A stretch of DNA of 64,000 nucleotides from contig JAFGBU010000022.1 of NCBI GenBank assembly GCA_016932995.1, positions 1 through 64,000 of the forward strand. The letters are read 5' to 3'. Made by a program: the position numbers and the translations under genes. This stretch comes from Desulfovibrionaceae bacterium. Its GTDB lineage: Bacteria > Desulfobacterota > Desulfovibrionia > Desulfovibrionales > Desulfovibrionaceae. Position 1 is the stretch's first letter; each line of letters opens with the position of its first letter. Below, one piece after another: positions 1-64,000 of the stretch. The notes under the pieces were generated by a model. It was not told where the DNA came from. It was given only the letters and a program-made list of their open reading frames with translations, and searched no databases.

Positions 1-27
1 CAGGTTCAAATCCTGTCCCCGCTACCA
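1..27 (+). tRNA. 3' end of a tRNA gene (5' part outside window)
   Basis: The first bases form the 3' strand of a T-arm (CAGG, loop TTCAAAT, CCTG), then a 7-base acceptor strand CCCCGCT, discriminator A and an encoded CCA at 25-27. The acceptor partner would be AGCGGGG, but the anticodon lies outside the window, so the amino acid cannot be given. A terminator follows at once, and then lower-GC accessory DNA, as is common where elements integrate at a tRNA 3' end. Confidence 0.85.
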
Positions 28-36
28 GAGAAAAAC

Positions 37-75
37 AGGCGGTTACGACTGAAATAGTCGTGACCGCCTTTCTCA
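37..75 (+). terminator. Rho-independent terminator of the tRNA
   Basis: A 14-base arm (37-50) pairs with 56-69 with a single T-G wobble around the loop GAAAT, and is followed by TTCTC. It sits ten bases after the tRNA CCA end, so it most simply ends that tRNA transcript. Confidence 0.75.
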
Positions 76-198
76 TTATCTACCCTATTTCTACCTAGGT
101 TCCTCATTTTGGCCGTTTTCCACCTTACCAACCGCCATCAAATTCGCTCCCCCTGATAACGCTATCCGATCTGGCCGGGCTGGACGTGGTGGTGTGCA

Positions 199-567
199 CT
201 ACAGCGGAAGCGTTTTGATCTCTCCATCGGGATCTTCCCACTTCAAAACGAGCTTCCCGCCCTCTTCCGACAACCCTAACATGGTGACCTTTCTCGCATA
301 GATTAAGAAATCATGGCCAATGGTGAAACCCAACTTTTTGAAATCGTGTACTACGACACGCGGCTCTGATTTATTATCGAACAGGAGTTCGAGCTGCTCC
401 TTAAAGTCGTCCGCGTGAAACATAAACCGAGCAAGTGGGAAAATCCGATTTACAGAATTTCTTGGCGGCCTGATACAAAGCAATTCTTTGTCCTCGCCTT
501 TAATTATGCTCGTACCCGTCAATAAACGACGCGTTATCAGCCAGGCCTTTTTCCCTTTCACTTTCAT
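199..567 (-). CDS. Hypothetical protein, 122 aa
   Basis: I do not recognise this protein. It is a soluble-looking, charged 122-residue sequence without a signal peptide or membrane segment; it has several aromatic-rich beta-type stretches (HDFLIYARKVTMLGL) and ends KTLPL. It starts with ATG and has a purine-rich GGGCGG stretch upstream. A good sigma-70-type promoter lies 39 bases further upstream, which argues that the gene is real. Composition is less GC-rich than the core genes, which fits acquired DNA. It has no operon partner. Confidence 0.5.
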   Translation of the reverse strand: MKVKGKKAWLITRRLLTGTSIIKGEDKELLCIRPPRNSVNRIFPLARFMFHADDFKEQLELLFDNKSEPRVVVHDFKKLGFTIGHDFLIYARKVTMLGLSEEGGKLVLKWEDPDGEIKTLPL

Positions 568-605
568 CGATGAGCCGCCCTTTTCAGTTTTGACATAGTA
601 TTCGA

Positions 606-634
606 CTTATAAATTTTCACGGCTTTGAAGGCAA
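606..634 (-). promoter_or_regulatory. Candidate sigma-70 promoter for the 199-567 gene
   Basis: Read on the minus strand, TTGCCT (629-634) and TATAAG (606-611) are separated by exactly 17 bases. The predicted transcript start lies about 30 bases upstream of the ATG at 567. Confidence 0.5.
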
Positions 635-700
635 AGCAAATGCCCCCGCCCGGCCAACGACAACCGAGCTGAGGCTTAAAATATGGTAACTATAATATAG

Positions 701-909
701 TGACCTGCTCCCCGAAAACTAGGCTATTCATAATGTGAGGCTTCCCCGCTAAACGGACCACAGAAAGACTCATGAAAAGGAGCAGATTCAACGAAAAGCA
801 GATTATCTTGATACTGAAGGAAGGCGAAGCCGGGGCTAGAACGCTGGATACCTGTAGGCGGCACGGTATCAGCCTGGATGTCGAAAACACCGCTAGCCTA
901 TCAGTATAG
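701..909 (+). mobile_element. IS3-family insertion sequence remnant (left end)
   Basis: The sequence beginning TGACCTGCTCCCCGAAAACT at 701 looks like the terminal inverted repeat of IS3-family elements of the IS407 type. It is followed at the expected distance by the start of an OrfA-like transposase. Family resemblance holds to about base 875 and is then lost. OrfB and the right end are absent, so only the left tip of the element remains. Confidence 0.65.
772..909 (+). pseudogene. Truncated IS3-family transposase OrfA
   Basis: The 45-residue frame opens with MKRSRFNEKQIILILKEGEA and continues through CRRHGIS. This matches the N-terminal helix-turn-helix of IS3-type OrfA proteins, normally 85-100 residues. 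After CRRHGIS the usual segment (ATFYKWK in relatives) is replaced by unrelated residues, and a TAG stop follows. It is therefore a broken gene that cannot give a transposase. Confidence 0.7.
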
Positions 910-972
910 ATGTCTTTACGGCCCATTTGTCGCCATACTTAACTACATAGCGGTCATTTTTATTTGCCACAT

Positions 973-1521
973 CTATTTTTCGCGGTTGCTAAACTTATTG
1001 TTTTTTCTTTTAATAACAGGAAATTTACTAAGAACTTCTTGTAGCATTTTGCTATCCTCCAGAAACAAATGTTCCCAATAGTTAGCTTCTTTAGATGCTT
1101 CATGCTTATTAAAATTTTTTAGCAACTCTCTTGCTCTGTTATTCATAATGTTTTCATGTTCAACAGTCAACTTGCTTCCTACTTTCAATATCTTAGCTAT
1201 AGATTCATAATCAAAATATTTGTATAATTTTCCAGATTGAAAAAGATTGTTAAATGCAGGTGCGGGGGCTTTGGTGAGATCAAAATAGTAATAAAAAAGA
1301 TCAGGTGTCTCAGCTGCTACACATTCTTTAAATTTTTTAACAAACTCAAGCCATTCATCAATTTTTCGCAAAGTAAATTCTAATTCAAATTTTGCATTTT
1401 CAACTTGTTGTTTTAATTCATAACGTTTTATATAAAAACTAGTTCCTATATTAACAAACAATCCAGCAACAACACCAAAAAAAGCACCTGCCCCTATCGA
1501 GACAATGGTTGACCATTCCAT
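973..1521 (-). CDS. Hypothetical membrane-anchored protein, 182 aa
   Basis: I do not recognise the family. One N-terminal membrane segment is visible (about residues 7-27, IVSIGAGAFFGVVAGLFVN), followed by a long charged, mostly helical cytoplasmic part with coiled-coil character, rich in Lys, Glu and Phe. An AGGAGATC Shine-Dalgarno lies about eight bases before the ATG, so the start is well supported. The gene is strongly A/T-rich compared with the rest of the window, which suggests horizontal transfer. It has no neighbours on the same strand to indicate a role. Confidence 0.6.
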   Translation of the reverse strand: MEWSTIVSIGAGAFFGVVAGLFVNIGTSFYIKRYELKQQVENAKFELEFTLRKIDEWLEFVKKFKECVAAETPDLFYYYFDLTKAPAPAFNNLFQSGKLYKYFDYESIAKILKVGSKLTVEHENIMNNRARELLKNFNKHEASKEANYWEHLFLEDSKMLQEVLSKFPVIKRKNNKFSNREK

Positions 1522-2029
1522 TATTTTGATCTCCTGTATGTTATGCTATCTATCATCAACAAATATTTTTAGATATCTGATGCCCATGGCTTGAATGACC
1601 AAGGTATCTATCGGTTATAATATATAGCCCATACCTCTAAAATTTGATATATAAAAGCACATCGAGGGGCAAGATGGGCATAAAATTATTACTGACTCCA
1701 CGTTAAGCTGGCATCATTTTAATATCATTTCCCCTATGTTGGGCTTAAAATTAAATCCCCACCCATGCTTCAATCATTTTTCCTTTATAATCTCAAAAGC
1801 CCACCCTGCCAACACCCAGATATCAATAAGATAACAAAATTAATTATAAAAAAAATAACCAAGCAATCAAAAATACGACAGGACCCATCCCCGCCAAGCA
1901 CGACTTGACTACCTCGGCCGCGCCCGCCTCCGCCCCCCACCCCCTCACCCAAACTTTTTTCAAAAAAATCCCCGGCCAAAAAACCGCTCCAGCCCATTGC
2001 ATTGTGATTCCGCACAGTTTGACCTCAAA

Positions 2030-2114
2030 ACTGAGTGGTCGCTCAGTTTTGCCCATTTCATTGACATTAAAAACATTTATGCCTACTAAACAAGTAACTG
2101 AGCGAGTACTCAGT
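2030..2114 (+). promoter_or_regulatory. Twin TetR-type operators flanking a promoter
   Basis: Two copies of ACTGAG-N6-CTCAGT are present, at 2030-2047 and 2097-2114, 67 bases apart. Between them lies a promoter candidate, TTGACA (2061-2066), 17 bases, then TACTAA (2084-2089). The second operator lies over the predicted transcript start and ends 16 bases before the ATG of the TetR gene. This layout is typical of autorepression by the downstream regulator. Confidence 0.75.
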
Positions 2115-2130
2115 TTTTGAGGGCAAGCTG

Positions 2131-2715
2131 ATGAAGAAAAAGGACTCCATACTCAAGGTCGCCACCGTGCTCTTCGCGGCAAAGGGCTTCGCCGCCACCT
2201 CGATGCGCGAGATATCCCGGCTCACGGGCGCGGCCGAGGGCACCATATTCTACCACTACAAGAACAAGGAGGGCCTGCTCCTGTACATCCTCGATCAGGC
2301 CCGACAGGACATGGTCCGCCAGTTCCAGGACTTCCTCAAGGAGCGCTCGTTCGCCTCGGGCCTGGACATGGTCGAGGAGGTCGTGTCCTTCTACCTCTAC
2401 CTCGCCGGGCTCATGGAGCGCCAGTTCCAGCTCCTGCACCGCGACTTCCTGTACCAGTTCGCCGAGAACAAACCAGAGTTCAGGGCCAACCTCGAGGCCA
2501 TCTACAACTGCCTGGCCGACTTCTTCGAGCAGGCCATCGCCGCCGGCCAGGCCGACGGCTCCATCGCCGCGGACGTAAACCCCAGAAAGACCGCCCTGGT
2601 CCTGTTCACCATGGTCGACGGCCTGGTGCGGTTCAAGAACTACAACCTGTACGACGCCGGCGCGCTGTTCAACGAGCTGATCAAGTCGTGCCGCAGAATG
2701 CTCAAGGCCAACTAA
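2131..2715 (+). CDS. TetR/AcrR-family transcriptional regulator
   Basis: The 194-residue protein has the TetR DNA-binding domain at residues 1-50 with the helix-turn-helix MREISRLTGAAEGTIFYHY. A helical ligand-binding and dimerisation domain follows, containing YLYLAGLMERQFQLLHRDF. Length and layout are normal for the family. It is first in a set continuing 13 bases later with a SulP transporter, and two identical-core palindromes flank its promoter, so it probably represses itself and the transporter until an unknown ligand binds. The ligand cannot be read from sequence. The ATG is preceded by GAGGG. Confidence 0.92.
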   Translation: MKKKDSILKVATVLFAAKGFAATSMREISRLTGAAEGTIFYHYKNKEGLLLYILDQARQDMVRQFQDFLKERSFASGLDMVEEVVSFYLYLAGLMERQFQLLHRDFLYQFAENKPEFRANLEAIYNCLADFFEQAIAAGQADGSIAADVNPRKTALVLFTMVDGLVRFKNYNLYDAGALFNELIKSCRRMLKAN

Positions 2716-2728
2716 AGGAAGAGGTTCG

Positions 2729-4855
2729 ATGCTCAGAAAAATCCTGCCCTTTCTCGACTGGTTCAAGGACTACGACGCCCACTCCCTCAGAGCGGACGCC
2801 ATCTCCGGCCTGACCGTCGCCCTGGTGCTCATCCCCCAGTCCATGGCCTACGCCCAGCTGGCCGGCCTGCCCGCCTACTACGGGCTGTACGCATCGTTCC
2901 TGCCCCCGCTGATAGCCGCCCTGTTCGGCTCCAGCCGCCAGCTGGCCACCGGGCCGGTGGCCGTGGTCTCGCTCATGACCGCGGCCTCGTTAGAGCCCCT
3001 GGCCACGGCCGGAAGCGAGGGCTACATCGCCTACGCCATCCTGCTCGCCCTGATGGTCGGCGGGTTCCAGCTCCTGCTCGGGGTCCTGCGCCTGGGCCTG
3101 GTGGTCAACTTCCTCTCCCACCCGGTGGTCAACGGCTTCACCAACGCCGCGGCGATCATCATCGCCAGCTCGCAGCTGGCCAAGATGTTCGGGGTCTGCG
3201 TGGACAAGGCCGGGCACCACTACGAGACCATCATCCGCGTGGTCCAGAGCGCCCTGCACTACACCCACTGGCCGACACTGGGCATGGGCCTGCTGGCCTT
3301 CGGCCTGATGATCGTCTTAAAGAAGATCAACCCCCGAATACCGAACGTCCTGGTGGCCGTGGTCATCACCACGACCCTGTCCTGGGCCCTGGGCTTCAAC
3401 CACGACGCCAGGACCCCGCTCTCGGCCGTGCAGTCCGCCGAGGTCCGCGAAAAGGTCGAGGACTACAACGCCATAGTCCAAGGCCTGGACAGGCTGGCCG
3501 AGGAGCGCACCGTGGCCGCGGCCGGGCTGGACTCGGCCAGGGACTCCGGGGACCCCATCGCCCGGATCAAGGCCGAGCACGACCTGAGCGTCATCAACGT
3601 CAATATCGCCGGGCTCAAGGACCGGGCCGGCCTGCTGCGCGCCGACCTGCGCGCCGGGCTCTTCGACGGGGTGCGCGCCTCGGACGGCGGCCTGTTCCTG
3701 TTCCCCAAGGGCGCGGCCCCGCAAAGCGCCCGGACCGACGGCCGCACCTGGCGCATCAAGGTCGGCAACAAGGGGCTGGATCCGGCCGGGCTCACGGTCA
3801 GCGGCGGCGGCGCGGTGGTCGGGACCATCCCCTCGGGCGTCCCGTCCATATCCCTGCCCCGGGTGGACCTCAAGGTCATGCTCCAGCTCTTCCCCTTTGC
3901 GGCCATAATCTCGCTTCTCGGGTTCATGGAGGCCATCTCCATCGCCAAGGCCATGGCCGCCAAGACCGGCCAGCGCCTGGACCCCAACCAGGAGCTCATC
4001 GGCCAGGGCCTGGCCAACATCCTGGGCGCCTGCGGCAAGAGCTACCCGGCCTCGGGCTCGTTCTCCAGGTCCGCGGTCAATCTCCAGTCCGGGGCCAAAT
4101 CCGGGCTGTCGAGCGTGTTCACCTCGCTCATGGTGGTCGTGACCCTGCTCTTGTTCACGCCCCTGCTCTACCACCTGCCCCAGGCGGTCCTGGCCGCGGT
4201 GATCATGATGGCGGTCATCGGGCTGATAAACGCCTCGGGCTTTGTCCACGCCTGGCGGGCCCAGTGGTACGACGGGGCGATCTCGATCATCGCCTTTGTC
4301 TGCACCCTGGCCTTTGCCCCGCACCTGGACAAGGGCATAATGGTCGGGGTGGCGCTTTCCCTGCTCGTGTTTCTGTACAAGAGCATGCGGCCGCGCGTGG
4401 CCTCCCTGTCCAGGCACGAGGACGATTCCCTGCGCGACGCCACGGTCTTCGGGATGCGCGAGTGCGAGCACATCGCGCTGGTGCGTTTCGACGGGCCGCT
4501 GTTCTTCGCCAACGCGAGCTTTCTGGAGGACCAGATCACCGAGCGCATGATGACCAAGAAGGCGCTCAGGCACATCATCATCGTGGCCAACGGCATCAAC
4601 GACATGGACGCCTCGGGCGAGGAGGCCCTGTCGCTGATGATCGACCGCGTGCGCAGCAACGGCCTGGACATCTCCATCTGCGGGGTAAACGAGGCGGTCA
4701 TGGCCGTGCTCAGGCGCACGCACCTGTTCGAGAAGATCGGCGAGGACCACATCTACCCGAACATGGAGGTCGCGATCTGCGCCACCCACGAGCACGCGCA
4801 CAGGGACGGGGGGGAAAAGGCCTGCCCCCTGACCACGGTCTGCCGTCTCACCTAA
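2729..4855 (+). CDS. SulP-family anion transporter with STAS domain
   Basis: The 708-residue inner-membrane protein belongs to the SulP/SLC26 family of sulfate, bicarbonate or other anion transporters. The family start GLTVALVLIPQSMAYAQLAG is at about residues 28-47, LLGFMEAISIAKAMA is in the second half of the membrane domain, and a C-terminal STAS domain contains ALVRFDGPLFFANASF. It is longer than the usual 550-600 residues because about 135 residues, partly coiled-coil-like, are inserted after the segment ending ALGFN (about residues 228-360) and before IPSGVPSISLP. Substrate is not certain; sulfate is plausible in a sulfate reducer. GAGG precedes the ATG. Signalling genes follow directly. 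Confidence 0.93.
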   Translation: MLRKILPFLDWFKDYDAHSLRADAISGLTVALVLIPQSMAYAQLAGLPAYYGLYASFLPPLIAALFGSSRQLATGPVAVVSLMTAASLEPLATAGSEGYIAYAILLALMVGGFQLLLGVLRLGLVVNFLSHPVVNGFTNAAAIIIASSQLAKMFGVCVDKAGHHYETIIRVVQSALHYTHWPTLGMGLLAFGLMIVLKKINPRIPNVLVAVVITTTLSWALGFNHDARTPLSAVQSAEVREKVEDYNAIVQGLDRLAEERTVAAAGLDSARDSGDPIARIKAEHDLSVINVNIAGLKDRAGLLRADLRAGLFDGVRASDGGLFLFPKGAAPQSARTDGRTWRIKVGNKGLDPAGLTVSGGGAVVGTIPSGVPSISLPRVDLKVMLQLFPFAAIISLLGFMEAISIAKAMAAKTGQRLDPNQELIGQGLANILGACGKSYPASGSFSRSAVNLQSGAKSGLSSVFTSLMVVVTLLLFTPLLYHLPQAVLAAVIMMAVIGLINASGFVHAWRAQWYDGAISIIAFVCTLAFAPHLDKGIMVGVALSLLVFLYKSMRPRVASLSRHEDDSLRDATVFGMRECEHIALVRFDGPLFFANASFLEDQITERMMTKKALRHIIIVANGINDMDASGEEALSLMIDRVRSNGLDISICGVNEAVMAVLRRTHLFEKIGEDHIYPNMEVAICATHEHAHRDGGEKACPLTTVCRLT

Positions 4856-4882
4856 AAGAGGCGAAACAAGGAGAACGACGAC

Positions 4883-6106
4883 ATGGCGATAATCACGGTT
4901 TTCAACGGCCTGTTCTGCGAGGCCGGGCCCGTGGTCCAGCGGGTCCTCAAGGCCACCGGGTTTCAGCTGGTCACGGACCAGGACATGGTCTCCATGGCCG
5001 CGGACCTCTCGGGCATGACCGAGGACAAGATCGCCCGGGCCTTCCAGGCCGGGACCTCGATATTCAACAAGTTCAGCCACGAAAAGGAGCGCGCCGTGGC
5101 CTGGCTCAGGCTGGCCATGGCCAAGAGGCTCACGGACGCCGACTCCCTGCTCTTTGCCGGGTTCTGCGCGCACCTGCCGGCCGCGGGCATCAGCCATATC
5201 CTCAAGGTCTGCCTGATCTCCGAGATCAAGGCCCGGCTGGCCGTGGCCGAGAAGGAGGAGGGCTGGGCCGAGAAGCACGCCCACAAGATCATCCGCAAGG
5301 ACGACGAGGACCGGGCCGCCTGGGTCGCGACGCTCAAGGGCCTGGACGACCCCTGGTCCGGCGATCTCTACGACGTGGTCGCGCCGGTGGCCTCCGTGGG
5401 CGTGGACGCGGGCGCGGCCCTGATCCTGGAGCAGGTCGACAAGCCCGCGCTCGCGGTCACCCCGGCCTCGCGGGCCGCGGTCCGGGACTTCCTGCTGGCC
5501 GCGAGCATAGATACCGCCCTGGCCGGCGAGGGCCACAGCGTGCAGGTCGCGGCCCGCGACGGCCGGGTGACCCTGACCATCAACAAGAACGTGCTCATGC
5601 TCGAACGCCTGGAGCGCGAGCTCAAGGACCTCGCCCTCAAGGTCGAGGGGGTGAAGGACGTCGAGACCAAGGTGGGCAAGGGCTTTCACCAGACCGACAT
5701 CTACCGCAAGGTGGATTTCGAGACGCCCTCCAAGGTCCTTCTGGTGGACGACGAGCGCGAGTTCGTCCAGACCCTGTCCGAGCGGCTCCTGCTGCGGGAC
5801 ATGGGCTCGGCCGTGGTCTACGACGGCGAGTCGGCCCTGGACCTGGTCCGGGAGGACGAGCCCGAGGTCATGATCCTGGACCTGAAGATGCCCGGCATCG
5901 ACGGCATCGAGGTCCTGCGGCGCGTCAAGAGCACCAGGCCGGAGATCGAGGTCATCATCCTCACCGGCCACGGCTCGGAAAAGGACCGCGAGGTGTGCAT
6001 GGAGCTCGGGGCCTTCGCCTATCTCCAGAAGCCCGTGGACATCGACCTCTTGAGCGAGACGCTCAAGGCCGCGAACCGCAAGATCCACGGCCCCAAGAAG
6101 GGCTGA
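4883..6106 (+). CDS. Cytidylate-kinase-like / BON-like / receiver domain protein
   Basis: The 407-residue protein has three parts. Residues 1-200 resemble the cytidylate kinase-like family, seen in the opening strand ITVFNG and in DPWSGDLYDVVAPVASVG, but no P-loop lysine motif is present, so catalysis is unlikely. Residues 205-270 look like a BON-type domain (IDTALAGEGHSVQVAARDG). Residues 283-402 form a response-regulator receiver with the acidic pair DDE, phospho-acceptor Asp in ILDLKMPGIDG and the conserved Lys in LQKPVDID. There is no DNA-binding output. It lies 27 bases after the SulP gene and 12 before the sensor kinase, its likely phosphodonor. Confidence 0.85.
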   Translation: MAIITVFNGLFCEAGPVVQRVLKATGFQLVTDQDMVSMAADLSGMTEDKIARAFQAGTSIFNKFSHEKERAVAWLRLAMAKRLTDADSLLFAGFCAHLPAAGISHILKVCLISEIKARLAVAEKEEGWAEKHAHKIIRKDDEDRAAWVATLKGLDDPWSGDLYDVVAPVASVGVDAGAALILEQVDKPALAVTPASRAAVRDFLLAASIDTALAGEGHSVQVAARDGRVTLTINKNVLMLERLERELKDLALKVEGVKDVETKVGKGFHQTDIYRKVDFETPSKVLLVDDEREFVQTLSERLLLRDMGSAVVYDGESALDLVREDEPEVMILDLKMPGIDGIEVLRRVKSTRPEIEVIILTGHGSEKDREVCMELGAFAYLQKPVDIDLLSETLKAANRKIHGPKKG

Positions 6107-6118
6107 TCGGGGCAGGCC

Positions 6119-7876
6119 ATGCCGCTGCTCGCAAGACTTCGTCCGGATTTCTGGAGTTCGGAACCCGACGCCGGGCCCAAGAAGGCCCTGTTCAACTACC
6201 GGCGCATCTGGCGTCTGGCCATCGGACTGCTGGCCGCGGTCGCCCTGGCCCCGCTGATGGTCATGACCTTCATAGACTACAACGTCACCCGGCACTCGCT
6301 GAAGTCCGAAAACCTGCTGCGCATCGCCCGGACCACCTCGAACACCAGGCGGACGCTGACCTACTTCCTGGACGAGCGCAAGAACGCCCTGGAGTTCATC
6401 GCCCAGCAGGAGCGGATCGAGGACCTGCGCAATCCCCAAAGGCTGGCCGCGATCCTGGACGGGCTCAAGAACAGCTTCGGCGGGTTCGTGGACATCGGGC
6501 TCATCGACGGCCACGGCCGCCAGGTGGACTACATCGGGCCCTTCGAGCTGCTCGGCCGGGACTACAGCGGCCAGGACTGGTTCAAGAAGACCCTGGAAAA
6601 GGGCGCGTACACCAGCGGCGTGTTCCGCGGCTACCGGGACGTGCCGCACCTCATCGTGGCCGTCAGGCACCCGGCCTCGGCCCGGGGCCGGGAGTACGTG
6701 CTCCGGGCCACCCTGGACACCGAGCGCTTCAACAGCATCCTCTCCTCCCTGGACCTGGCCGGCGGGGGGGACGTGTTCGTGGTCAACGCCCAGGGCGAGC
6801 TCCAGACCCCGTCGCGCTGGCACGGCCGGGTCCTGACCAGGGTCGGGCTGGACATCCCCCGGCCCTCGACCTCGACCCGGGTGCTCGAGGACATCTCGGA
6901 CAACGGCCGGGAGGTCGCGGTGGGCTACGCCTACATCACCGACAGCCCGTTCATCCTCATGGTCGTCAAGCAGGTCGCGGAGTTCATGAAGCCCTGGGAG
7001 ACGATCCGCATCGAGCTGCTCTGGCTGCTGGCCGCGAGCATCGTCCTGGTCCTTCTGGTCATCGTCGGCGTGGCCACCTACATGGTGGACAAGATATACG
7101 TCGCCGACCAGACCAGGGCGAGCATGCTGCACCACATGGAGCACGCCAACCGCATGGCCTCCATCGGCCGGCTGGCCGCGGGCGTGGCCCACGAGATCAA
7201 CAACCCCCTGGCGATCATCAACGAGAAGGCCGGGCTGATCAAGGACCAGTTCACCTTCAAGGACCAGTACAGCCGCGACGAGAGGCTCATGTCCGACGTG
7301 GAGTGCATAATCTCCTCGGTCGAGCGCTGCGGCGCGATCACCAAGCGGCTTTTGAGCTTCGCCCGGCACATCGACGTCAAGATCGAGAGGATCAGGTTCA
7401 AGGACCTGGCCGAGGAGGTCGTCGGGTTCCTGCACAAGGAGGCCGAGTACCGGAGCATCCGCATAGACATGGACATCCCCGACGACCTGCCGGAGTTCGA
7501 GTCCGACCGGGGCAAGCTGCAGCAGATACTGCTCAACCTGGTGAACAACGCCTTCCAGGCCATGAGCGACGGCGGCCGGCTGTCCATATCCGTCAGGGCA
7601 AGGGGCGGGGGCTGCCTGGAGCTGAACGTGGCCGACGACGGCTGCGGCATACCGGAGTCGGATATGGAGCGCATATTCGAGCCGTTCTTTTCCACCAAGA
7701 AGGCCCACGGCGGCACGGGCCTGGGCCTGTCCATCACCTACGGACTGGTCCGCGAGCTGGGCGGGTCCATGTCCGTTGAAAGCCGCGTGGGCAAGGGCAC
7801 GGCCTTTTCCATCAGGCTGCCCTTGCGCGCGCAAATCAGGGAGGCAGGGCAAGATGAGGATTCTGCTTGTGGATGA
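6119..7876 (+). CDS. Membrane sensor histidine kinase (Cache-type sensor)
   Basis: The 585-residue kinase has two membrane segments (about 33-52 and 300-325) around a periplasmic domain of roughly 245 residues that looks like a Cache sensor (GGFVDIGLIDGHGRQVDYIG, then KGAYTSGVFRGYRDVPHL). The cytoplasmic part has the phospho-acceptor His near residue 358 in GVAHEINNPLAIINEKAG and a full ATPase domain: N-box LLNLVNNAFQAM, DDGCGIP, FEPFFSTK and GTGLGLSITYGLV. No PAS or HAMP is obvious. It sits between two receiver genes and downstream of the SulP transporter, which suggests it senses the transported anion or a related periplasmic signal. Confidence 0.92.
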   Translation: MPLLARLRPDFWSSEPDAGPKKALFNYRRIWRLAIGLLAAVALAPLMVMTFIDYNVTRHSLKSENLLRIARTTSNTRRTLTYFLDERKNALEFIAQQERIEDLRNPQRLAAILDGLKNSFGGFVDIGLIDGHGRQVDYIGPFELLGRDYSGQDWFKKTLEKGAYTSGVFRGYRDVPHLIVAVRHPASARGREYVLRATLDTERFNSILSSLDLAGGGDVFVVNAQGELQTPSRWHGRVLTRVGLDIPRPSTSTRVLEDISDNGREVAVGYAYITDSPFILMVVKQVAEFMKPWETIRIELLWLLAASIVLVLLVIVGVATYMVDKIYVADQTRASMLHHMEHANRMASIGRLAAGVAHEINNPLAIINEKAGLIKDQFTFKDQYSRDERLMSDVECIISSVERCGAITKRLLSFARHIDVKIERIRFKDLAEEVVGFLHKEAEYRSIRIDMDIPDDLPEFESDRGKLQQILLNLVNNAFQAMSDGGRLSISVRARGGGCLELNVADDGCGIPESDMERIFEPFFSTKKAHGGTGLGLSITYGLVRELGGSMSVESRVGKGTAFSIRLPLRAQIREAGQDEDSACG

Positions 7877-8204
7877 CGAGAGGGATTTTGTCAGCGCCAT
7901 GGCCGAGAGGCTCGCGCTGCGGGGCCTGGATGCTGACTGGGCCCTGAGCGGGGAGCAGGCCCTGGAAATGGCCGGGACCTGCGGCTACGACCTGGCGGTG
8001 CTGGACATGAAGATGCCCAGGCTCGGCGGCCTGGAGATCAAGCGCCGGCTCACGGCCAAGTGCCCGAAGATGAAGTTCATATTCCTTTCCGGCCACGGCT
8101 CGGAAGAGGATTTCAGGGCCGGCGCGGCCGAGGCCGAGTCGTATCTGATCAAGCCGGTGGGCATCGAGGATCTCGTGGCCAGGATCAAGAAGTCCATCGA
8201 GTAG
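7854..8204 (+). CDS. Single-domain response regulator
   Basis: The protein is a 116-residue stand-alone receiver: MRILLVDDERDF, phospho-acceptor Asp in LAVLDMKMPRLGG, Ser in FLSGHGSE, and Lys in LIKPVG. It has no output domain. The start at 7854 is chosen because the protein begins exactly as receivers do and GAGGCAGGGC lies just upstream; the frame upstream of it is not receiver sequence. It overlaps the end of the kinase gene by 23 bases, so translation is probably coupled. Confidence 0.93.
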   Translation: MRILLVDDERDFVSAMAERLALRGLDADWALSGEQALEMAGTCGYDLAVLDMKMPRLGGLEIKRRLTAKCPKMKFIFLSGHGSEEDFRAGAAEAESYLIKPVGIEDLVARIKKSIE

Positions 8205-8233
8205 CCGCCGGAAACGCGGAAAAGGAGTCGAGC

Positions 8234-8902
8234 ATGAACACCCAAGCCGGGCCGACGAAACGGGAGGGCCTGCGCTTTTTCGGCCGGGTCAGCGCGTCGG
8301 TCTCCCACGAGATAAAGAACGTGCTGGCCGTGATCAACGAGGGCGCCGGGCTCATGGAGGACCTGTCCCTGCTGGCTGAAAAGGGCCTGCCCGTGGAGCC
8401 GGGCAGGCTGCGCGAGGTGGCCAGGAGCATCCTGGGCCAGGTCCGGCGCGGCGACGACATCGTCAAGAACATGAACCTCTTCGCGCACAGCGTGGACGAG
8501 GAGGTCGGCCAGGTCGACCTGGCCGAGGCCCTGAGGCTGACTCTCGCCCTGTGCGGCCGCTTCGCGGCCCTGAAGAACGTGTCCCTGGCCCTCGGGGACT
8601 GCGCCCCGGCGAGCGTGCGCACCGACCCCTACGCCCTGGAGCACCTGCTGCACCAGCTCATCCGCTCCGCCCTGGAGCGGACCGAGGCCGGCGCGACCCT
8701 GACCCTGGCCTGCGGGCCAACGGCCGGGGGCGCGCTCATAACCCTGGCCGGGGCCGGGTGGGGCGGCAAATCCGGAATCCCGGACAGCCTTGAACGGCTG
8801 GCCCGGCCCATCAAGGCCGGGCTGGACCCGGGCGGCCCGGGAAAGGACTTTGAGCTGCGCCTGCCCGGGTCAATGGCCGGCCAAGGGTCCGGCGAGGATT
8901 AA
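8234..8902 (+). CDS. Histidine-kinase-like protein with degenerate ATPase domain
   Basis: The 222-residue soluble protein begins with a recognisable dimerisation/phospho-acceptor helix, VSASVSHEIKNVLAVINEGA, with His near residue 29. It continues into a kinase-like fold in which the N-box Asn residues are missing (LLHQLIRSALERTE) and no DxGxG motif is seen; only GAGWGG remains. It therefore probably cannot bind ATP normally and may act as a phosphotransfer protein or phosphatase partner for the receivers on either side. GGAG lies eight bases before the ATG. The lack of a sensor or membrane segment fits a relay role; this is inference. Confidence 0.82.
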   Translation: MNTQAGPTKREGLRFFGRVSASVSHEIKNVLAVINEGAGLMEDLSLLAEKGLPVEPGRLREVARSILGQVRRGDDIVKNMNLFAHSVDEEVGQVDLAEALRLTLALCGRFAALKNVSLALGDCAPASVRTDPYALEHLLHQLIRSALERTEAGATLTLACGPTAGGALITLAGAGWGGKSGIPDSLERLARPIKAGLDPGGPGKDFELRLPGSMAGQGSGED

Positions 8903-8925
8903 AGGATCATCCAAGGAGGAGCGAG

Positions 8926-9354
8926 ATGTCCGAAAAAGTGTTGCTCATCGACGACGAGGTCGATTTCCTGAAGAACCTCTCGGAGCGCATGACCATGCGC
9001 GGCATGGAGGTGAGCGTGGCCAAGTCCGGGAGCTCGGCCGTGGCGGCCATAGACGAAGAGTCCTACGACGCCATTGTCCTGGACCTGCAGATGCCGGACA
9101 TGGACGGCATCGAGGTCCTCAAGTACATCAAGACCAACCGGCCGGAGATGCAGGTCATCCTGCTCACCGGCCACGCCAGCCTGGAAAAGGGCATCGAGGC
9201 CATGAAGCTCGGGGCCATGGACTTCATGGAGAAGCCCGCGGACATAAACACGCTCACCGAGCGGATCAAAAAGGCCAAGGCCAAGAAGATCGTGCTCGTG
9301 GAGAAGCGCACCGAGCAGAAGGTCAAGGACATCATCGGCAGCAAGGCCTGGTAG
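8926..9354 (+). CDS. Receiver-domain response regulator
   Basis: The 142-residue protein has a receiver at 1-120 (VLLIDDEVDF, Asp in IVLDLQMPDMDG, Thr in LLTGHAS, Lys in MEKPADI) and a short basic tail, KKAKAKKIVLVEKRTEQKVK, rather than an output domain. AAGGAGG lies upstream of the ATG. It is the last gene of the SulP phosphorelay set, ending 14 bases from the convergent NicO gene. It resembles the receiver at the end of the 407-residue protein (ILLTGHASLEKG versus IILTGHGSEKDR), so the two may have arisen by duplication. Confidence 0.92.
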   Translation: MSEKVLLIDDEVDFLKNLSERMTMRGMEVSVAKSGSSAVAAIDEESYDAIVLDLQMPDMDGIEVLKYIKTNRPEMQVILLTGHASLEKGIEAMKLGAMDFMEKPADINTLTERIKKAKAKKIVLVEKRTEQKVKDIIGSKAW

Positions 9355-9368
9355 GGTTTGGCCGGGCC

Positions 9369-10289
9369 TCACCAGGCCCCAAGGCCCGGGCTGCCCCACA
9401 AGAGCAGCCCGCCGAGCGCGGCTATGCCCAGGGCGCTGAGAAGCGAGAGCAGCGGCGCGCAGTAGCCCAGGACCCGGCCGCGCCCGCGCGCGGCCGTGAG
9501 CGCCAGGCCGCGCGCGGCCTGGCTCGCGAGCCCGGCCAGGGACGTGGTCAGGCCCATGCCCATGGAGATGGCGGCCATGGCCAAGAGACCGGCCCAGAGC
9601 ACGCCCAGGGATATGGAAAAGATCAAAACCAGGGCCGCGCCCGGACAGGGCGCAAGCCCGGCGGCCAGGGCCGTGGCCAACAGGCCCTTGAGGCCCGAAC
9701 GCCCGGCCGCCGCCTCCCGGCCCCGGCCGGCCCGGACCAGGTCCCGCGCCGCCCTGACCGCCAGGCCCAGGCCGATCAGACACAACAGCCCGTAGCTCAA
9801 GGCCTCCAGCCTGCCGCCCGCCTGCTCCACGCTGAGCGCGCCCGAGACCCGCATCACATAGTAGCCGGTCAGGACCAGGACCGTGGCCGAGAGCACGTGG
9901 CAGCACATGGCCAGCCCGCCAAAGGCAAAGGCCCTGGCCGGGCCGGAGGGCCGGCCCAGGAAATAGGCGGCCGCAAAGGCCTTGCCGTGGCCCGGGCCAA
10001 GGGCGTGGACCAGGCCGTAGACAAAGGACAAAAGCATGAACATCCAAAACGAGGCCCCAAGGGGCTCGTCCCGCAGGTCCTCGCCGAACGCCGCCAGGTT
10101 GCGGCGCAACTCCTTCTGGGCCTTGACGATCAGGTCCATGACCGGCCGGAGCGCGGCCGGGCCCTCCTGTGTCCGGGCCGAGACCCGGGGCCCGGGGCCG
10201 GAGCGGACAAAGGGGTTTTCCCCGGCCCAAACCGGGAAAGACATGGCCAGGGCCAGCAGGCCGGCCAGTGCGCAGGCCCTGAGGCTCAT
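9369..10289 (-). CDS. NicO/RcnA-type nickel-cobalt transporter
   Basis: The 306-residue inner-membrane protein of the NicO family has a cleavable signal peptide (AMSFPVWAGE), a short periplasmic stretch, then six or so membrane segments. The family motif VHALGPGHGKAFAAAYFLG is in the first segment, and LAAGLAPCPGAALVLIFSIS matches the second conserved motif. NicO proteins move Ni2+ or Co2+, often outward. Its start overlaps the stop of the upstream DUF1007 gene by four bases (ATGA), a pairing common for this family, so both work together in metal handling. Confidence 0.88.
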   Translation of the reverse strand: MSLRACALAGLLALAMSFPVWAGENPFVRSGPGPRVSARTQEGPAALRPVMDLIVKAQKELRRNLAAFGEDLRDEPLGASFWMFMLLSFVYGLVHALGPGHGKAFAAAYFLGRPSGPARAFAFGGLAMCCHVLSATVLVLTGYYVMRVSGALSVEQAGGRLEALSYGLLCLIGLGLAVRAARDLVRAGRGREAAAGRSGLKGLLATALAAGLAPCPGAALVLIFSISLGVLWAGLLAMAAISMGMGLTTSLAGLASQAARGLALTAARGRGRVLGYCAPLLSLLSALGIAALGGLLLWGSPGLGAW

Positions 10290-10960
10290 CTTCTCCTGAA
10301 CCTCAAGACCAGGACCCGGGGCACGACCTGGCCGCTGTAATAGGCCATGTCCGGCGCCTGCCGGACCTCGGCCTGGACCTGGAGGCCTTCCAGGTCCCCC
10401 TTGACCAGCAGGCCCTGGGCCAGGACCCTGGCCGGTCCCGGATCGCCGGGGTCCGGACCGCCGGGGTCCGGGCCGCCGGGGTCCGGGCCATAGGCCACGC
10501 TGGTGTAGAAGGTCTGGTCAAAGACCGCCACCCGGACGTCCCTGAAGGCCTCCCCGGCGCTGACGTGGCAGGGGACGAAGAAGCGGTAGATCAGCCGGCC
10601 CTGGTCCAGGCTGGCGGCAAAGTCCCTGAACCACTTGGCCTCGAACTCGCGGCCGTCGATGAGCACGCGGGTGAAGCAATTGTACTCCTTGAGGTGCGAA
10701 AAGCTCGACTTCTCCACCTCCAGGGCCTCGGCCGGGCTCAGCTCGTAGTCGTGGTCGGCGTCGACAATGTCCATGACCGAGGCGGTGAGCATCTTGTCCA
10801 GGACCCAGCTCTCCCAGAACCCGACCAGGCCCTGGCGGTCAAAGACAAAGCACACCGAGCAGTCCACAAAGGCGTGGGGATGGCCAAAGGCCGGTCCGGC
10901 CAGCAAAGAACAGGCCAACGCGGCCCAGGCGAAGATGATGATTTTCCCGATCAAGCGCAT
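10286..10960 (-). CDS. DUF1007 periplasmic protein
   Basis: The 224-residue exported protein has a signal peptide ending AGPAFGHPHA, and the HPHAFVDCSVCFVFD start is typical of DUF1007 proteins that accompany NicO transporters. The histidine-rich mature N-terminus may bind metal. DADHDYELSPAE looks like a calcium-binding EF-hand loop. A run of three 15-base DNA repeats (10445-10489) encodes a PDPGG-type linker around residues 158-172. It is cotranscribed with and overlaps the NicO gene. The exact role is unknown for the family; delivery of metal to the transporter is inference. Confidence 0.82.
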   Translation of the reverse strand: MRLIGKIIIFAWAALACSLLAGPAFGHPHAFVDCSVCFVFDRQGLVGFWESWVLDKMLTASVMDIVDADHDYELSPAEALEVEKSSFSHLKEYNCFTRVLIDGREFEAKWFRDFAASLDQGRLIYRFFVPCHVSAGEAFRDVRVAVFDQTFYTSVAYGPDPGGPDPGGPDPGDPGPARVLAQGLLVKGDLEGLQVQAEVRQAPDMAYYSGQVVPRVLVLRFRRR

Positions 10961-11003
10961 GGCTGCCTTGGGGCCGGAGCATAGCCCATTTCAGGCCCGA
11001 GGT

Positions 11004-11028
11004 AAAAGCGCCCGGCAAGGCCGGGCGC
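11004..11028 (-). terminator. Rho-independent terminator
   Basis: A perfect 9-base stem (11008-11016 with 11020-11028, three-base loop) is followed on the minus strand by TTTTACC. It lies 140 bases downstream of the lipoprotein gene and 44 bases before the DUF1007 start, separating the two transcripts. Confidence 0.65.
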
Positions 11029-11166
11029 AGTGGCCGGACGCTTCGCCCTGCCCCGCGCAGGCGGCTATGCTGGCAGCGAAAAAGAAGGCCTGCCGGGGCA
11101 GCAAAAATTTTGCCCGCCCTGTGTCCGGCCTGGTCCCGGGCCCGGCGCTGAGGAGGCCCTGGCCGG

Positions 11167-11709
11167 TCAGCCGCCGGGCCCGGGGGCGGCCGGGCCGTCC
11201 GGGGGCGGGTCAGGGGCCCGGCACAGGCCCGGAGGCGCGGACTCGGGATCGCAGACCTTCCAGTCTCCATGTTCCCTGACGAGCACGAACCTCCCGTCCC
11301 GGTCAAAGCGATGCTCAAAGGTCTCGCCGTCGGGATACTCGAGCCTGGCCGCGCCGGACACGCGAAGCTCCAGGCAGTCCGGGCCGCGGCCGGACGAGAC
11401 GTAGCCAAGGCCGCTGAAGTCGCAGACCGTGTCCCTGTTGAACCGGTCGACCTCGTTCCTGGCCACCCCGAGCGCGGCGTTTTCCCTGTAGACCATGGCC
11501 AGGCGCGAATCCATGCGCATCATGAGCGCGTAGACATGGTTCTCGCACACGTAGCGGCGCATGTTCCCGATCTCGTGCCGGGCCAGGCAGGCCAGATAGC
11601 CCTCAAAGGCCTGCTCCGGCCCCTGGCCGTTGCAGGAGGCCAAGACCAGACAGGCCGCAAGGGCCGCGGCGGTTGCCAGAAGGCCGAAGATCGTGGATAA
11701 AACCCGCAT
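11167..11709 (-). CDS. Putative lipoprotein, 180 aa
   Basis: I do not recognise the family. The N-terminus is a signal sequence with a lipobox (LVLASC, Cys at about residue 26), so the product is a lipoprotein anchored by its N-terminal cysteine. The rest is a small mixed domain containing YEGYLA-like and HRFDRDGRFVLVREHGDWKV stretches, reminiscent of nuclear-transport-factor-2-type folds with four further cysteines. The C-terminus is Pro/Gly-rich. The ATG at 11709 is preferred over a TTG one codon upstream. No operon partner is visible. Confidence 0.75.
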   Translation of the reverse strand: MRVLSTIFGLLATAAALAACLVLASCNGQGPEQAFEGYLACLARHEIGNMRRYVCENHVYALMMRMDSRLAMVYRENAALGVARNEVDRFNRDTVCDFSGLGYVSSGRGPDCLELRVSGAARLEYPDGETFEHRFDRDGRFVLVREHGDWKVCDPESAPPGLCRAPDPPPDGPAAPGPGG

Positions 11710-11831
11710 CAATTATCATTATATATGACGAACGCGCTTTTTTCACAAGGCCATGCCGGGCGCAAGGGCAGAGGTTTGCGGCCGGCCCGGTTCGGGGTAT
11801 GCTCAACCGGACAAAGACACCAGGAGAGGCC

Positions 11832-13202
11832 ATGGACGCGACCCTCGGCGAGCGGCCGGCCAAAGGCAGTCTGACCAGGCGGGACTTCATGCGCCTGGCC
11901 GCGCTCTCGGCGGCGGCCGCGGCCCTCGGCGGCCTGGCCGGGTGCGCCACGAACCCGGTCACCGGGCAGAGCCAGCTCATGCTCCTGTCCGAGTCCGGCG
12001 AGATCGGCCTGGACCGGGCCTACTCCCCGCACCAGTTCTCGGCCGACTACGGGACCTGCCGGGATGAGGCCCTGAACAGCTACCTGAACGAGACCGGCCT
12101 GCGCATGGCCCGCCTTACGCACCGGCCCGGGATGCCCTACTCGTTTCGCTGCGTGAACGCGGTAAACGCCAACGCCTACGCCTTTCCGGGCGGCAGCGTG
12201 GCCTGCACCAGGGGCGTCCTGGCCAAGCTGGAGAACGAGGCCCAGCTGGCCGCGCTCCTGGGCCACGAGCTGGGACACGTGAACATGCGCCACACGGCCT
12301 CGCGCATGAGCACCGGGCTCCTGGCCCAGGCCGTGCTCGCCGGGAGTGCGGCCTATGTCCAAACCGCGGCCTCCCAGTACGCGCCCCTGGTCCGGAACCT
12401 GGGCGGCCTGGGCGCGGGCATGCTCCTGGCCCACTACAGCCGTGAGGACGAGCGCGAGGCCGACGCCCTGGGCATGGAGTACATGACCCGGGCGGGCATG
12501 AACCCCCAGGGCATGGTCCAGCTCATGGAGACCTTGAACGGCCTGGCCGAGCGCGAGCCCGGGCTCATCGAGCAGATGTTCGCCACCCACCCCATGACCC
12601 AAGAGCGCCTTAAGACCGCGATCAGCCGGGCCCGGGGCCCCTACGCCCGGTTCCAAAACCTGCCCCTGGCCAGACTGCGCTACATGGACCAGACCCAAAA
12701 CCTGCGCCGGATCGCCCCGGCCCTGGACAAGATGCAGGACGGCCAGACCGAGATGGCCAAGGGCCGCGCGGACAGGGCCGAGCCGCTCTACCGCGAGGCC
12801 CTCGGGCTGGCCCCGGACGACTACGCCGGGCTGGTCATGCTCGCCGAGTGCCTGGTGGCCCAGAACAGGCCCGCGGAGGCCGAGCGCTGCGCGGCCAGGG
12901 CCAAGGCCGTCTACCCCCAGGAGGCCCGGGCCGAACACGTGAGCGGCGTGGCCCGGATCATTCAGGGCCGCTTCGAGGCCGCGTACCAGGACTTCGCCGA
13001 GTACGACCGGCTGCTGCCCGGAAACCCGGGCACGGCCTTTCTCCTGGGCCTGTGCTCCGAGTGCATGGGCCGCCGCCGGGACGCGGCCCGGCACTACAGC
13101 AGATATCTCAACGCGGTCCAGTCCGGGGAGCAGGCCCAGTACGCCTACGCCCGGCTCGTGGGCTGGGGCTATGTCCGGCCGGCCCGGACAGGCCGGCGCT
13201 GA
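11832..13202 (+). CDS. M48-family metalloprotease lipoprotein with C-terminal TPRs
   Basis: The 456-residue protein begins with a twin-arginine signal (LTRRDFMRLAALSAAAAALG) ending in a lipobox, GLAGC, so it is probably exported folded and lipid-anchored. The zinc site HELGH is at residues 146-150 with the third-ligand motif DEREADALG near 206, as in BepA/LoiP-type proteases that maintain the cell envelope. The C-terminal 150 residues hold TPR-like repeats (GRADRAEPLYREALGLAPDD). CAGGAGAGG precedes the ATG. Residues before this ATG in the same frame do not look like protein. Confidence 0.9.
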   Translation: MDATLGERPAKGSLTRRDFMRLAALSAAAAALGGLAGCATNPVTGQSQLMLLSESGEIGLDRAYSPHQFSADYGTCRDEALNSYLNETGLRMARLTHRPGMPYSFRCVNAVNANAYAFPGGSVACTRGVLAKLENEAQLAALLGHELGHVNMRHTASRMSTGLLAQAVLAGSAAYVQTAASQYAPLVRNLGGLGAGMLLAHYSREDEREADALGMEYMTRAGMNPQGMVQLMETLNGLAEREPGLIEQMFATHPMTQERLKTAISRARGPYARFQNLPLARLRYMDQTQNLRRIAPALDKMQDGQTEMAKGRADRAEPLYREALGLAPDDYAGLVMLAECLVAQNRPAEAERCAARAKAVYPQEARAEHVSGVARIIQGRFEAAYQDFAEYDRLLPGNPGTAFLLGLCSECMGRRRDAARHYSRYLNAVQSGEQAQYAYARLVGWGYVRPARTGRR

Positions 13203-13206
13203 GCCG

Positions 13207-13237
13207 AAAAAAACGGCCCCCGGCAGGACCGGGGACC
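13207..13237 (-). terminator. Rho-independent terminator of the etf operon
   Basis: On the minus strand a 9-base stem (13229-13237 with 13215-13223, loop of five) is followed by GTTTTTTT. It lies 30 bases beyond the stop of the ETF alpha gene, and only the minus strand has the U-tract. Confidence 0.85.
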
Positions 13238-13266
13238 GCGCACAGACCGATTTGCGGCCCGCGGAA

Positions 13267-14295
13267 TCAGGCCCGGGCCAGAAGCTCGTTCAGCCGGGCC
13301 AGGACCTCGAAGGCGTCGGCCACGTAGAGCACGTCGGCCTTGCCCTGGGCCCAGCCGCAGCCCGCGTCCAGGTTGATCGCCCGGCGCTCGCCTATGAACC
13401 GCCAGCCGACCACGTGCGGCTCCTCGCCGTGACAGCAGGCGGCCAGGCCCTTGGGGTGCCTGGGCGTGGCCCCGGTCTGGCCGACCTGGTGCAGGTGGGT
13501 CAGATATGAGATCACCTCGTGGCCCTCGCCGCTGATGTCCACCAGGGACTTGCTGCTGCCCAGGGAGGCCTTGGTCCGGTTCAAAAAGTCCAAAATCAGG
13601 CCCTCGGCCTCCTTGACGTGGGTCCGGCCGTCGGCCTGCTTCTTGGTCCAGCCCGCCCCGGCCACGAAAAGCAGCTCGGCGTCCGGCCTGATGGTCTGCT
13701 CGTCGGCCGACGGGGTCTCAAGGCCCAGGACCTCGGTCCTTTTGCAGGCCTCGGAGAGGTCCACGGCCACGGGCTCGGGCTCGACCGCACCCGGCCCGTC
13801 AAAGGCCTCGAAGCAGCCCGACTCGACGCTCATCAGCCAGGGCCGCTCGCTGCGCGTGAACTCGGCCACCATGCGCTGGCGATAGAACCAGCGGGCGGCC
13901 GCAGGCGAGCCGTCCTTGACCCAAAGCCCGGTCAGGTGGGTGTCGATGCGCCCGCCCAGCCTCTGGGCCACCCCGGGCAGGACCCGGCTCAGCCGGGAGT
14001 CGGCCGCGGCGACCACCAGCCCGGCCCCGGACGCGCGGCACAAGGCCTCGCAGGCCGCGGCGTCGCTGGCGTAGCGCGAGGAGGCGAACACCGGTCCGGC
14101 CGCGGCCAAAAAACAGGCCGCCCCGCACCCGCCGATGGCCTCGGCCGCCCCGGACACCTCGCCGCCGAACAGGCCGACCGCGAGCTCCGCGCCGAGTCCC
14201 TGGGCCAGGTCGCGCGCGGCCGAAAGGGCCTCCAGACAGGCCCTGGACAGGCCGCCGCCCTCTTCGTTGTGGGCCAGAAAAAGCACCTTTTCCAT
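13267..14295 (-). CDS. etfA: Electron transfer flavoprotein, alpha subunit
   Basis: The 342-residue protein has an N-terminal nucleotide-binding-like half (MEKVLFLAHNEEGG) and a C-terminal FAD half. VGQTGATPRHPKGLAACCHG occupies the place of the usual GQTGKTVxPxLY motif, and DVLYVADAFEVLARLNELL is a typical ETF-alpha end. The usual GISGAIQH signature is altered (CCHGEEPHVVGW), so it belongs to a divergent ETF group. GGAGGA lies upstream of the ATG. It is last in the acd/ETF-QO/etfB/etfA operon and should pair with the adjacent beta subunit. Confidence 0.85.
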   Translation of the reverse strand: MEKVLFLAHNEEGGGLSRACLEALSAARDLAQGLGAELAVGLFGGEVSGAAEAIGGCGAACFLAAAGPVFASSRYASDAAACEALCRASGAGLVVAAADSRLSRVLPGVAQRLGGRIDTHLTGLWVKDGSPAAARWFYRQRMVAEFTRSERPWLMSVESGCFEAFDGPGAVEPEPVAVDLSEACKRTEVLGLETPSADEQTIRPDAELLFVAGAGWTKKQADGRTHVKEAEGLILDFLNRTKASLGSSKSLVDISGEGHEVISYLTHLHQVGQTGATPRHPKGLAACCHGEEPHVVGWRFIGERRAINLDAGCGWAQGKADVLYVADAFEVLARLNELLARA

Positions 14296-14318
14296 TATAA
14301 GTCCTCCAGGGCCTTTTT

Positions 14319-15122
14319 TCAGGACTTGATCCAGGCCAGGATATCCGCGGCCACCTCGGCCGGGGGCAGATCCTTGACCAGCCGGGTCTCGCGCCGGGCC
14401 TTGGGCAGCTCGACCGAGGCGAAGCTGAGCCCGCCGGGTTCGGCCGGAACCGGCTCGGCCCTCTGCAGGGCGGGCATGATCAGGCGCATGTTGGCCATGC
14501 CCAACTGGGGGTTGTTGGGCGGCTCGGGCAGGTTGCCCGTGGCCCAGCCGAGCACGGCCGGGGGCCCGGCGCACCTGGACACCAGGTAGCCGCCGCCCTC
14601 GACGCGCTCCTTGACCACAAAGGCGCCGTCGTCCTGGACCCTGATCTCGTCCACGCCCTGGAACTGGTCCAGGACGCCCAGGCGCTCGCCGACCATCTGC
14701 AGGGTGGACCCGGCGCCGCGCGACGCGGACTGCCAGCCCCCGAAGAGCAAAAGCCTGGACCGGTCCAGGCCGGCGATGCCCTCGATGGCCTCGGCCAGGG
14801 CCCGGGCCGTGAAATGGGCGTCCGTAAACCCGCCGGCCGGGCCGTCCAGGACCACGAGCTCAAAAGGGGCCTTCTGGGCCACGGACATCATGACCTGCTG
14901 GAGCTTGGCCTTGGGGCCCATGCTCAGCAGCCAGACCTTGCCGCCCGAGGCGGCCAGGTTGGCGGCCTCGAACAGGGCGTGCCCGGCCCAGGGGTCCAGG
15001 ATCGCGGGCAGCATCATCTCGTTCTTCAGGCCCGGGCCCTGCGGGCCCCGGATCGGCTCCAGGGTCTGGAGCGGGTCCGGGACCAGGCTGCCGCAGACCA
15101 CGATGTGAAAACCAGCGCTCAT
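14319..15122 (-). CDS. etfB: Electron transfer flavoprotein, beta subunit
   Basis: The 267-residue subunit starts with FHIVVCGSLVPDPLQTLEP, like the VCxKxVPD opening of ETF beta, and has LDPWAGHALFEAANLA and RLLLFGGWQSASRGAGSTLQ in the positions of the family's NPFDEIALEEA and AGxQxxD segments. It normally shapes the AMP/FAD site in the heterodimer. It lies 23 bases upstream of etfA. The altered motifs match the divergence of the alpha subunit, so the pair probably forms a specialised electron carrier for the dehydrogenase in this operon. Confidence 0.85.
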   Translation of the reverse strand: MSAGFHIVVCGSLVPDPLQTLEPIRGPQGPGLKNEMMLPAILDPWAGHALFEAANLAASGGKVWLLSMGPKAKLQQVMMSVAQKAPFELVVLDGPAGGFTDAHFTARALAEAIEGIAGLDRSRLLLFGGWQSASRGAGSTLQMVGERLGVLDQFQGVDEIRVQDDGAFVVKERVEGGGYLVSRCAGPPAVLGWATGNLPEPPNNPQLGMANMRLIMPALQRAEPVPAEPGGLSFASVELPKARRETRLVKDLPPAEVAADILAWIKS

Positions 15123-15191
15123 TCAAAGCTCCTTGAGGAATTCGGCGGCCGCGGGATCAGCGCGCCCGGCCGCCGGGAACCATCCATAATC

Positions 15192-17048
15192 TCAATTCTC
15201 GGCCGAATGCAAGCCGCCGGCCCCGGCCCGAAACTCGATGTTCGAGGCCTCGGGGTCGTCGGGATCGGCTTGGCTGCAGTTCCACAGGCAGGCCCCGCAG
15301 TGCACGCACTTCTCCCGGTCGAAAAGCGGCGCTCCGCCCTCCGGGCCCGGGGTGATGGCCTGGCCCGAGCAGGCCTCGACGCAGGTCCTTGTCCCGCAGG
15401 CCGCGCAGACCGAGGGGTCCTTGAAGACCACGTGATCGGCGTACCCGGCCGGGGCCTGGACCTTGCCGCCCAGAAGAAGGGCGTCCTGGTGCGAGACCAG
15501 GAGCCGGCCGTCAAAGGGTATCTCGGGCCAGCCCAGGCGGTCCATGACCGCGTCGTGCAGGGCCGCGCCCTTGGCCGCGCACTCCCTGCGCAGGGCCGCC
15601 AGGTCCTCGGCCGGGATCAGGCCCCGGCAGTAGTCCTCCAGGCTCGGGATGCGCTCGTGCGGCCTCCTGGACCTGCCGGGCCAGTTGAGCGCGCCGCCCG
15701 AAAGCCCGGCCAGGGCCATGCCCACAAGCCCGCTCAGCACGCCGCGCTGAAACCCGTCCCTGGCCTTGGCCGCCCGGCGCGCGCCCGCCTCCACCCAGCT
15801 CGCCCTGCGCCTGGCAACGTAGGTCCGCTCCAGGTTCTCGGCGCTGAAGGGCCTTTTCTCGGCCATGAGCTCGAGCACGGCCTCGGCCAGCTGCACGCCC
15901 GTGGTCCAGGCCTCGTCCACCCCGGAGCCGGTGAGCACGTTGGTGCTGCCCGAGCCCTCGCCGATGCGCGCGTAGCCGTCGCCGACAAGGAACGGCTCGC
16001 CCGCGCGGCCGGACTCCTGCAGGGACTTGGCCCCCCAGGAGCGCAGCCGGCCGCCCTTGAGATAACGCCACAGATAGGGGTGCAGCATCCAGTGCTGCAG
16101 ATAGCGGTAGGCCGTGCGCGCCGGGTTGTCGAACCAGGAGGGCACGAATATGCCCAGGGAGGCCGTATTTTCCGGGTAGACGTACAAAAAGCCGAAAATC
16201 TCGGGCTCGGGATAGCCCAGGGTGTGCAGGACCGCGCCCGGCTCAAGCGGGCAATCCTCGGGCAGGTCCACGACCATCTTCATGCCCACGGCCCACTCGC
16301 GCCGGTGGTGTCCGGCGGGCAGGCCGAGGCGCTCGTCAATGGCCCGGCCCACCGGCCCGACAGGGCCGTCGCCGACCACGGTCAGGGCCGCGCGCAGGTC
16401 CATGCCCGGCATGTGCCCGGCCTCGGGGCGGCCCTGCCTGTCCACGCCCTGGTCGGCCAGGCGCACGCCGCTGACCCGGCCGTCCGCAAACAGGGGCCCG
16501 GCCACGGGCACGCCCGGCCAGATCTGGGCCAGGCCCGAGGCCATGACCTGGCCGCCGACCCACTGGCAGAACTGGCCCAGGGACAGGACCAGGCCGGGCT
16601 CCTTGCGCAGAAAGGAAGGTATCCAGGGCAGCTCGAAGGCGTGGTCCTTGCGGCCCCTGGGGATGAGCCTCTCGATCAGCCGAAGGGCCGGGGAGCGCCT
16701 GCTCGCGCCGACCGGGTCCAGGAGATAGACGACCTTTTCGCTGCCGACCTCAGCGGCCATGGGTATCCGGGAGAGGTCCAGGTCCGGGAACGAGGCCCTG
16801 ATGCCCCTGGCCCTGGTGACCACGCCCGAGACCCCGAAGCCGATGTCCTCGGCCCGCTCGTAGCACAAAACCTGGGGCGGCATGCCGGGCATGACCGCGC
16901 TCTCGGCCGCTGCCCCGGCCTCGGCCAGGCCCCGGCACAGGGTGGTCAGAAACCCGGCCGTGGCCGGGCCGAAGCCCACGCAGACGATGTCCGCGTCCAT
17001 GGACTGGCGTTCCATTTCCTGGTCTCGGCTCCCAGGGCTCGCGCTCAT
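15192..17048 (-). CDS. ETF-quinone oxidoreductase-like flavoprotein with ferredoxin domain
   Basis: The 618-residue protein has an N-terminal FAD Rossmann motif (ADIVCVGFGPATAGFL, about residues 19-34) and an ETF-QO-like body, including the GEGSGSTNVLTGSGVDEAW segment. Its C-terminal Fe-S region has cysteines in CAACGTRTCVEACSG and CVHCGACLWNCSQ, followed by NIEFRAGAGG where ETF-QO has the conserved NINW-PEGG end. ETF-QO passes electrons from ETF to quinone through one 4Fe-4S cluster; here seven or more cysteines suggest up to two. GAGGGGGG precedes the ATG at 17048. It lies between the dehydrogenase and etfB. Confidence 0.85.
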   Translation of the reverse strand: MSASPGSRDQEMERQSMDADIVCVGFGPATAGFLTTLCRGLAEAGAAAESAVMPGMPPQVLCYERAEDIGFGVSGVVTRARGIRASFPDLDLSRIPMAAEVGSEKVVYLLDPVGASRRSPALRLIERLIPRGRKDHAFELPWIPSFLRKEPGLVLSLGQFCQWVGGQVMASGLAQIWPGVPVAGPLFADGRVSGVRLADQGVDRQGRPEAGHMPGMDLRAALTVVGDGPVGPVGRAIDERLGLPAGHHRREWAVGMKMVVDLPEDCPLEPGAVLHTLGYPEPEIFGFLYVYPENTASLGIFVPSWFDNPARTAYRYLQHWMLHPYLWRYLKGGRLRSWGAKSLQESGRAGEPFLVGDGYARIGEGSGSTNVLTGSGVDEAWTTGVQLAEAVLELMAEKRPFSAENLERTYVARRRASWVEAGARRAAKARDGFQRGVLSGLVGMALAGLSGGALNWPGRSRRPHERIPSLEDYCRGLIPAEDLAALRRECAAKGAALHDAVMDRLGWPEIPFDGRLLVSHQDALLLGGKVQAPAGYADHVVFKDPSVCAACGTRTCVEACSGQAITPGPEGGAPLFDREKCVHCGACLWNCSQADPDDPEASNIEFRAGAGGLHSAEN

Positions 17049-17123
17049 GTGCCCCCCTCGGGTTTGGGAAACAAAGGAGCCCCGCGTCCGGGGCCCTTTT
17101 GGTCTTGAAATCGCGGCCGCCCC

Positions 17124-19178
17124 CTAGAGGGGGTAGTCCAGGGCCTCCGGGATCATCACCCCGGCCAGGGCCTGTCCGGCGCGGTCCTTGGCCAGCCTGG
17201 ACCCGGCCAGGGCGGCGTCCAGCCGGGCCCGGAGCCCGGCGAACTCCTCCAGGCCCGTCCCGTCCCCGTAGCCGTAGACCAGCTCGGCGCAGATGCGGCC
17301 GGCCTCGCCCGCGGCCCTGGCGGCCTGGACCTGGCAGAGGTCGGTGTAGAAGCCCAGTATGCCCTCCAGGCTGTCCGCGACCACCGGGTTGGCCGGGCCC
17401 TTGGCCGCCAGCTCCAGGACGTCCATGATCAGCAGCCTGGCCGAGACCAGCCAGCACACGGCGTCGGCCATGGCAAAGGTCACGCCCTGGCGCTTGCGGT
17501 GGTAGAGCTTCTTGCCCTCGGCGTCCTTGGCCCGCTGGAGGTGGTCCATGGTCAAGCCCCACAGGCGCATGGCCCGGGCCAGGACCAGGGCCCCGCCCTG
17601 GAACCCGGACCCGGCCAGGGCCTCCAGGCCCTCGGCCCAGAGCCTGAACTGCTCCAGAAATATCTCGCTGGTCATGGTCACGCTCAGGTGCATGCGCTGG
17701 ACCGCCTCGGGCCCCTCGTAGGTGGCCTCGAGCTGGGCGTCGGTCCACTTGTGCATGAAGAACCCCGGGCAGTCCTCGGTGATGCCGTAGCCGCCCACCA
17801 GGCTGACCGCCTCGCGCATCATCGTCGCCCCGGCCCCGGTGTTCCAGAGCTTGCAGGCCGGGATGAGCACGTTGAGCACCGCGTCCAGGTGGGCGTAGCG
17901 CACCAGGGGGTCGGACTCGAGCTCCGCGAGCCTGGCCCGGTCGCGCCCGGCCTCGGAGCAGGACATCAGCCGGGCGTACTCCAGGACCTTGTCCCGGACC
18001 TCGGCCAGGGCGGCCATCTGCCTGCGCGGGCCGGAAACTCCCCGCTCCTCGAATATCCTGTCCTTCTCCCGCTCCAGGGGGTCGAACTCGTCGGCCAGCC
18101 GGGCCGCGGTGAAGCCCAGGGAGGCCCCGGCCTCGCCCATGGCCCAGAGGTCGAGCAGACGGTGCAGGGCGTCCTCCTTCTGCTGCAGGCCCTGCTCGAA
18201 CCTGGGGCTGCCGGGCTGGGCCGCGTCCCCGCCCCGGAAGCGGTTGCGGTGGTAGCGGATGATCGGCTCCACCGCGGACAAGAGCTTGGCCGTGGTCATC
18301 AGGCCCACGGGTATGCGCGTGCGGTGGAAGACCGCGCCGATGATCTCGGCGTGGGAGTAGTTGGGCACGATGACCCCGTCCTGGACCGTGTAGCCGCCGA
18401 TTATGCGGCCGGCCGGGACCGTGAGGTTGAACACCGGGTCGCGGGTCGAGGACAGCTGGTGGACCATCTTGAGCGTGGGCGCGCCGCGGTCGAACACGCC
18501 CGGGTCGCCCTGCTCCACGATGACCATGCACGAGGTCTTGATGCGCTCGTCCGCGGTGTCCACGGCAACCGTGGCGAAGTTGCAGAAGTCCATGTTGGTG
18601 ATGAACCGGCCGCGCTTCTCCACCTTGAGCAGGGGCTCCTGGCCCGGGGTCCACTCGGCCACCCGGACCTTGCCCGCGAGCACCCCGGTGTCCACGCCCA
18701 CGTAGGGCAGGGGCTCGGTCAGGGCAAAGGCCCCGCGCAGCATCTCGCGGTCCTCGCCGGGTTGGGGCGGCACGCAGCGGCTCATGTAGTGGTCGCGCTG
18801 CTCAGGGGTGCCCTTCTCGTGGATCGGCGCCAGGGCCAGGTTCCCGGCCAGGCTGCAGGTGGCCGAGCCGCCGTCGACCCAGGCCAGCTCAAAGGCCACC
18901 AGGGCCAGGGCCAGGTTCTTGGGCCCCTCGATGAACCCGCCCTGGGCCGGGTCCATGAACAGGGCGGACAGGCCGCTGTGGTCAAAGGCCGTGAGCAGGG
19001 AGGCCTTTTTGTCGTTCCACTCGTGCGAGTTGCGCACGCCCTCGGCCACCAGCTTGGCCACGGTCCCCCGGGCCACGGCCCGGGCGGACTGGACCACCAT
19101 CTGGAGCTCGAAGCGCTCCGCGAAACGCCACATGATTTGCCGGACATCGTCCCCCGGCAGGGTAGGCAACGTGTACAT
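17124..19178 (-). CDS. Enlarged acyl-CoA dehydrogenase-family protein
   Basis: The 684-residue flavoprotein is related to acyl-CoA dehydrogenases but about 300 residues longer than the classical form. Family marks are GAFALTEP in the FAD-binding strand region, LVGGYGITED in the C-terminal helical domain, and TYEGPEAVQR, whose Glu (near residue 488) matches the catalytic base in YEGT of medium-chain enzymes. The extra length is mostly C-terminal and helical. Start 19178 is chosen because AAGGAA has correct spacing to it. It heads an operon with ETF-QO, etfB and etfA, so electrons probably go to the quinone pool. Substrate is unknown. Confidence 0.88.
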   Translation of the reverse strand: MYTLPTLPGDDVRQIMWRFAERFELQMVVQSARAVARGTVAKLVAEGVRNSHEWNDKKASLLTAFDHSGLSALFMDPAQGGFIEGPKNLALALVAFELAWVDGGSATCSLAGNLALAPIHEKGTPEQRDHYMSRCVPPQPGEDREMLRGAFALTEPLPYVGVDTGVLAGKVRVAEWTPGQEPLLKVEKRGRFITNMDFCNFATVAVDTADERIKTSCMVIVEQGDPGVFDRGAPTLKMVHQLSSTRDPVFNLTVPAGRIIGGYTVQDGVIVPNYSHAEIIGAVFHRTRIPVGLMTTAKLLSAVEPIIRYHRNRFRGGDAAQPGSPRFEQGLQQKEDALHRLLDLWAMGEAGASLGFTAARLADEFDPLEREKDRIFEERGVSGPRRQMAALAEVRDKVLEYARLMSCSEAGRDRARLAELESDPLVRYAHLDAVLNVLIPACKLWNTGAGATMMREAVSLVGGYGITEDCPGFFMHKWTDAQLEATYEGPEAVQRMHLSVTMTSEIFLEQFRLWAEGLEALAGSGFQGGALVLARAMRLWGLTMDHLQRAKDAEGKKLYHRKRQGVTFAMADAVCWLVSARLLIMDVLELAAKGPANPVVADSLEGILGFYTDLCQVQAARAAGEAGRICAELVYGYGDGTGLEEFAGLRARLDAALAGSRLAKDRAGQALAGVMIPEALDYPL

Positions 19179-19234
19179 GATCATTTCCTTAAGCTTCAAA
19201 AAAAGGCGGGAGATGCGGTAAATACCAACGGGGA

Positions 19235-19263
19235 ACAGTAAGCCATCGGCCCTGGGGAGTCAA
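19235..19263 (-). promoter_or_regulatory. Candidate promoter of the acd/etf operon
   Basis: Read leftward, TTGACT (19258-19263) is followed after 17 bases by TACTGT (19235-19240), about 57 bases before the ATG. A perfect palindrome, CAAAAA-C-TTTTTG (19261-19273), overlaps the -35 element and could be an operator. The rest of 19264-19413 shows nothing I can name. Confidence 0.4.
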
Positions 19264-19413
19264 AAACTTTTTGGCCGGGGCCCGGGCCGCAGGATAAAGA
19301 CCGGCCCGGCCGGGCGGGCACAAGCGCGCCTCTATTGCCTGTCCTATATCAAGGACTCTAAAAACGCGGCCCCCATGCCGCGACGCCACGACGCGCTCCG
19401 CAAGACATAATCT

Positions 19414-19442
19414 TTGACATTCCACGCCCAACGTTGCAATAA
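19414..19442 (+). promoter_or_regulatory. Candidate promoter for the adenylate cyclase gene
   Basis: TTGACA (19414-19419) is a full consensus -35. A weak A/T-rich -10 (CAATAA, 19437-19442) lies 17 bases later, in one of the few A/T-rich patches of this intergenic gap. The leader to the ATG at 19592 would be about 140 bases. Confidence 0.35.
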
Positions 19443-19591
19443 AAAGGGACAGCAAAAAAACCGGCCTGACGCTGCGCCGGGGCGATGAACAGTCGCCCCG
19501 CGCAGCGGGAGTTCATGAAGCCTTCCCGGCCAACCGAGCGGAACGACCGGGAGCGCACAGGCCGCGAGCGTCCAACAGGTCGGCCTTGAAA

Positions 19592-22500
19592 ATGACGGAC
19601 AACAACCCCTCGCTGCGAGACCTCGCCGACGCCCTGGGCGCGGCCCTGCTCGACCCGTTCCAGCGCACGGGCCAAGAGACCCTCGGGCTGGTCGAGGCCG
19701 TCCCGCGGGCCCTGTCCGGGGGCCTTCCGGCCCAGGGCCCGGAACGCCTGGCCGCGGGCGAGGTCGCCTGCGGCCTGCTCAGCCTGGCCGAGCAGCAACG
19801 GGTCAGCGCGGACATCGCGGCCGCCCTGCGCGGGCTCACCCTCCTGGGCCGTTTCGGGTGCGTCATGGCCTGCAGGTTCGTGAGCGGCGGGCACGTCTCC
19901 ATCCAGCAACTGGACCAGGTGGGCGCGGCCCTGACCCTGTCCGCCAAGCTGCTGATCATAAACGAGCTGCTGGGCCACGGCGCGCTGACGGACAAGCACT
20001 TGGCCGCCTGGGCCAAGGGGCTTCTGGACGAGATCGCCGGCTGCGACCCGAAACAGGCCTTCGAGGTCCTGATCGACCTCGGCGCAACGGGCGAGACCGT
20101 GTCCTTCCCGGTCAAGGAGGCCCTGCTCCGCAGCCCCTTCAGGGACTGGCTGTTCAAGCGCCTGGACGACCCGGTGCAGACAGGGCCCCTGGTCAAGGAG
20201 GCCCTGGCCGTGCGCGCCCTCAACGACGAGATCGTGTACGAGGCCTTTGCCCAGCGGGCGGCCGCGGAGCCCGAACCCGGGCCCACGGTCATCGACATCT
20301 TGTCCCGCAGCGGCCGGTCCGGGGCCGAGGCCCTGCTCAAGATCACCCAGAACCTGCTCAGGCGGCCGGACAGCGAGGCCATCCCCGACTGCGTGGACGC
20401 GCTGGCCAGGACCAACTGGCCCAAGACCGGCCAGGTCATGGCCCTGTTGTTCAAGAACAACCCCGAGATCAAGGGCCTGCTGGCGGCCAGGGCCTGCCTG
20501 CTGAACGAGGAGTCCTTCGGCCAGTTCACGGCCTCGCTCAAGGGCCGGGACCGGGACCTGGTCTACGGCCTGGCCTTCGAGGCCCTGGCCGAGATCGAGC
20601 CCGCGTTCGCCCTGGACTGCCTGGAGCGGCCCGGCCCGGGCGACCCGGCCCGGGAAAAGATCAAGGCCCTGCTCAAGGCCAGGCTCGATGACGCGCCCGA
20701 AACTGCCGAAGGCCCCCGGGCCGCGGCCGGGCCCGAGGAGGTCAAAAAGGGCCTGCTCTCCAGGCTGGTCGGCGACAAGAGGCCCGAGATGTCCGAGGTC
20801 CTGGCCAAGACCAGCCGGCCCAAGGGCCTGGACCTGGCCGGCTCGCACCTCGAGGGCCAGTCCCTGGAAAATGGCGACTGGAGGGACCTGCGCCTGGTCC
20901 AGAGCTCCTTTCGGAACTGCACGTTCGAAAGGGTCAAATTCAGCTCCTCGGACCTCTCGGGCTGCGATTTCCAGTCCTGCTCCTTTTCCGGGTGCGAGTT
21001 CGTCGGCCTCAGGCTCAGGGACGCGGTGCTGAAAAAATGCCAGATCAAGGACTGCTCCTTTGAGCGCTGCGACCTCGGAGGCGCCCGGATAGAGGGCTGC
21101 GTTGTGGCCGACAGCTCCATGAACAGCTGCCTGGCCCCGGAGGCCCTGTTCGCGGACCTGGCCGCGTCCCGGCTGAAGATCGCCTACTCCTGCCTGGCCG
21201 GGTGCCGATTCCAGACGGCCAAGATGCGCTCGTCCAGGTTTTTGGGCGCGGACCTCTGCTGCTCGGTCTTCTGCCGCAGCAACCTGCAGGGCGTGGAGTT
21301 CAGGGACACGGTCCTGGACCATTCGCGCCTGACCGAGAGCGCGTTCTGGTCCTGCCTCATGGACGGCTGCGGCCTGGCCGAGTGCGCGGCCCAAGACCTG
21401 GTCTGCCCGGGCCCGGAGCTCTTGGCCGCCCAGAGGGAGCACGCCTTCAGAACGGTCAGGGCCATGGCCGGGCAAGGCGACCCCGGCCCGGCCCGGACTC
21501 CGGACCCGGTCCTCAGGGAGGCGCTCGACCTGTGGATCGTCAAGTTCCAGGCCGCAGACCGGGAAAGGGTCATGCTGGCCAACAACCAGCGCCGCCTGGA
21601 CTGGGCGCTGCGCAAGATGTCCCCGGGCCAGGCGGAGTTCTTCAAGCTCCTGCCCTACCTGCTGCACAGCGACCTGTTCGAGGCCCAAAAGGGCCTGGAA
21701 AAAGCGCCCCAGTGCACGGTGCACGGCTACTGCCCGGACTGCGCCACCCTGGAGCTGGCGGACAGGCGCTTCCCGGGCGCGAAACCGTCCAGGAAGGACA
21801 AGGACGCGGTGCGCATCGAGGCCCTCTACACCATGGGCAGCACCGGGACCGTGGCCCAGACCCCGCTCTCGGACATCGACTGCTGGGTCTGCTGCGACGC
21901 GGCCGGCCTGGGCCCGGAACAGGCCGCGGGGCTCAAGGAAAAGCTCGACGCCCTGAGCGCCTGGGCCGGGGAGTCCTTCGGGCTGGAGGTCCACTTCTTC
22001 CCCATGACCCTGGACCAGATCCGGGAAAACGACTTCGGGTTCAGCGACAAGGAGAGCTCGGGCAGCGCCCAGGCCATACTGCTCAAGGACGAGTTCTACA
22101 GGACCGCCATGCTCGTGGCCGGGAAAAAGCCCGCCTGGTGGATCAGCCCGCCCGGGGCCGGGGCCGGGGCCTACGCCCGGTGCCTCAGGGCCGCGGCCGG
22201 GCTGCCCAGGCCCGGGCTGGAGGACTTCGCCGACCTGGGCCCGCTCATGGACATCCCTTTGGGCGAGTTCTTCGGGGCCTCCCTGTGGCAGATGGCCAAG
22301 GCCCTCAAGGAGCCCTACAAGTCGGTCATGAAGCTCGGCCTCCTGGAGGTCTACTCCGGCCCGGCCAAGGAGCGGGGGCTGATGCTCTGCGACCAGATCA
22401 AGCGCAACCTCATGGAGGGCCGCCGCAGGGCCCAGGACATCGATCCCTACACGGTCCTGTTCCGCAGGCTCAAGGAGTACTACACCTGGGCCAAGGACAC

Positions 22501-23452
22501 CGACGCCGTGGACCTCATCAAGGCCTCGTTCAGCCTGAAGACCCATCCCGAGGCCTTTGACTTCAGCCTGGGCGCGGCCTCGCGCTTCGAGGAAAAGAGC
22601 TTCCTGGCCTACTTCCTCGGGCCGGACAAGACCTCGCCGGCCGCGCTCAAGGGCATGGGCGCCAAGATCAGCTTCGAGCGCTCCATGCACCTCGGCGCGG
22701 CCATGAACAGATACATGATAAACACCTACAACAAGATCCAGTTCCGGCTCTCGTCCGAGACGGGCCGGACCAAGCCGAGCATCGGGCCCCAGGACATGAC
22801 CAGGCTCGGCCGCAAGATCCTGGCCATCTTCGCGCCCAAGCCGGACAAGATCCAGCGCGCGCCCTTCCTGGCCCTCAAGAACGGCGGGGTGAGCGAGCTG
22901 TTGTTTTTGGCCGAGAAGTCCCCGGGCAAGGAGACCCTTTGGCTGGCCAAGGCCAAGGACAAGGCGGTCAAGGGCGCCAGGCACATGGAGGTCGTCCGCC
23001 GGGACTCGGACCCGGCCAGGCTCCTGGCCTGGCTGGTGGTCAACGGCCTGTTCTCCCCGGAGGTCCTGGTCCAGGGCGAACGCAGCCTGGCCCCACTGGC
23101 CGTGGCCGATGTCCAGGCCCTGCTAAGCGGCCTGCTGGAGTTCTTTCCGCCCGCCCAGGACGAGTTCGACGACCTGGACCAGGGCCTGGAGCCGGAACGG
23201 GTGACCAGGGCCTTTCTGGCCCTGAACCTGACCGCCCCGCGCAGCACCGCGGCCATTGTCCAGGTCTCGGTGGTCTACGCCACCAACTGGGGGGAGATGT
23301 TCTGCCGGACCGTGGACAACCCCGGTCCCAAGCTGGAAAAGAGGCCCTCGGCCTTTCTGCAGGAGGTCCTCGCCCAGCCCCAGCCCGAGCCGCCGCAAAT
23401 AAAGATATTCACGCCCAAGGGCGCCAAGTGCCGGCGCATCCCCGCGGTCTAG
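19592..23452 (+). CDS. cyaA: Class I adenylate cyclase-like protein with pentapeptide-repeat region
   Basis: The 1286-residue protein makes cAMP from ATP if active. Its catalytic nucleotidyltransferase motif GSTGTVAQTPLSDIDCWVC (near residue 748) matches the GSxGS...SDIDxWVC signature of class I (enterobacterial) cyclases. DVDPYTVLF-like and FRRLKEYYTWAKDTD segments follow. Residues 1-400 are helical and unrecognised; residues 410-600 form degenerate pentapeptide-type repeats (SSFRNCTFERVKFSSSDLSG) unusually rich in Cys. It is far longer than the about 850-residue E. coli enzyme. The ATG at 19592 is preferred over a TTG two codons earlier. It stands alone in its transcript. Confidence 0.88.
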   Translation: MTDNNPSLRDLADALGAALLDPFQRTGQETLGLVEAVPRALSGGLPAQGPERLAAGEVACGLLSLAEQQRVSADIAAALRGLTLLGRFGCVMACRFVSGGHVSIQQLDQVGAALTLSAKLLIINELLGHGALTDKHLAAWAKGLLDEIAGCDPKQAFEVLIDLGATGETVSFPVKEALLRSPFRDWLFKRLDDPVQTGPLVKEALAVRALNDEIVYEAFAQRAAAEPEPGPTVIDILSRSGRSGAEALLKITQNLLRRPDSEAIPDCVDALARTNWPKTGQVMALLFKNNPEIKGLLAARACLLNEESFGQFTASLKGRDRDLVYGLAFEALAEIEPAFALDCLERPGPGDPAREKIKALLKARLDDAPETAEGPRAAAGPEEVKKGLLSRLVGDKRPEMSEVLAKTSRPKGLDLAGSHLEGQSLENGDWRDLRLVQSSFRNCTFERVKFSSSDLSGCDFQSCSFSGCEFVGLRLRDAVLKKCQIKDCSFERCDLGGARIEGCVVADSSMNSCLAPEALFADLAASRLKIAYSCLAGCRFQTAKMRSSRFLGADLCCSVFCRSNLQGVEFRDTVLDHSRLTESAFWSCLMDGCGLAECAAQDLVCPGPELLAAQREHAFRTVRAMAGQGDPGPARTPDPVLREALDLWIVKFQAADRERVMLANNQRRLDWALRKMSPGQAEFFKLLPYLLHSDLFEAQKGLEKAPQCTVHGYCPDCATLELADRRFPGAKPSRKDKDAVRIEALYTMGSTGTVAQTPLSDIDCWVCCDAAGLGPEQAAGLKEKLDALSAWAGESFGLEVHFFPMTLDQIRENDFGFSDKESSGSAQAILLKDEFYRTAMLVAGKKPAWWISPPGAGAGAYARCLRAAAGLPRPGLEDFADLGPLMDIPLGEFFGASLWQMAKALKEPYKSVMKLGLLEVYSGPAKERGLMLCDQIKRNLMEGRRRAQDIDPYTVLFRRLKEYYTWAKDTDAVDLIKASFSLKTHPEAFDFSLGAASRFEEKSFLAYFLGPDKTSPAALKGMGAKISFERSMHLGAAMNRYMINTYNKIQFRLSSETGRTKPSIGPQDMTRLGRKILAIFAPKPDKIQRAPFLALKNGGVSELLFLAEKSPGKETLWLAKAKDKAVKGARHMEVVRRDSDPARLLAWLVVNGLFSPEVLVQGERSLAPLAVADVQALLSGLLEFFPPAQDEFDDLDQGLEPERVTRAFLALNLTAPRSTAAIVQVSVVYATNWGEMFCRTVDNPGPKLEKRPSAFLQEVLAQPQPEPPQIKIFTPKGAKCRRIPAV

Positions 23453-24327
23453 CCCGGCCGGCCGGCCCGGTGGACGGCCATGCCCGCGGCCAGCCAGTCC
23501 AGGACCAGGGCCGGGTTAACCGGCGAGGGCTGGATGTTCAGGGCCTCCTGGGCCTCGGTCAGCATCAGGTCCAGCCGCCGCAGGCCCCGGGCGTCGAACA
23601 GCCCGTAAAGCCCGGGCGGCTGGTCTGCGGCCGGGCCGCAAAGGGCCCGGACAAGACGCCTCTGGCAGCTCAAGACCACCCCCAGGGCCAGGTCCCGGTC
23701 CACCCCGCCCTTGACCGAGGTGCGCTCGAACCAGCCCTGCCCGGTCCGCCAGAACCCGATCAGGGCCGAGGTCCAGTCCTCGGCCTCGGGGTCTTCTCGG
23801 CCGGCGCTGTCCGGCCAGGCCAGGGTGAGCACGAAGCTCCGGGAGACCAGGGTTTCGAGGAGCCTCTCCCGCTGCGGGGCCAAGAGCACGAAGACGTTGC
23901 CCGGCCTGGGCTCCTCCAGGGACTTGAGCAGGGCGTTGGCCGAGTGCGCGTTGAGGTCCTGGGCCTGGCTGAACACGGTCACCCGGCAACCCGGGCCGCT
24001 GGGCGGCTGGCCCCAGACGCCCCTGGTCTCGCGCACGGTGTCCACGCCCACCGCGCCCTCGAAGACCAAGAGGTCGCGGAAGACCCGGTCCGCGATCTGG
24101 CGGCAGGACCGGCAGGACAAACACGGCCGCCGCTGTGCCCCGCAGTTCAGGAGCATGGCCCAGTGCATGGCCGCGGCGAGCCGCGACTCCGCGTCGCCGC
24201 CCTCCAGGACCAGGCTCTGGGGCGGCGACTGGCTCAGGACAGCGAGACGCTCCAGCAGACGGCCCTGCCCGGCCGGGGCCCCGGTCGCGGCCGGATGCCC
24301 GTGGTTCAACACCTCGATGGTATCCAT
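23449..24327 (-). CDS. holB: DNA polymerase III delta' subunit-like protein
   Basis: The 292-residue protein resembles the clamp-loader delta' subunit. The zinc-module cysteines are present (CGAQRRPCLSCRSC, residues 62-75) and NALLKSLEEPRPGNVFVLLA matches the conserved sensor region. As in other delta' subunits, no working P-loop is present (VLEGGDAESRLAAA). It would act with DnaX and delta to load the sliding clamp at replication forks. It is transcribed toward purA. Its stop codon shares the palindrome CTAG with the stop of the adenylate cyclase gene on the other strand. Confidence 0.82.
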   Translation of the reverse strand: MDTIEVLNHGHPAATGAPAGQGRLLERLAVLSQSPPQSLVLEGGDAESRLAAAMHWAMLLNCGAQRRPCLSCRSCRQIADRVFRDLLVFEGAVGVDTVRETRGVWGQPPSGPGCRVTVFSQAQDLNAHSANALLKSLEEPRPGNVFVLLAPQRERLLETLVSRSFVLTLAWPDSAGREDPEAEDWTSALIGFWRTGQGWFERTSVKGGVDRDLALGVVLSCQRRLVRALCGPAADQPPGLYGLFDARGLRRLDLMLTEAQEALNIQPSPVNPALVLDWLAAGMAVHRAGRPG

Positions 24328-24337
24328 GGCCTTGAGG

Positions 24338-25612
<1,275 letters not shown>

Positions 25613-25647
25613 CGGTTGACTCCTTGAACGGCCCACGAAGGCCGGGA

Positions 25648-26052
25648 TCACTTCTTCTTGTCGGGCTTGATCCTCAACAGCTTGGCCTGCCTGGGCGCGG
25701 GGTCCGGGGCCTTTTTCCCGGCCGGGCCCTTGGGGTCCGGGTCCGCGCGGTCCTCGGGCCGCTCGCCGGCCGGATCGGGCCCGGCCGGGGCGTTGAGCGC
25801 GGCCAGGTCCAGCCCGGCCGGGCGCTCGGGCTGTCTGGAAAGGGCCCAGTTGTAGTTGAAGAGCTGGTTCTTGATGCGCATGCCCTGGATGATGCCCAGG
25901 ACAATGACCGCCTCCTCCCACTTCTTGGAGGGCTCGAAGCGCCTGACCTTGTCCGCGTAGAGCTCCCAGAGGTCCATGAGCGAGGCCTCGTCGTAGGCGT
26001 TTATCTGCCTGGCGATCCTGGCCAGGGCCTTTTCCAGGTACGATTCGGACAT
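25648..26052 (-). CDS. Small conserved-looking protein upstream of purA
   Basis: The 134-residue protein is not recognised. The first 75 residues are helical and well ordered ([40 protein letters not shown]), and the rest is a low-complexity Pro/Asp/Lys tail ending [17 protein letters not shown] Shine-Dalgarno just before the ATG at 26052 fixes the start. It is 35 bases upstream of purA on the same strand and is probably cotranscribed with it; whether it takes part in purine metabolism is unknown. Confidence 0.75.
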
Positions 26053-26209
26053 CCATCCTCCGGCCGCGCCCGGGTTGCGGGACGCGGCTTGTTTTAGCAG
26101 AATCCGGGAGGCGAGCCAAATCAAAATTGCCCGCCGCAGGCGGCTGTGCTATGACCGCTGCTCCACGGCGTCTCGGACGCTGAAAGGCGCAATGCACGGA
26201 GAACAGATC

Positions 26210-27484
26210 ATGAGCGACTTGAAAAAAATGTACAAGACCATCCAGGAGGACCCCTTCCCCGGGGACCTCAGGATAAGCCTCGGCGGCCAGGAAATGGTCT
26301 TCGAGAAGAGGACCTGGACCATCGACGGCCAGGTCCGGGGCCTGCGCTACGGCGAGAACCCGGACCAGCCCGCCGCCCTGTACGAGATGACCTCGGGCGG
26401 CCTGAACGTCGGCGGCGTGGCCTTCAGGGGACAGGGACAGGGCCTGGTCTCGGCCCTGAGCGAGGAGAACATGCTCCAGGCCGGCAAGCACCCGGGCAAG
26501 ATCAACCTGACCGACGTGGACAACGGCCTGAACGTGCTCCAGTACCTCTCGGCCAGGCCGGCCGCGGTCATCCTCAAGCACAACAACCCCTGCGGCGCGG
26601 CCTGGTCCGACCGGGGCCTGGCCGAGGCCCTGCGCCGGGCCTTCATGGCCGACCGCATCGCGGCCTTCGGCGGGGCCATAGTCTGCAACCGGCCCGTGGA
26701 CAGGGCCGCGGCCGAGGTCATCGGCTCGGCCTACTTCGAGGTCGTGGCCGCGCCGGAGTTCGAGCCCGGCGCCCTGGACCTGCTCAAGAAGAGCAAGAAC
26801 CTGCGCATCCTCAGGATCCCGGGCATCGAATCCCTGGACAGGCTCTGCGCCGAGCCCTTCCTGGAGCTCAAGTCGCTCATGGACGGCGGCCTGATCGCCC
26901 AGTTCTCGTTCCGCAACCGCATCCGCAGCGCGGACGACTTCCTGCCCGCCCGGGCCGAAAAGGACGGCGACGTGTTCACGGCCAGGGGCCCCACCAGACG
27001 GGAGGCCGAGGACCTGGTCTTTGCCTGGGCCGTGGAGGCCGGGGTGAGCTCGAACTCCGTGCTCTTCGCCAAAGACGGGGCGACCACGGCCATCGGCACC
27101 GGCGAGCAGGACCGCGTGGGCTGCGTGGACCTGGCCGTGACCAAGGCCCTGACCAAGTACGCCGACCTGCTGGCCTTTGAGCGCCACAGGCTGTCGATAT
27201 ACGAGCTCAGGCTGAGGGCAGTGGAGGACAAGGCCCTGGCCCGGGACCTGGCAGAGATCGAGGACCAGGCCCGCGAGGACCGGGGCGGGCTGCCGGGCTC
27301 GGTGGCCGTGTCCGACGGCTTCTTCCCCTTCCGCGACGGCGTGGACCTGTGCATCGCCCAGGGCGTGACCGCCATTGCCCAGCCCGGCGGCTCGATCAGG
27401 GACTTCGAGGTCATCCAGGCCGTGAACCAGGCCAGCCCCCAGGTGGCCATGGTCTTCACCGGCCAGAGGTCGTTCAGACACTAG
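26210..27484 (+). CDS. purH: Stand-alone AICAR transformylase (C-terminal half of PurH)
   Basis: The 424-residue enzyme carries only the AICAR formyltransferase domain, which transfers a formyl group from 10-formyl-THF to AICAR. Signature KHNNPCGAA is near residues 123-131, with [13 protein letters not shown] near the start, [10 protein letters not shown], and [12 protein letters not shown] and [13 protein letters not shown]-like ends. In most bacteria it is fused to IMP cyclohydrolase; here that half is a separate gene at 32994-33593. The ATG at 26210 has GGAGAA eight bases upstream; an ATG six codons earlier is also possible. Confidence 0.93.
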
Positions 27485-27568
27485 GATCGGGGCCGTGAAG
27501 CACGACGACATGCCGATGAAAAAACCGCACTCCACCCCGGGAGGCCGCGGCCCGCGGACAAAACACCA

Positions 27569-29656
27569 GTGGGCCGGGACCAGTTGACCGAGCGCAGGCC
27601 GAACGCGACCCCCCCGGCGCCCAGGCCCGGGTGGGTGGTCGAGTTCATGCAGGGCAACCAGCCCCAGATGGCCTGGGTCCTGGAGGAGCAGTCCGGCAGG
27701 CTGCGGCTGCTGACCATCAACAAGCGCGAGATCAAGCTCGCGGCCGCGCGCATCCTGCCCTGGACCGGCCCGGTCCACGACCCGGCCGCCAGCCGCCAGG
27801 AGATCATGGACCTGCTCCACGAGCGCCAGGAGCGGCGCTCCGAGATCCAGGCCGGGCTCGAGGTGCTCGAAATCTGGGAGCTGGCCCAGGCCGAGATGCG
27901 CGAGGCCACCCTGGACTGGCTGGCCGGGCTCCTGTGGTCCGAGCCCGGGCCGGACGAGCTCGCGGCCCTGGGCCGGGCCCTGTTGGCGGCCAAGGCCCAC
28001 TTCAAGTTCCAGCCCCCGTGCTTCGAGATATTCCCGGCCGAAAAGGTCGAGGCCAGGCTGGCGGCCATGGCCGAGGAACAGGAGCGCGAACGGATGATCC
28101 AGGCCGGAAGCGGCCTGTTCAAGGCCCTGTGGGCCGCCCACAGGGCGGGCCGCGTCGAGGCCCCGGACCAGGCCGGGGACCTCGAACCCAAGGTCGCCCA
28201 AAGGCTCAAGGCCCTGCTCCTGGCCCAGGTCGCCAAGAGCGCGGACGAGAAGTCCGCCAAGCTCTGGGCCCTGCTGCGCAAGGGCCTGCCCGAGCACCCC
28301 CACCAGGCCCTGCTCCTGGCCCAGGCCTGGGGCGTCCTGCCCCCGCACCACAACCAGTTCCTGGATGTGGCCGACTTCACCTGGGGCGACGACTGGTCCC
28401 GCAGGTTCGCGGACCAGATCGCGGACCAGGCCCAAAGGGCCAAGGCCCTCGAGCAGGAGCCCGAACCCACCGTGTACCGGAGCATCGACTCGGCCACGAC
28501 CAGGGACATCGACGACGCCTTCCTGATCCGGCCCGGGGCCCGGGGCGGATTCTCGCTGAGCGTGGCCCTGGCCTGCCCGGCCCTGACCTGGGAGTTCCAG
28601 ACCCCCCTGGACAAGGCCGTGTTCCACAGGGCTACCAGCCTGTACCTGCCCGAGGGCGCCTCGCACATGCTCCCCGAGGCCCTGGGCACGGACCTGTTCA
28701 GCCTGCGCCAGGGCCAGGTCCGGCCGGCCCTGGTCCTGGACTTCGAGCTGGACGCCGAGGCCGGCGTCCAGTCCCTGGTCCCGAGGCAGGCCTGGATCAG
28801 GGTGGCCGAAAACATCACCTACGAGCAGGCCGAGGCGGCCATTTGCTCCGGCGCGGACCCGGACCTGGCCCTGGCCCGGGACCTGGCCCAGAGGCTTATG
28901 AACCAGAGGATCAGCCACGGGGCCTCGATCATCAGAAACCCCGATCCGGTCGTCGAGCTCGAGGGTCAAGGCAGGGACCTGCGGGTGAGCGTCTCGCTCA
29001 AGCCCGCCTGCCCCGCGGCCGACCTGGTGGTCAGCGAGCTCATGATCCTGGCCAACAGCGCCGTGGCCGGCCTGGCCCGGGACAAGGGCCTGGCCCTGCT
29101 CCACCGGACCCAGGACATCGGCCTGCCCGCCGAGGCCGCGGGCGAGTTCAGCGAGCCAGAGGACATATACAGGCTCATGCGCTACCTCGCGCCCACGGTC
29201 CTGGAGACCGCGCCCAGACGCCACGCCGCCCTGGGCGTGGCCGCCTACAGCCCGGTGTCCTCGCCGCTCAGGCGCTACACCGACCTGCTCAACTCGGCCC
29301 AGGTCTTGTCCTGGATCAAGACCGGCGGACCCAGGTTCCAGGCCGCGGAGCTCGAGGCCCTGGCCCCCCAGCTCAACGCCAGGATACAGGCCGTGTCCCA
29401 GGTCCAGCGCTTCAGGCCGCGCTACTGGAAGCTCGTGTACCTGGCCCAGAACAAGAAGAGGCCCGCGCCCGCGGTCCTGGTGGACTGCGGCGGGCCGTTC
29501 GCGGTCCTGGCCCTGCCCGAGCTGCAGATCAACGTCCAGGCCCCCTCGGCCCTGCTCGGGGACAAGCTCCGGCCCGGCCAGAGGTTCGAGCTGACCTTCG
29601 GCCGCATCGACCCCCTGACCAACGACATCAAGGTCGCCTCGGCCTGCGAGGCCTAA
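27569..29656 (+). CDS. RNB-domain exoribonuclease (RNase II/R family)
   Basis: The protein of about 690 residues degrades RNA 3' to 5'. The RNB catalytic motif [18 protein letters not shown] is near residue 305, with its Asp cluster, and later [20 protein letters not shown] matches the conserved RNB C-terminal block; a short S1-like end follows. The N-terminal 280 residues are not standard cold-shock domains. The start is unsure: GTG 27569 and TTG 27584 are in frame with no clear Shine-Dalgarno. A 25-codon frame (27510-27587) ends in TGA overlapping the TTG, which could couple translation. Confidence 0.88.
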
Positions 29657-29746
29657 AGCCCCCGGAGCCCGGCCCGGGCCTTTGCCAAGCCCGGGGAAAG
29701 CGGATATACAGGGTCCGGTGCGACCGCGCACCCAAGGAGCAAGCGC

Positions 29747-30349
29747 ATGTCCTGGATACTCTGGCCCGCGTTCGCCTACCTCCTCGGCTCGGTGCCCTTC
29801 GGCCTGCTGGTGGCCAAGGGCCTCAAGGGCGTGGACCCCAGGACCGAGGGCAGCGGCAACATCGGGGCGACCAACGTGGCCCGGTTGTGCGGGGCCACGT
29901 ACGGCGCCCTGGCCCTGGCCCTGGACCTGCTCAAGGGCCTGGTCCCGGTGCTTCTGGCCAAGGGGCCCGACGCGCACTGGCTGCTCCTGAGCCTGACCGC
30001 CCTGGCCGCGATCCTGGGCCACGTGTTCCCGATCTTCCTGGGCTTCAAGGGCGGCAAGGCCGTGGCCACGACCATCGGCGCGTTCCTGGCCCTGGCCCCC
30101 TGGGCCGCGGTCTGGTCCGTGGTCCTCTGCGTGGCGGTCATCGCCCTGAGCGGCTACGTGTCCATGGGCTCCCTGACCCTGGGCCTGTGCCTGCCCCTGT
30201 TCTGCCTGTTCACCGGCGCGGCCGAGTACCTGCCCGTGGCCCTGGCGGTCATGGCCCTGCTCTTCTGGCGGCACAAGGAGAACATCCGGCGGCTGGCCTC
30301 GGGCGAGGAGCACCCCTGGCGGAGCGGCAAGAAGGAAAAGCAGGAATAG
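29747..30349 (+). CDS. plsY: Glycerol-3-phosphate acyltransferase PlsY
   Basis: The 200-residue membrane enzyme acylates glycerol-3-phosphate using acyl-phosphate, starting phospholipid synthesis. All PlsY motifs are present: [13 protein letters not shown] near the start, [12 protein letters not shown], and [19 protein letters not shown]. It has about five membrane segments, and the length is standard. AAGGAG lies nine bases before the ATG. It is followed 19 bases later by a CDF transporter. Confidence 0.96.
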
Positions 30350-30368
30350 ACCCTGCGGCGCAAAGGCC

Positions 30369-31289
30369 ATGAGCCCCTCGCCCCAGAGATACGCCCGCTA
30401 CTCCATAGCCGCCTCCCTGATCACCCTGGGGCTCAAGTTCGGGGCCTACTTCCTGACCGGGTCCGTGGGCCTGCTCTCCGACGCCCTGGAGTCGCTCATC
30501 AACCTCACGGCCGGGGCCCTGGCCCTCTGGGCCCTGACCATCTCCATGCGCCCGGCGGACAACGACCACGCCTACGGCCACGGCAAGGCCGAGTACCTGG
30601 CCGGGGGCACCGAGGGCATACTGATCATCTTCGCGGCCGCGGGCATCGTCTACGCCGCGGTCCAGCGCTTCCTCCATCCCGCGCCCCTGAGCCACCTCGG
30701 TTTGGGCCTGCTCGCGACCGTGATCGCCTCGGCCGTGAACCTGGTCGTGGCCAGGACCATGCTCAAGGCGGCCAAGCGCTTCGACAGCATCACCCTGGAG
30801 GCCGACGCCAGGCACCTGCTGACCGACGTCTGGACCTCGGTGGGCCTGGTGGCCGGCCTGAGCGTGCTCATCGTCGCCCCGCCGGGCTGGCAGATACTGG
30901 ACCCGATCATCGCCTGCGCCATGGCCCTGAACATCGTGCGCACCGGGACCTCCCTGGTGAGGCGCTCGGCCCAGGGGCTCATGGACCGGGCCCTGCCCGA
31001 AGAGGACATCCGCGAGCTGACCGAGGCCATTAAGGCCAAGATGGGCCCGGACACCGCCTACCACGCCCTGCGCACCAGAAAGTCCGGGCCCAGGCGGTTC
31101 ATCGACTTCCACCTGCTCGTGCCCGGGGACATGAGCGTGCGCCAGGCCCACGACCTGACCATGGAAATAGAAAGGGAGATCAAGAAGCGCTTCCCCAGGC
31201 CCCAGATCACGGTCCACGTCGAGCCCCTGGAGACCGAGGCGTCGCCGGGCGACGCGGGCGGCGAGGGCCCGGCCGAACCCCGGACCTGA
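30369..31289 (+). CDS. Cation diffusion facilitator (CDF) metal efflux transporter
   Basis: The 306-residue inner-membrane antiporter exports divalent metals such as Zn2+, Fe2+ or Mn2+. Six membrane segments precede a cytoplasmic C-terminal domain. The family sites [10 protein letters not shown] and [16 protein letters not shown] carry the metal-binding residues; [14 protein letters not shown] is the conserved loop. The second-segment site reads SxxxD-type Asp with Glu rather than His, so metal preference cannot be assigned. It is probably cotranscribed with plsY and ends convergently with hflX. Confidence 0.93.
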
Positions 31290-31302
31290 CCAGGGCCGGG
31301 CC

Positions 31303-32955
31303 TCAGCTCGCCTCGATACGGCCGGGCAACTTGTCCAGGATCGCGCGGACCAGGGGCCGCAGGGTCTCGCGCCGCCTGGCGCAGACCGGCACGCCCCCGG
31401 GAAAGACCCGGCCCACGGCCATATGCTCGTCGGCCCCGACCAGGTCCCACTTGTTCAGGGCCAGGACCCTGGGCAGGCCGGACAGGCCCATGTCCTCCAG
31501 GATGGCCTCCACGGCCCGGACCTGGTCCTCGACCTCTGGATGCGAGGCGTCGGCGACCAGGACCAGGACGTCCGCGGACTCCAGCTCCTCCAGGGTGGCC
31601 ATGAAGGCCTCCTTGAGGTCCGGGGGCAGCCTGCGGATGAAGCCCACGGTGTCCGTGAGCACGACCTCCCGCTCGCGGGGAAAGCGCATCCGCCTGCTGG
31701 TCGGGTCCAGGGTGGCGAAGAGCTTGTCCTCGGCCGCCACGCTGCTGCCGGTCAGGGTGTTCAAAAGCGTGGACTTGCCCGCGTTGGTGTAGCCGACCAG
31801 GGAGACCACGGGCAGCCCGGCCTTGGCCCGGCGCTCCCGGGTGAAGGCCCGGGTCCGGCGCAGGTCGTCGAGCTCCTTGCGCAGCCTGGTGATGCGCTCG
31901 CGCACCCTGCGGCGGTCGATCTCCAGCTTGGTCTCGCCCGGCCCGCGGCCGCCTATGCCGCCCACCAGCCTGGACATGGCCTTGTTCCGGCCCACGAGCC
32001 TGGGCAGGGTGTACTTGAGCTGGGCCATCTCCACCTGGAGCTTGCCCGCCCGGCTGCTCGCCCTCTGGGCGAAGATGTCCAGTATGAGCTGGGTCCTGTC
32101 CAGGACCCGGCGCTCCGTGGCCTCGGCCAGGTTGCGCATCTGGGCCGCGGACAGGTCCTGGTCAAAGACCACGACCTGGGCCCCGGCCTGAAGGGCCCTG
32201 ACCTCCAGCTCGGCCAGCTTGCCCCGGCCCATGATGAACTTGGGGTTGACCGAGGCCACCCGCTGGATCATGGTCCCGGCCGTGTCCAGCCCGGCCGTGT
32301 CGGCCAGGGCCGCGAGCTCGGCCAGGCTCGACTCCTGGGCCCTGTGCGGGGCCGTGGACACGCTGACCAGAAGCGCCCGCTCGCCCCCGGCCCGGTTTGG
32401 GGCCACGTCCACGGCCCGGCCCAGACGGCCGAACTCCTCCTCCAGGGCCTGGACCTGGGCGCCCAGGTCCAGGCCCACCCGGTCCCAGCGCAGCCCGGGC
32501 AGGACCCGGTAGCCCTCGCCCTCCTGGTTCGAGGGCAAGAGGTGGGCCAGGTGCAGCTCATCGGGCTCGCCCTGGTCGCTGACGGTCAGCGCGGCCACGC
32601 TGTCCAGGCGCAGGAAGACCAGGTCCATGAGGTCCTCGTGCGAGAGGCCCTCGGGCCTTAGGTGGGTGTGCAGGAGCCTGAGCCCCCTGAGCCTGCCCGA
32701 ACCCAGCCTGGCCCTCGGCAGCTCGGGGATGAACACCGCCCCGGGGTCGCCGACGATGACCATGAACGGCCTGCCCTGGCGGTCGATGAGCAGGCCCAGC
32801 TGGCGGCCGATCTCAAAGCTCAGCCCGGCCAGCTCCCTGGCCTGCTCGGCGCTGTAGCCGCCCATATTGGGATAGCGCCTGGCGTAGAGCCTGGCCAGGC
32901 GCTTGATCTGGCTGGGCTTGAGCCCCTGGGTGTTGCCCCTGACCTTGTGGGCGAT
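31303..32955 (-). CDS. hflX: GTPase HflX, probable AUC start
   Basis: HflX is a ribosome-associated GTPase that splits stalled ribosomes. Visible are the HflX domain (GGIGGRGPGETKLEIDRRRV), a coiled coil, and the G domain with GYTNAGKST (near residue 390), DTVGFIRRLP and NKWD. The first ATG (32865) would cut off 30 conserved residues: the frame upstream reads HKVRGNTQGLKPSQIKRLAR, typical of HflX N-termini, and no ATG, GTG or TTG precedes it. GGAGG lies seven bases before an ATC at 32953-32955, so that codon is the likely start (550 residues). It follows purH1 by 38 bases. Confidence 0.93.
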   Translation of the reverse strand: MAHKVRGNTQGLKPSQIKRLARLYARRYPNMGGYSAEQARELAGLSFEIGRQLGLLIDRQGRPFMVIVGDPGAVFIPELPRARLGSGRLRGLRLLHTHLRPEGLSHEDLMDLVFLRLDSVAALTVSDQGEPDELHLAHLLPSNQEGEGYRVLPGLRWDRVGLDLGAQVQALEEEFGRLGRAVDVAPNRAGGERALLVSVSTAPHRAQESSLAELAALADTAGLDTAGTMIQRVASVNPKFIMGRGKLAELEVRALQAGAQVVVFDQDLSAAQMRNLAEATERRVLDRTQLILDIFAQRASSRAGKLQVEMAQLKYTLPRLVGRNKAMSRLVGGIGGRGPGETKLEIDRRRVRERITRLRKELDDLRRTRAFTRERRAKAGLPVVSLVGYTNAGKSTLLNTLTGSSVAAEDKLFATLDPTSRRMRFPREREVVLTDTVGFIRRLPPDLKEAFMATLEELESADVLVLVADASHPEVEDQVRAVEAILEDMGLSGLPRVLALNKWDLVGADEHMAVGRVFPGGVPVCARRRETLRPLVRAILDKLPGRIEAS

Positions 32956-32993
32956 AGGCCGGCCTCCGCTTCCGGGCGCCTCGGCCCGGCGGA

Positions 32994-33593
32994 TCAGGCG
33001 TTTCTGACCGCCAGATACCCGGCGATCATGGAGTCATACCCGGACACCAGGGCAAAGGTCTCGGCCGCCAGGTCCTTGCGCAGGGACAGGGGGACCGCGC
33101 CGCGGCCGGCCTCAAGATGCCTGAGCACCTCGGGATAGTGGCCCGGGCCGGGCACGACCAGGACGCTGTGGAAGTTCTTGGCCCCGGCCCGAAGCAGGGT
33201 CGGCCCGCCGATGTCGATCTCCTCCACGGCCTGCCTGAGCCCGAGGCCCTGGCCCACGGCCCTGGAAAAATCATAGAGGTTGACGCAGACCAGGTCAAAG
33301 GCCTTTGCGCCGATCCGCTCCAGGGTCTTAATGTGTTCGGGGTCGTCCTTGTCCGCGAGCACCCCGGCGTGGATGAGCGGGTGCAGGGTCTTGACCCGGC
33401 CCCCGAGTATCTCCGGAAACCCGGTCACCCGGCTGACCTCGACCACGGGCAGACCGGCCTCGGCCAGGCGCCTGGCCGTGCCCCCGGTGGACACCAGCTC
33501 CACGCCGAGGCCGTGCAGGGCTGCGGCGAACTCGGCAAGGCCCGACTTGTCGGTGACGCTCAAAATGGCTCTCTTGATGGGCAGAAGTTCCAC
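32994..33593 (-). CDS. purH: Stand-alone IMP cyclohydrolase (N-terminal half of PurH)
   Basis: The 199-residue enzyme closes the FAICAR ring to form IMP, the last step of purine synthesis. It has the MGS-like fold with AILSVTDKSGL, STGGTARRL, VTGFPEILGGRVKTLHPLIH and DIGGPTLLRAGAKN, the normal order of the PurH N-terminal half, and stops where the transformylase would begin. The partner domain is encoded 6 kb away on the other strand (26210-27484). The start is GTG with GAGG upstream. It is followed by hflX on the same strand. Confidence 0.94.
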   Translation of the reverse strand: MELLPIKRAILSVTDKSGLAEFAAALHGLGVELVSTGGTARRLAEAGLPVVEVSRVTGFPEILGGRVKTLHPLIHAGVLADKDDPEHIKTLERIGAKAFDLVCVNLYDFSRAVGQGLGLRQAVEEIDIGGPTLLRAGAKNFHSVLVVPGPGHYPEVLRHLEAGRGAVPLSLRKDLAAETFALVSGYDSMIAGYLAVRNA

Positions 33594-33670
33594 AACGCGC
33601 CTCGCTTTTTTTCGTGTGGCTGTGCCAGATTAAAACCGGCTTTGCAAGGGCCCGGGGCCGGGCCGTGAAC

Positions 33671-33712
33671 GCGCGACGCCCGCCCAGACCAAGGCCTGGG
33701 CGGGCGTCGCGC
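33671..33712. other. Perfect 17-base-pair inverted repeat
   Basis: Bases 33671-33687 are the exact reverse complement of 33696-33712 around an eight-base loop. It lies just downstream of the TPR gene and upstream of purH1, both on the minus strand. No U-tract follows on either strand, so it is not a classical terminator; it may stabilise or define an RNA 3' end. Confidence 0.6.
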
Positions 33713-33731
33713 GCGAAGGGGAAAATCAGGG

Positions 33732-34295
33732 CTATTTCCGGATCTGGTCGAGCAGCTCCTGGGCCGGGGCGAACGAGGGCTCGGCCCCGACGATGCGCTC
33801 GAGGTGGCCTGCGGCCTCCCCTCTCCTGTCCAGGCAGACCAGGCAGCCGGCCAGGGCGTAGCGCACCTCGTGGCGGCCGGGATCGACCTCCAGGCAGGCC
33901 TCCAGGCGGGGAAGGACCTCGGAAAGGCGCTCGAGCTCGTGGGCCAGCCTGAGCAGGCTGAACAGGGCGACCATGTTCTCGGGATTTTTGTCCACGGCCT
34001 GGGAAAAGAGGTCAAAGGCCCCGGCCTTGTCGCCCCTCTCCATCTGGATGAGCGCGATGCCCGAAAGGCTCTTGTCCGTGGCCTCGATGTCGTGGGCCTT
34101 CTTGTAGAAGACCATGGCCCTGTCCAGGTCGCCGCGCTGGACAGCCACCGTGGCCAGGCCGAGGTAGGGCTCGAAGTGCACGCCGTTGCTGTTGACCGCC
34201 TTCAGGTAATACTCCTCGGCCTTGTCCATCTCGCCCATGAACAGGTAACACTCGCCCAGTTCCTTGTTGATTTCATAATCCAACTGAGAACTCAT
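33732..34295 (-). CDS. TPR-repeat protein, 187 aa
   Basis: The small soluble protein is made almost entirely of tetratricopeptide repeats: GECYLFMGEMDKAEEYYLKA, YLGLATVAVQRGDLDRAMVF, SGIALIQMERGDKAGAFDLF, and two further degenerate units. TPRs serve as protein-binding scaffolds; the partner is unknown. The start at the ATG at 34295 follows GAGGGGAG, while the frame above it lacks TPR character. It is divergent from the flagellar operon that begins 300 bases away, so a motility role is possible but not shown. Confidence 0.85.
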   Translation of the reverse strand: MSSQLDYEINKELGECYLFMGEMDKAEEYYLKAVNSNGVHFEPYLGLATVAVQRGDLDRAMVFYKKAHDIEATDKSLSGIALIQMERGDKAGAFDLFSQAVDKNPENMVALFSLLRLAHELERLSEVLPRLEACLEVDPGRHEVRYALAGCLVCLDRRGEAAGHLERIVGAEPSFAPAQELLDQIRK

Positions 34296-34504
34296 TCCGC
34301 TCCCCTCCGTCTCTTTTCGCCCTGGAGCCGGGCGCAATTCAGGGCCGATTGTGGCCTGAAATTCCTCCCCATGGGCTTGCAACGGCCATGCCAAGAGAAA
34401 TTTGTTCCCCGGGCCCGGCCGGGCCGACCGCCGGGAGCGCGGAGAACGGCGCAGACCCCTGCCTGATTCAAACAAACCCAGCCCCGGCCGGGTGTTGCGC
34501 GCTT

Positions 34505-34520
34505 TGGTACGCTCGTTGCT
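34505..34520 (+). promoter_or_regulatory. Sigma-54 promoter for the flgB operon
   Basis: The sequence TGGTACGCTCGTTGCT fits the sigma-54 consensus TGGCACG-N4-TTGCW with GG and GC exactly ten bases apart. It lies 76 bases upstream of the flgB ATG in the 300-base gap between divergent genes. Sigma-54 control of basal-body genes is well known in polar flagellates. A partner enhancer-binding protein is not encoded in this window. Confidence 0.75.
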
Positions 34521-34595
34521 TCATCCGGGGCCAGGAAACCCGACCCGGCCGGGCCCGGCCGGGCGGGGTTGCGTAGAATCCAGGAGGCGCAAGGC

Positions 34596-35006
34596 ATGAG
34601 AGGCATCCAGGAAGAACACGTGGACCTGGTGGCCAAGGTCCTGGACCTGAGGCTCCAGCGTCAAAATCTCGTCATGGCCAACATCACCAACGCCAACACG
34701 CCCAAGTACAAGGCCAGGCGCCTGGAGTTCGAAGACCGGCTCCAGTCCGCCCTGGCCCAGGACGTGCGCGGCAAGGTCACCCGGACCGACAAAAACCACC
34801 TGCCCGCGGTCTTCGAGGCCGAGGGCTTCAAGGGCCAGGGCGTGAAGGACCTGAACCCCCGCGTGGTCCACGGCGAGGACTCGGTGAACATGGAAAAGGA
34901 GGTCACCGTGCTGGCCAAGAACACCATGCTCTACAACGCCCTGACCGAGGTCATCTCCAAGAGCTTCAGCGGGCTCAAGAAGGTCATCCAGGAGGGCAAC
35001 AGATAA
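34596..35006 (+). CDS. flgB: Flagellar basal-body rod protein FlgB
   Basis: The 136-residue protein forms the proximal rod of the flagellar basal body. It has the rod-protein N-terminal motif LRLQRQNLVMANITNANTPK and C-terminal amphipathic helix LAKNTMLYNALTEVISKSF that together make the coiled-coil rod core. AGGAGG eight bases before ATG 34596 fixes the start; a TTG nine codons upstream is less likely. It is the first gene of the flgB-flgC-fliE-fliF-fliG-fliH-fliI operon. Confidence 0.96.
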   Translation: MRGIQEEHVDLVAKVLDLRLQRQNLVMANITNANTPKYKARRLEFEDRLQSALAQDVRGKVTRTDKNHLPAVFEAEGFKGQGVKDLNPRVVHGEDSVNMEKEVTVLAKNTMLYNALTEVISKSFSGLKKVIQEGNR

Positions 35007-35447
35007 ATGGACTTCATGACCGCACTCGACATCGGCGCGTCCGGGCTCAAGGCGGAGAGGGCCTACCTCAACGTCATCTCCATGAACCTGGCCAACGCGC
35101 GCACCACGCGCACCGTGGACGGCGGCCCCTACCGCCGCAAAAGCGTGTCCTTCGCCTCCACGCCCATCTACAGCCCCTTTGACCAGGCCATGAACGACCA
35201 GCTCAACAGGGACCTGAGCGGGGTCAAGGTCCAGGGGATCGTGGTCGACCAGCGCCCGTTCAAACAGGTCTTTGACCCCGGCCACCCGGACGCCAACGCC
35301 CAGGGCTTCGTGACCTACCCGGACATCAACGTGGTCGAGGAGATGACCAACATGATAACCACCATGCGTTCCTACGAGGCCAGCGTGCAGTCCATCGAGG
35401 CCGTGAAGTCCATGTTCAACAAGGCCCTGGCCATCGGCCGGACCTAA
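35007..35447 (+). CDS. flgC: Flagellar basal-body rod protein FlgC
   Basis: The 146-residue rod protein starts directly after the flgB stop codon. It shows ALDIGASGLKAERAYLNVIS with MNLANARTT, the rod-protein N-terminal signature, and ends with VEEMTNMITTMRSYEASVQS, the typical C-terminal helix. Length is normal for FlgC. It assembles on FlgB in the proximal rod. Confidence 0.97.
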   Translation: MDFMTALDIGASGLKAERAYLNVISMNLANARTTRTVDGGPYRRKSVSFASTPIYSPFDQAMNDQLNRDLSGVKVQGIVVDQRPFKQVFDPGHPDANAQGFVTYPDINVVEEMTNMITTMRSYEASVQSIEAVKSMFNKALAIGRT

Positions 35448-35465
35448 CCCTGAAAAGGAGCGGGC

Positions 35466-35792
35466 ATGACCGTCAAAAGCGTAGCCCTGGACGCCTACCG
35501 CAAGGCCGTGGACGCCAACAAGGCCTTTAGTGAAAAGGTCTCCGGCCGCCTGGACAAGCTGAACGAGTCCCCGGAGGGGTTCATGGACGCCCTCAAGGAC
35601 TCCCTGGACAAGGTCAACGAGACCCAGGCCGAGAAGAACAGCATGATCGAGGCCTTTGCCTCGGGCAAGCAGCAGAACGTCCACGAGCTCATGATCAGCA
35701 TCCAGAAGGCCGAGCTGGCCATGAGCATGACCAGCGCGGTGCGGACCAAGATTTTGAACGCCTACCAGGAAATCATGCGCATGCCGTTCTAG
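35466..35792 (+). CDS. fliE: Flagellar hook-basal body protein FliE
   Basis: The 108-residue FliE joins the MS ring to the proximal rod. Its C-terminal half, VHELMISIQKAELAMSMTSA followed by VRTKILNAYQEIMRMPF, is the conserved FliE helix pair. AAAAGGAG lies a few bases before the ATG. Order after flgC and before fliF is standard. Confidence 0.95.
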   Translation: MTVKSVALDAYRKAVDANKAFSEKVSGRLDKLNESPEGFMDALKDSLDKVNETQAEKNSMIEAFASGKQQNVHELMISIQKAELAMSMTSAVRTKILNAYQEIMRMPF

Positions 35793-35842
35793 GCCCGGCA
35801 ACAGGCGCGGCCCTTGCGGCCGCCCAACAGGAGTTGTGAGAC

Positions 35843-37438
35843 ATGCCCCCGTTGCTCAAGAAAGTCTGGGACAAGGGCCTTGCCTACTGGACGGGTCGGA
35901 CCACGTCCCAGCGCATCCTGCTCGGCGGACTGGCCGCCTCGGTGCTGCTGGCCTTCCTGCTCATGGTCTTCTGGCTCAACAGGCCGGACTTCAGGGTCCT
36001 GTACACCAAGCTCTATCCCGAGGACGCGGCCAAGGTGGTGGCCATGCTCCAGGCCGCCAAGGAGCCCTACGAGCTCCAGGACAACGGCCAGACCATCCTG
36101 GTCCCGGCCGAGCGGGTCTACGACCTGAGGCTCAAGATCGCCGGCGAGGGCGCCCTGCACGGCCAGGGCATCGGGTTCGAGATATTCGACCAGGTCAAGG
36201 TCGGCCAGACCGACTTTGTCCAGCGCATCAACTACCAAAGGGCCCTTCAGGGCGAGCTGGCGCGGACCATCAGCGAATTTCCCCAGGTCGAGCGGGCCAG
36301 GGTGCATCTGGTCATCCCCCACAAGAGCCTGTTCATCGAGGAGCAGATACCGCCCTCGGCCTCGGTGGTCCTCAAGCTCAAGGAGGGCGCGCAGCTCGAT
36401 CCCCAGCAGATCACCGGCATCGTCAACCTGGTGGTCATGTCCGTGGAGGGCCTGGAAAAGGAGCGCATCACCCTTACGGACATGCAGGGCAAGCCCCTGT
36501 ACGAGCCCGAGGAGGACAGCACCCTGGGCCTGTCCACCGGCCAGCTCCAGTACAAGTCCGAGCTGGAGCGCAAGATGGAGCGCCGCGTGGAGGAGCTGCT
36601 CATGCCCGCGGTCGGCCCCCAGAAGGTCATCGCCCGGGTGAACGCGGACCTGGACTTCAGCCAGAAGACCACACGCAAGGAGCTCTTCGACCCGGCCAAC
36701 ACCGTGCTGCGCAGCGAGACCCGCAACGAGGAGAGCACCAAGGGCCAGGCCAATCTCGACGGCGGCGTGCCCGAGGCCAACTTCAGGGGCGACGGATTCA
36801 CCGGCACCCAGACCAACCAGGAGTCCAACCGCGAGTCCAGGGTCAGCAACTTCGAGATCAACAAGGAGCAGCAGGAGATAATTTCCCCGGTCGGGGAATT
36901 GAAGCGCGTGAGCGTAGCGGTTATTGTCGATGGAACGTACCAGGCCAACGAGCAGACCAAAGAGATGACCTACGTGCCCCGCACCCAGGAGGAGCTGGCC
37001 AGGATCACCAATCTGGTCAAGAGCGCCGTGGGCTTTGACGAGGCCCGGGGCGACGCCGTGGAGGTCTCGAACATCTCCTTCGGCGCCCCGGAGATATACG
37101 AGGGCGCGGACCTCATGCGCACCATCATGGAGTACGCGCAGCGCCTGGGCAAGCCGTTCCTCAACGGGCTGCTCATCTTCCTGTTCCTGATCCTGGTGGT
37201 CAGGCCCGTGGTCATGGCCCTGATCCGGCCCCGGGTCGCCGAGGAAGAGGCCGGCGAGGTCGCGGGCCTGCCCAGGGGCGCCGAGCGCCTGGCCCTGGAG
37301 GAGGAGGAGATCGACGAGGAGCTCCTGGACACCTCCAGGCGGCTGGACAACGCCAAGGCCCAGGCCATCCAGCTCACGGAGCAGAACATGGAGCAGGCCA
37401 TCAGGCTTCTCAAAAACTGGATCAAGCAGGAGGCTTAG
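35843..37438 (+). CDS. fliF: Flagellar MS-ring protein FliF
   Basis: The 531-residue membrane protein forms the MS ring in the cytoplasmic membrane. There are two membrane segments: ILLGGLAASVLLAFLLMVFW (about 29-48) and PFLNGLLIFLFLILVVRPVV (about 437-456). Between them are the ring-building domains, with INYQRALQGELARTISEFPQ and RARVHLVIPHKSLF, and the C-terminus is the FliG-binding tail. Length is typical. GGAG precedes the ATG. Confidence 0.97.
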   Translation: MPPLLKKVWDKGLAYWTGRTTSQRILLGGLAASVLLAFLLMVFWLNRPDFRVLYTKLYPEDAAKVVAMLQAAKEPYELQDNGQTILVPAERVYDLRLKIAGEGALHGQGIGFEIFDQVKVGQTDFVQRINYQRALQGELARTISEFPQVERARVHLVIPHKSLFIEEQIPPSASVVLKLKEGAQLDPQQITGIVNLVVMSVEGLEKERITLTDMQGKPLYEPEEDSTLGLSTGQLQYKSELERKMERRVEELLMPAVGPQKVIARVNADLDFSQKTTRKELFDPANTVLRSETRNEESTKGQANLDGGVPEANFRGDGFTGTQTNQESNRESRVSNFEINKEQQEIISPVGELKRVSVAVIVDGTYQANEQTKEMTYVPRTQEELARITNLVKSAVGFDEARGDAVEVSNISFGAPEIYEGADLMRTIMEYAQRLGKPFLNGLLIFLFLILVVRPVVMALIRPRVAEEEAGEVAGLPRGAERLALEEEEIDEELLDTSRRLDNAKAQAIQLTEQNMEQAIRLLKNWIKQEA

Positions 37439-37441
37439 ACC

Positions 37442-38443
37442 TTGGCCGCGAACCTTACAGGCCAGCAAAAGACCGCCATCGTGCTTCTGGCCCTGGGCGA
37501 GAAATTCACCGCCGAGGTCTTCAAGCGCATGGAGCGCAACGAGATCGCCGCCATCTCCAAGGCCATGCTGGAGACCGAGTCAGTGGCCAAAGAGGACGTC
37601 CTGGAGGTGGTCAAGGAGTACAACGAGGCCCTGGCCTACGGCTCCGAGCTGCTCATGGGCGGCCCGGACCAGGTCAAGCGGATACTGACCAAGGCCCTGG
37701 ACAGCGAGACCGCCAAGTACATCATGGACAGCCTGGACCTGGACACCGGGCCCACGCCCTTCCAGGAGCTGGAAAACGTCAGCCCCAGGATACTGGCCCA
37801 GATACTGCGCAACGAGCACCCCCAGACACTGGCCCTGATCATCGGCCACCTGCACCCGGACCAGGGCGCGGAGCTGCTCCAGAACCTGCCCGCGGGCGTG
37901 CGCGCCGAGGTGCTCATGCGCCTGGCCAAGCTCGAGGCCGTGGCCGAGGACATGCTCATGGAGGTCGACAAGGTCCTGCAGAGCCAGCTCATCGCCATGG
38001 GCGGCAAGGAGGGCAAGAAGGTCGGCGGCGTGGCCGCGGTGGCCGAGATACTCAACGCCGTGGACCGGGCCACCGAGGAGGAGGTCCTCTCGGAGATCGA
38101 GGAGGAGTCCGCCCAAATGGCCGAGGACATCCGCAACCTCATGTTCGTGTTCGAGGACATCAAGGCCCTGGACGACCGCAGCGTGCGCGAGCTGCTCAAG
38201 GAGATATCCAACGAGGACCTGACCACGGCCCTCAAGGGCGCCTCGGACGAGCTCAAGGACAAGTTCTTCAAGAACCTGTCCGAACGCGCCGCGAGCATGA
38301 TCCGCGAGGACCTGGAGATCATGGGCCCGGTCAAGCTCACCGAGGTCGAGGCCGCCCAGCAGAACATCGTCAAGACCGTCCGCCGACTGGAGGACGAGGG
38401 CAAGATACTGATCCAGAGGGGCGCCGGGGATGTCTTTGTCTAA
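37442..38443 (+). CDS. fliG: Flagellar motor switch protein FliG
   Basis: The 333-residue protein is part of the C-ring rotor and interacts with stators for torque. It shows LTGQQKTAIVLLALGE at the N-terminus, NEHPQTLALIIGHLHPDQ (the EHPQ motif) in the middle domain, and the charged torque helix DDRSVRELLKEISNEDL in the C-terminal domain. The start is TTG at 37442, nine bases after GGAGG. It begins three bases after the fliF stop and overlaps fliH by 14 bases, so translation is coupled. Confidence 0.96.
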   Translation: MAANLTGQQKTAIVLLALGEKFTAEVFKRMERNEIAAISKAMLETESVAKEDVLEVVKEYNEALAYGSELLMGGPDQVKRILTKALDSETAKYIMDSLDLDTGPTPFQELENVSPRILAQILRNEHPQTLALIIGHLHPDQGAELLQNLPAGVRAEVLMRLAKLEAVAEDMLMEVDKVLQSQLIAMGGKEGKKVGGVAAVAEILNAVDRATEEEVLSEIEEESAQMAEDIRNLMFVFEDIKALDDRSVRELLKEISNEDLTTALKGASDELKDKFFKNLSERAASMIREDLEIMGPVKLTEVEAAQQNIVKTVRRLEDEGKILIQRGAGDVFV

Positions 38444-39164
38444 CTCTCGGCCCAGCAAGCTCTTTTCCGGGCGGGTCGTGTTGAGCGTCGAGTCCCCGGG
38501 CCCGGACCAGATGACCATCCAGGAGCTGGAGGGCAAGAAAAATCCGGTCTGGGACGAAACGACCGACCGGGAGTTCCTGGACCGGGTCCGGGGAAAGGCC
38601 CAGGCCATGGCCAAGGACATCCTGAGCAAGGCCATGAAGGAGGCCGAGGCGATCCAGGCCCGGGCCCGCGAGCAGGGCCTTGACCAGGGCCTGGCCCAGG
38701 CCGCGGAGCAGACCGAAAGACGCATGAACGAGCTGGGCGCCTCCCTGGCCGCGGTCATGGAGTCCCTGAAGTCCCAGGGCGGGACGGTCTGGAAGGCCAG
38801 GCAACAGGACATCATAGCCCTGATCCGCATGGCCGTGGACAAGGCCCTGCGCGTGGAGATGTCCGAGCGCAGGCGGGAGATACTCGAAGGCCTCCTGAAC
38901 GAGGCCCTGGAGCGCATCGAGTCCAGGCGCAGGTTCACGGTCAAGGTGGCCCCGGCCGACCAGGAGGCCGTGGAGGAGCTGCTCAGGGCCGCGCAACAGG
39001 AGAACCCCGGCGTCACCCAGTGGGAGGTCAAGGCCGACCCCGGGCTGGACCCCGGCGGCGTGGTCCTGGAGACCAGCGACGGCAAGGTGGACAACTCCCT
39101 GGCCTCGCGCCTGTCCGAGGTCGAGCCCATCCTGGACCAGCTCACGCTCAACCCCGAGGAGTGA
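38430..39164 (+). CDS. fliH: Flagellar assembly protein FliH
   Basis: The 244-residue regulator of the export ATPase has a long helical region with the repeat-like KAMKEAEAIQARAREQGLDQ, followed by the conserved C-terminal domain (ALIRMAVDKALRVEMSERRR, KADPGLDPGGVVLETSDGKV). It binds FliI and links it to the export gate and C-ring. It overlaps fliG and precedes fliI by seven bases. Confidence 0.92.
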   Translation: MSLSNSRPSKLFSGRVVLSVESPGPDQMTIQELEGKKNPVWDETTDREFLDRVRGKAQAMAKDILSKAMKEAEAIQARAREQGLDQGLAQAAEQTERRMNELGASLAAVMESLKSQGGTVWKARQQDIIALIRMAVDKALRVEMSERRREILEGLLNEALERIESRRRFTVKVAPADQEAVEELLRAAQQENPGVTQWEVKADPGLDPGGVVLETSDGKVDNSLASRLSEVEPILDQLTLNPEE

Positions 39165-39171
39165 GCCCGGC

Positions 39172-40524
39172 ATGGCCCTCGACGTCAAGGACCTGACCTC
39201 GATCTTGGGCGAGGTCGACGCCTGCCAGGCCTTCGGCAAGGTCTCCAAGGTCGTCGGCCTGGTGGCCGAGGGCCGGGGCATCAAGGCCCCCCTGGGCTCG
39301 GTCTGCCACCTGCTCACCGGCGAGGACTCGACGGAGCCCATCGCCGCCGAGGTCGTCGGCTTCCGCAACGGCTGCTGCCTGTTCATGCCCTACGGCGACC
39401 TGAGGGGCATAAGCCCGGGCAGCCTGATCAAGAACACCAGCGCGCCGCCGGTGGTCCCGGTGGGTCCGGCCCTGCTCGGCCGGGCCGTGGACGCCTTCGG
39501 CCGGCCCCTGGACGACAAGGGGCCCATCCTGCACGAGACCTACGCCCCCATCTACCGGGAACCGCCCAACCCCCTGGAGCGGCCCAGGATATTCGACTCC
39601 CTGGACGTGGGCATCAGGGCCATAAACGGGGTATTGACCATCGGCAAGGGCCAGCGCATGGGCATCATGTCCGGCTCGGGCGTGGGCAAGAGCACGCTCA
39701 TGGGCATGATGGCCCGGTACACCAGGGCGGACATCAATGTCATCGGCCTGGTCGGCGAGCGCGGCCGCGAGGTCCTGGAGTTCATGCAGCGCGACCTGGG
39801 CGAGGAGGGCATGGCCCGCTCCGTGGTCGTGGTCGCCACCTCGGACAAGAGCCCGCTCATCCGCATGCGCGCCGCCTACGCGGCCACGGCCATAGCCGAG
39901 TTCTTCAGGGACCGGGGCAGGGACGTGCTCCTGATGATGGACTCCATCACCCGCTTCGCCATGGCCGGGCGCGAGGTCGGCCTGGCCGCCGGAGAGCCGC
40001 CCACCAGGGGCGGGTACACGCCGAGCGTGTTCGCCCACCTGCCCAAGCTCCTGGAGCGGGCCGGAAAGAGCAGGCACGGCTCGATCACCGGGATCTACAC
40101 CGTGCTCGTGGACGGCGACGACTTCACCGAGCCCATCGCGGACTCCACGCGCTCCATCCTGGACGGGCACATCGTGCTCACCCGCGAGCTGGCCGACAAC
40201 GGCCACTACCCGTCCATAGACGTGCTAAAAAGCGTCAGCAGGCTGAGAAACGACATCGCGCCCGGCGAGGTCCTGACCGCGGGCCGGGCCCTGATCAAGC
40301 TCCTGGCGACCTACAGGCGGGTGGAGGACATGGTCAACATCGGGGCCTACCAGAAGGGGACCAACCCCGCGGTGGACAAGGCCATCCAGATGATCGAGCC
40401 GATAAACGACTACCTCACCCAGGCCATCGAGGACAAGCAGCCCCTGGAGCAGAGCTTTTCCCAGCTCCTGGAGCTGGTCGGGGTCGAGGCCCCCGGCAGG
40501 CCGCAAAAAAACAAGGCCGGCTAG
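39172..40524 (+). CDS. fliI: Flagellum-specific ATPase FliI
   Basis: The 450-residue ATPase energises type III flagellar export. Walker A is GSGVGKST (near residue 167), Walker B DVLLMMDSITR, and GEPPTRGGYTPSVFAHLPKL is the conserved family segment. PALLGRAVDAFGRPLD is the F1-type N-terminal/catalytic boundary. Length is typical. It is the last gene of the operon; no fliJ follows, since the next gene is on the other strand. Confidence 0.97.
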   Translation: MALDVKDLTSILGEVDACQAFGKVSKVVGLVAEGRGIKAPLGSVCHLLTGEDSTEPIAAEVVGFRNGCCLFMPYGDLRGISPGSLIKNTSAPPVVPVGPALLGRAVDAFGRPLDDKGPILHETYAPIYREPPNPLERPRIFDSLDVGIRAINGVLTIGKGQRMGIMSGSGVGKSTLMGMMARYTRADINVIGLVGERGREVLEFMQRDLGEEGMARSVVVVATSDKSPLIRMRAAYAATAIAEFFRDRGRDVLLMMDSITRFAMAGREVGLAAGEPPTRGGYTPSVFAHLPKLLERAGKSRHGSITGIYTVLVDGDDFTEPIADSTRSILDGHIVLTRELADNGHYPSIDVLKSVSRLRNDIAPGEVLTAGRALIKLLATYRRVEDMVNIGAYQKGTNPAVDKAIQMIEPINDYLTQAIEDKQPLEQSFSQLLELVGVEAPGRPQKNKAG

Positions 40525-40536
40525 GCCGCTCCAAGC

Positions 40537-42738
40537 CTACCGCCGGCTGTCCGACCCGGACTTGCCGCCGCCCAGGATGTCCTCGAAGGACCTGATCGCC
40601 CCGCCGACCACCCCGCCGACCCCCTTGACCACCCCGCCCACGGTGTCCACCGCGCCCTGGCCCAGGATGTTGGCGTACTCGGCCAGGCTGACCGCGTATC
40701 TGGGCTCGCTCAGGGTCCCGGTGACCCTGACCGGCACGGGCACGCCCACGTAGTCGGTCAGACCGCCGCCGCCCTGGCCCCGGGAGGAGGCCACCAGCTT
40801 GGCCCGGAGCATGTAGTCGATCTGCTCGCCGGCCAGGTCCACGCTGCCCTGGCCCTGGGCCCGGAGGTGCGGGGAACTGAGCTCGAAGTCCCTGTTGGTC
40901 AGGACCCCGTTTCTGATCACCGCGCTGCCGCGCGCCTCCCCGAACCTGGTCCGGTCCGTGCGCTCGGCCGTGAGCGCGCCCTTCCTGTCCCTGGACTCGG
41001 CGGTCTTCTCGGCCATGTCCCCCAGGTCCACGCCCGGGAAGACCCCGTTGACCACGCCGAACGAGGCCGTGCCGTTCAGGGTCCGGCGCAGGTCCATGAA
41101 CCCGGCCCCCACGGCCTCCAGGGACGAGCTCAGCCGGACCGTGCCGGCAAAGGAGTCCTTGCCGGTCGCGTCCCTGACCAGGGGCCCGGCCTCGACCTTG
41201 TCGGCCTTGATCTCGAGCTTGGTCTCGGGCCTCTGGCCGCGGCAGTCGACCCCGGCCGAGGACTCGACGCGGCCCTGGTAGAGGTCCATGTTCAGGGCCT
41301 TGACGTCCACCCGGCCGTCCAGGGCGTGGACCCGCAAGACCACGTCGCTCATGCGCAGGCCAAAGGCCTTGAGCTCAGCGGCGCTCAGGTCCGCGTCCAG
41401 CCTCAGGCCGCGCAACAGCTTAACCGGGATGATCTCCCTCTCCTGCGGGCCGGACGACCCGACGCCGGACCCGGACCGGGACTGCCCGGATCGGGACTGC
41501 CCGGACCGGGACTGCCCGGACCCGGCCTCGGCCTGTTCCTGCGGCGGCAGATAGCGGTCCAGGTCCAGGTAATCGACCCGGGCCTTGAGCGCGTAGATGG
41601 GGTTCTTGAAATTCGTGATCCTGCCCTGACCCTGGACGGTCGAGGCGTCGACGCGCACAAGCAGGGACGAGGCCTCGAACTCGTCGAACGAGGCCTTGAA
41701 GTCCACGGCGGCCGCGGCCCGGGAAAGGGCCTCCGGGTCCGCGGTCCGCAAGCCCTCCACGCCCAGGGAGGCCAGGACCTGCCTGGGCTCGAACGAGGGT
41801 ATCTCCAAGGCCCCCTTGGCCGAGACCCGGTCCCGGAATCCGGAGACAACGGCCTTGCCCCTGGCCGAGAGGCCGTAGGCCGAAAGGCTCAGGCCCTCCA
41901 GGGAGGCCAATTGCCTGGCCAGGTCCAGCCTGAGGTCAGCGGCCCCGAGCAGGACCTCGGCCCGGCCGCCGGGCAGGTCCCCTCCCTTGGCCCGGACCTC
42001 GGCCTTGAGGCCCTTGACCAGGTAGGCGTCGCGCTCCGGGTCCAGGACCGCGGAGCCCTGGACCTCGGCCCGGCCGTCAATTGCCGGGTCCTTGGCCGCG
42101 AAGCCCAGGGACATGGTGAAGTCAAAGCTCCTGCCGGCCGCGAAGTTGGTGACCGCCAGGTCCACGCCGTCCACCCGGTAGACTTGCCCGCCCTCGGCCT
42201 CGGTCCAGGACACCGAGGCGTCCTTGATCCGGATCGCGTCCACGCTCAGGGCCAGGCCCGGACCCTTTTCCGGCCCGGCCTGCCCGGCCCCGGCCCCGGC
42301 CTTGTCGGCCCCGGCCTTCGGGGCCCCGGGTCCGGCGGCGAGCAGATCGTCCCAGTTGGTCCGGCCCTGGGCGTCGCGCTCGAGGTTCAGGACCAGTCCG
42401 TCCAGCCTGACGTGGCTGACCTCCACCCGGCCGTCGATGAGCGGCCTTATGGCCAGCCTGGCCGAGGCCCCCTTGAGCACGGCGAACGGCCGATCCCCGA
42501 AGCCCGGGGCGTTCCCGAGCCTGGCCGGGCCCAGGGTCACGGACAGGCCCGGAAAGAGGCTCAGGCCCAGATCGCCCTCCAGGACCAGGTCGCGGCCGGT
42601 CTGCTCCTTGACCAGGCGCACGATCTCCGGCTTGTAGTCGTTCGGGTCCACCAGGACATAGACCAGGACCACTCCGGCCACGGCCAAGAGGGCCAAAAGA
42701 CCCGCTGCGGCCAACAGTATCTTGATGCCCCTGCCCAT
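40537..42738 (-). CDS. AsmA-family protein
   Basis: The 733-residue envelope protein has one N-terminal membrane anchor (ILLAAAGLLALLAVAGVVLV) followed by a long repeating beta-groove region: DPNDYKPEIVRLVKEQTGRD and LSLFPGLSVTLGPARLGNAP are typical AsmA N-terminal sequence, and RGSAVIRNGVLTNRDFELSS with GSVDLAGEQIDYML is the AsmA C-terminal block. Related proteins are thought to carry phospholipids between membranes. Two linkers are low complexity: an Ala/Gly-rich one near residue 140-155 and a GQSRS repeat near 407-425 encoded by three 15-base DNA repeats. Confidence 0.9.
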   Translation of the reverse strand: MGRGIKILLAAAGLLALLAVAGVVLVYVLVDPNDYKPEIVRLVKEQTGRDLVLEGDLGLSLFPGLSVTLGPARLGNAPGFGDRPFAVLKGASARLAIRPLIDGRVEVSHVRLDGLVLNLERDAQGRTNWDDLLAAGPGAPKAGADKAGAGAGQAGPEKGPGLALSVDAIRIKDASVSWTEAEGGQVYRVDGVDLAVTNFAAGRSFDFTMSLGFAAKDPAIDGRAEVQGSAVLDPERDAYLVKGLKAEVRAKGGDLPGGRAEVLLGAADLRLDLARQLASLEGLSLSAYGLSARGKAVVSGFRDRVSAKGALEIPSFEPRQVLASLGVEGLRTADPEALSRAAAAVDFKASFDEFEASSLLVRVDASTVQGQGRITNFKNPIYALKARVDYLDLDRYLPPQEQAEAGSGQSRSGQSRSGQSRSGSGVGSSGPQEREIIPVKLLRGLRLDADLSAAELKAFGLRMSDVVLRVHALDGRVDVKALNMDLYQGRVESSAGVDCRGQRPETKLEIKADKVEAGPLVRDATGKDSFAGTVRLSSSLEAVGAGFMDLRRTLNGTASFGVVNGVFPGVDLGDMAEKTAESRDRKGALTAERTDRTRFGEARGSAVIRNGVLTNRDFELSSPHLRAQGQGSVDLAGEQIDYMLRAKLVASSRGQGGGGLTDYVGVPVPVRVTGTLSEPRYAVSLAEYANILGQGAVDTVGGVVKGVGGVVGGAIRSFEDILGGGKSGSDSRR

Positions 42739-42785
42739 GCGCTCGCCTCCGCCGGTTGCCTGGGACGGCGCGAAAAAGCGCGCCC

Positions 42786-43091
42786 TCAGCCCAGAAGGTC
42801 CCTGATGCCCGAAAGTTCGTCGTAGACCTGCCTCAAAAAATCGCTGCGGCCGTCCTCGTCCAGGCGCTTCCTGGCGCCCTCGATGGTCAGGCCCTCGGCG
42901 TACAGGAGCCTCTTGATCTTGCGCAGCAGTTTGATGTGCTCATCGGTGTACAGCCGCTGGCCCGAGGCCGTGCGCACGGGCTTGAGCCGCTCGAACTCGG
43001 ACTCCCAGAACCTGAGCACGTAGGGCTTGAGGTCCAGTATCTTGGCGGCCTGCCCGATCTTGTAGGTCTTGTACTTGCCGAGCTCGGTCAT
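42786..43091 (-). CDS. MerR-family transcriptional regulator
   Basis: The 101-residue protein consists of a MerR winged-helix domain, KTYKIGQAAKILDLKPYVLR then FWESEFERL and RLYTDEHIKLLRKIKRLLYA, with a short C-terminal helix and no effector domain. It lies downstream of pheT on the same strand, as in other Desulfovibrio-type genomes. The target genes are unknown. A hairpin separates it from pheT, so expression may be partly independent. Confidence 0.9.
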   Translation of the reverse strand: MTELGKYKTYKIGQAAKILDLKPYVLRFWESEFERLKPVRTASGQRLYTDEHIKLLRKIKRLLYAEGLTIEGARKRLDEDGRSDFLRQVYDELSGIRDLLG

Positions 43092-43115
43092 GGGAAAAAC
43101 AGTAGCAAAGGAAAG

Positions 43116-43136
43116 GGCCGGGGAAAAGCCCCGGCC
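43116..43136 (-). terminator. Hairpin between pheT and merR, possible terminator
   Basis: An 8-base GC stem (43116-43123 with 43129-43136, loop of five) is followed on the minus strand by CCTTTCCTTTGC, a pyrimidine-rich but imperfect U-tract. It probably reduces read-through from the phe operon into merR. Confidence 0.45.
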
Positions 43137-43178
43137 GCAACCGGGGTCCCGGACGGGGCCGGAAAAAAAGGGGACGGC

Positions 43179-45575
43179 TCAGAACCTTACGGGCAGCGTC
43201 TTGGCCAGCCCATCGAGGACCTTGGCCTGCTCCCTGTCGACCTCCTTGTCCTTGAGGGTCCGGGAGGCGTGCCTGTAGGTCAGCCTGAAGGTCAGGTTGC
43301 GGGTCCCGGAGCCGTCATCCGGCTCGTACACGTCCACCAGGCCCATGGCCTCGAGCAGGGGCGGCCTCATCTCGGCCACGGCCCGCTCGATGTCCGCGGC
43401 CCGGACCCCGGGCCTGCAGATGGCGGTCATGTCCCTGCGCACCGGCGGGAACTTGGGCAGGTCCTTGAAGGATGTCCCGGCCGCCAGGCACAGCTCGCGC
43501 AGCAGCCCGGCGTCCAGCTCGGCCAGCCAGACCTCCTTTCTGGCGTGGTAGGCGTCGGCCAGATCCGGCCTGACCCGGCCGAGCAGGCCCAGCTCGCGGC
43601 CGGAAACGGTCATGGACACGCAGGGCGCAAGATAGGGGCGCCCCTCGGCCAGGGCGAACCCGGCCGGGCCGAGCTTGAAGCGTTCGGCCAAGTCCTCGGC
43701 CAGGCCCTTGAGGTCCAGGTAGTCGGCGTCGGCCTGGGGCCAGGGCCAGTCCTGGCCGTGGCGGCCGCCGTAGAGCAGGATCCCCAGCCTGGGCAGCTCC
43801 CTGGCCCCGGTCTCCGAGGATCGGTCCTCGAAAAACGCCCTGGCCAGCTCGAAGAGCCTGAGCCGGTTGTTGCCCTGGGAGATGTTGTGCCTGACGTTGG
43901 CCAGGAGCCCCGGGGCCAGGGCCGTGCGCATGACGTTCTGGTCCTCGCTCAGGGGATTGGCCACGGCCAGCCGGCCCTCCGCGGGCAGGCCCAAGAGGTC
44001 CAGGTCGGACTGGCCCACGAAGCTGTAGTTGACCGCCTCGCGCAGCCCGGCCCCGCAGGCCCAGGCCTTGAGGGCGCGCTCGAACCCGAACTCGGTCTCC
44101 CGGGCGAGCCTGGAGTCCAGGGACTTGGAGACCCTGGGCAGGACCACCGGGATGCGGTCCAGGCCGTAGACCCTGGCCGCCTCCTCGTACAGGTCCACCT
44201 CGCGCTCCAGGTCCAGGCGCCAGGGCGGGGTGGACACCCTCCAGCGGGCCGAATCCGAGTCGTCCACCCCGCAGCCCATGAGCTCGAAGCTCCGGCGGCA
44301 GAAGGACGGCGAAAGATCGAGACCCAAAAGACTGTTGCAGCGCTCGATCCGAAAATCGTGGCTCCGGCCGGTCCAGGGCAGGGGCTCGCTCTCGGCCAGG
44401 CCCGAGAGCACCCGGCCGCCCGAGACCTCGGCCATGAGCGCCGCGGCCCGGTCCAGGGCCAGGCGCGAGCCGACCTGGTCCACGCCGCGCTCGAAGCGGT
44501 AGGAGGCCTCGCTGGGCAGGGCCAGGCGGCGGGCGGTCCTGCGGATCGTGCCCGGCCTGAACACCGCGCATTCCAAGAGCACGTCCGAGCTGTCCGGGCC
44601 TATCTCGCTGTTGGCCCCGCCCATGACCCCGGCCAGGGCCACGGGCTTGTCCGCGTCCCAGATGAGCAGGTCCTCGGCGGTGAGCGCGCGGCTCTGGCCG
44701 TCGAGCGTGGTCAGGTCCATGCCCTGCCGGGCCCGGGCCACGCGGATGACCCCGCCCTGCAGGAGCGCGCGGTCAAAGGCGTGCAGGGGCTGGCCCAATT
44801 CCATGAGTATGTAGTTGGTCACGTCCACCAGGTTGTTGATCGGCCGCAGGCCCACGGCGAGCAGCCGGTAGCGCATCCAGGCCGGGCCGGGCCTTACGCC
44901 CGCGCCCTGGATTATCCTGGCCATGTACAGGGGGCAGTGCTCGGGCTCCGCGATCTCGATGCGCACCAGGTCCCGGGCCCGGCCCTCGGACTCGGCAAGC
45001 CCGGAGGCGGGCGGGGTCAGGGGCAGGCCGAAGCCCAGGGCGGTCTCCCGGGCCACGCCCAGGACGCTCAGGCAGTCGGCCCGGTTCGGGGTGACGGACA
45101 GGTCCAGGACCACCCGCTCCAGGCCCAGGGCGTCGACAAGGGCCCGGCCCGGCCGGACCTCCTGGTCCAGGACCATGATGCCCGAGTGGTCGTCGGACAG
45201 CCCGAGCTCGCGCTCGGAGCAGATCATGCCCATGGAGGCCGCGCCGCGCAGCTTGGCCTTCTTGACCAGCACGCCGCCCGGCAGGCTGGTCCCGACCGGG
45301 GCCACGGCCACGTTCTGGCCCTTGGCCACGTTGGGCGCGCCGCAGACGATGTCCAGGACCTCGCGGCCCAGGTCCACCCTGCACAGGGAGAGCTTGTCCG
45401 CCTCGGGGTGCGGGCCGCACTCGACCACCCGGCCGGTCAGGATGGAGGCGATGCCCGCAAACGGGTCCCTGATGTCCTCGACCTCCAGGCCGAGCATGGT
45501 CAGCTTGTCGGCGAGGTCCTGGACCTCGCCCTGGTAGGGGACGAAATCGCGCAGCCAATCGACGCTAACCAGCAT
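43179..45575 (-). CDS. pheT: Phenylalanyl-tRNA synthetase beta subunit
   Basis: The 798-residue subunit charges tRNA-Phe as an alpha2-beta2 enzyme with PheS. It contains the N-terminal tRNA-binding OB domain (VECGPHPEADKLSLCRVDLG), the B3/B4 editing region, the B5 domain, the synthetase-like core (EDQNVMRTALAPGLLANVRH) and the C-terminal anticodon-binding domain ending RTLKDKEVDREQAKVLDGLA. Length is standard. It lies 49 bases downstream of pheS in the translation cluster. Confidence 0.97.
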   Translation of the reverse strand: MLVSVDWLRDFVPYQGEVQDLADKLTMLGLEVEDIRDPFAGIASILTGRVVECGPHPEADKLSLCRVDLGREVLDIVCGAPNVAKGQNVAVAPVGTSLPGGVLVKKAKLRGAASMGMICSERELGLSDDHSGIMVLDQEVRPGRALVDALGLERVVLDLSVTPNRADCLSVLGVARETALGFGLPLTPPASGLAESEGRARDLVRIEIAEPEHCPLYMARIIQGAGVRPGPAWMRYRLLAVGLRPINNLVDVTNYILMELGQPLHAFDRALLQGGVIRVARARQGMDLTTLDGQSRALTAEDLLIWDADKPVALAGVMGGANSEIGPDSSDVLLECAVFRPGTIRRTARRLALPSEASYRFERGVDQVGSRLALDRAAALMAEVSGGRVLSGLAESEPLPWTGRSHDFRIERCNSLLGLDLSPSFCRRSFELMGCGVDDSDSARWRVSTPPWRLDLEREVDLYEEAARVYGLDRIPVVLPRVSKSLDSRLARETEFGFERALKAWACGAGLREAVNYSFVGQSDLDLLGLPAEGRLAVANPLSEDQNVMRTALAPGLLANVRHNISQGNNRLRLFELARAFFEDRSSETGARELPRLGILLYGGRHGQDWPWPQADADYLDLKGLAEDLAERFKLGPAGFALAEGRPYLAPCVSMTVSGRELGLLGRVRPDLADAYHARKEVWLAELDAGLLRELCLAAGTSFKDLPKFPPVRRDMTAICRPGVRAADIERAVAEMRPPLLEAMGLVDVYEPDDGSGTRNLTFRLTYRHASRTLKDKEVDREQAKVLDGLAKTLPVRF

Positions 45576-45624
45576 GACGCCTCCGGGGGCCTATGGGGAA
45601 AAGGCCTTTGCGGCCTTCGGGGTT

Positions 45625-46677
45625 TCAGGAAAACTGTTCCAGAAAACGGACGTCGTTCTCGAAGAACATGCGCAGGTCGCCGATCCCGTACTTGAGCATG
45701 GCCACCCGCTCCACGCCCAGGCCGAAGGCGAACCCGGCGTACTTCTCCGGGTCGTAGCCCACGGCCCTGAACACGTTGGGGTCGATCATGCCGCAGCCCA
45801 GGACCTCCACCCAGCCGGTGCCCTTGCACACCCGGCAGGTCTCGCCCCCGGACGCGCCCCGGCCGCCGCACATGACGCAGGAGATGTCCACCTCGGCGCT
45901 GGGCTCGGTGAACGGGAAGAAGCTCTGCCTGAAGCGGACCTCGGTGTCCGGGCCGAAGAGCTGGCGCACGAACGCGGTCAGGGTGCCGCGCAGATCGGCC
46001 ATGCTCGAATGGCTGTCCACCAGAAAGCCCTCTATCTGGTGGAACATGGGCGTGTGGGTCAGATCCGAGTCCCGGCGGTAGACCTTGCCCGGGGCGATGG
46101 CCGCCAGGGGCGGGGTGCGCTCCTTCATGGTCCTGATCTGGAGCGGCGAGGTGTGGGTCCGAAGGACCACGGCCTCGGACACGTACAGGGTGTCCTGCAT
46201 GTCCCTGGCCGGGTGCTCGGGCGGCATGTTCAGGGCCTCGAAGTTGTACCAGTCGCTCTCCACCTCGGGCCCGGACACGACCTCGAAGCCCAGGCCGATG
46301 AACACGTCGCAGATCTCGTCGATGACCAGGGTCACCGGGTGCAGGGAGCCCGCGGGCGGCCGCCGGCCGGGCAGGGTCGGGTCGAACGCGGCCAGGCGCT
46401 CGCTGTCCCCGGCCCTTTCCAGGTCCTGTTGCCGGGCCTCGATCAGGGCGCCGAGTGCGGCCTTGACCTGGTTGGCCGTCTGCCCGGCCCGGGGCCGGTC
46501 GGCCGGGTCAAGGCCGGGCAATTCGGCCATGAGCCCGGCCAGCCTGCCCTTGCGGCCCAGAAACTCGACCCGGAGATCCTCCAGGTCGCGCAATGAACAA
46601 GCCTGACCTTTTCGTGCCTCGCACTCCCGGGTCAGGCTCTCAAGTCCCTCGATGAAGGACTTAATGTCTGTTCCCAC
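45625..46677 (-). CDS. pheS: Phenylalanyl-tRNA synthetase alpha subunit
   Basis: The 350-residue catalytic subunit has an N-terminal coiled coil ([20 protein letters not shown]), motif 2 [10 protein letters not shown] and the class II motif 3 segment [20 protein letters not shown], the Gly-rich ATP site. [16 protein letters not shown] and [13 protein letters not shown] are further family blocks. The start is GTG at 46677, one base after the rplT stop, so it is probably coupled to rplT. Confidence 0.97.
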
Positions 46678-46678
46678 T

Positions 46679-47032
46679 TCAGCTTACCTTGGCTTTGGCC
46701 GCCTCGGCGATTCTGGCGAAGACCTCCTTGTCGCGCACCGCCAGGTCCGCGAGGACCTTGCGGTTGAGGCCTATTCCGGCCCTGCTCAGGCCGTTGATGA
46801 ACCGGCTGTAGGACAGGCCGTTTTCGCGGGCCGCGGCGTTGACGCGCACGATCCACAGCTTGCGGAACTCGCGCTTGCGCTGCTTGCGGTCGCGGTAGGC
46901 GAAGCACAGGGCCTTTTCCACGCGCTCGCGCGCGGTGCGGTAAAGCCTGCTGCCCGCCCCGCGGTAGCCCTTGGCCAGCTTGAGATATTTCTTGTGCCGC
47001 CGCCTGGCGACGACTCCCCTCTTGACTCTCAT
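46679..47032 (-). CDS. rplT: 50S ribosomal protein L20
   Basis: The 117-residue basic protein has the L20 opening [20 protein letters not shown] and [40 protein letters not shown]. It binds 23S rRNA early in 50S assembly and in many bacteria represses its own operon. It lies 90 bases after rpmI and directly before pheS. Confidence 0.98.
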
Positions 47033-47122
47033 TTCAGGTCCTCCAATCTCTTCTTACCCCCCAACGGGCCGTGCCCTTGGCGGGGTGGATTTTTCCTCTG
47101 CCCGACGCCGTGCCCCCAGGCG

Positions 47123-47320
47123 CTAGACATAGGGCAGCAGACGCTTGACCGCCCCGACGTTGGCCGAGTCCACCAGGCAGGGCTGGCCGAGCCTGCGCTT
47201 GCGCTTGGCGTTCTTCTTGGTCAGGATGTGGCGCAGATTCTTCCTGCGCCGCCTGAACGCGCCGCCGCCGGTCCTGGCGAACCGCTTGGCCGCGCTCCTG
47301 TTGGTCTTCATCTTGGGCAT
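47123..47320 (-). CDS. rpmI: 50S ribosomal protein L35
   Basis: The 65-residue basic protein is MPKMKTNRSAAKRFARTGGG followed by RRRKNLRHILTKKNAKRKRR, the standard L35 sequence. GGAGGATCG directly upstream fixes the ATG at 47320. It stands between infC and rplT as in most bacteria. Confidence 0.98.
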   Translation of the reverse strand: MPKMKTNRSAAKRFARTGGGAFRRRRKNLRHILTKKNAKRKRRLGQPCLVDSANVGAVKRLLPYV

Positions 47321-47368
47321 TCGATCCTCCTGAACTCCCCCGGCCGGGCCGATTTGGCCCAAGCCGTG

Positions 47369-47920
47369 CTATTTCTTCACCGGGGCAAGCATGATGTTCA
47401 TGGTCCTGCCCTCGGAGATGGGTTCCTGAATCTTCTTGGCCATGTCCTCGGTGTCGGCCACCACCCTGTCGAGCACCGTCAGGCCGCGGTCCTTGTGGAC
47501 TATCTCCCGACCGCGGAAAAAAATCGTCACCTTGCAGCGATCGCCGTTGGCCAGGAAGCGCCGGATATGCTTGAGCTTGGTCTGGTAGTCGTGGTCGTCG
47601 GTCTTGGGCCGGAACTTGACCTCCTTGACCTGGATCACGGTCTGCTTCTTCTTGGCTTCCTGCTGCCTCTTCTGCTGCTGGTACTTGAACTTGCCGTAGT
47701 CCATCACCCTGCACACCGGGGGGTCGGCGTTCGGGGCGACCTCCACCAGGTCCAAACCCTTTCCCAGGGCCAGGCTGATGGCCTCGACAGTGTCCATTAC
47801 GCCCAGTTGCTGACCATCGTCGTCAACCACCAGGACTTGAGGGATGCGTATCCTATCGTTGATGCGGACCCCGTCATCCCTCTGCAAAACCCGACGGTTA
47901 CCGCGTCGTGGAAAAGCTAT
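47369..47920 (-). CDS. infC: Translation initiation factor IF-3, probable AUA start
   Basis: IF-3 keeps ribosomal subunits apart and checks the start codon. Conserved parts are [40 protein letters not shown] and [19 protein letters not shown]-type C-domain sequence. The best start is ATA at 47920, eight bases after GGAGG (183 residues); an in-frame GTG at 47950 has no good ribosome site. A rare start in infC is known from E. coli (AUU) and lets IF-3 repress itself. The gene overlaps the end of thrS by 23 bases. Confidence 0.93.
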
Positions 47921-49841
47921 AGCCCGTTCCTCCGCGTTTGAATGGTTCACCGGCCGCGGCCAGTATCAGGTCCGCGGCGGCCTCAAGGCCCGTGAGCCCC
48001 GGATCCTCGCCGTCGCGGGCGCGGATGTTGACCGCCCCGGCCTCGACTTCCCTGTCGCCGACAATCAGCATGTAGGGAATCTTCTCCAGCTGGGCCTCCC
48101 GGACCTTGTAGCCCAGCTTCTCGTTGCGCGTGTCCGCCTCGGCGCGAATGCCCTTTTCCCGCAGAAAAAGCAACACCTTTTCCGCGAAATCGTTCTGGGC
48201 GTCGGTGACCGTGAGCACCCGGGCCTGGGTCGGCGCGAGCCAGACCGGAAAGGCCCCGGCGAAGTGTTCGATCAGGACGCCCATGAACCGCTCGATCGAG
48301 CCGAGGACGACCCTGTGAAGCATTACCGGCCGGCGCCTCCCGCCATCCTCGCCGACATATACCAAGTCAAAGCGCTCTGGCAAGGTAAAATCACATTGGA
48401 TCGTGGCGCACTGCCAGCGCCTGTCCAGGGCGTCCTTGATCACGATGTCGATCTTGGGCCCGTAGAACGCGCCGTCGCCCTGGTTCACCCCAAAGCCCAG
48501 GCCCATGGAGTCCAGGGCCTTCATCAGCGCGGCCGTGGCCCGCTCCCAGTCCTGGTCCGAGCCGATGGACTTCTCCGGCCGGGTGCTGATCTCGGCCTCG
48601 AACTCGAAGCCGAAGATGTCCATGACGTCGCGCACGAAGTTGACCACCCCGATGATCTCGTCCTGGAGCTGGTCCGGCCGGCAGATGATGTGGGCGTCGT
48701 CCTGGGTGAACGAGCGCACCCTGAGCAGGCCGTGCAGGACCCCGGACTTCTCGTGCCGGTGCACCACGCCCAGCTCGAAGAAGCGCAGCGGCAGGTCGCG
48801 GTAGCTGCGGATGCGCGTCTTGTATATGAGCATGTGGGCCAGGCAGTTCATGGGCTTGATCCCGTAGGCCTGGCCGTCCACCTCGGTGAAGTACATGTTC
48901 TCGCGGTAGTTGTCGTAGTGGCCGGAGCGCTCCCAGAGGTCGCGCCTGAGGATCAACGGGCCCTGCACGAACTGGTAGCCGCGCCGCAGGTGCTCCTTGC
49001 GCTCGAAGTCCTCGATGATCGCCCGGATCAGCGCGCCCTTGGGGTGCCAGAAGACCAGGCCCCCGCCGGCCTCCTCGTGGAAGCTGAACAGGTCGAGCTG
49101 GGAGCCGAGCTTGCGGTGGTCCCTCTTCCTGGCCTCCTCCAGGCGGCGCAGGTACCGGTCCTGGTCCTTGGCCGAGGCCCAGGCCGTGCCGTAGATGCGC
49201 TGGAGCTGCCTGTTGCGCTCGTCGCCCCGCCAGTAGGCCCCGGCCACGGACAGCAGCTTGAAGGCCTTGATCAGGCCGGTGCGCGGCAGGTGCGGCCCGC
49301 GGCAGAGGTCCGAGAACTCCCCGTGGGTGTAGACCGAGACCCGGTCCTGGCCCAGGTCGTCGATGAGCTCGACCTTGTAGTTCTCGCCCTGGTCCTTGAA
49401 GAACCTGCGGGCCTCGGCGCTGGACATCTCTTGCCTTGAAAAGGCCTTGTCCGCGCCGATGCTCTTGTGCATCTCGGCCTCTATGGCCGCCAGGTCCTCG
49501 GGGGTGAAGGGCCGCTCGAAGTCGAAATCGTAGTAGAACCCGTTCTCGATGGACGGGCCGATGGCCACCTGGGCCCCGGGAAAGAGCTTCTTGACCGCCT
49601 CGGCCATGACGTGGGCCGCGCTGTGGCGGATGGTCGAAAGGCCCTCGGGCGAGTCCGCGAACACCGGCTCGAGCTCGGCGCAGTCCGCGGGCAGGGGCGC
49701 GCCCAGGTCCAGGAGCGCGCCGCCGCAGCGGCAGAGCGCCGCGTTCTTGAACTGCTTCTTGGACAGCGCCCGTTCAAGGGCCTGGCCGCACGAAGCGTCC
49801 TGATCCACCTGCACCTGTTGTCCGGCCACCATAACCTGCAC
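47898..49841 (-). CDS. thrS: Threonyl-tRNA synthetase
   Basis: The 647-residue synthetase charges tRNA-Thr. It contains the TGS domain, the editing domain with [16 protein letters not shown] (metal-binding HxxxH), class II motif 1, motif 2 [19 protein letters not shown], motif 3 [20 protein letters not shown], the zinc Cys in KPMNCLAH, and the C-terminal anticodon domain. The GTG at 49841 is preferred because GGGAG has correct spacing to it; a GTG two codons earlier is too close. It is the first gene of the translation cluster. Confidence 0.97.
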
Positions 49842-49894
49842 GGCCACGTCTCCCGGGCTCGACCCGGAACCGGCCGCCGAGGCCGTCCGGGATC

Positions 49895-49925
49895 GAGAAA
49901 TGAAAGGGAGGCCGGGGCCTCCCTT
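49895..49925 (-). terminator. Rho-independent terminator between tRNA-Val and thrS
   Basis: A perfect 9-base stem (49905-49913 with 49916-49924) is followed on the minus strand by TTTCATTTCTC. It lies 14 bases after the tRNA-Val CCA end and 54 bases before thrS. It ends the tRNA transcript and could attenuate read-through into thrS. Confidence 0.8.
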
Positions 49926-49938
49926 CCGCGTTCGAATA

Positions 49939-50013
49939 TGGTAGGCGCGAGGAGATTTGAACTCCTGACCCCTTGCGCGTCAAGCAAGTGCTCTCCCCCT
50001 GAGCTACGCGCCT
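49939..50013 (-). tRNA. tRNA-Val (anticodon GAC)
   Basis: A 75-base cloverleaf has acceptor strands AGGCGCG/CGCGCCT, D-arm GCTCAGGGGGAGAGC, anticodon arm CTTGC-TTGACGC-GCAAG with anticodon GAC, T-arm CAGGAGTTCAAATCTCCT, discriminator A and encoded CCA. Confidence 0.96.
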
Positions 50014-50030
50014 CCCGACCTTAACAGAAT

Positions 50031-50166
50031 GTTGAAAAAGTCCGTCCTGCACTTTTTCAACTCGATTCGGCGAAACCGCGGTTTCGCCGAATCTCCGCAA
50101 TCATTGGCTTCCAATGATTCCGGGCGCGCCGTCCCGGCGCGCGGAGGTTGTTGATAAACAACCTCC
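50031..50166. repeat. Array of five adjacent perfect hairpins
   Basis: Five inverted repeats follow each other almost without gaps: 50031-50041/50051-50061 (11 bp), 50064-50093 (30-base perfect palindrome), 50099-50107/50111-50119 (9 bp), 50124-50130/50136-50142 (7 bp) and 50143-50152/50157-50166 (10 bp, GATA loop). All arms are perfect complements, but the five differ in sequence. The array fills the gap between tRNA-Val and the HEAT-like gene, both on the minus strand. No coding sequence or U-tract terminator explains it. Confidence 0.85.
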
Positions 50167-50204
50167 TAAGGGGAAGGTCTATGTATATGCCGCCCAAGAC
50201 GTTG

Positions 50205-50942
50205 TCAAGCGCGCCGGCCATGGTCCGCCGAGGCCTCGGACGCGATCGCCTCCCTTATGATCGAGGCCGCCTCAAGGGCCAGGCCGCCCACGGTGGCCGA
50301 CTCCAGGACGTTGTCCCGGAACAGGGTCAGTCCGGCCGTATCCTCGGCCAGGGCCGTGAGCCCGGCCAGGGCCTCGGGCGCGGCCAAAAGGCCCAGGGCC
50401 CAGGCCGCCAGCCCCCGGTTGGCGGGATCGGACTCGGCCAGCCCGAAATCCATGAGCGGCCTTGCCGCCGGCCGGGCCAGCCCGGGCCAGGCCTGGGCCA
50501 GGCGGCCGACGCCCCAATAGGCCCCGCGCCTGAGCTGGTCGTGGTCCAGATAGTTGCCGTCGCGGCCCTTGGCGGCGTCGATGTAGGAGATCAGTATCGA
50601 GTGGTACTCCCGGGCCAGGCCCTGGTGCGCGGCCATGGCCGAGGCCATGGACTCGGGCACGCCCCAGCCGAGGTTCCCGGACTCCTCGTTCATGTGCCAC
50701 ATGAAGTTGCGCATCAAGACCCGGGCCTGCTCCATGGACCCCTCGGCCAGGCGCCGGGCCGTGGGCCCGAACGCGGCCGCGGCCCGCCAGCGGATGTCCT
50801 CGTCCGGATCCAGAAGCAGGGAGAAGAGCGGGCCGGTCAGCTGGTTCGGGGGCCAGTGTTCGAGCTCGGCCAGGCGCTGCGGCCACTCGGCCGCGGCCAG
50901 GACCTCCCGGACCTTGGACTTCAACTCCCGGAAACGGGGCAT
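50205..50942 (-). CDS. HEAT-repeat-like protein, 245 aa
   Basis: The 245-residue soluble helical protein has HEAT/PBS-lyase-like repeats: SLLLDPDEDIRWRAAAAFGP, and later DPANRGLAAWALGLLAAPEA. A conserved central stretch, MRNFMWHMNEESGNLGWGVP, carries aromatic and acidic residues typical of a specific family, but I cannot name its function. It is the last gene of the leftward operon that starts with the ferredoxin, and its transcript would run into the hairpin array. GGGGGAG precedes the ATG. Confidence 0.82.
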   Translation of the reverse strand: MPRFRELKSKVREVLAAAEWPQRLAELEHWPPNQLTGPLFSLLLDPDEDIRWRAAAAFGPTARRLAEGSMEQARVLMRNFMWHMNEESGNLGWGVPESMASAMAAHQGLAREYHSILISYIDAAKGRDGNYLDHDQLRRGAYWGVGRLAQAWPGLARPAARPLMDFGLAESDPANRGLAAWALGLLAAPEALAGLTALAEDTAGLTLFRDNVLESATVGGLALEAASIIREAIASEASADHGRRA

Positions 50943-50976
50943 GCCGACTCCCCCGGCCAGGCGGCCGAAAGGATTT

Positions 50977-51603
50977 CTAGAGGTTGTCCTCTAGCTCCTT
51001 GACAACGGCCTCCGGGACCTCGTAGCCGCTCTCCCGGGCCTTTTGCACGCATTCCCCGGCCGAGGCGAAATCGCCCCGCTCCAGGTGGCACAGGGCCAGG
51101 TTGTTCCAGGCCGGGCCGAACCTGGGCTGTATCTTGAGGCACTTCTCCAGGGTCTCCACGGCCAGGTCCAGCTCGCCCTGGTTGAAATAGGCGCTGCCCA
51201 GGGTGGCCAGGGCCTGGACGAAGTTCGGATCGTACTTGACCGCCTTCTTGAGCGACTTGACGGCCTGCTCCACCTCGCCCTTCTGGAGCTGGACGAATCC
51301 GATGTTGCCCCAGGGCACGGCGAAAAAGGGCCTCTGCTGCGAGGCCAAGAGGTTGTAGTTCAGGCAGCCGTCGAGATCGCCCCGGTGCATGGCTATGCCG
51401 CCGAGCTGGACATAGGCCTCGGACATCTTGGGAGAGCAGTCCACGGCCTCCAGGAGCTCCCTTTCCGCGGCCATGAAGTCGCGCTTGGACAGATAGGCCA
51501 CGCCCAGGTTGTAGTGGGTGTTGCCGCAACCCGGATTCTGGGCCGACTTGGCCTTGAGGTCCGCGATGTAGTCCTCGATGTCCTCGAACTTGCGCTCCGC
51601 CAT
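50977..51603 (-). CDS. TPR-repeat protein, 208 aa
   Basis: The protein is built of five to six tetratricopeptide repeats (TPRs), for example THYNLGVAYLSKRDFMAAER, VPWGNIGFVQLQKGEVEQAV and ATLGSAYFNQGELDLAVETL. It is soluble, with no signal peptide. It lies between the HEAT-like gene and the 115-residue gene in the ferredoxin operon and probably acts as a scaffold for partners encoded there. It is a different protein from the TPR protein at 33732-34295. Confidence 0.9.
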   Translation of the reverse strand: MAERKFEDIEDYIADLKAKSAQNPGCGNTHYNLGVAYLSKRDFMAAERELLEAVDCSPKMSEAYVQLGGIAMHRGDLDGCLNYNLLASQQRPFFAVPWGNIGFVQLQKGEVEQAVKSLKKAVKYDPNFVQALATLGSAYFNQGELDLAVETLEKCLKIQPRFGPAWNNLALCHLERGDFASAGECVQKARESGYEVPEAVVKELEDNL

Positions 51604-51618
51604 GTCTTGTCCTCGCGT

Positions 51619-51966
51619 TTACAATTTCTTGCCGCTCTTTTCCAGAAGCCTGCCGTACCACTGGCAGAACTCGAACACCGGCCTGACCTTCTCCTTGTTG
51701 CCGACCAGAAGCAGGCAGAACTCGGACACGGCCTGCTGGTAGTTCGGATCGGGCTTGCCGCCCCTGTCCTGCATGAACAGCGAGGTCAGCTGCCGGGAGG
51801 TGTGTCCCGTGGCCTCGGTGCGTATGTCTATGGGGTCGTTGGGCAGCTGGAACGGGTCCCAGTTCTGGTAGCCGATCCTGTCCACGAAGCGCCGCCGCCT
51901 GGGCGACAGCTTCTCGTACATGAGCCTCTTCAGCTCCTCGATTTTCTCGGGCGTGGGTTGCGCCAT
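51619..51966 (-). CDS. Conserved-looking hypothetical protein, 115 aa
   Basis: I do not recognise a named family. The protein is a small helical, basic one (KIEELKRLMYEKLSPRRRRF, PVFEFCQWYGRLLEKSGKKL) with one central stretch, NWDPFQLPNDPIDIRTEATG. There is no signal peptide or membrane segment. It starts three bases after the YkgJ-like stop and precedes the TPR gene by 15 bases, so it belongs to the same transcript. Confidence 0.8.
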   Translation of the reverse strand: MAQPTPEKIEELKRLMYEKLSPRRRRFVDRIGYQNWDPFQLPNDPIDIRTEATGHTSRQLTSLFMQDRGGKPDPNYQQAVSEFCLLLVGNKEKVRPVFEFCQWYGRLLEKSGKKL

Positions 51967-51969
51967 GGG

Positions 51970-52746
51970 CTATCCCCGGCCGCCGCCTTGGTCTTCGCCG
52001 CCCCCGGCCTTGCCGATGGTCACCGAGAACGACTGGCAGGAGGCGCATGCCGAGTCGTCCTGGTCGCAGGACCCGCACTCCGGGGCCGTGCCCCGCTCCT
52101 GAATGATCCCCAGGTAGTCGTCGTCGAACTCGGTCATCAGGGCCATGGACGGGGGCATGAATATCTCGCCCATCTTCTTGTGCTTGGTGTTCAGGCCGGC
52201 CACCAGCTCCCGGCTCAGGGCCAGCAGGCGGTCCTGGATCTTGTCCAGATGCACCGTGGGATACGGCCTGCCCGGCGTAAACCCGGACTTGGCGCAGGTG
52301 TGGGCCCGGCCGCCGAAGGCCGTGGGCACGCCGTAGAGCCGGCAGGTGATGGGCCTGTGCTCGTAGAGGTCGCAGAGCTCGGAGTCGTTCAAGAGCGGGC
52401 AGCGCAGCCTTTCCCGGGCCGCCGTCTTGAGGATTTCCTCGGTGGACCGGCCCTGCTCGCTGGCCTTGTACAGGGAGCGCTTGAACTTGTAAACCCTGCG
52501 GTCGGCCTCGTCGGCCCGCTCCAGGATTGTGCTCCGGGCCAGGCCCTCGAAGGCCTGGTTGAAGCGCCGGTTGAGGTACAGGGCCTCGATCAGGGTCAGG
52601 TCGAACAGGGCGTAGCAGCAGTCGCAGCAGCCCTTGTCGCAGCGGACCAGGTCGCCCGTCCGGTCCCTTATGGTCCGGAACAGGGCGTCGGCCTCGGCGG
52701 CCAAGGCCTCGTACTTCTTAAAATAGGCGCTGAAATCCAAAGACAT
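51970..52746 (-). CDS. YkgJ-type cysteine-cluster protein
   Basis: The 258-residue protein has the YkgJ/CxxCxxCC metal-binding family pattern: CDKGCCDCCYALFDLTLIEA near residues 36-55, then RCPLLNDSELCDLYEHRPIT CR-type middle cysteines. An extra C-terminal cysteine group (CGSCDQDDSACASC) may bind a further metal or cluster. Family members are thought to bind zinc or iron, but the function is not known. It is second in the ferredoxin operon. Confidence 0.85.
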   Translation of the reverse strand: MSLDFSAYFKKYEALAAEADALFRTIRDRTGDLVRCDKGCCDCCYALFDLTLIEALYLNRRFNQAFEGLARSTILERADEADRRVYKFKRSLYKASEQGRSTEEILKTAARERLRCPLLNDSELCDLYEHRPITCRLYGVPTAFGGRAHTCAKSGFTPGRPYPTVHLDKIQDRLLALSRELVAGLNTKHKKMGEIFMPPSMALMTEFDDDYLGIIQERGTAPECGSCDQDDSACASCQSFSVTIGKAGGGEDQGGGRG

Positions 52747-52794
52747 GTCCTCTCCCTCAATCCGCCGCGGTCCAGCCCGGCGCGCGACCGCGGC

Positions 52795-52983
52795 CTACTC
52801 CTCCTCCACGGTGATCGCGTCCTGCTCGCAGACCTCCACGCAGGACTCGCAGCCGAGGCACTCCTCCATGTTCACGGGAACGGCCTTGCCGTTCTGAAGC
52901 TCGTAGACCTCGACCGGGCAGACGTCCACGCACTCTCCGTCGCCGACACACTTGTCCGTGTCGACGGTAATCTTGTAACCCAT
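52795..52983 (-). CDS. Seven-iron ferredoxin (3Fe-4S plus 4Fe-4S), ferredoxin III-like
   Basis: The 62-residue ferredoxin begins MGYKITVDTDKCVGDGECVD. The first cluster motif is C-x5-C-x3-CP with Asp where the second cysteine should be, while the second motif CLGCESCVEVCEQ is complete, so seven cysteines are present. This matches D. africanus ferredoxin III, whose Asp14 leaves a 3Fe-4S cluster that can take up a fourth metal. GGAGG precedes the ATG at 52983. It heads the leftward operon and is a soluble electron carrier. Confidence 0.93.
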   Translation of the reverse strand: MGYKITVDTDKCVGDGECVDVCPVEVYELQNGKAVPVNMEECLGCESCVEVCEQDAITVEEE

Positions 52984-53207
52984 GATTTCCTCCGGGAATA
53001 GATTTTTTGCGGCCAAAGGGCCGGCGCCGGGCAAGGAAAGCGAGGCCCAAGCGTAAGGCTTGCAGATATATCCCCGCCCCGGCCCTGTCAAGAAACCCCC
53101 GGCCGGGGCGGGGCTTTGGGCCGATGTCTTGAGCTTGCGGTCACGGTCGATTATCATTAATGAATTGGAATCAAGACTGCGGCCGGCAACGGCCGGGGAA
53201 CAGAAAG

Positions 53208-54407
53208 ATGTTCAACCGCGAGGAGCTCGAAAAATACGCCCGGACCCTCTGGTGGGGGCTGACCACGGCCAGGACCCGGGGCTTCTCCGAGGGCGACCTG
53301 GTGCTCATACGCTACGACCTGGACGCCCTGCCCCTGGCCGAGACGGTCTGGAGGATGCTCCTGGACAAGGGCCTGAACCTGGTCCAGCGCCTGAACTTGA
53401 CCAGCCCCATGGAGCTGGCCTTTTACTCCAAGTGCGGCCGCAAACAGCTCGAACACGTGCCCGCCGGTGAAAAGGAGCTCTTCGAGAACCTGAACGGCCT
53501 CATATCCCTGATCGCCCCGGCCTCGCTGACCCACCTCTCGGACGTGGACCCCAAGCGCATCGGGATCGCGGCCGTGGCCCGCAAGTTCCTGCGGGACATC
53601 ATGGAAAAACGCGAGCAGGCCGGGGTCTTCGGCTGGACCCTGTGCGCCTACCCCACCCCGGCCCTGGCCCAGGCCTCGGGCATGGGCCTCGATGAATACG
53701 CGGCCCAGATCAAGGCGGCCTGCTTCCTGGACCAGGACGACCCGCCGGCCACCTGGCGGGAGGTCTTTGACCAGGCCCGGGCGGTCAAGACCTGGCTGAA
53801 CTCCCTGGCCATCGACACCTTGCGCGTGGAGTCTAAGAGCACCGACCTCTGGGTCGCGCCCGGGGACATGCGCCGCTGGCTGGGGGTCTCGGGCCACAAC
53901 ATCCCGAGCTTCGAGATATTCCTGTCCCCGGACTGGAGGCGGACCAGGGGCGTGTACTTCGCGAACCAGCCCTCCTACCGCAGCGGCAACCTGGTCCGGG
54001 GCGTGCGCCTGGAGTTCAGGGAGGGCCGGGTCACGGAGGCCAGGGCCGAGCAGGGCCAGGAGTTCCTGAACAAGCAGATCAAGATGGACCCCGGCGCCTG
54101 CAGGCTGGGCGAGTTCTCGCTCACCGACCGCCGCTTCTCGCGCATAGACGCCTTCATGGCCAACACCCTGTTCGACGAGAACTTCGGCGGCCGGTTCGGC
54201 AACTGCCACGTGGCCTTGGGCGCGTCCTACCCGGACACCTATTCCGGGGACCAGGCCGAGATCACGGCCGAGAGGAAAAAGGAGCTCGGGTTCAACGACT
54301 CGGCCCTGCACTGGGACCTGGTGAACACCGAGCCCAAGGTGGTCACCGCCGCGCTCAAGGGCGGCGGCAGCCTGGTCATCTACAGGGACGGCGAGTTCCA
54401 GCACTGA
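53208..54407 (+). CDS. M29-family aminopeptidase
   Basis: The 399-residue metallo-aminopeptidase removes N-terminal residues from peptides. M29 features are RVESKSTDLWVAPGD in the middle, VYFANQPSYRSGNLVRGVRL before the metal site, LGEFSLTDRRFSRI (catalytic Glu region), and GNCHVALGASYPDTY with GFNDSALHWDLV carrying metal-ligand His and Asp. ATG 53208 is preferred; an ATG 16 codons earlier has no ribosome site and adds unconserved residues. Its end overlaps the convergent Fe-S gene by 28 bases. Confidence 0.9.
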   Translation: MFNREELEKYARTLWWGLTTARTRGFSEGDLVLIRYDLDALPLAETVWRMLLDKGLNLVQRLNLTSPMELAFYSKCGRKQLEHVPAGEKELFENLNGLISLIAPASLTHLSDVDPKRIGIAAVARKFLRDIMEKREQAGVFGWTLCAYPTPALAQASGMGLDEYAAQIKAACFLDQDDPPATWREVFDQARAVKTWLNSLAIDTLRVESKSTDLWVAPGDMRRWLGVSGHNIPSFEIFLSPDWRRTRGVYFANQPSYRSGNLVRGVRLEFREGRVTEARAEQGQEFLNKQIKMDPGACRLGEFSLTDRRFSRIDAFMANTLFDENFGGRFGNCHVALGASYPDTYSGDQAEITAERKKELGFNDSALHWDLVNTEPKVVTAALKGGGSLVIYRDGEFQH

Positions 54408-55933
54408 ACCCGGCCGGCCGGGGGCTGTTGCCCGGGCCTGGGCCGCAGAAAGGCCGAACGCCCCAAGATCAACGCGGCCAGGGCCGCAAGGCCCAGGAGA
54501 GCGGCCAGGCCCAGGTGGAGCCAGTCCACGACCAGGGCGGCCAGGGGGCTCAGGGACGCGCCGGGCAGGTTCTTGTAGACCCTGAAGGCCCCGCTGACCA
54601 CGACGCCGGCCAAGATCAGGCAGCGCGCAAGGCCCCAGGCGCTCAGCGCGTAGTCCCTGCGCCAGTCCCTGAGCCAGCGCACAGCGAGATACGCGGCCAG
54701 GCCCAGCAAAACGGCCGCGGCCGCGTAATGCAATTTGTGGGTGAGATAGAAGTCCGCGAGCCAGGAGAGCCCGGGCAGGTCGGCCAGGTAGTAGCGCTTG
54801 AATATGGGCATCTGGGCCAGTCCGGTCACGGCCAGGACCAGGACCAGGGCCTTGTAGAGCGCCGGCGCGAACCCGGCCGGCCGAGGATCAGTCATCCCGC
54901 GCCCCTCCCCGGCCGCTGCGTCCACGACCCGGCCGCTGCGCCTGCGGGCCGGGCCGGACCCGGCCTTGAGCAGCCCGGCCGCGAACCCGGCCAGCGGGGC
55001 TATGACCACGGCCAGGGCCAGGTTGGTTTCGTCGGCCATCATGTCCGGGACCGCGGCCAGGTGCGGCCTGCCCGGGCCGGATTCAACGGCCCGATCCAGG
55101 AGCTCGAAGGGCGCGGGCGAGACGTATAGGGTGTTGGTCCCCCCGTTCTCGGTCTGGCCGTAGATGAAGCCGTCCATGCCCCGGGCCAGGTCCTGGGCCA
55201 GGGCGAGCATCTCCGGCCGGGGCCCGATGGTCTGGACCCCGAAGGGGCAGGCCTCGATGCAGGCCGGGTCGCGGCCCTGGGCCAGGAGCTGATAGCAGCG
55301 GTCGCACTTGAACATGACCCCGTTGCCCGCGAACTTGGGCAGGATGTCCAGATATATCCCGACCCCGGTCTGGCGCTGGGGTATGAGCCAGGGGCAGACC
55401 ATTTTGCACTTGGCCCCGCCCAGGCAGATGTCCGGATTGATGCGCACCACGCCGTTCCCCTCCCGGCCGGCCGCGCCCCAGGGGCAGAGGTTGGCGCAGG
55501 GCGGGTTTTGGCAGTGCATGCAGCGCCTGGGGATGTTGATCTCCATGCTCCGGCCCCGGTGCTCGACCGTTGCGGTCTGGATGTACAGCCAGTTGTAGGG
55601 GGTCAGGCGGTCGTCCACGTCCCGGCGGCCGGAGAAGTCCTCGACCTTGACCCGCGAGGGATACATTTCGGGAAAGGGCCTCTTGGGCTCCGGGAACTTG
55701 AAGGCGTTGGACTCCCGGCAGGCCTCGACGCAGGCCCCGCAGCCCACGCACTTGGACAGGTCCAGGACCGTGGCCAACTCCGGGCCAAACTGCCCGGCCC
55801 GGGCCTCGGCCCGGCCGGGCAGGGCGAGCCCGGCCCAGCCGAGGCCCAGGGCCTTCAGGAAATCGCGCCTGGCCATGCCGGGCCTTTGAGGCCCGGCGGA
55901 GAAATTCTCGGGAACCCCGGTCTCAACAGTCAT
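54380..55933 (-). CDS. Tat-exported Fe-S protein fused to a cytochrome-b-like membrane domain
   Basis: The 517-residue protein has a twin-arginine signal (MARRDFLKALGLGWAGLALP, residues 20-39), then a HybA-like polyferredoxin with four cysteine groups (CVGCGACVEAC, CMHCQNPPCANLCPW, CLGGAKCKMVC, CDRCYQ...CIEACPFG), then a membrane anchor near residue 325. After a linker come four more membrane helices with His residues (FYLTHKLHYAA, DWLHLGLAALLG) that could bind haem b. It looks like the electron-transfer subunits of a molybdopterin or hydrogenase complex joined in one chain, but no catalytic subunit is nearby. Confidence 0.82.
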   Translation of the reverse strand: MTVETGVPENFSAGPQRPGMARRDFLKALGLGWAGLALPGRAEARAGQFGPELATVLDLSKCVGCGACVEACRESNAFKFPEPKRPFPEMYPSRVKVEDFSGRRDVDDRLTPYNWLYIQTATVEHRGRSMEINIPRRCMHCQNPPCANLCPWGAAGREGNGVVRINPDICLGGAKCKMVCPWLIPQRQTGVGIYLDILPKFAGNGVMFKCDRCYQLLAQGRDPACIEACPFGVQTIGPRPEMLALAQDLARGMDGFIYGQTENGGTNTLYVSPAPFELLDRAVESGPGRPHLAAVPDMMADETNLALAVVIAPLAGFAAGLLKAGSGPARRRSGRVVDAAAGEGRGMTDPRPAGFAPALYKALVLVLAVTGLAQMPIFKRYYLADLPGLSWLADFYLTHKLHYAAAAVLLGLAAYLAVRWLRDWRRDYALSAWGLARCLILAGVVVSGAFRVYKNLPGASLSPLAALVVDWLHLGLAALLGLAALAALILGRSAFLRPRPGQQPPAGRVQCWNSPSL

Positions 55934-56299
55934 GCCCGGCCCTCCCTTTGGACAATAATAACCGATGCACGGTAATAGCGATCCAGAGCATAGCACACCT
56001 TCCGCCCTTTTCAAGCCCGGGCCGGACCCGAGGCCGGAGCCCATGGCCGGACCATGCCCTGCGGCCGCGGCCTTGGCCGTTTTTTTAGCATTGAAATATT
56101 TGGTATTTTACCCCCGGCATGGTCTATTTTCTGGACAAAGGTCTGGTTTTGAATTAAACGGGTTCGTGCGTAAGAGCCGCCGTCCGCCGCCGCACCCGCA
56201 ACCACGCTCGCCCAGCGGCCCATGCCGCACAGCCCGAGATCGAACCCGGTCCCGGCGCAGGCGATTTTTTAAGGCCGGCTAAAAGCAAAGGACCGCGAG
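55934..56299. other. Intergenic region between divergent Fe-S and gltA genes
   Basis: The 366-base gap between divergent genes has an A/T-rich patch at 56080-56160. A weak rightward promoter candidate is TGGACA (56132-56137), 17 bases, then TAAACG (56155-56160). No gene or clear operator is visible, and no ribosome site other than AAAGGA before gltA. Confidence 0.35.
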
Positions 56300-57580
56300 A
56301 TGACCAAGACAGCCTATCTGACCATAGACGGCACGACCTACGAGCTGCCCCTGATCCACGGCGTGGAGAACGACGCGGCCGTGGACATCAGCGGGCTGAG
56401 GGAGGTCTCCGGGCACATCACCTATGACCCGGGGTTCGGCAACACCGGCTCCTGCGAGAGCGCGATCACCTTTGTCAGCGGCGAGAAGGGCCAACTGCGC
56501 TACCGGGGCTACCCCATCGAGCAGCTGGCCGAGAAGAGCACGTTCATCGAGACGGCCATGCTGCTCATCTTCGGCGAGCTGCCCACCCGCGAGGAGCGCA
56601 ACAAGTTCCGGGACATGCTCTCGGAGCAGGAGCTCTTGCACGAGGGCCTCAAGCACCACTTCGACGGCTTCCCGTCCAAGGGCCACCCCATGGCCATACT
56701 CTCGGCGGTGATCAACTCCCTGGGCTGCTACCACCCGGACCTGCTGGAGATCGAGAACGACGAGGAGTTCGTAAAGGCCGCCTCCAAGATCATCAGCAAG
56801 GTGCGGACCATCGCCGCGTTCAGCTACCGCAAGTCCCTGGGCATGCCGTTCATGTACCCGGACCCCAAGCTCAGCTACTGCCGCAACTTCCTGCACATGA
56901 TGTTCTCCATCCCCTACAAGGCCTTCGAGCCCACGGACGAGGCGGTCAAGGCCCTGAGCCAGTTCCTGATCCTGCACGCGGACCACGAGCAGAACTGCTC
57001 CTGCTCCACGGTGCGCATGGTCGGCTCGTCCCAGGCCAACCTGTTCGCCTCGGTCTCGGCCGGGATCTGCGCCCTGTGGGGCAGGCTCCACGGCGGGGCC
57101 AACGCCGCGGTCATCGAGATGCTGCGGGGCATCCGCGACGGCGAGTACTCGGTCAAGGACGTGGTCGAGAAGGTCAAGCGCAAGGAGATGCTGCTCATGG
57201 GCTTCGGCCACCGCATCTACAAGGGCTTCGACCCCAGGGCCAAGATACTCAAGGAGTCGGCCCACAAGCTCCTGGTCAACACCGGGCACGACGACGAGCT
57301 CCTGGACATCGCCCTGGAGCTGTCAGAGACGGCCCTGGCCGACGAGTACTTCATCGAGCGCAGGCTTTACCCCAACGTGGACTTCTACTCCGGCCTGATC
57401 CTGCGCGCCCTGGGCATACCCCTGAACATGTTCCCGGTCATGTTCGCCATCGGACGCATGCCCGGCTGGATCGCCCACTGGTGGGAGGACCGCCAGAACC
57501 CGGAGCTGCGGCTGCACAGGCCGCGCCAGGTCTACGTGGGCCCGACCGAACGCGACTATGTGCCCCTGGACGAGCGCTAG
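56300..57580 (+). CDS. gltA: Citrate synthase (si type)
   Basis: The 426-residue enzyme joins acetyl-CoA and oxaloacetate to citrate. Catalytic residues are visible in LHADHEQNCSCSTVRM (His), GFGHRIYKGFDPRAKI (His) and YPNVDFYSGLILRALG (Asp); the N-terminal small beta domain ITYDPGFGNTGSCESAITFV indicates the larger hexameric type, often inhibited by NADH. Length is standard. In a sulfate reducer it would feed glutamate synthesis or an incomplete TCA cycle. It is monocistronic, with tRNA-Leu 73 bases downstream. Confidence 0.97.
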   Translation: MTKTAYLTIDGTTYELPLIHGVENDAAVDISGLREVSGHITYDPGFGNTGSCESAITFVSGEKGQLRYRGYPIEQLAEKSTFIETAMLLIFGELPTREERNKFRDMLSEQELLHEGLKHHFDGFPSKGHPMAILSAVINSLGCYHPDLLEIENDEEFVKAASKIISKVRTIAAFSYRKSLGMPFMYPDPKLSYCRNFLHMMFSIPYKAFEPTDEAVKALSQFLILHADHEQNCSCSTVRMVGSSQANLFASVSAGICALWGRLHGGANAAVIEMLRGIRDGEYSVKDVVEKVKRKEMLLMGFGHRIYKGFDPRAKILKESAHKLLVNTGHDDELLDIALELSETALADEYFIERRLYPNVDFYSGLILRALGIPLNMFPVMFAIGRMPGWIAHWWEDRQNPELRLHRPRQVYVGPTERDYVPLDER

Positions 57581-57610
57581 CCGGGTGTCCGGACCAAGGC
57601 CAGATTGGGC

Positions 57611-57639
57611 TTGCCAAAGGTTTGGTTTGCGGCTATAGA
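57611..57639 (+). promoter_or_regulatory. Promoter of tRNA-Leu
   Basis: TTGCCA (57611-57616) and TATAGA (57634-57639) are separated by exactly 17 bases. The predicted start is a few bases before the mature tRNA 5' end at 57654. Confidence 0.7.
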
Positions 57640-57653
57640 GCGTTTTCTCTCGC

Positions 57654-57740
57654 GCCGAAGTGGTGGAATTGGTAGACACGCTAGGTTCAGGGTCTAGTGG
57701 GGGTTCCCCCGTGGGAGTTCGAGTCTCCCCTTCGGCACCA
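57654..57740 (+). tRNA. tRNA-Leu (anticodon CAG)
   Basis: The 87-base tRNA has acceptor GCCGAAG with 3' strand CTTCGGC, discriminator A and encoded CCA. The anticodon arm CTAGG-TTCAGGG-TCTAG gives anticodon CAG. The long variable arm (TGGGGGTTCCCCCG) is typical of leucine tRNAs. Confidence 0.97.
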
Positions 57741-57748
57741 CGAGAATC

Positions 57749-57787
57749 AAGGGGCTCCGCTTGTCAAGCGGGGCCCCTTTGCGTTTC
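57749..57787 (+). terminator. Terminator of tRNA-Leu
   Basis: A long inverted repeat (57751-57763 with 57765-57777, one mismatch) is followed by TTTGCGTTT, ten bases after the tRNA end. Confidence 0.8.
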
Positions 57788-57892
57788 CCGGCCCGGGGCG
57801 CTCCCAACGCCCGGCCAAGGCCGTTGCCCCATGTGTTTTGATCGTGTTAGTTTTTAAATGTAGCTTCAGACCCGCAAACCCCCGGGGGCCCG

Positions 57893-59050
57893 ATGCCGAA
57901 CCTGGACAAGGCCGTATTCAGATACCTGGTCGAGAGCCTGCCCGTAGGCCTGTTGTTCATCAGCCCCAAGGGCGGCGTGGAGCTGGTCAACGCGGCCATG
58001 GCCCGGATACTCGGGCTCGCCGAGGAGCGGATCGCCTCGGCCAGATGGGCCGACCTGTTCCTTGAATCCGAGGCCAACGAGGCCTTCAACGACATCCTGA
58101 CCGAGACCGTGCAGCGGCCGGCCGAGAGGCTGGAGCACAGGGTCCCCTACCTGACCCCGGCCGGGGAGCGGAAGCTGCTGAGCGTCATCACCGCGTTCCT
58201 CCACGACCACAACCGCTCCCAGGGCCTGATGTTCATAGTCCAGGACATGACCGAGCTGAACGCCGTGTACGAGCGCGAAAGGGCCGCGCAGCGGGAAATG
58301 GCCAGGCTCCACGCCGAACGCCTCGAGGGCCTGAACCGGCTGTCCATGTCCGTGTCGCACCAGATACGCAACCCGCTCACGGCCATCGGCGGAAACGCGA
58401 GCAGCCTGCTCAGGCGCGTGGGCCACGACCCCGAGGCCCGTCAACGCATCGAGACCGTGCTCTTCGAGGCCAGACGCCTGGAGGCCATGACCAAGGCCAT
58501 CTCGGCCTTCGCCTCCCTGGGCCCGGCCAAGATCAGGACCGTTTCCGCGGCCGGGCTTCTCCAGGAGGCCAGGCAGCGGGTCGAGGCCTCGGCCGCGGGC
58601 CGCGGCAAGACCGTGTCCTGGCAACAGAGCTGCCTCAAGCCCGAGATGCGCGTGGACCCGGTCCTGTTCGCCCAGGCCCTGGACGCCGTGCTCCAGAACG
58701 CCCTGGACTTCTGCCGGGAGGCCGAGCTGCGGGTGGAGGTCGAGGTCCGGCCCCATGAGGCCGGGACCGAGGTCCGCATCCGGGACCAGGGCCCGGGCAT
58801 AGCCGAGGCCGACCTGCCCTTTGTCTTCGACCCCTTCTTCACCACCAGGCCGGACGCGGTGGGCATGGGCCTGACCTCGGCCAAGAGGATCATGGTCGAG
58901 CACCGGGGCCTGATCGAGGTCGCGTCCGGACCGGGCCGGGGCGTGGAGGTGACCATGCGGGTCAATGCCGGGCCCCCGGACCAGGGCCCGGACCTCGGCC
59001 CGGACGAGCAGGCGGATGCGATGTCGATCCGCGGGCCCGGGGAGGCCTAG
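57893..59050 (+). CDS. PAS-domain sensor histidine kinase
   Basis: The 385-residue soluble kinase has a PAS-type N-terminal sensor (LPVGLLFISPKGGVELVNAA and ARILGLAEERI, then LMFIVQDMTEL), the phospho-acceptor His in SVSHQIRNPLTAIGGNASSL, and an ATPase domain with LDAVLQNALDFC, RDQGPGIAEADL, FDPFFTTR and GMGLTSAKRI. No membrane segment is present, so the signal is cytoplasmic. No response regulator is adjacent, so it is an orphan kinase. It follows tRNA-Leu and its terminator. Confidence 0.93.
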   Translation: MPNLDKAVFRYLVESLPVGLLFISPKGGVELVNAAMARILGLAEERIASARWADLFLESEANEAFNDILTETVQRPAERLEHRVPYLTPAGERKLLSVITAFLHDHNRSQGLMFIVQDMTELNAVYERERAAQREMARLHAERLEGLNRLSMSVSHQIRNPLTAIGGNASSLLRRVGHDPEARQRIETVLFEARRLEAMTKAISAFASLGPAKIRTVSAAGLLQEARQRVEASAAGRGKTVSWQQSCLKPEMRVDPVLFAQALDAVLQNALDFCREAELRVEVEVRPHEAGTEVRIRDQGPGIAEADLPFVFDPFFTTRPDAVGMGLTSAKRIMVEHRGLIEVASGPGRGVEVTMRVNAGPPDQGPDLGPDEQADAMSIRGPGEA

Positions 59051-59068
59051 GCCGCGGCCGGACGAACA

Positions 59069-59097
59069 AGGCGGGCCGGGGATATCCCGGCCCGCCT
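59069..59097. terminator. Bidirectional terminator
   Basis: A perfect 12-base stem (59069-59080 with 59086-59097, loop GATAT) lies between convergent genes. Downstream sequence is ATTGTTTG on the plus strand and TGTTCG on the minus strand, so it probably serves mainly the kinase gene and partly the porin gene. Confidence 0.7.
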
Positions 59098-59125
59098 ATT
59101 GTTTGAGCCCTCAACCAGGGCCCGG

Positions 59126-60511
59126 CTAGAAGTCGTAGCCCAGGCCCAGGCTGCACTTCCAGGCGCTGCCCCCGGTCCGGCCGCTGCCCCAGACCTCCTC
59201 GTCCAGGTCCGCGTTCAGGTAGCCGAGCTCCAGGTAGCCGGTCAGCTCGTCATAGATGGAGTAGCTGGTGTTCAGATCGACCTCCCAGAGGTCGTCCTTC
59301 TCGGTCAGGGTCCGGCCGTAGGTCACGTTGTTGTTGGTGTCCGTGGACAGGTTGGAGCCGATGCCCTTGTCGTTCACGCCGTGCACGTACATCAGGTTCA
59401 CGGTGTGCGAGAGCTTGTCGATGAAGCTCATGTCCTTTAAGGACAGGGCGACAAGCCAGAACCCGAGCTGCTGGCCCTTGTCCAGGGAGGACGGGAAGCT
59501 GCCCGAGAGCAGGGCGTCGCCGCCGAAGTAGAAGGAGCCGATGGCCCAGGTGTCCGCGGCCAGGATGGGCATGCGGCCCGAGGAGCCGTCGCCCTTGGTC
59601 GAGTTGTCCTCCCCGCTGGAGTAGGCGAAGAACAGCTCCGGGGTGACGAAGTCCCAGCCGGTGTACTCAAGGGAGAGGTCAAAGAGCCAGCCGGACATCT
59701 CGTCCTGGGTCCTCTGGGCGTCCGTGGCCCCGTAGTTGAAGTCGGCCCTGAGCACAAAGGGGTCGAACATGGTCATCTCCAGGGCCAGGCCCGCCCACCA
59801 GGCGCTCCTGGAGCCCGCGGCCGTGGCGTTGGGGGCCAGCAGGCCCTGGACCAGGCCGCCGGACTCGGCCATGGCGTCGGCCTCGGCAAAGCCGTAGACA
59901 AAGAAGGGCTTGAGGCTCAGGCCGTCGAAGTCCAGGGGCAGGACCAGGAAGCCGAGGTCAAAGGCGTCGTGGTTGCTCCTGTGGTTGGCGTCGCCGGACA
60001 GGGCCCGGACATAGCCGGCCAGAAAGCCGACGTTGTCGGTCAGGGGCGCGCCGACCGAAAATCCAGAGGCCTCCTCGTCCAGGATGAAGCTGCCCCCGCC
60101 GATCGCCGCGGGCAGGGCAAAGGGCATGAACCCGGCCTGGACATTGACCTTGGAGTCTGGCCAGTTGAAGTCCACATAGGCCCTGCGGACATTGATGATC
60201 GCGGCCGAGGCGCCGAGGTCGAAGACCCCGCTCTCGCCCCAGGCGTTGGTGCCTATCTCCGTGGCCAGATAGGCCTTGAGATTTTCGTTGGCCAGAAACT
60301 CGAACTGGGTGCGGGCGCGCTGCCAGATGTTGAAGTCCTCCTCCCCGTCGGTGCCGCCGGCGGTCTCCTTGCTCTGGACGAAGTCCCAGTTGTCGGTCCA
60401 GATGGCCTCCACGGCCCACTCGCCCGTGGCCTTGACCTCCGCGGCCAGGCCCTGCCCGGCCAGGGAAACAAGCAACAACGCAGCAGCGGCGGCGGCCTTA
60501 AAAAATTTTAT
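59126..60511 (-). CDS. Outer-membrane porin, probable AUA start
   Basis: The 461-residue outer-membrane beta-barrel has a signal peptide (KFFKAAAAAALLLVSLAGQG, cleavage near LAA-E), alternating beta strands (AWWAGLALEMTMFDPFVLRA, LTGYLELGYLNADL) and a C-terminal aromatic end GLGYDF. It looks like the homotrimeric porins of Desulfovibrio. The signal peptide starts at an ATA codon (60511) six bases after AAGGAAGG; the only normal in-frame start, TTG at 60556, adds 15 unconserved residues. A 457-base A/T-rich leader region lies upstream. Confidence 0.85.
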   Translation of the reverse strand: MKFFKAAAAAALLLVSLAGQGLAAEVKATGEWAVEAIWTDNWDFVQSKETAGGTDGEEDFNIWQRARTQFEFLANENLKAYLATEIGTNAWGESGVFDLGASAAIINVRRAYVDFNWPDSKVNVQAGFMPFALPAAIGGGSFILDEEASGFSVGAPLTDNVGFLAGYVRALSGDANHRSNHDAFDLGFLVLPLDFDGLSLKPFFVYGFAEADAMAESGGLVQGLLAPNATAAGSRSAWWAGLALEMTMFDPFVLRADFNYGATDAQRTQDEMSGWLFDLSLEYTGWDFVTPELFFAYSSGEDNSTKGDGSSGRMPILAADTWAIGSFYFGGDALLSGSFPSSLDKGQQLGFWLVALSLKDMSFIDKLSHTVNLMYVHGVNDKGIGSNLSTDTNNNVTYGRTLTEKDDLWEVDLNTSYSIYDELTGYLELGYLNADLDEEVWGSGRTGGSAWKCSLGLGYDF

Positions 60512-60968
60512 GGCGAACCTTCCTTCCGTTACAGATTCATCGCAGCGGGGCCGCAACAGACCCCCGTGGCATATAAAAACAATTACAATTAGACAACCAC
60601 CCTATGGCTGTGCCCTGGGGCGGCCCCCGGACCTGAGGCCGGCACAGCCAAGACACAGGCCGCCCGGGCCCGACGGCCCGTTGTTCGGGCCCTTATATTG
60701 AAATTGAAATTCAAAATCAAGAAAAAAAGGGGGGAGTTCAAAAAAAATTACTCACCCGGCTCCTCAATAGATCATTTTTACATTTGAGTCAGCAAAAATT
60801 TTAAAAGAATTTTTTTAAAGCTTAAATTTTACGTTTCTGTACAATAAGATTTATTGCGCCCTAATTTTTTGTCTCCATTTGACATAATGTTTGGAGCGGG
60901 TCGGCGGGGAATTGCCCCTGGACCCGGGTCGCGGGCCTCAAACGGCCCGGCCTTGTCCAGGAAGAGGC
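60512..60968. other. A/T-rich region upstream of the porin
   Basis: Bases 60700-60890 are extremely A/T-rich for this genome (AAAATTTTAAAAGAATTTTT and similar runs), and a GC hairpin lies at about 60667-60693 (GGGCCCGA with TCGGGCCC). No gene is supported. This is a likely regulatory region for the leftward porin, possibly bent DNA or a site for silencing proteins. Confidence 0.4.
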
Positions 60969-61952
60969 TCAGCCCGCGAAGCTGGCCACGGTGAAGCGGT
61001 CGATGCCCATGAAGGCCAGCAGGTCGAAGGCCGCGGCGCACGCGGCCAGGCAGGTCCAAACCAGGGCCCGGCTTCGGCCGGGCAGGCCGTTGACGCGCTC
61101 GGCCAAGGCCAGGAAGGCGCAGGTCATGGCGTGGCACTGGACCGCAAAGGGCGGAAAGCCCAGGTACCCGAGCACGGGCATCTCAAAGACCTTGAGTTCA
61201 CCCACAAAGGGCACGGTGTAGAACCACTTGGACCCGGCCCAGTAGTTCCAGGTCTCCCACAGCCCGCCGCAGACCAGCCCGGCCGAGAGCAGAAGCGCCA
61301 GGCGCCTGGGCCTGCCCTGCTCCAGGTCCGCGAGGATGGACCCGGCCCCGGTCTTGTGCAGCCAGGGTTCGAGCAGGAACAGGAACCCGCCCCAGATGAG
61401 CGGGAAGAAGTACTCGGGCCAGGCCAGGGGCAGGATCAGGCAGGCCAGGCCCAGGGAGGTGAGCAGGGGATAGAGCCTCGCGGCCCGGGCCAGGGGCCGC
61501 GAGACCGCCCTGCTGCCGAGCCCGCCGTGCTCGAGCAGCCTGGCGGTGACCAGAAGGCCCGGGAGCACGGTGGAGAACGAGACGGCGTATCCCAGCCAGC
61601 GCAGCGGGGTCTGGGCGGGCACGTTCAGGTAGTGCCAGTTGGAGAGCCTGAAGTTGAAGACCTCGAAGATCAGCCAGACGCTCACCGAGAGCGGCAGAAG
61701 CCCCAGGAAGCGCAGGGGCCGCCTGAAGAGCTCGGAATCCCCGCCCTGCAGGTGGAGCACGGACTCCGCGGCCAGGATGTAGGGCCACCAGGCAAAGCAG
61801 AAGTACGAGGAGAAGAACGGCTCGATCCTAAGGGCCATGCAGGCCGTGGCGACCGTGAACACCAGCCCGGACAGGGCCAGGAGCGTCCGGGCCAGGCCCT
61901 TGTTCGCAATCCCGGCCGGGCCCGGGTTCGGGATTCGAAGGCGCTTGCCCAT
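60969..61952 (-). CDS. Multi-pass membrane protein of unknown function
   Basis: The 327-residue protein has about eight or nine membrane segments and few charged residues. A strongly aromatic conserved-looking stretch, GGLWETWNYWAGSKWFYTVP, is followed by VFEMPVLGYLGFPPFAVQCH, which suggests a specific but unnamed family. There are several His and Cys residues in membrane context. The nearest genes are the porin downstream and rlpA upstream on the same strand, with gaps too large to prove cotranscription. I cannot assign a function. Confidence 0.8.
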   Translation of the reverse strand: MGKRLRIPNPGPAGIANKGLARTLLALSGLVFTVATACMALRIEPFFSSYFCFAWWPYILAAESVLHLQGGDSELFRRPLRFLGLLPLSVSVWLIFEVFNFRLSNWHYLNVPAQTPLRWLGYAVSFSTVLPGLLVTARLLEHGGLGSRAVSRPLARAARLYPLLTSLGLACLILPLAWPEYFFPLIWGGFLFLLEPWLHKTGAGSILADLEQGRPRRLALLLSAGLVCGGLWETWNYWAGSKWFYTVPFVGELKVFEMPVLGYLGFPPFAVQCHAMTCAFLALAERVNGLPGRSRALVWTCLAACAAAFDLLAFMGIDRFTVASFAG

Positions 61953-62037
61953 GGACCCGGAGACTAGCCCAGGCCGGGTTTCATGTCCATGTCCGCGGCT
62001 TCCGGACCGCCTAGCCCTGCGGCCCGCAGCCCGAGTC

Positions 62038-62823
62038 TCAGGAGCCGATGAAGCTCGTCGGGTACTCGGCCCTCAGGTTGTCAAGGACCCGGCGCGCATA
62101 GCCCAGGTCCCTGAACACGCCGGCCTGGACCAGGTGATAGGCCTGGCCGCCCCTGACCACCTTGCGGATGCGGGTGTTGTCGAACCCGGCCCTGAGCAGG
62201 CGTTCGCGGGCCTGTATGGCGTTGTCGAGGTCCGCGTAGGCGCCCACCTGGACGTAGTAGAGCCTGCCGGAGCCCGCGGACGAGGCATAGACCGGGCCGG
62301 GCGCGTCCCCGGAGCCCAGGGCCTCGACCCTGACCCGGGCCAGCCCGCTCGCGGCCGAGTCGATCCGCCTGGCAGCGGCGTAGGACAGGTCGATGAGCCT
62401 GTCGCCCACGAACGGGCCGCGGTCGTTGACCGTCAGATCGACCCACCGGCCGTTGGACAGGTTGGTGACCCTGACCCTGGTGCCCAGAGGCAGGGTCTTG
62501 TGGGCCGCGGTCAGGGCGTGCATGTCATAGGTCTCGCCGCTGGCCGTGGGCTTGCCGTGGAAGTCCTCCCCGTACCACGAGGCTATGCCGGTCCGGCTGT
62601 AGCCCGCGGCCGAGGGCAGGGGGTAGTACGTCCGGCCCAGGACCGTGTACGGCTCGGTCTTGGGGTCGTAGCGCGGGGTTGAATCGGTCCGCACGCTGTC
62701 CTGCTGCTTGGGAAAGTAGCTGGAGACCCTCTGGGGGAACGGGGAGTACGAGGTCAGGGCGCAGCCGGACGCGGAAAGCGTCAAAAAACAGACTGCGCAG
62801 ACAACCAGCATTGACCGAGACAT
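62038..62823 (-). CDS. rlpA: RlpA-family septal lipoprotein with SPOR domain
   Basis: The 261-residue lipoprotein has a lipobox LSASGC, the double-psi beta-barrel of RlpA (GIASWYGEDFHGKPTASGET, with the WYG and HK..TASGE residues, and TVNDRGPFVGDRLIDLSYAA), and a C-terminal SPOR domain (LYYVQVGAYADLDNAIQARE). RlpA acts on septal peptidoglycan stripped of stem peptides. GGAGGAAA precedes the ATG at 62823. It is transcribed from the same strand as the DUF401 gene, 106 bases downstream of it. Confidence 0.94.
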   Translation of the reverse strand: MSRSMLVVCAVCFLTLSASGCALTSYSPFPQRVSSYFPKQQDSVRTDSTPRYDPKTEPYTVLGRTYYPLPSAAGYSRTGIASWYGEDFHGKPTASGETYDMHALTAAHKTLPLGTRVRVTNLSNGRWVDLTVNDRGPFVGDRLIDLSYAAARRIDSAASGLARVRVEALGSGDAPGPVYASSAGSGRLYYVQVGAYADLDNAIQARERLLRAGFDNTRIRKVVRGGQAYHLVQAGVFRDLGYARRVLDNLRAEYPTSFIGS

Positions 62824-62929
62824 CTTGTTTCCTCCTTGAAACTCGGGGCGTTGAATCCTTTCTCGCCACTCGGCTTTCCGAGGAAAATGCAATATGCGGG
62901 CCACTTGCCGCGAAATGAAAACGCGCGGC

Positions 62930-64000
62930 CTACAGGATGAGCCAGAAATAGGCCGCGCCCAGGCAAAAGAGCAGCAGGCTGGGGGCCAGGACCCTTTTCC
63001 AGGCCGCGGACAGGTCGAGCTTGAAGTACTGGCAGGTCAGGATGAAGCAGATGTGCAGGGGCGAGGCCATGACCCCGCAGAAGCCCGCGAACATGGCCAG
63101 GACCAGGTAGGCCATGCGCCCGGCCTCCAGGCCCAGGCCCGAGACCAGGCCCAGGAGCAGGGGGAAGGTCGCGCCCACAAAGGCCACGGTCAGGCCCGAG
63201 ACCAGGCCCACCAGGGCGGGCAGAAAGACCGCGGCCGCGAACAGGGCCACCTCGCCCCCGGCCAAGACCGAGAGCTGGCCCACGACCCCGGCGGCCTGGA
63301 GCAGGTCCTTGAACACGAACACGGCCGCGACCACGTAGAGCATGCTGAACAGGCTCCGGCGCAGGGCGGCCCGGGCCAGGTCGCGCCAGCCCAGCCTGTT
63401 CTGGAACGCGACGCAGGCCACGGCCAGGGCCAGGGCCGCGATTATGCCCAGCTCAAAGGGCAGGCCCGGCGCGGCCAGGGAGACCAGGCCCTCCAGGCCC
63501 AGGGCCCCGGCTATGGCCATGACCAGGGGCGCGGCCTGGACCAGGGCCCGGCGCGCGTCCCCGACGCCCCGCTCCGGGAGCGGGGCCGAATCCAGGCGCA
63601 GGACACCGGGCCTAAGCAGAAAGAACCAGCCCAGAACCAGGCTGAAGACCGTGCCCGGGCAGGTGTAGGTCAGAAAGTCGGCTATGGACACCTCGGCCAG
63701 GGACGCGGCCAGGATGATGCCCGGATAAAGGGGCCAGCACATCTCCCAGACGTGCCTGAACCAGTAGTTGATGAGCGCCTTGTCCATGTCCGAGACGCCC
63801 ATGTCCCGGGCCACGCCCTTGATCATGGGCGCGGAGAACACCGCGCCCCCGGGCATGGGCAAGAGCCCGATCAGGGCCGGGAAGAAGACCAGCCTGAGCC
63901 TCGGGCCGGAGATGAACGCGCTAAGCGCCTCCATGATCCGGCCGGTCTGGCCGGTCGTCTCCAGCAGGCCGCTCAGAACCAGTATCAGCCCGACAATGGC
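62930..64000 (-). CDS. DUF401-family permease (5' end outside window)
   Basis: The frame stays open to the window edge, so the gene is cut. At least 356 residues are seen, with about ten membrane segments. GLLPMPGGAVFSAPMIKGVA, INYWFRHVWEMCWPLYPGI and FAGFCGVMASPLHICFILT are the conserved blocks of DUF401, a family related to anion and dicarboxylate permeases. Substrate is unknown. The first ATG inside the window (63934) is internal. Confidence 0.88.
   Translation of the reverse strand, partial: AIVGLILVLSGLLETTGQTGRIMEALSAFISGPRLRLVFFPALIGLLPMPGGAVFSAPMIKGVARDMGVSDMDKALINYWFRHVWEMCWPLYPGIILAASLAEVSIADFLTYTCPGTVFSLVLGWFFLLRPGVLRLDSAPLPERGVGDARRALVQAAPLVMAIAGALGLEGLVSLAAPGLPFELGIIAALALAVACVAFQNRLGWRDLARAALRRSLFSMLYVVAAVFVFKDLLQAAGVVGQLSVLAGGEVALFAAAVFLPALVGLVSGLTVAFVGATFPLLLGLVSGLGLEAGRMAYLVLAMFAGFCGVMASPLHICFILTCQYFKLDLSAAWKRVLAPSLLLFCLGAAYFWLIL

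Follow-up and report, generated by a model that had tools for sequence, protein, structure and literature searches.

A MITE-like element beside tRNA-Val in a Desulfovibrionaceae genome carries five hairpins, two of a kind with loops resembling Csr/Rsm sites

REP/BIME palindromes are moved by RAYT, and the bcr1 repeats of Bacillus cereus are dispersed units of about 155 bp with a conserved secondary structure. TwoAYGGAY and the Rsm RNAs, to our knowledge, are not known to occur as dispersed elements that bear terminal repeats and duplicate their target. Duss et al. defined the high-affinity Csr/Rsm site as a hexaloop, ANGGAX, that sits immediately on a stem, AGGAX pentaloops being weaker (PMC4005645). 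Within the IS1182 family of insertion sequences, ISPse1 has inverted repeats of 16 bp and duplications of 4 bp (PMC3281130), and IS1272 reportedly targets inverted repeats, inserting into them and taking their place (PMC5678879). The signature of template switching has been described by Monttinen and Loytynoja (PMC8794818). Our literature search returned nothing on IS1182 MITEs with hairpins, nor on MITEs in connection with CsrA. Here, we describe a locus that is compared with these systems.

The hairpin chain and its element

The locus lies in a 64,000-nucleotide stretch of a Desulfovibrionaceae genome, referred to as the window. Hairpins are numbered h1 to h5 in element order, that is, along the minus strand:

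50180-50208, minus strand: putative tRNA-Val promoter TTGACA-N17-TACATA, upstream of the element
50166-50169, minus strand: left target-site duplication, TTAG
50025-50165, minus strand as sense: whole element, 141 bp, aligned without gaps to 18 other complete copies
50143-50166, minus strand: h1, arms 50143-50152 and 50157-50166, 10 bp; holds the left terminal repeat
50124-50142, minus strand: h2, arms 50124-50131 and 50135-50142, 8 bp
50095-50123, minus strand: h3, arms 50095-50107 and 50111-50123, 13 bp with one mismatch
50064-50093, minus strand: h4, arms 50064-50078 and 50079-50093, in the window copy a perfect 15-bp palindrome with no spacer
50031-50061, minus strand: h5, arms 50031-50041 and 50051-50061, 11 bp; adjoins the right terminal repeat
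50025-50040, plus strand: right terminal repeat CAGAATGTTGAAAAAG, beside h5
50021-50024, minus strand: right target-site duplication, TTAA, one base different from the left copy
49939-50013, minus strand: tRNA-Val (GAC); 7 nt separate its mature 5' end from the target duplication

All five abutting hairpins of the original prediction are present at 50031-50166, well beyond chance expectation. Gaps of 0-5 bases between the arms had been claimed throughout, which fails for h5 with its 9 nt between the arms, and the claim of perfect arms holds for the inner part of h3, whose full 13-bp stem contains one mismatch. When folded as minus-strand RNA, the segment 50020-50180 reached -86.7 kcal/mol compared to -47.2 ± 4.1 kcal/mol for shuffled sequences (n = 200; z = -9.65), and 0 of the 200 shuffles was equally stable. 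An array of intrinsic terminators, each a GC stem followed by a T run, was rejected in agreement with the original prediction, as one weak site was found where 0.6 were expected; an A5/T5 tract lies inside the h5 stem itself. The window copy has the h1 loop TATC, which is the reverse complement of the GATA in other copies, and in its h3 the usual loop GGCTTCC is exactly inverted to GGAAGCC. Its h2 loop is GGGAC, in which the A of the family loop A(N)GGA is mutated to G, and its h5 loop reads C[AGGAC]G.

The same unit recurs in its own genome (2.48 Mb, 49 contigs) as 19 complete copies, 7 copies cut at contig ends and 3 with internal deletions. The 19 complete copies align over the 141 bp almost without indels, the others being 85-92% identical to the window copy. 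On the sense strand the element starts with 5' GAGGTTGTT... and finishes with ...CAACATTCTG. As seven half copies stop at contig ends, the repeat evidently broke the assembly; contig ends inside element copies were seen in contigs C3, C7, C8, C16, C38, C39, C44, C47 and C48 of G000. The three deletion copies have an identical internal deletion that joins the loops of h2 and h5, which share CCAGGACGG, and may have arisen by recombination or slippage between these two loops.

Both ends of the element bear terminal inverted repeats of the TGTTGA type, NAGNNTGTTGANAAA, which are imperfect in the own genome and whose pattern occurs there only at element copies (about one control match). Target-site duplications were evaluated base by base: in the own genome the first base was equal on both sides in 19/20 copies versus 10.5 by permutation and the fourth in 18/20 versus 13.5, and in the wide set the corresponding values were 34/43 and 37/43 versus 18 expected. 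The target is the 4-bp sequence NTAN, mostly CTAG, TTAG or TTAA. With heuristic gene calls, many copies in this GC-rich genome coincide exactly with a stop codon, which the duplication overlaps, and the orientation of the copies towards neighbouring genes is balanced. The element holds no protein gene, is short and is dispersed in many copies. It is therefore a MITE-like element by its length, lack of genes, dispersal, terminal inverted repeats and 4-bp target duplication, and its mobility is well supported. Correspondingly, the mobile palindromic element that the original prediction had offered as one option is borne out by about 29 dispersed copies with such ends and duplications, and the search of the genome and its relatives for a second copy returned many. 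Two short copies (S1 and S2) flank a gene in inverted orientation, which however resembles an ordinary gene for a membrane protein and not one for a transposase.

At the window copy, the sense strand reads TTGACA-N17-TACATA, 10 nt, TTAG, element, TTAA, 7 nt and tRNA-Val. A TTGACA occurs about 35-65 nt upstream of tRNA-Val in most of the roughly 25 relatives inspected; a consensus promoter scan did not call TTGACA-N17-TACATA. The upstream gene ends within the putative promoter, so that readthrough is also conceivable. By either route the tRNA-Val precursor should carry the element in sense, and the window copy probably lengthens the pre-tRNA-Val leader, with removal of the element by RNase P being our assumption. 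The copy offers a natural test of how long an additional 5' leader may be for a tRNA gene to tolerate it. An element copy just upstream of a tRNA gene was also seen in genome G205 (L256, 1340-1660).

A family across phyla

An exact h1-h2 junction was found in none of the GTDB genomes, a set from which the own genome's records may have been excluded. This null result had first suggested a genus-specific repeat, an idea that was dropped when the h5 pattern revealed a wide family. The five-hairpin plan is present in about 30 genomes of Desulfobacterota, Gammaproteobacteria and Planctomycetes, and two relatives (G005 and G016) share the identical chain plan with other stem sequences. In named genomes, a set gathered by the h5 loop, the h5 pattern marks at least 114 stretches; carriers are Deltaproteobacteria, Gammaproteobacteria (Chromatiales, Cellvibrionales, Saccharospirillum, Lysobacter) and Planctomycetes including the cultured isolate Botrimarina hoheduenensis, together with a possibly contaminated Chloroflexi bin. 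Among 297 genomes from the phylum, a covariance model matched about 14 strongly (E < 1e-19), the own genome included, with up to ten per genome among the matches listed. The closed genome G312 has about 20 copies in 1.6 Mb, and none was found in viral contigs.

Across 13 diverse sequences, 88.7% of the cells were paired, a value biased upward because the structure was derived from the very alignment tested, and 32 of 48 pairs had changed on both sides. The covariation score was 0.471 versus 0.168 in shuffles (0/500 as high), and sliding by one column gave 0.14-0.15. The arms, for which the original prediction had proposed a covariation test, hence display strong compensatory change across genomes. 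The combination that the original prediction had named as its refutation, no second copy together with no compensatory changes, was therefore not what the data showed. Thirteen further genomes found by the covariance model have elements with different termini (CAGGCTGTTGAAAAA, CAGGCTGCTGAAAAA, GAGCCTGTCGGAG, AGAGACCTGTTGCA and others); despite this, the loops of h2 and h5 are both A(N)GGA in 13/13.

Several variants of the arrangement were observed. Two copies stand head to tail in L168 (4439-4774) and L171 (5920-6163); those in L168 share one TTAA, as though one copy had used the other's target duplication as its insertion site. At L137 (156-414), about 90 nt of extra inverted-repeat sequence in the tip of h3 lengthen that hairpin. 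Common in Desulfovibrionales is a further MITE-like family, about 157 bp long, which has the element's ends and target but one long hairpin (CACGTATG...ATACGC core; L064 1499-1658, L066, L068, L070, L072, L074, L086, L090, L092). G312 (L282-L361) also houses another element of 158-168 bp with the ends CAGNNTGCTGAAAAA, which is not a five-hairpin chain (e.g. at 1061405, 1094032 and 1554095 of the joined stretch).

The h2 loop follows CA(N)GGANG in 51/55 copies and is inverted in none, and across the family the h2 and h5 loops often form a C[ANGGAN]G hexaloop. At least two hairpins with A(N)GGA loops are accordingly found throughout the family, the window copy being one whose h2 loop has lost its A. 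Judged by these loop sequences, h2 and h5 appear to be of the Csr/Rsm type and may bind CsrA. The own genome encodes csrA. Among Desulfobacterota, csrA is present in 15/16 strong carriers versus 6/15 others (Fisher p = 0.002; comparators non-random and genomes related), whereas the association was not significant (p = 0.18) against strict no-hit genomes only. Named carriers have csrA in 8/10 cases, and the three carriers in which a csrA match was absent are all draft genomes.

The folded strand and competing readings

To tell which strand is folded, G·T and A·C mismatches were counted in the stems with strand-symmetric scoring. On the strand bearing GGA, stems of the wide set had 79 G·T versus 6 A·C mismatches; the ratio was 34 to 6 when contexts distinct within a genome were counted and 27 to 6 when contexts were reduced by hand across genomes (p = 0.0003). 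One-sided changes within genomes amounted to 68 G·T versus 51 A·C (p = 0.14), with 15:13 in the own genome, and this weak excess implies that resident copies are not maintained as RNA. Within the own genome, copies decay neutrally. We read this as source copies being kept as a folded single strand while inserted copies drift, and we infer that this strand is RNA rather than a single strand of DNA. The structured RNA suggested by the original prediction is partly supported by the strong cross-genome covariation and, indirectly, by the sense-strand G·T excess.

Some copies of the own genome carry loops that are exact reverse complements of the usual ones (h1 in L001, h3 in L001 and L009, h5 in L011); in L019 the h5 loop is inverted with one change, and L013, L014 and L015 have two-sided arm changes that are private to single copies. 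Loop inversions together with paired arm changes in one copy match the template-switch signature (PMC8794818), which suggests that template switching perfects arms and inverts loops. For this reason, covariation among the copies of one genome alone is no proof of an RNA function, and the argument for such a function draws on the loop conservation across genomes.

Taken together, we regard as rather likely a non-autonomous transposon with a conserved, folded five-hairpin cargo and loops of the Csr/Rsm type. Mobilisation of such a MITE-like element would depend on a DDE transposase acting in trans, probably an IS1182-like one, which cuts at NTAN and leaves a 4-bp duplication. The element would carry no gene but the conserved hairpin chain acting as one folded strand, and source copies would most likely yield RNA that CsrA can bind via the A(N)GGA loops of h2 and h5. 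More tentatively, the family may be a mobile one that spans several phyla and conserves a CsrA-binding RNA as its cargo; this Csr/Rsm sponge or ligand would have taken up its ends from different transposons. Somewhat more doubtful is the view that this is an ordinary MITE and that its hairpins arose as by-products, with template switching at replication perfecting the arms and flipping the loops, so that the GGA loops would have no role in RNA. The own-genome loop inversions and paired arm changes fit this account, as do the private changes, which are nearly symmetric between G·T and A·C; the shared variation, however, has its G·T excess on one strand, A(N)GGA is kept in h2 and h5 across phyla and differing termini, and h2 is never inverted.

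The folded strand could instead be single-stranded DNA, its hairpins being recognised at transposition or replication by the transposase or a host protein. Single DNA strands tolerate G·T wobbles as well, and the reported insertion of IS1272, an IS1182-family member, into inverted repeats, which it replaces (PMC5678879), would suit such recognition. We nevertheless consider this improbable, because the ends, the related transposase and the 4-bp duplications all belong to double-strand DDE transposition, the termini vary while the core stays, and a Y1_Tnp (PF01797) single-strand transposase had no match in the own genome. A local signal that processes or regulates tRNA-Val is most improbable of all: the copy does lie between the putative promoter and the tRNA in sense direction, but about 28 other copies occupy different sites in the genome, most of them at the ends of genes, and relatives have tRNA-Val without the element. 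The RNA-processing signal releasing tRNA-Val, also put forward in the original prediction, is not supported on the same grounds, as the genome's other copies are not beside that tRNA.

If the core is a CsrA ligand, transposition would seed sites for a global regulator into genomes, a possible route to rewire Csr networks, and a bacterial MITE would be shown to conserve a non-coding RNA as its cargo. Even if CsrA plays no part, the copies of one genome provide a natural data set for following how template switching homogenises arms and inverts loops.

Transposase and comparison with known systems

Among 99 relatives, 31 contain the pattern TARCAGNNTGTTGAAAAA, with zero control matches, and in one relative such an end directly precedes an IS1182-like transposase gene. 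Its product matches NF033551 (E 4.8e-44, below the cut-off of that model) as well as PF05598 and PF01609. Four IS1182-like copies in relatives start with NTAR-C[AT]GC[GA]TGTTGAAAAA, all of them truncated or at contig edges, and have one end in common with the element. An IS1182-like transposase gene was not found in the own genome, nor was a complete IS with both ends matching the element in any genome searched. Near solo ends, the search for an autonomous partner met ordinary genes only, and pairs of terminal repeats 0.6-3.5 kb apart in the 1.6 Mb of closed genome G312 were only pairs between separate short elements. The end sequences suggest that the element is probably linked to an IS1182-like transposase.

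Compared to the IS1182 family, fragments of which in relatives share the element's end sequence and NTAR target, the element differs in being without a transposase gene, and some members of its family have other termini. Like REP/BIME, the element is a short, dispersed, intergenic palindrome, but its five hairpins differ from one another, its ends are inverted repeats flanked by 4-bp duplications, and its genome has no Y1_Tnp gene. With bcr1 it shares, by description, dispersal and a structured fold.

With respect to RNA families, searching the window and relatives against Rfam gave no family other than tRNA at threshold. TwoAYGGAY (RF01731) and the Rsm RNAs (clan CL00106) resemble the element in their hairpins with A(N)GGA loops and matched its relatives weakly, every match being below threshold; RsmW and TwoAYGGAY, both of clan CL00106, are among the nearest models after TD-2. 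The TD-2 RNA (RF03162) itself is the nearest: its match to relative L256, in which h3, h4 and h5 are the hairpins aligned, scores 41.0 bits (E 3.6e-5 for 221 bases). The window copy had no match to this model, and the score of the relative is under the gathering score of 48.7. A Spirochaetaceae contig (L142; h5 pattern at 4634-4661, minus strand) has hairpins with an ACGGAT loop, GAG and an AGGAT loop in a TD-2-like order, and this locus looks intermediate. The TD-2 model itself contains an AUGGAU-loop hairpin, followed by a GAG hairpin and lastly by the hairpin GCUGAAAAGUGUGC-ACGGAU-GCACACUUUUCAGC, which is the order of h2, h4 and h5 in the element.
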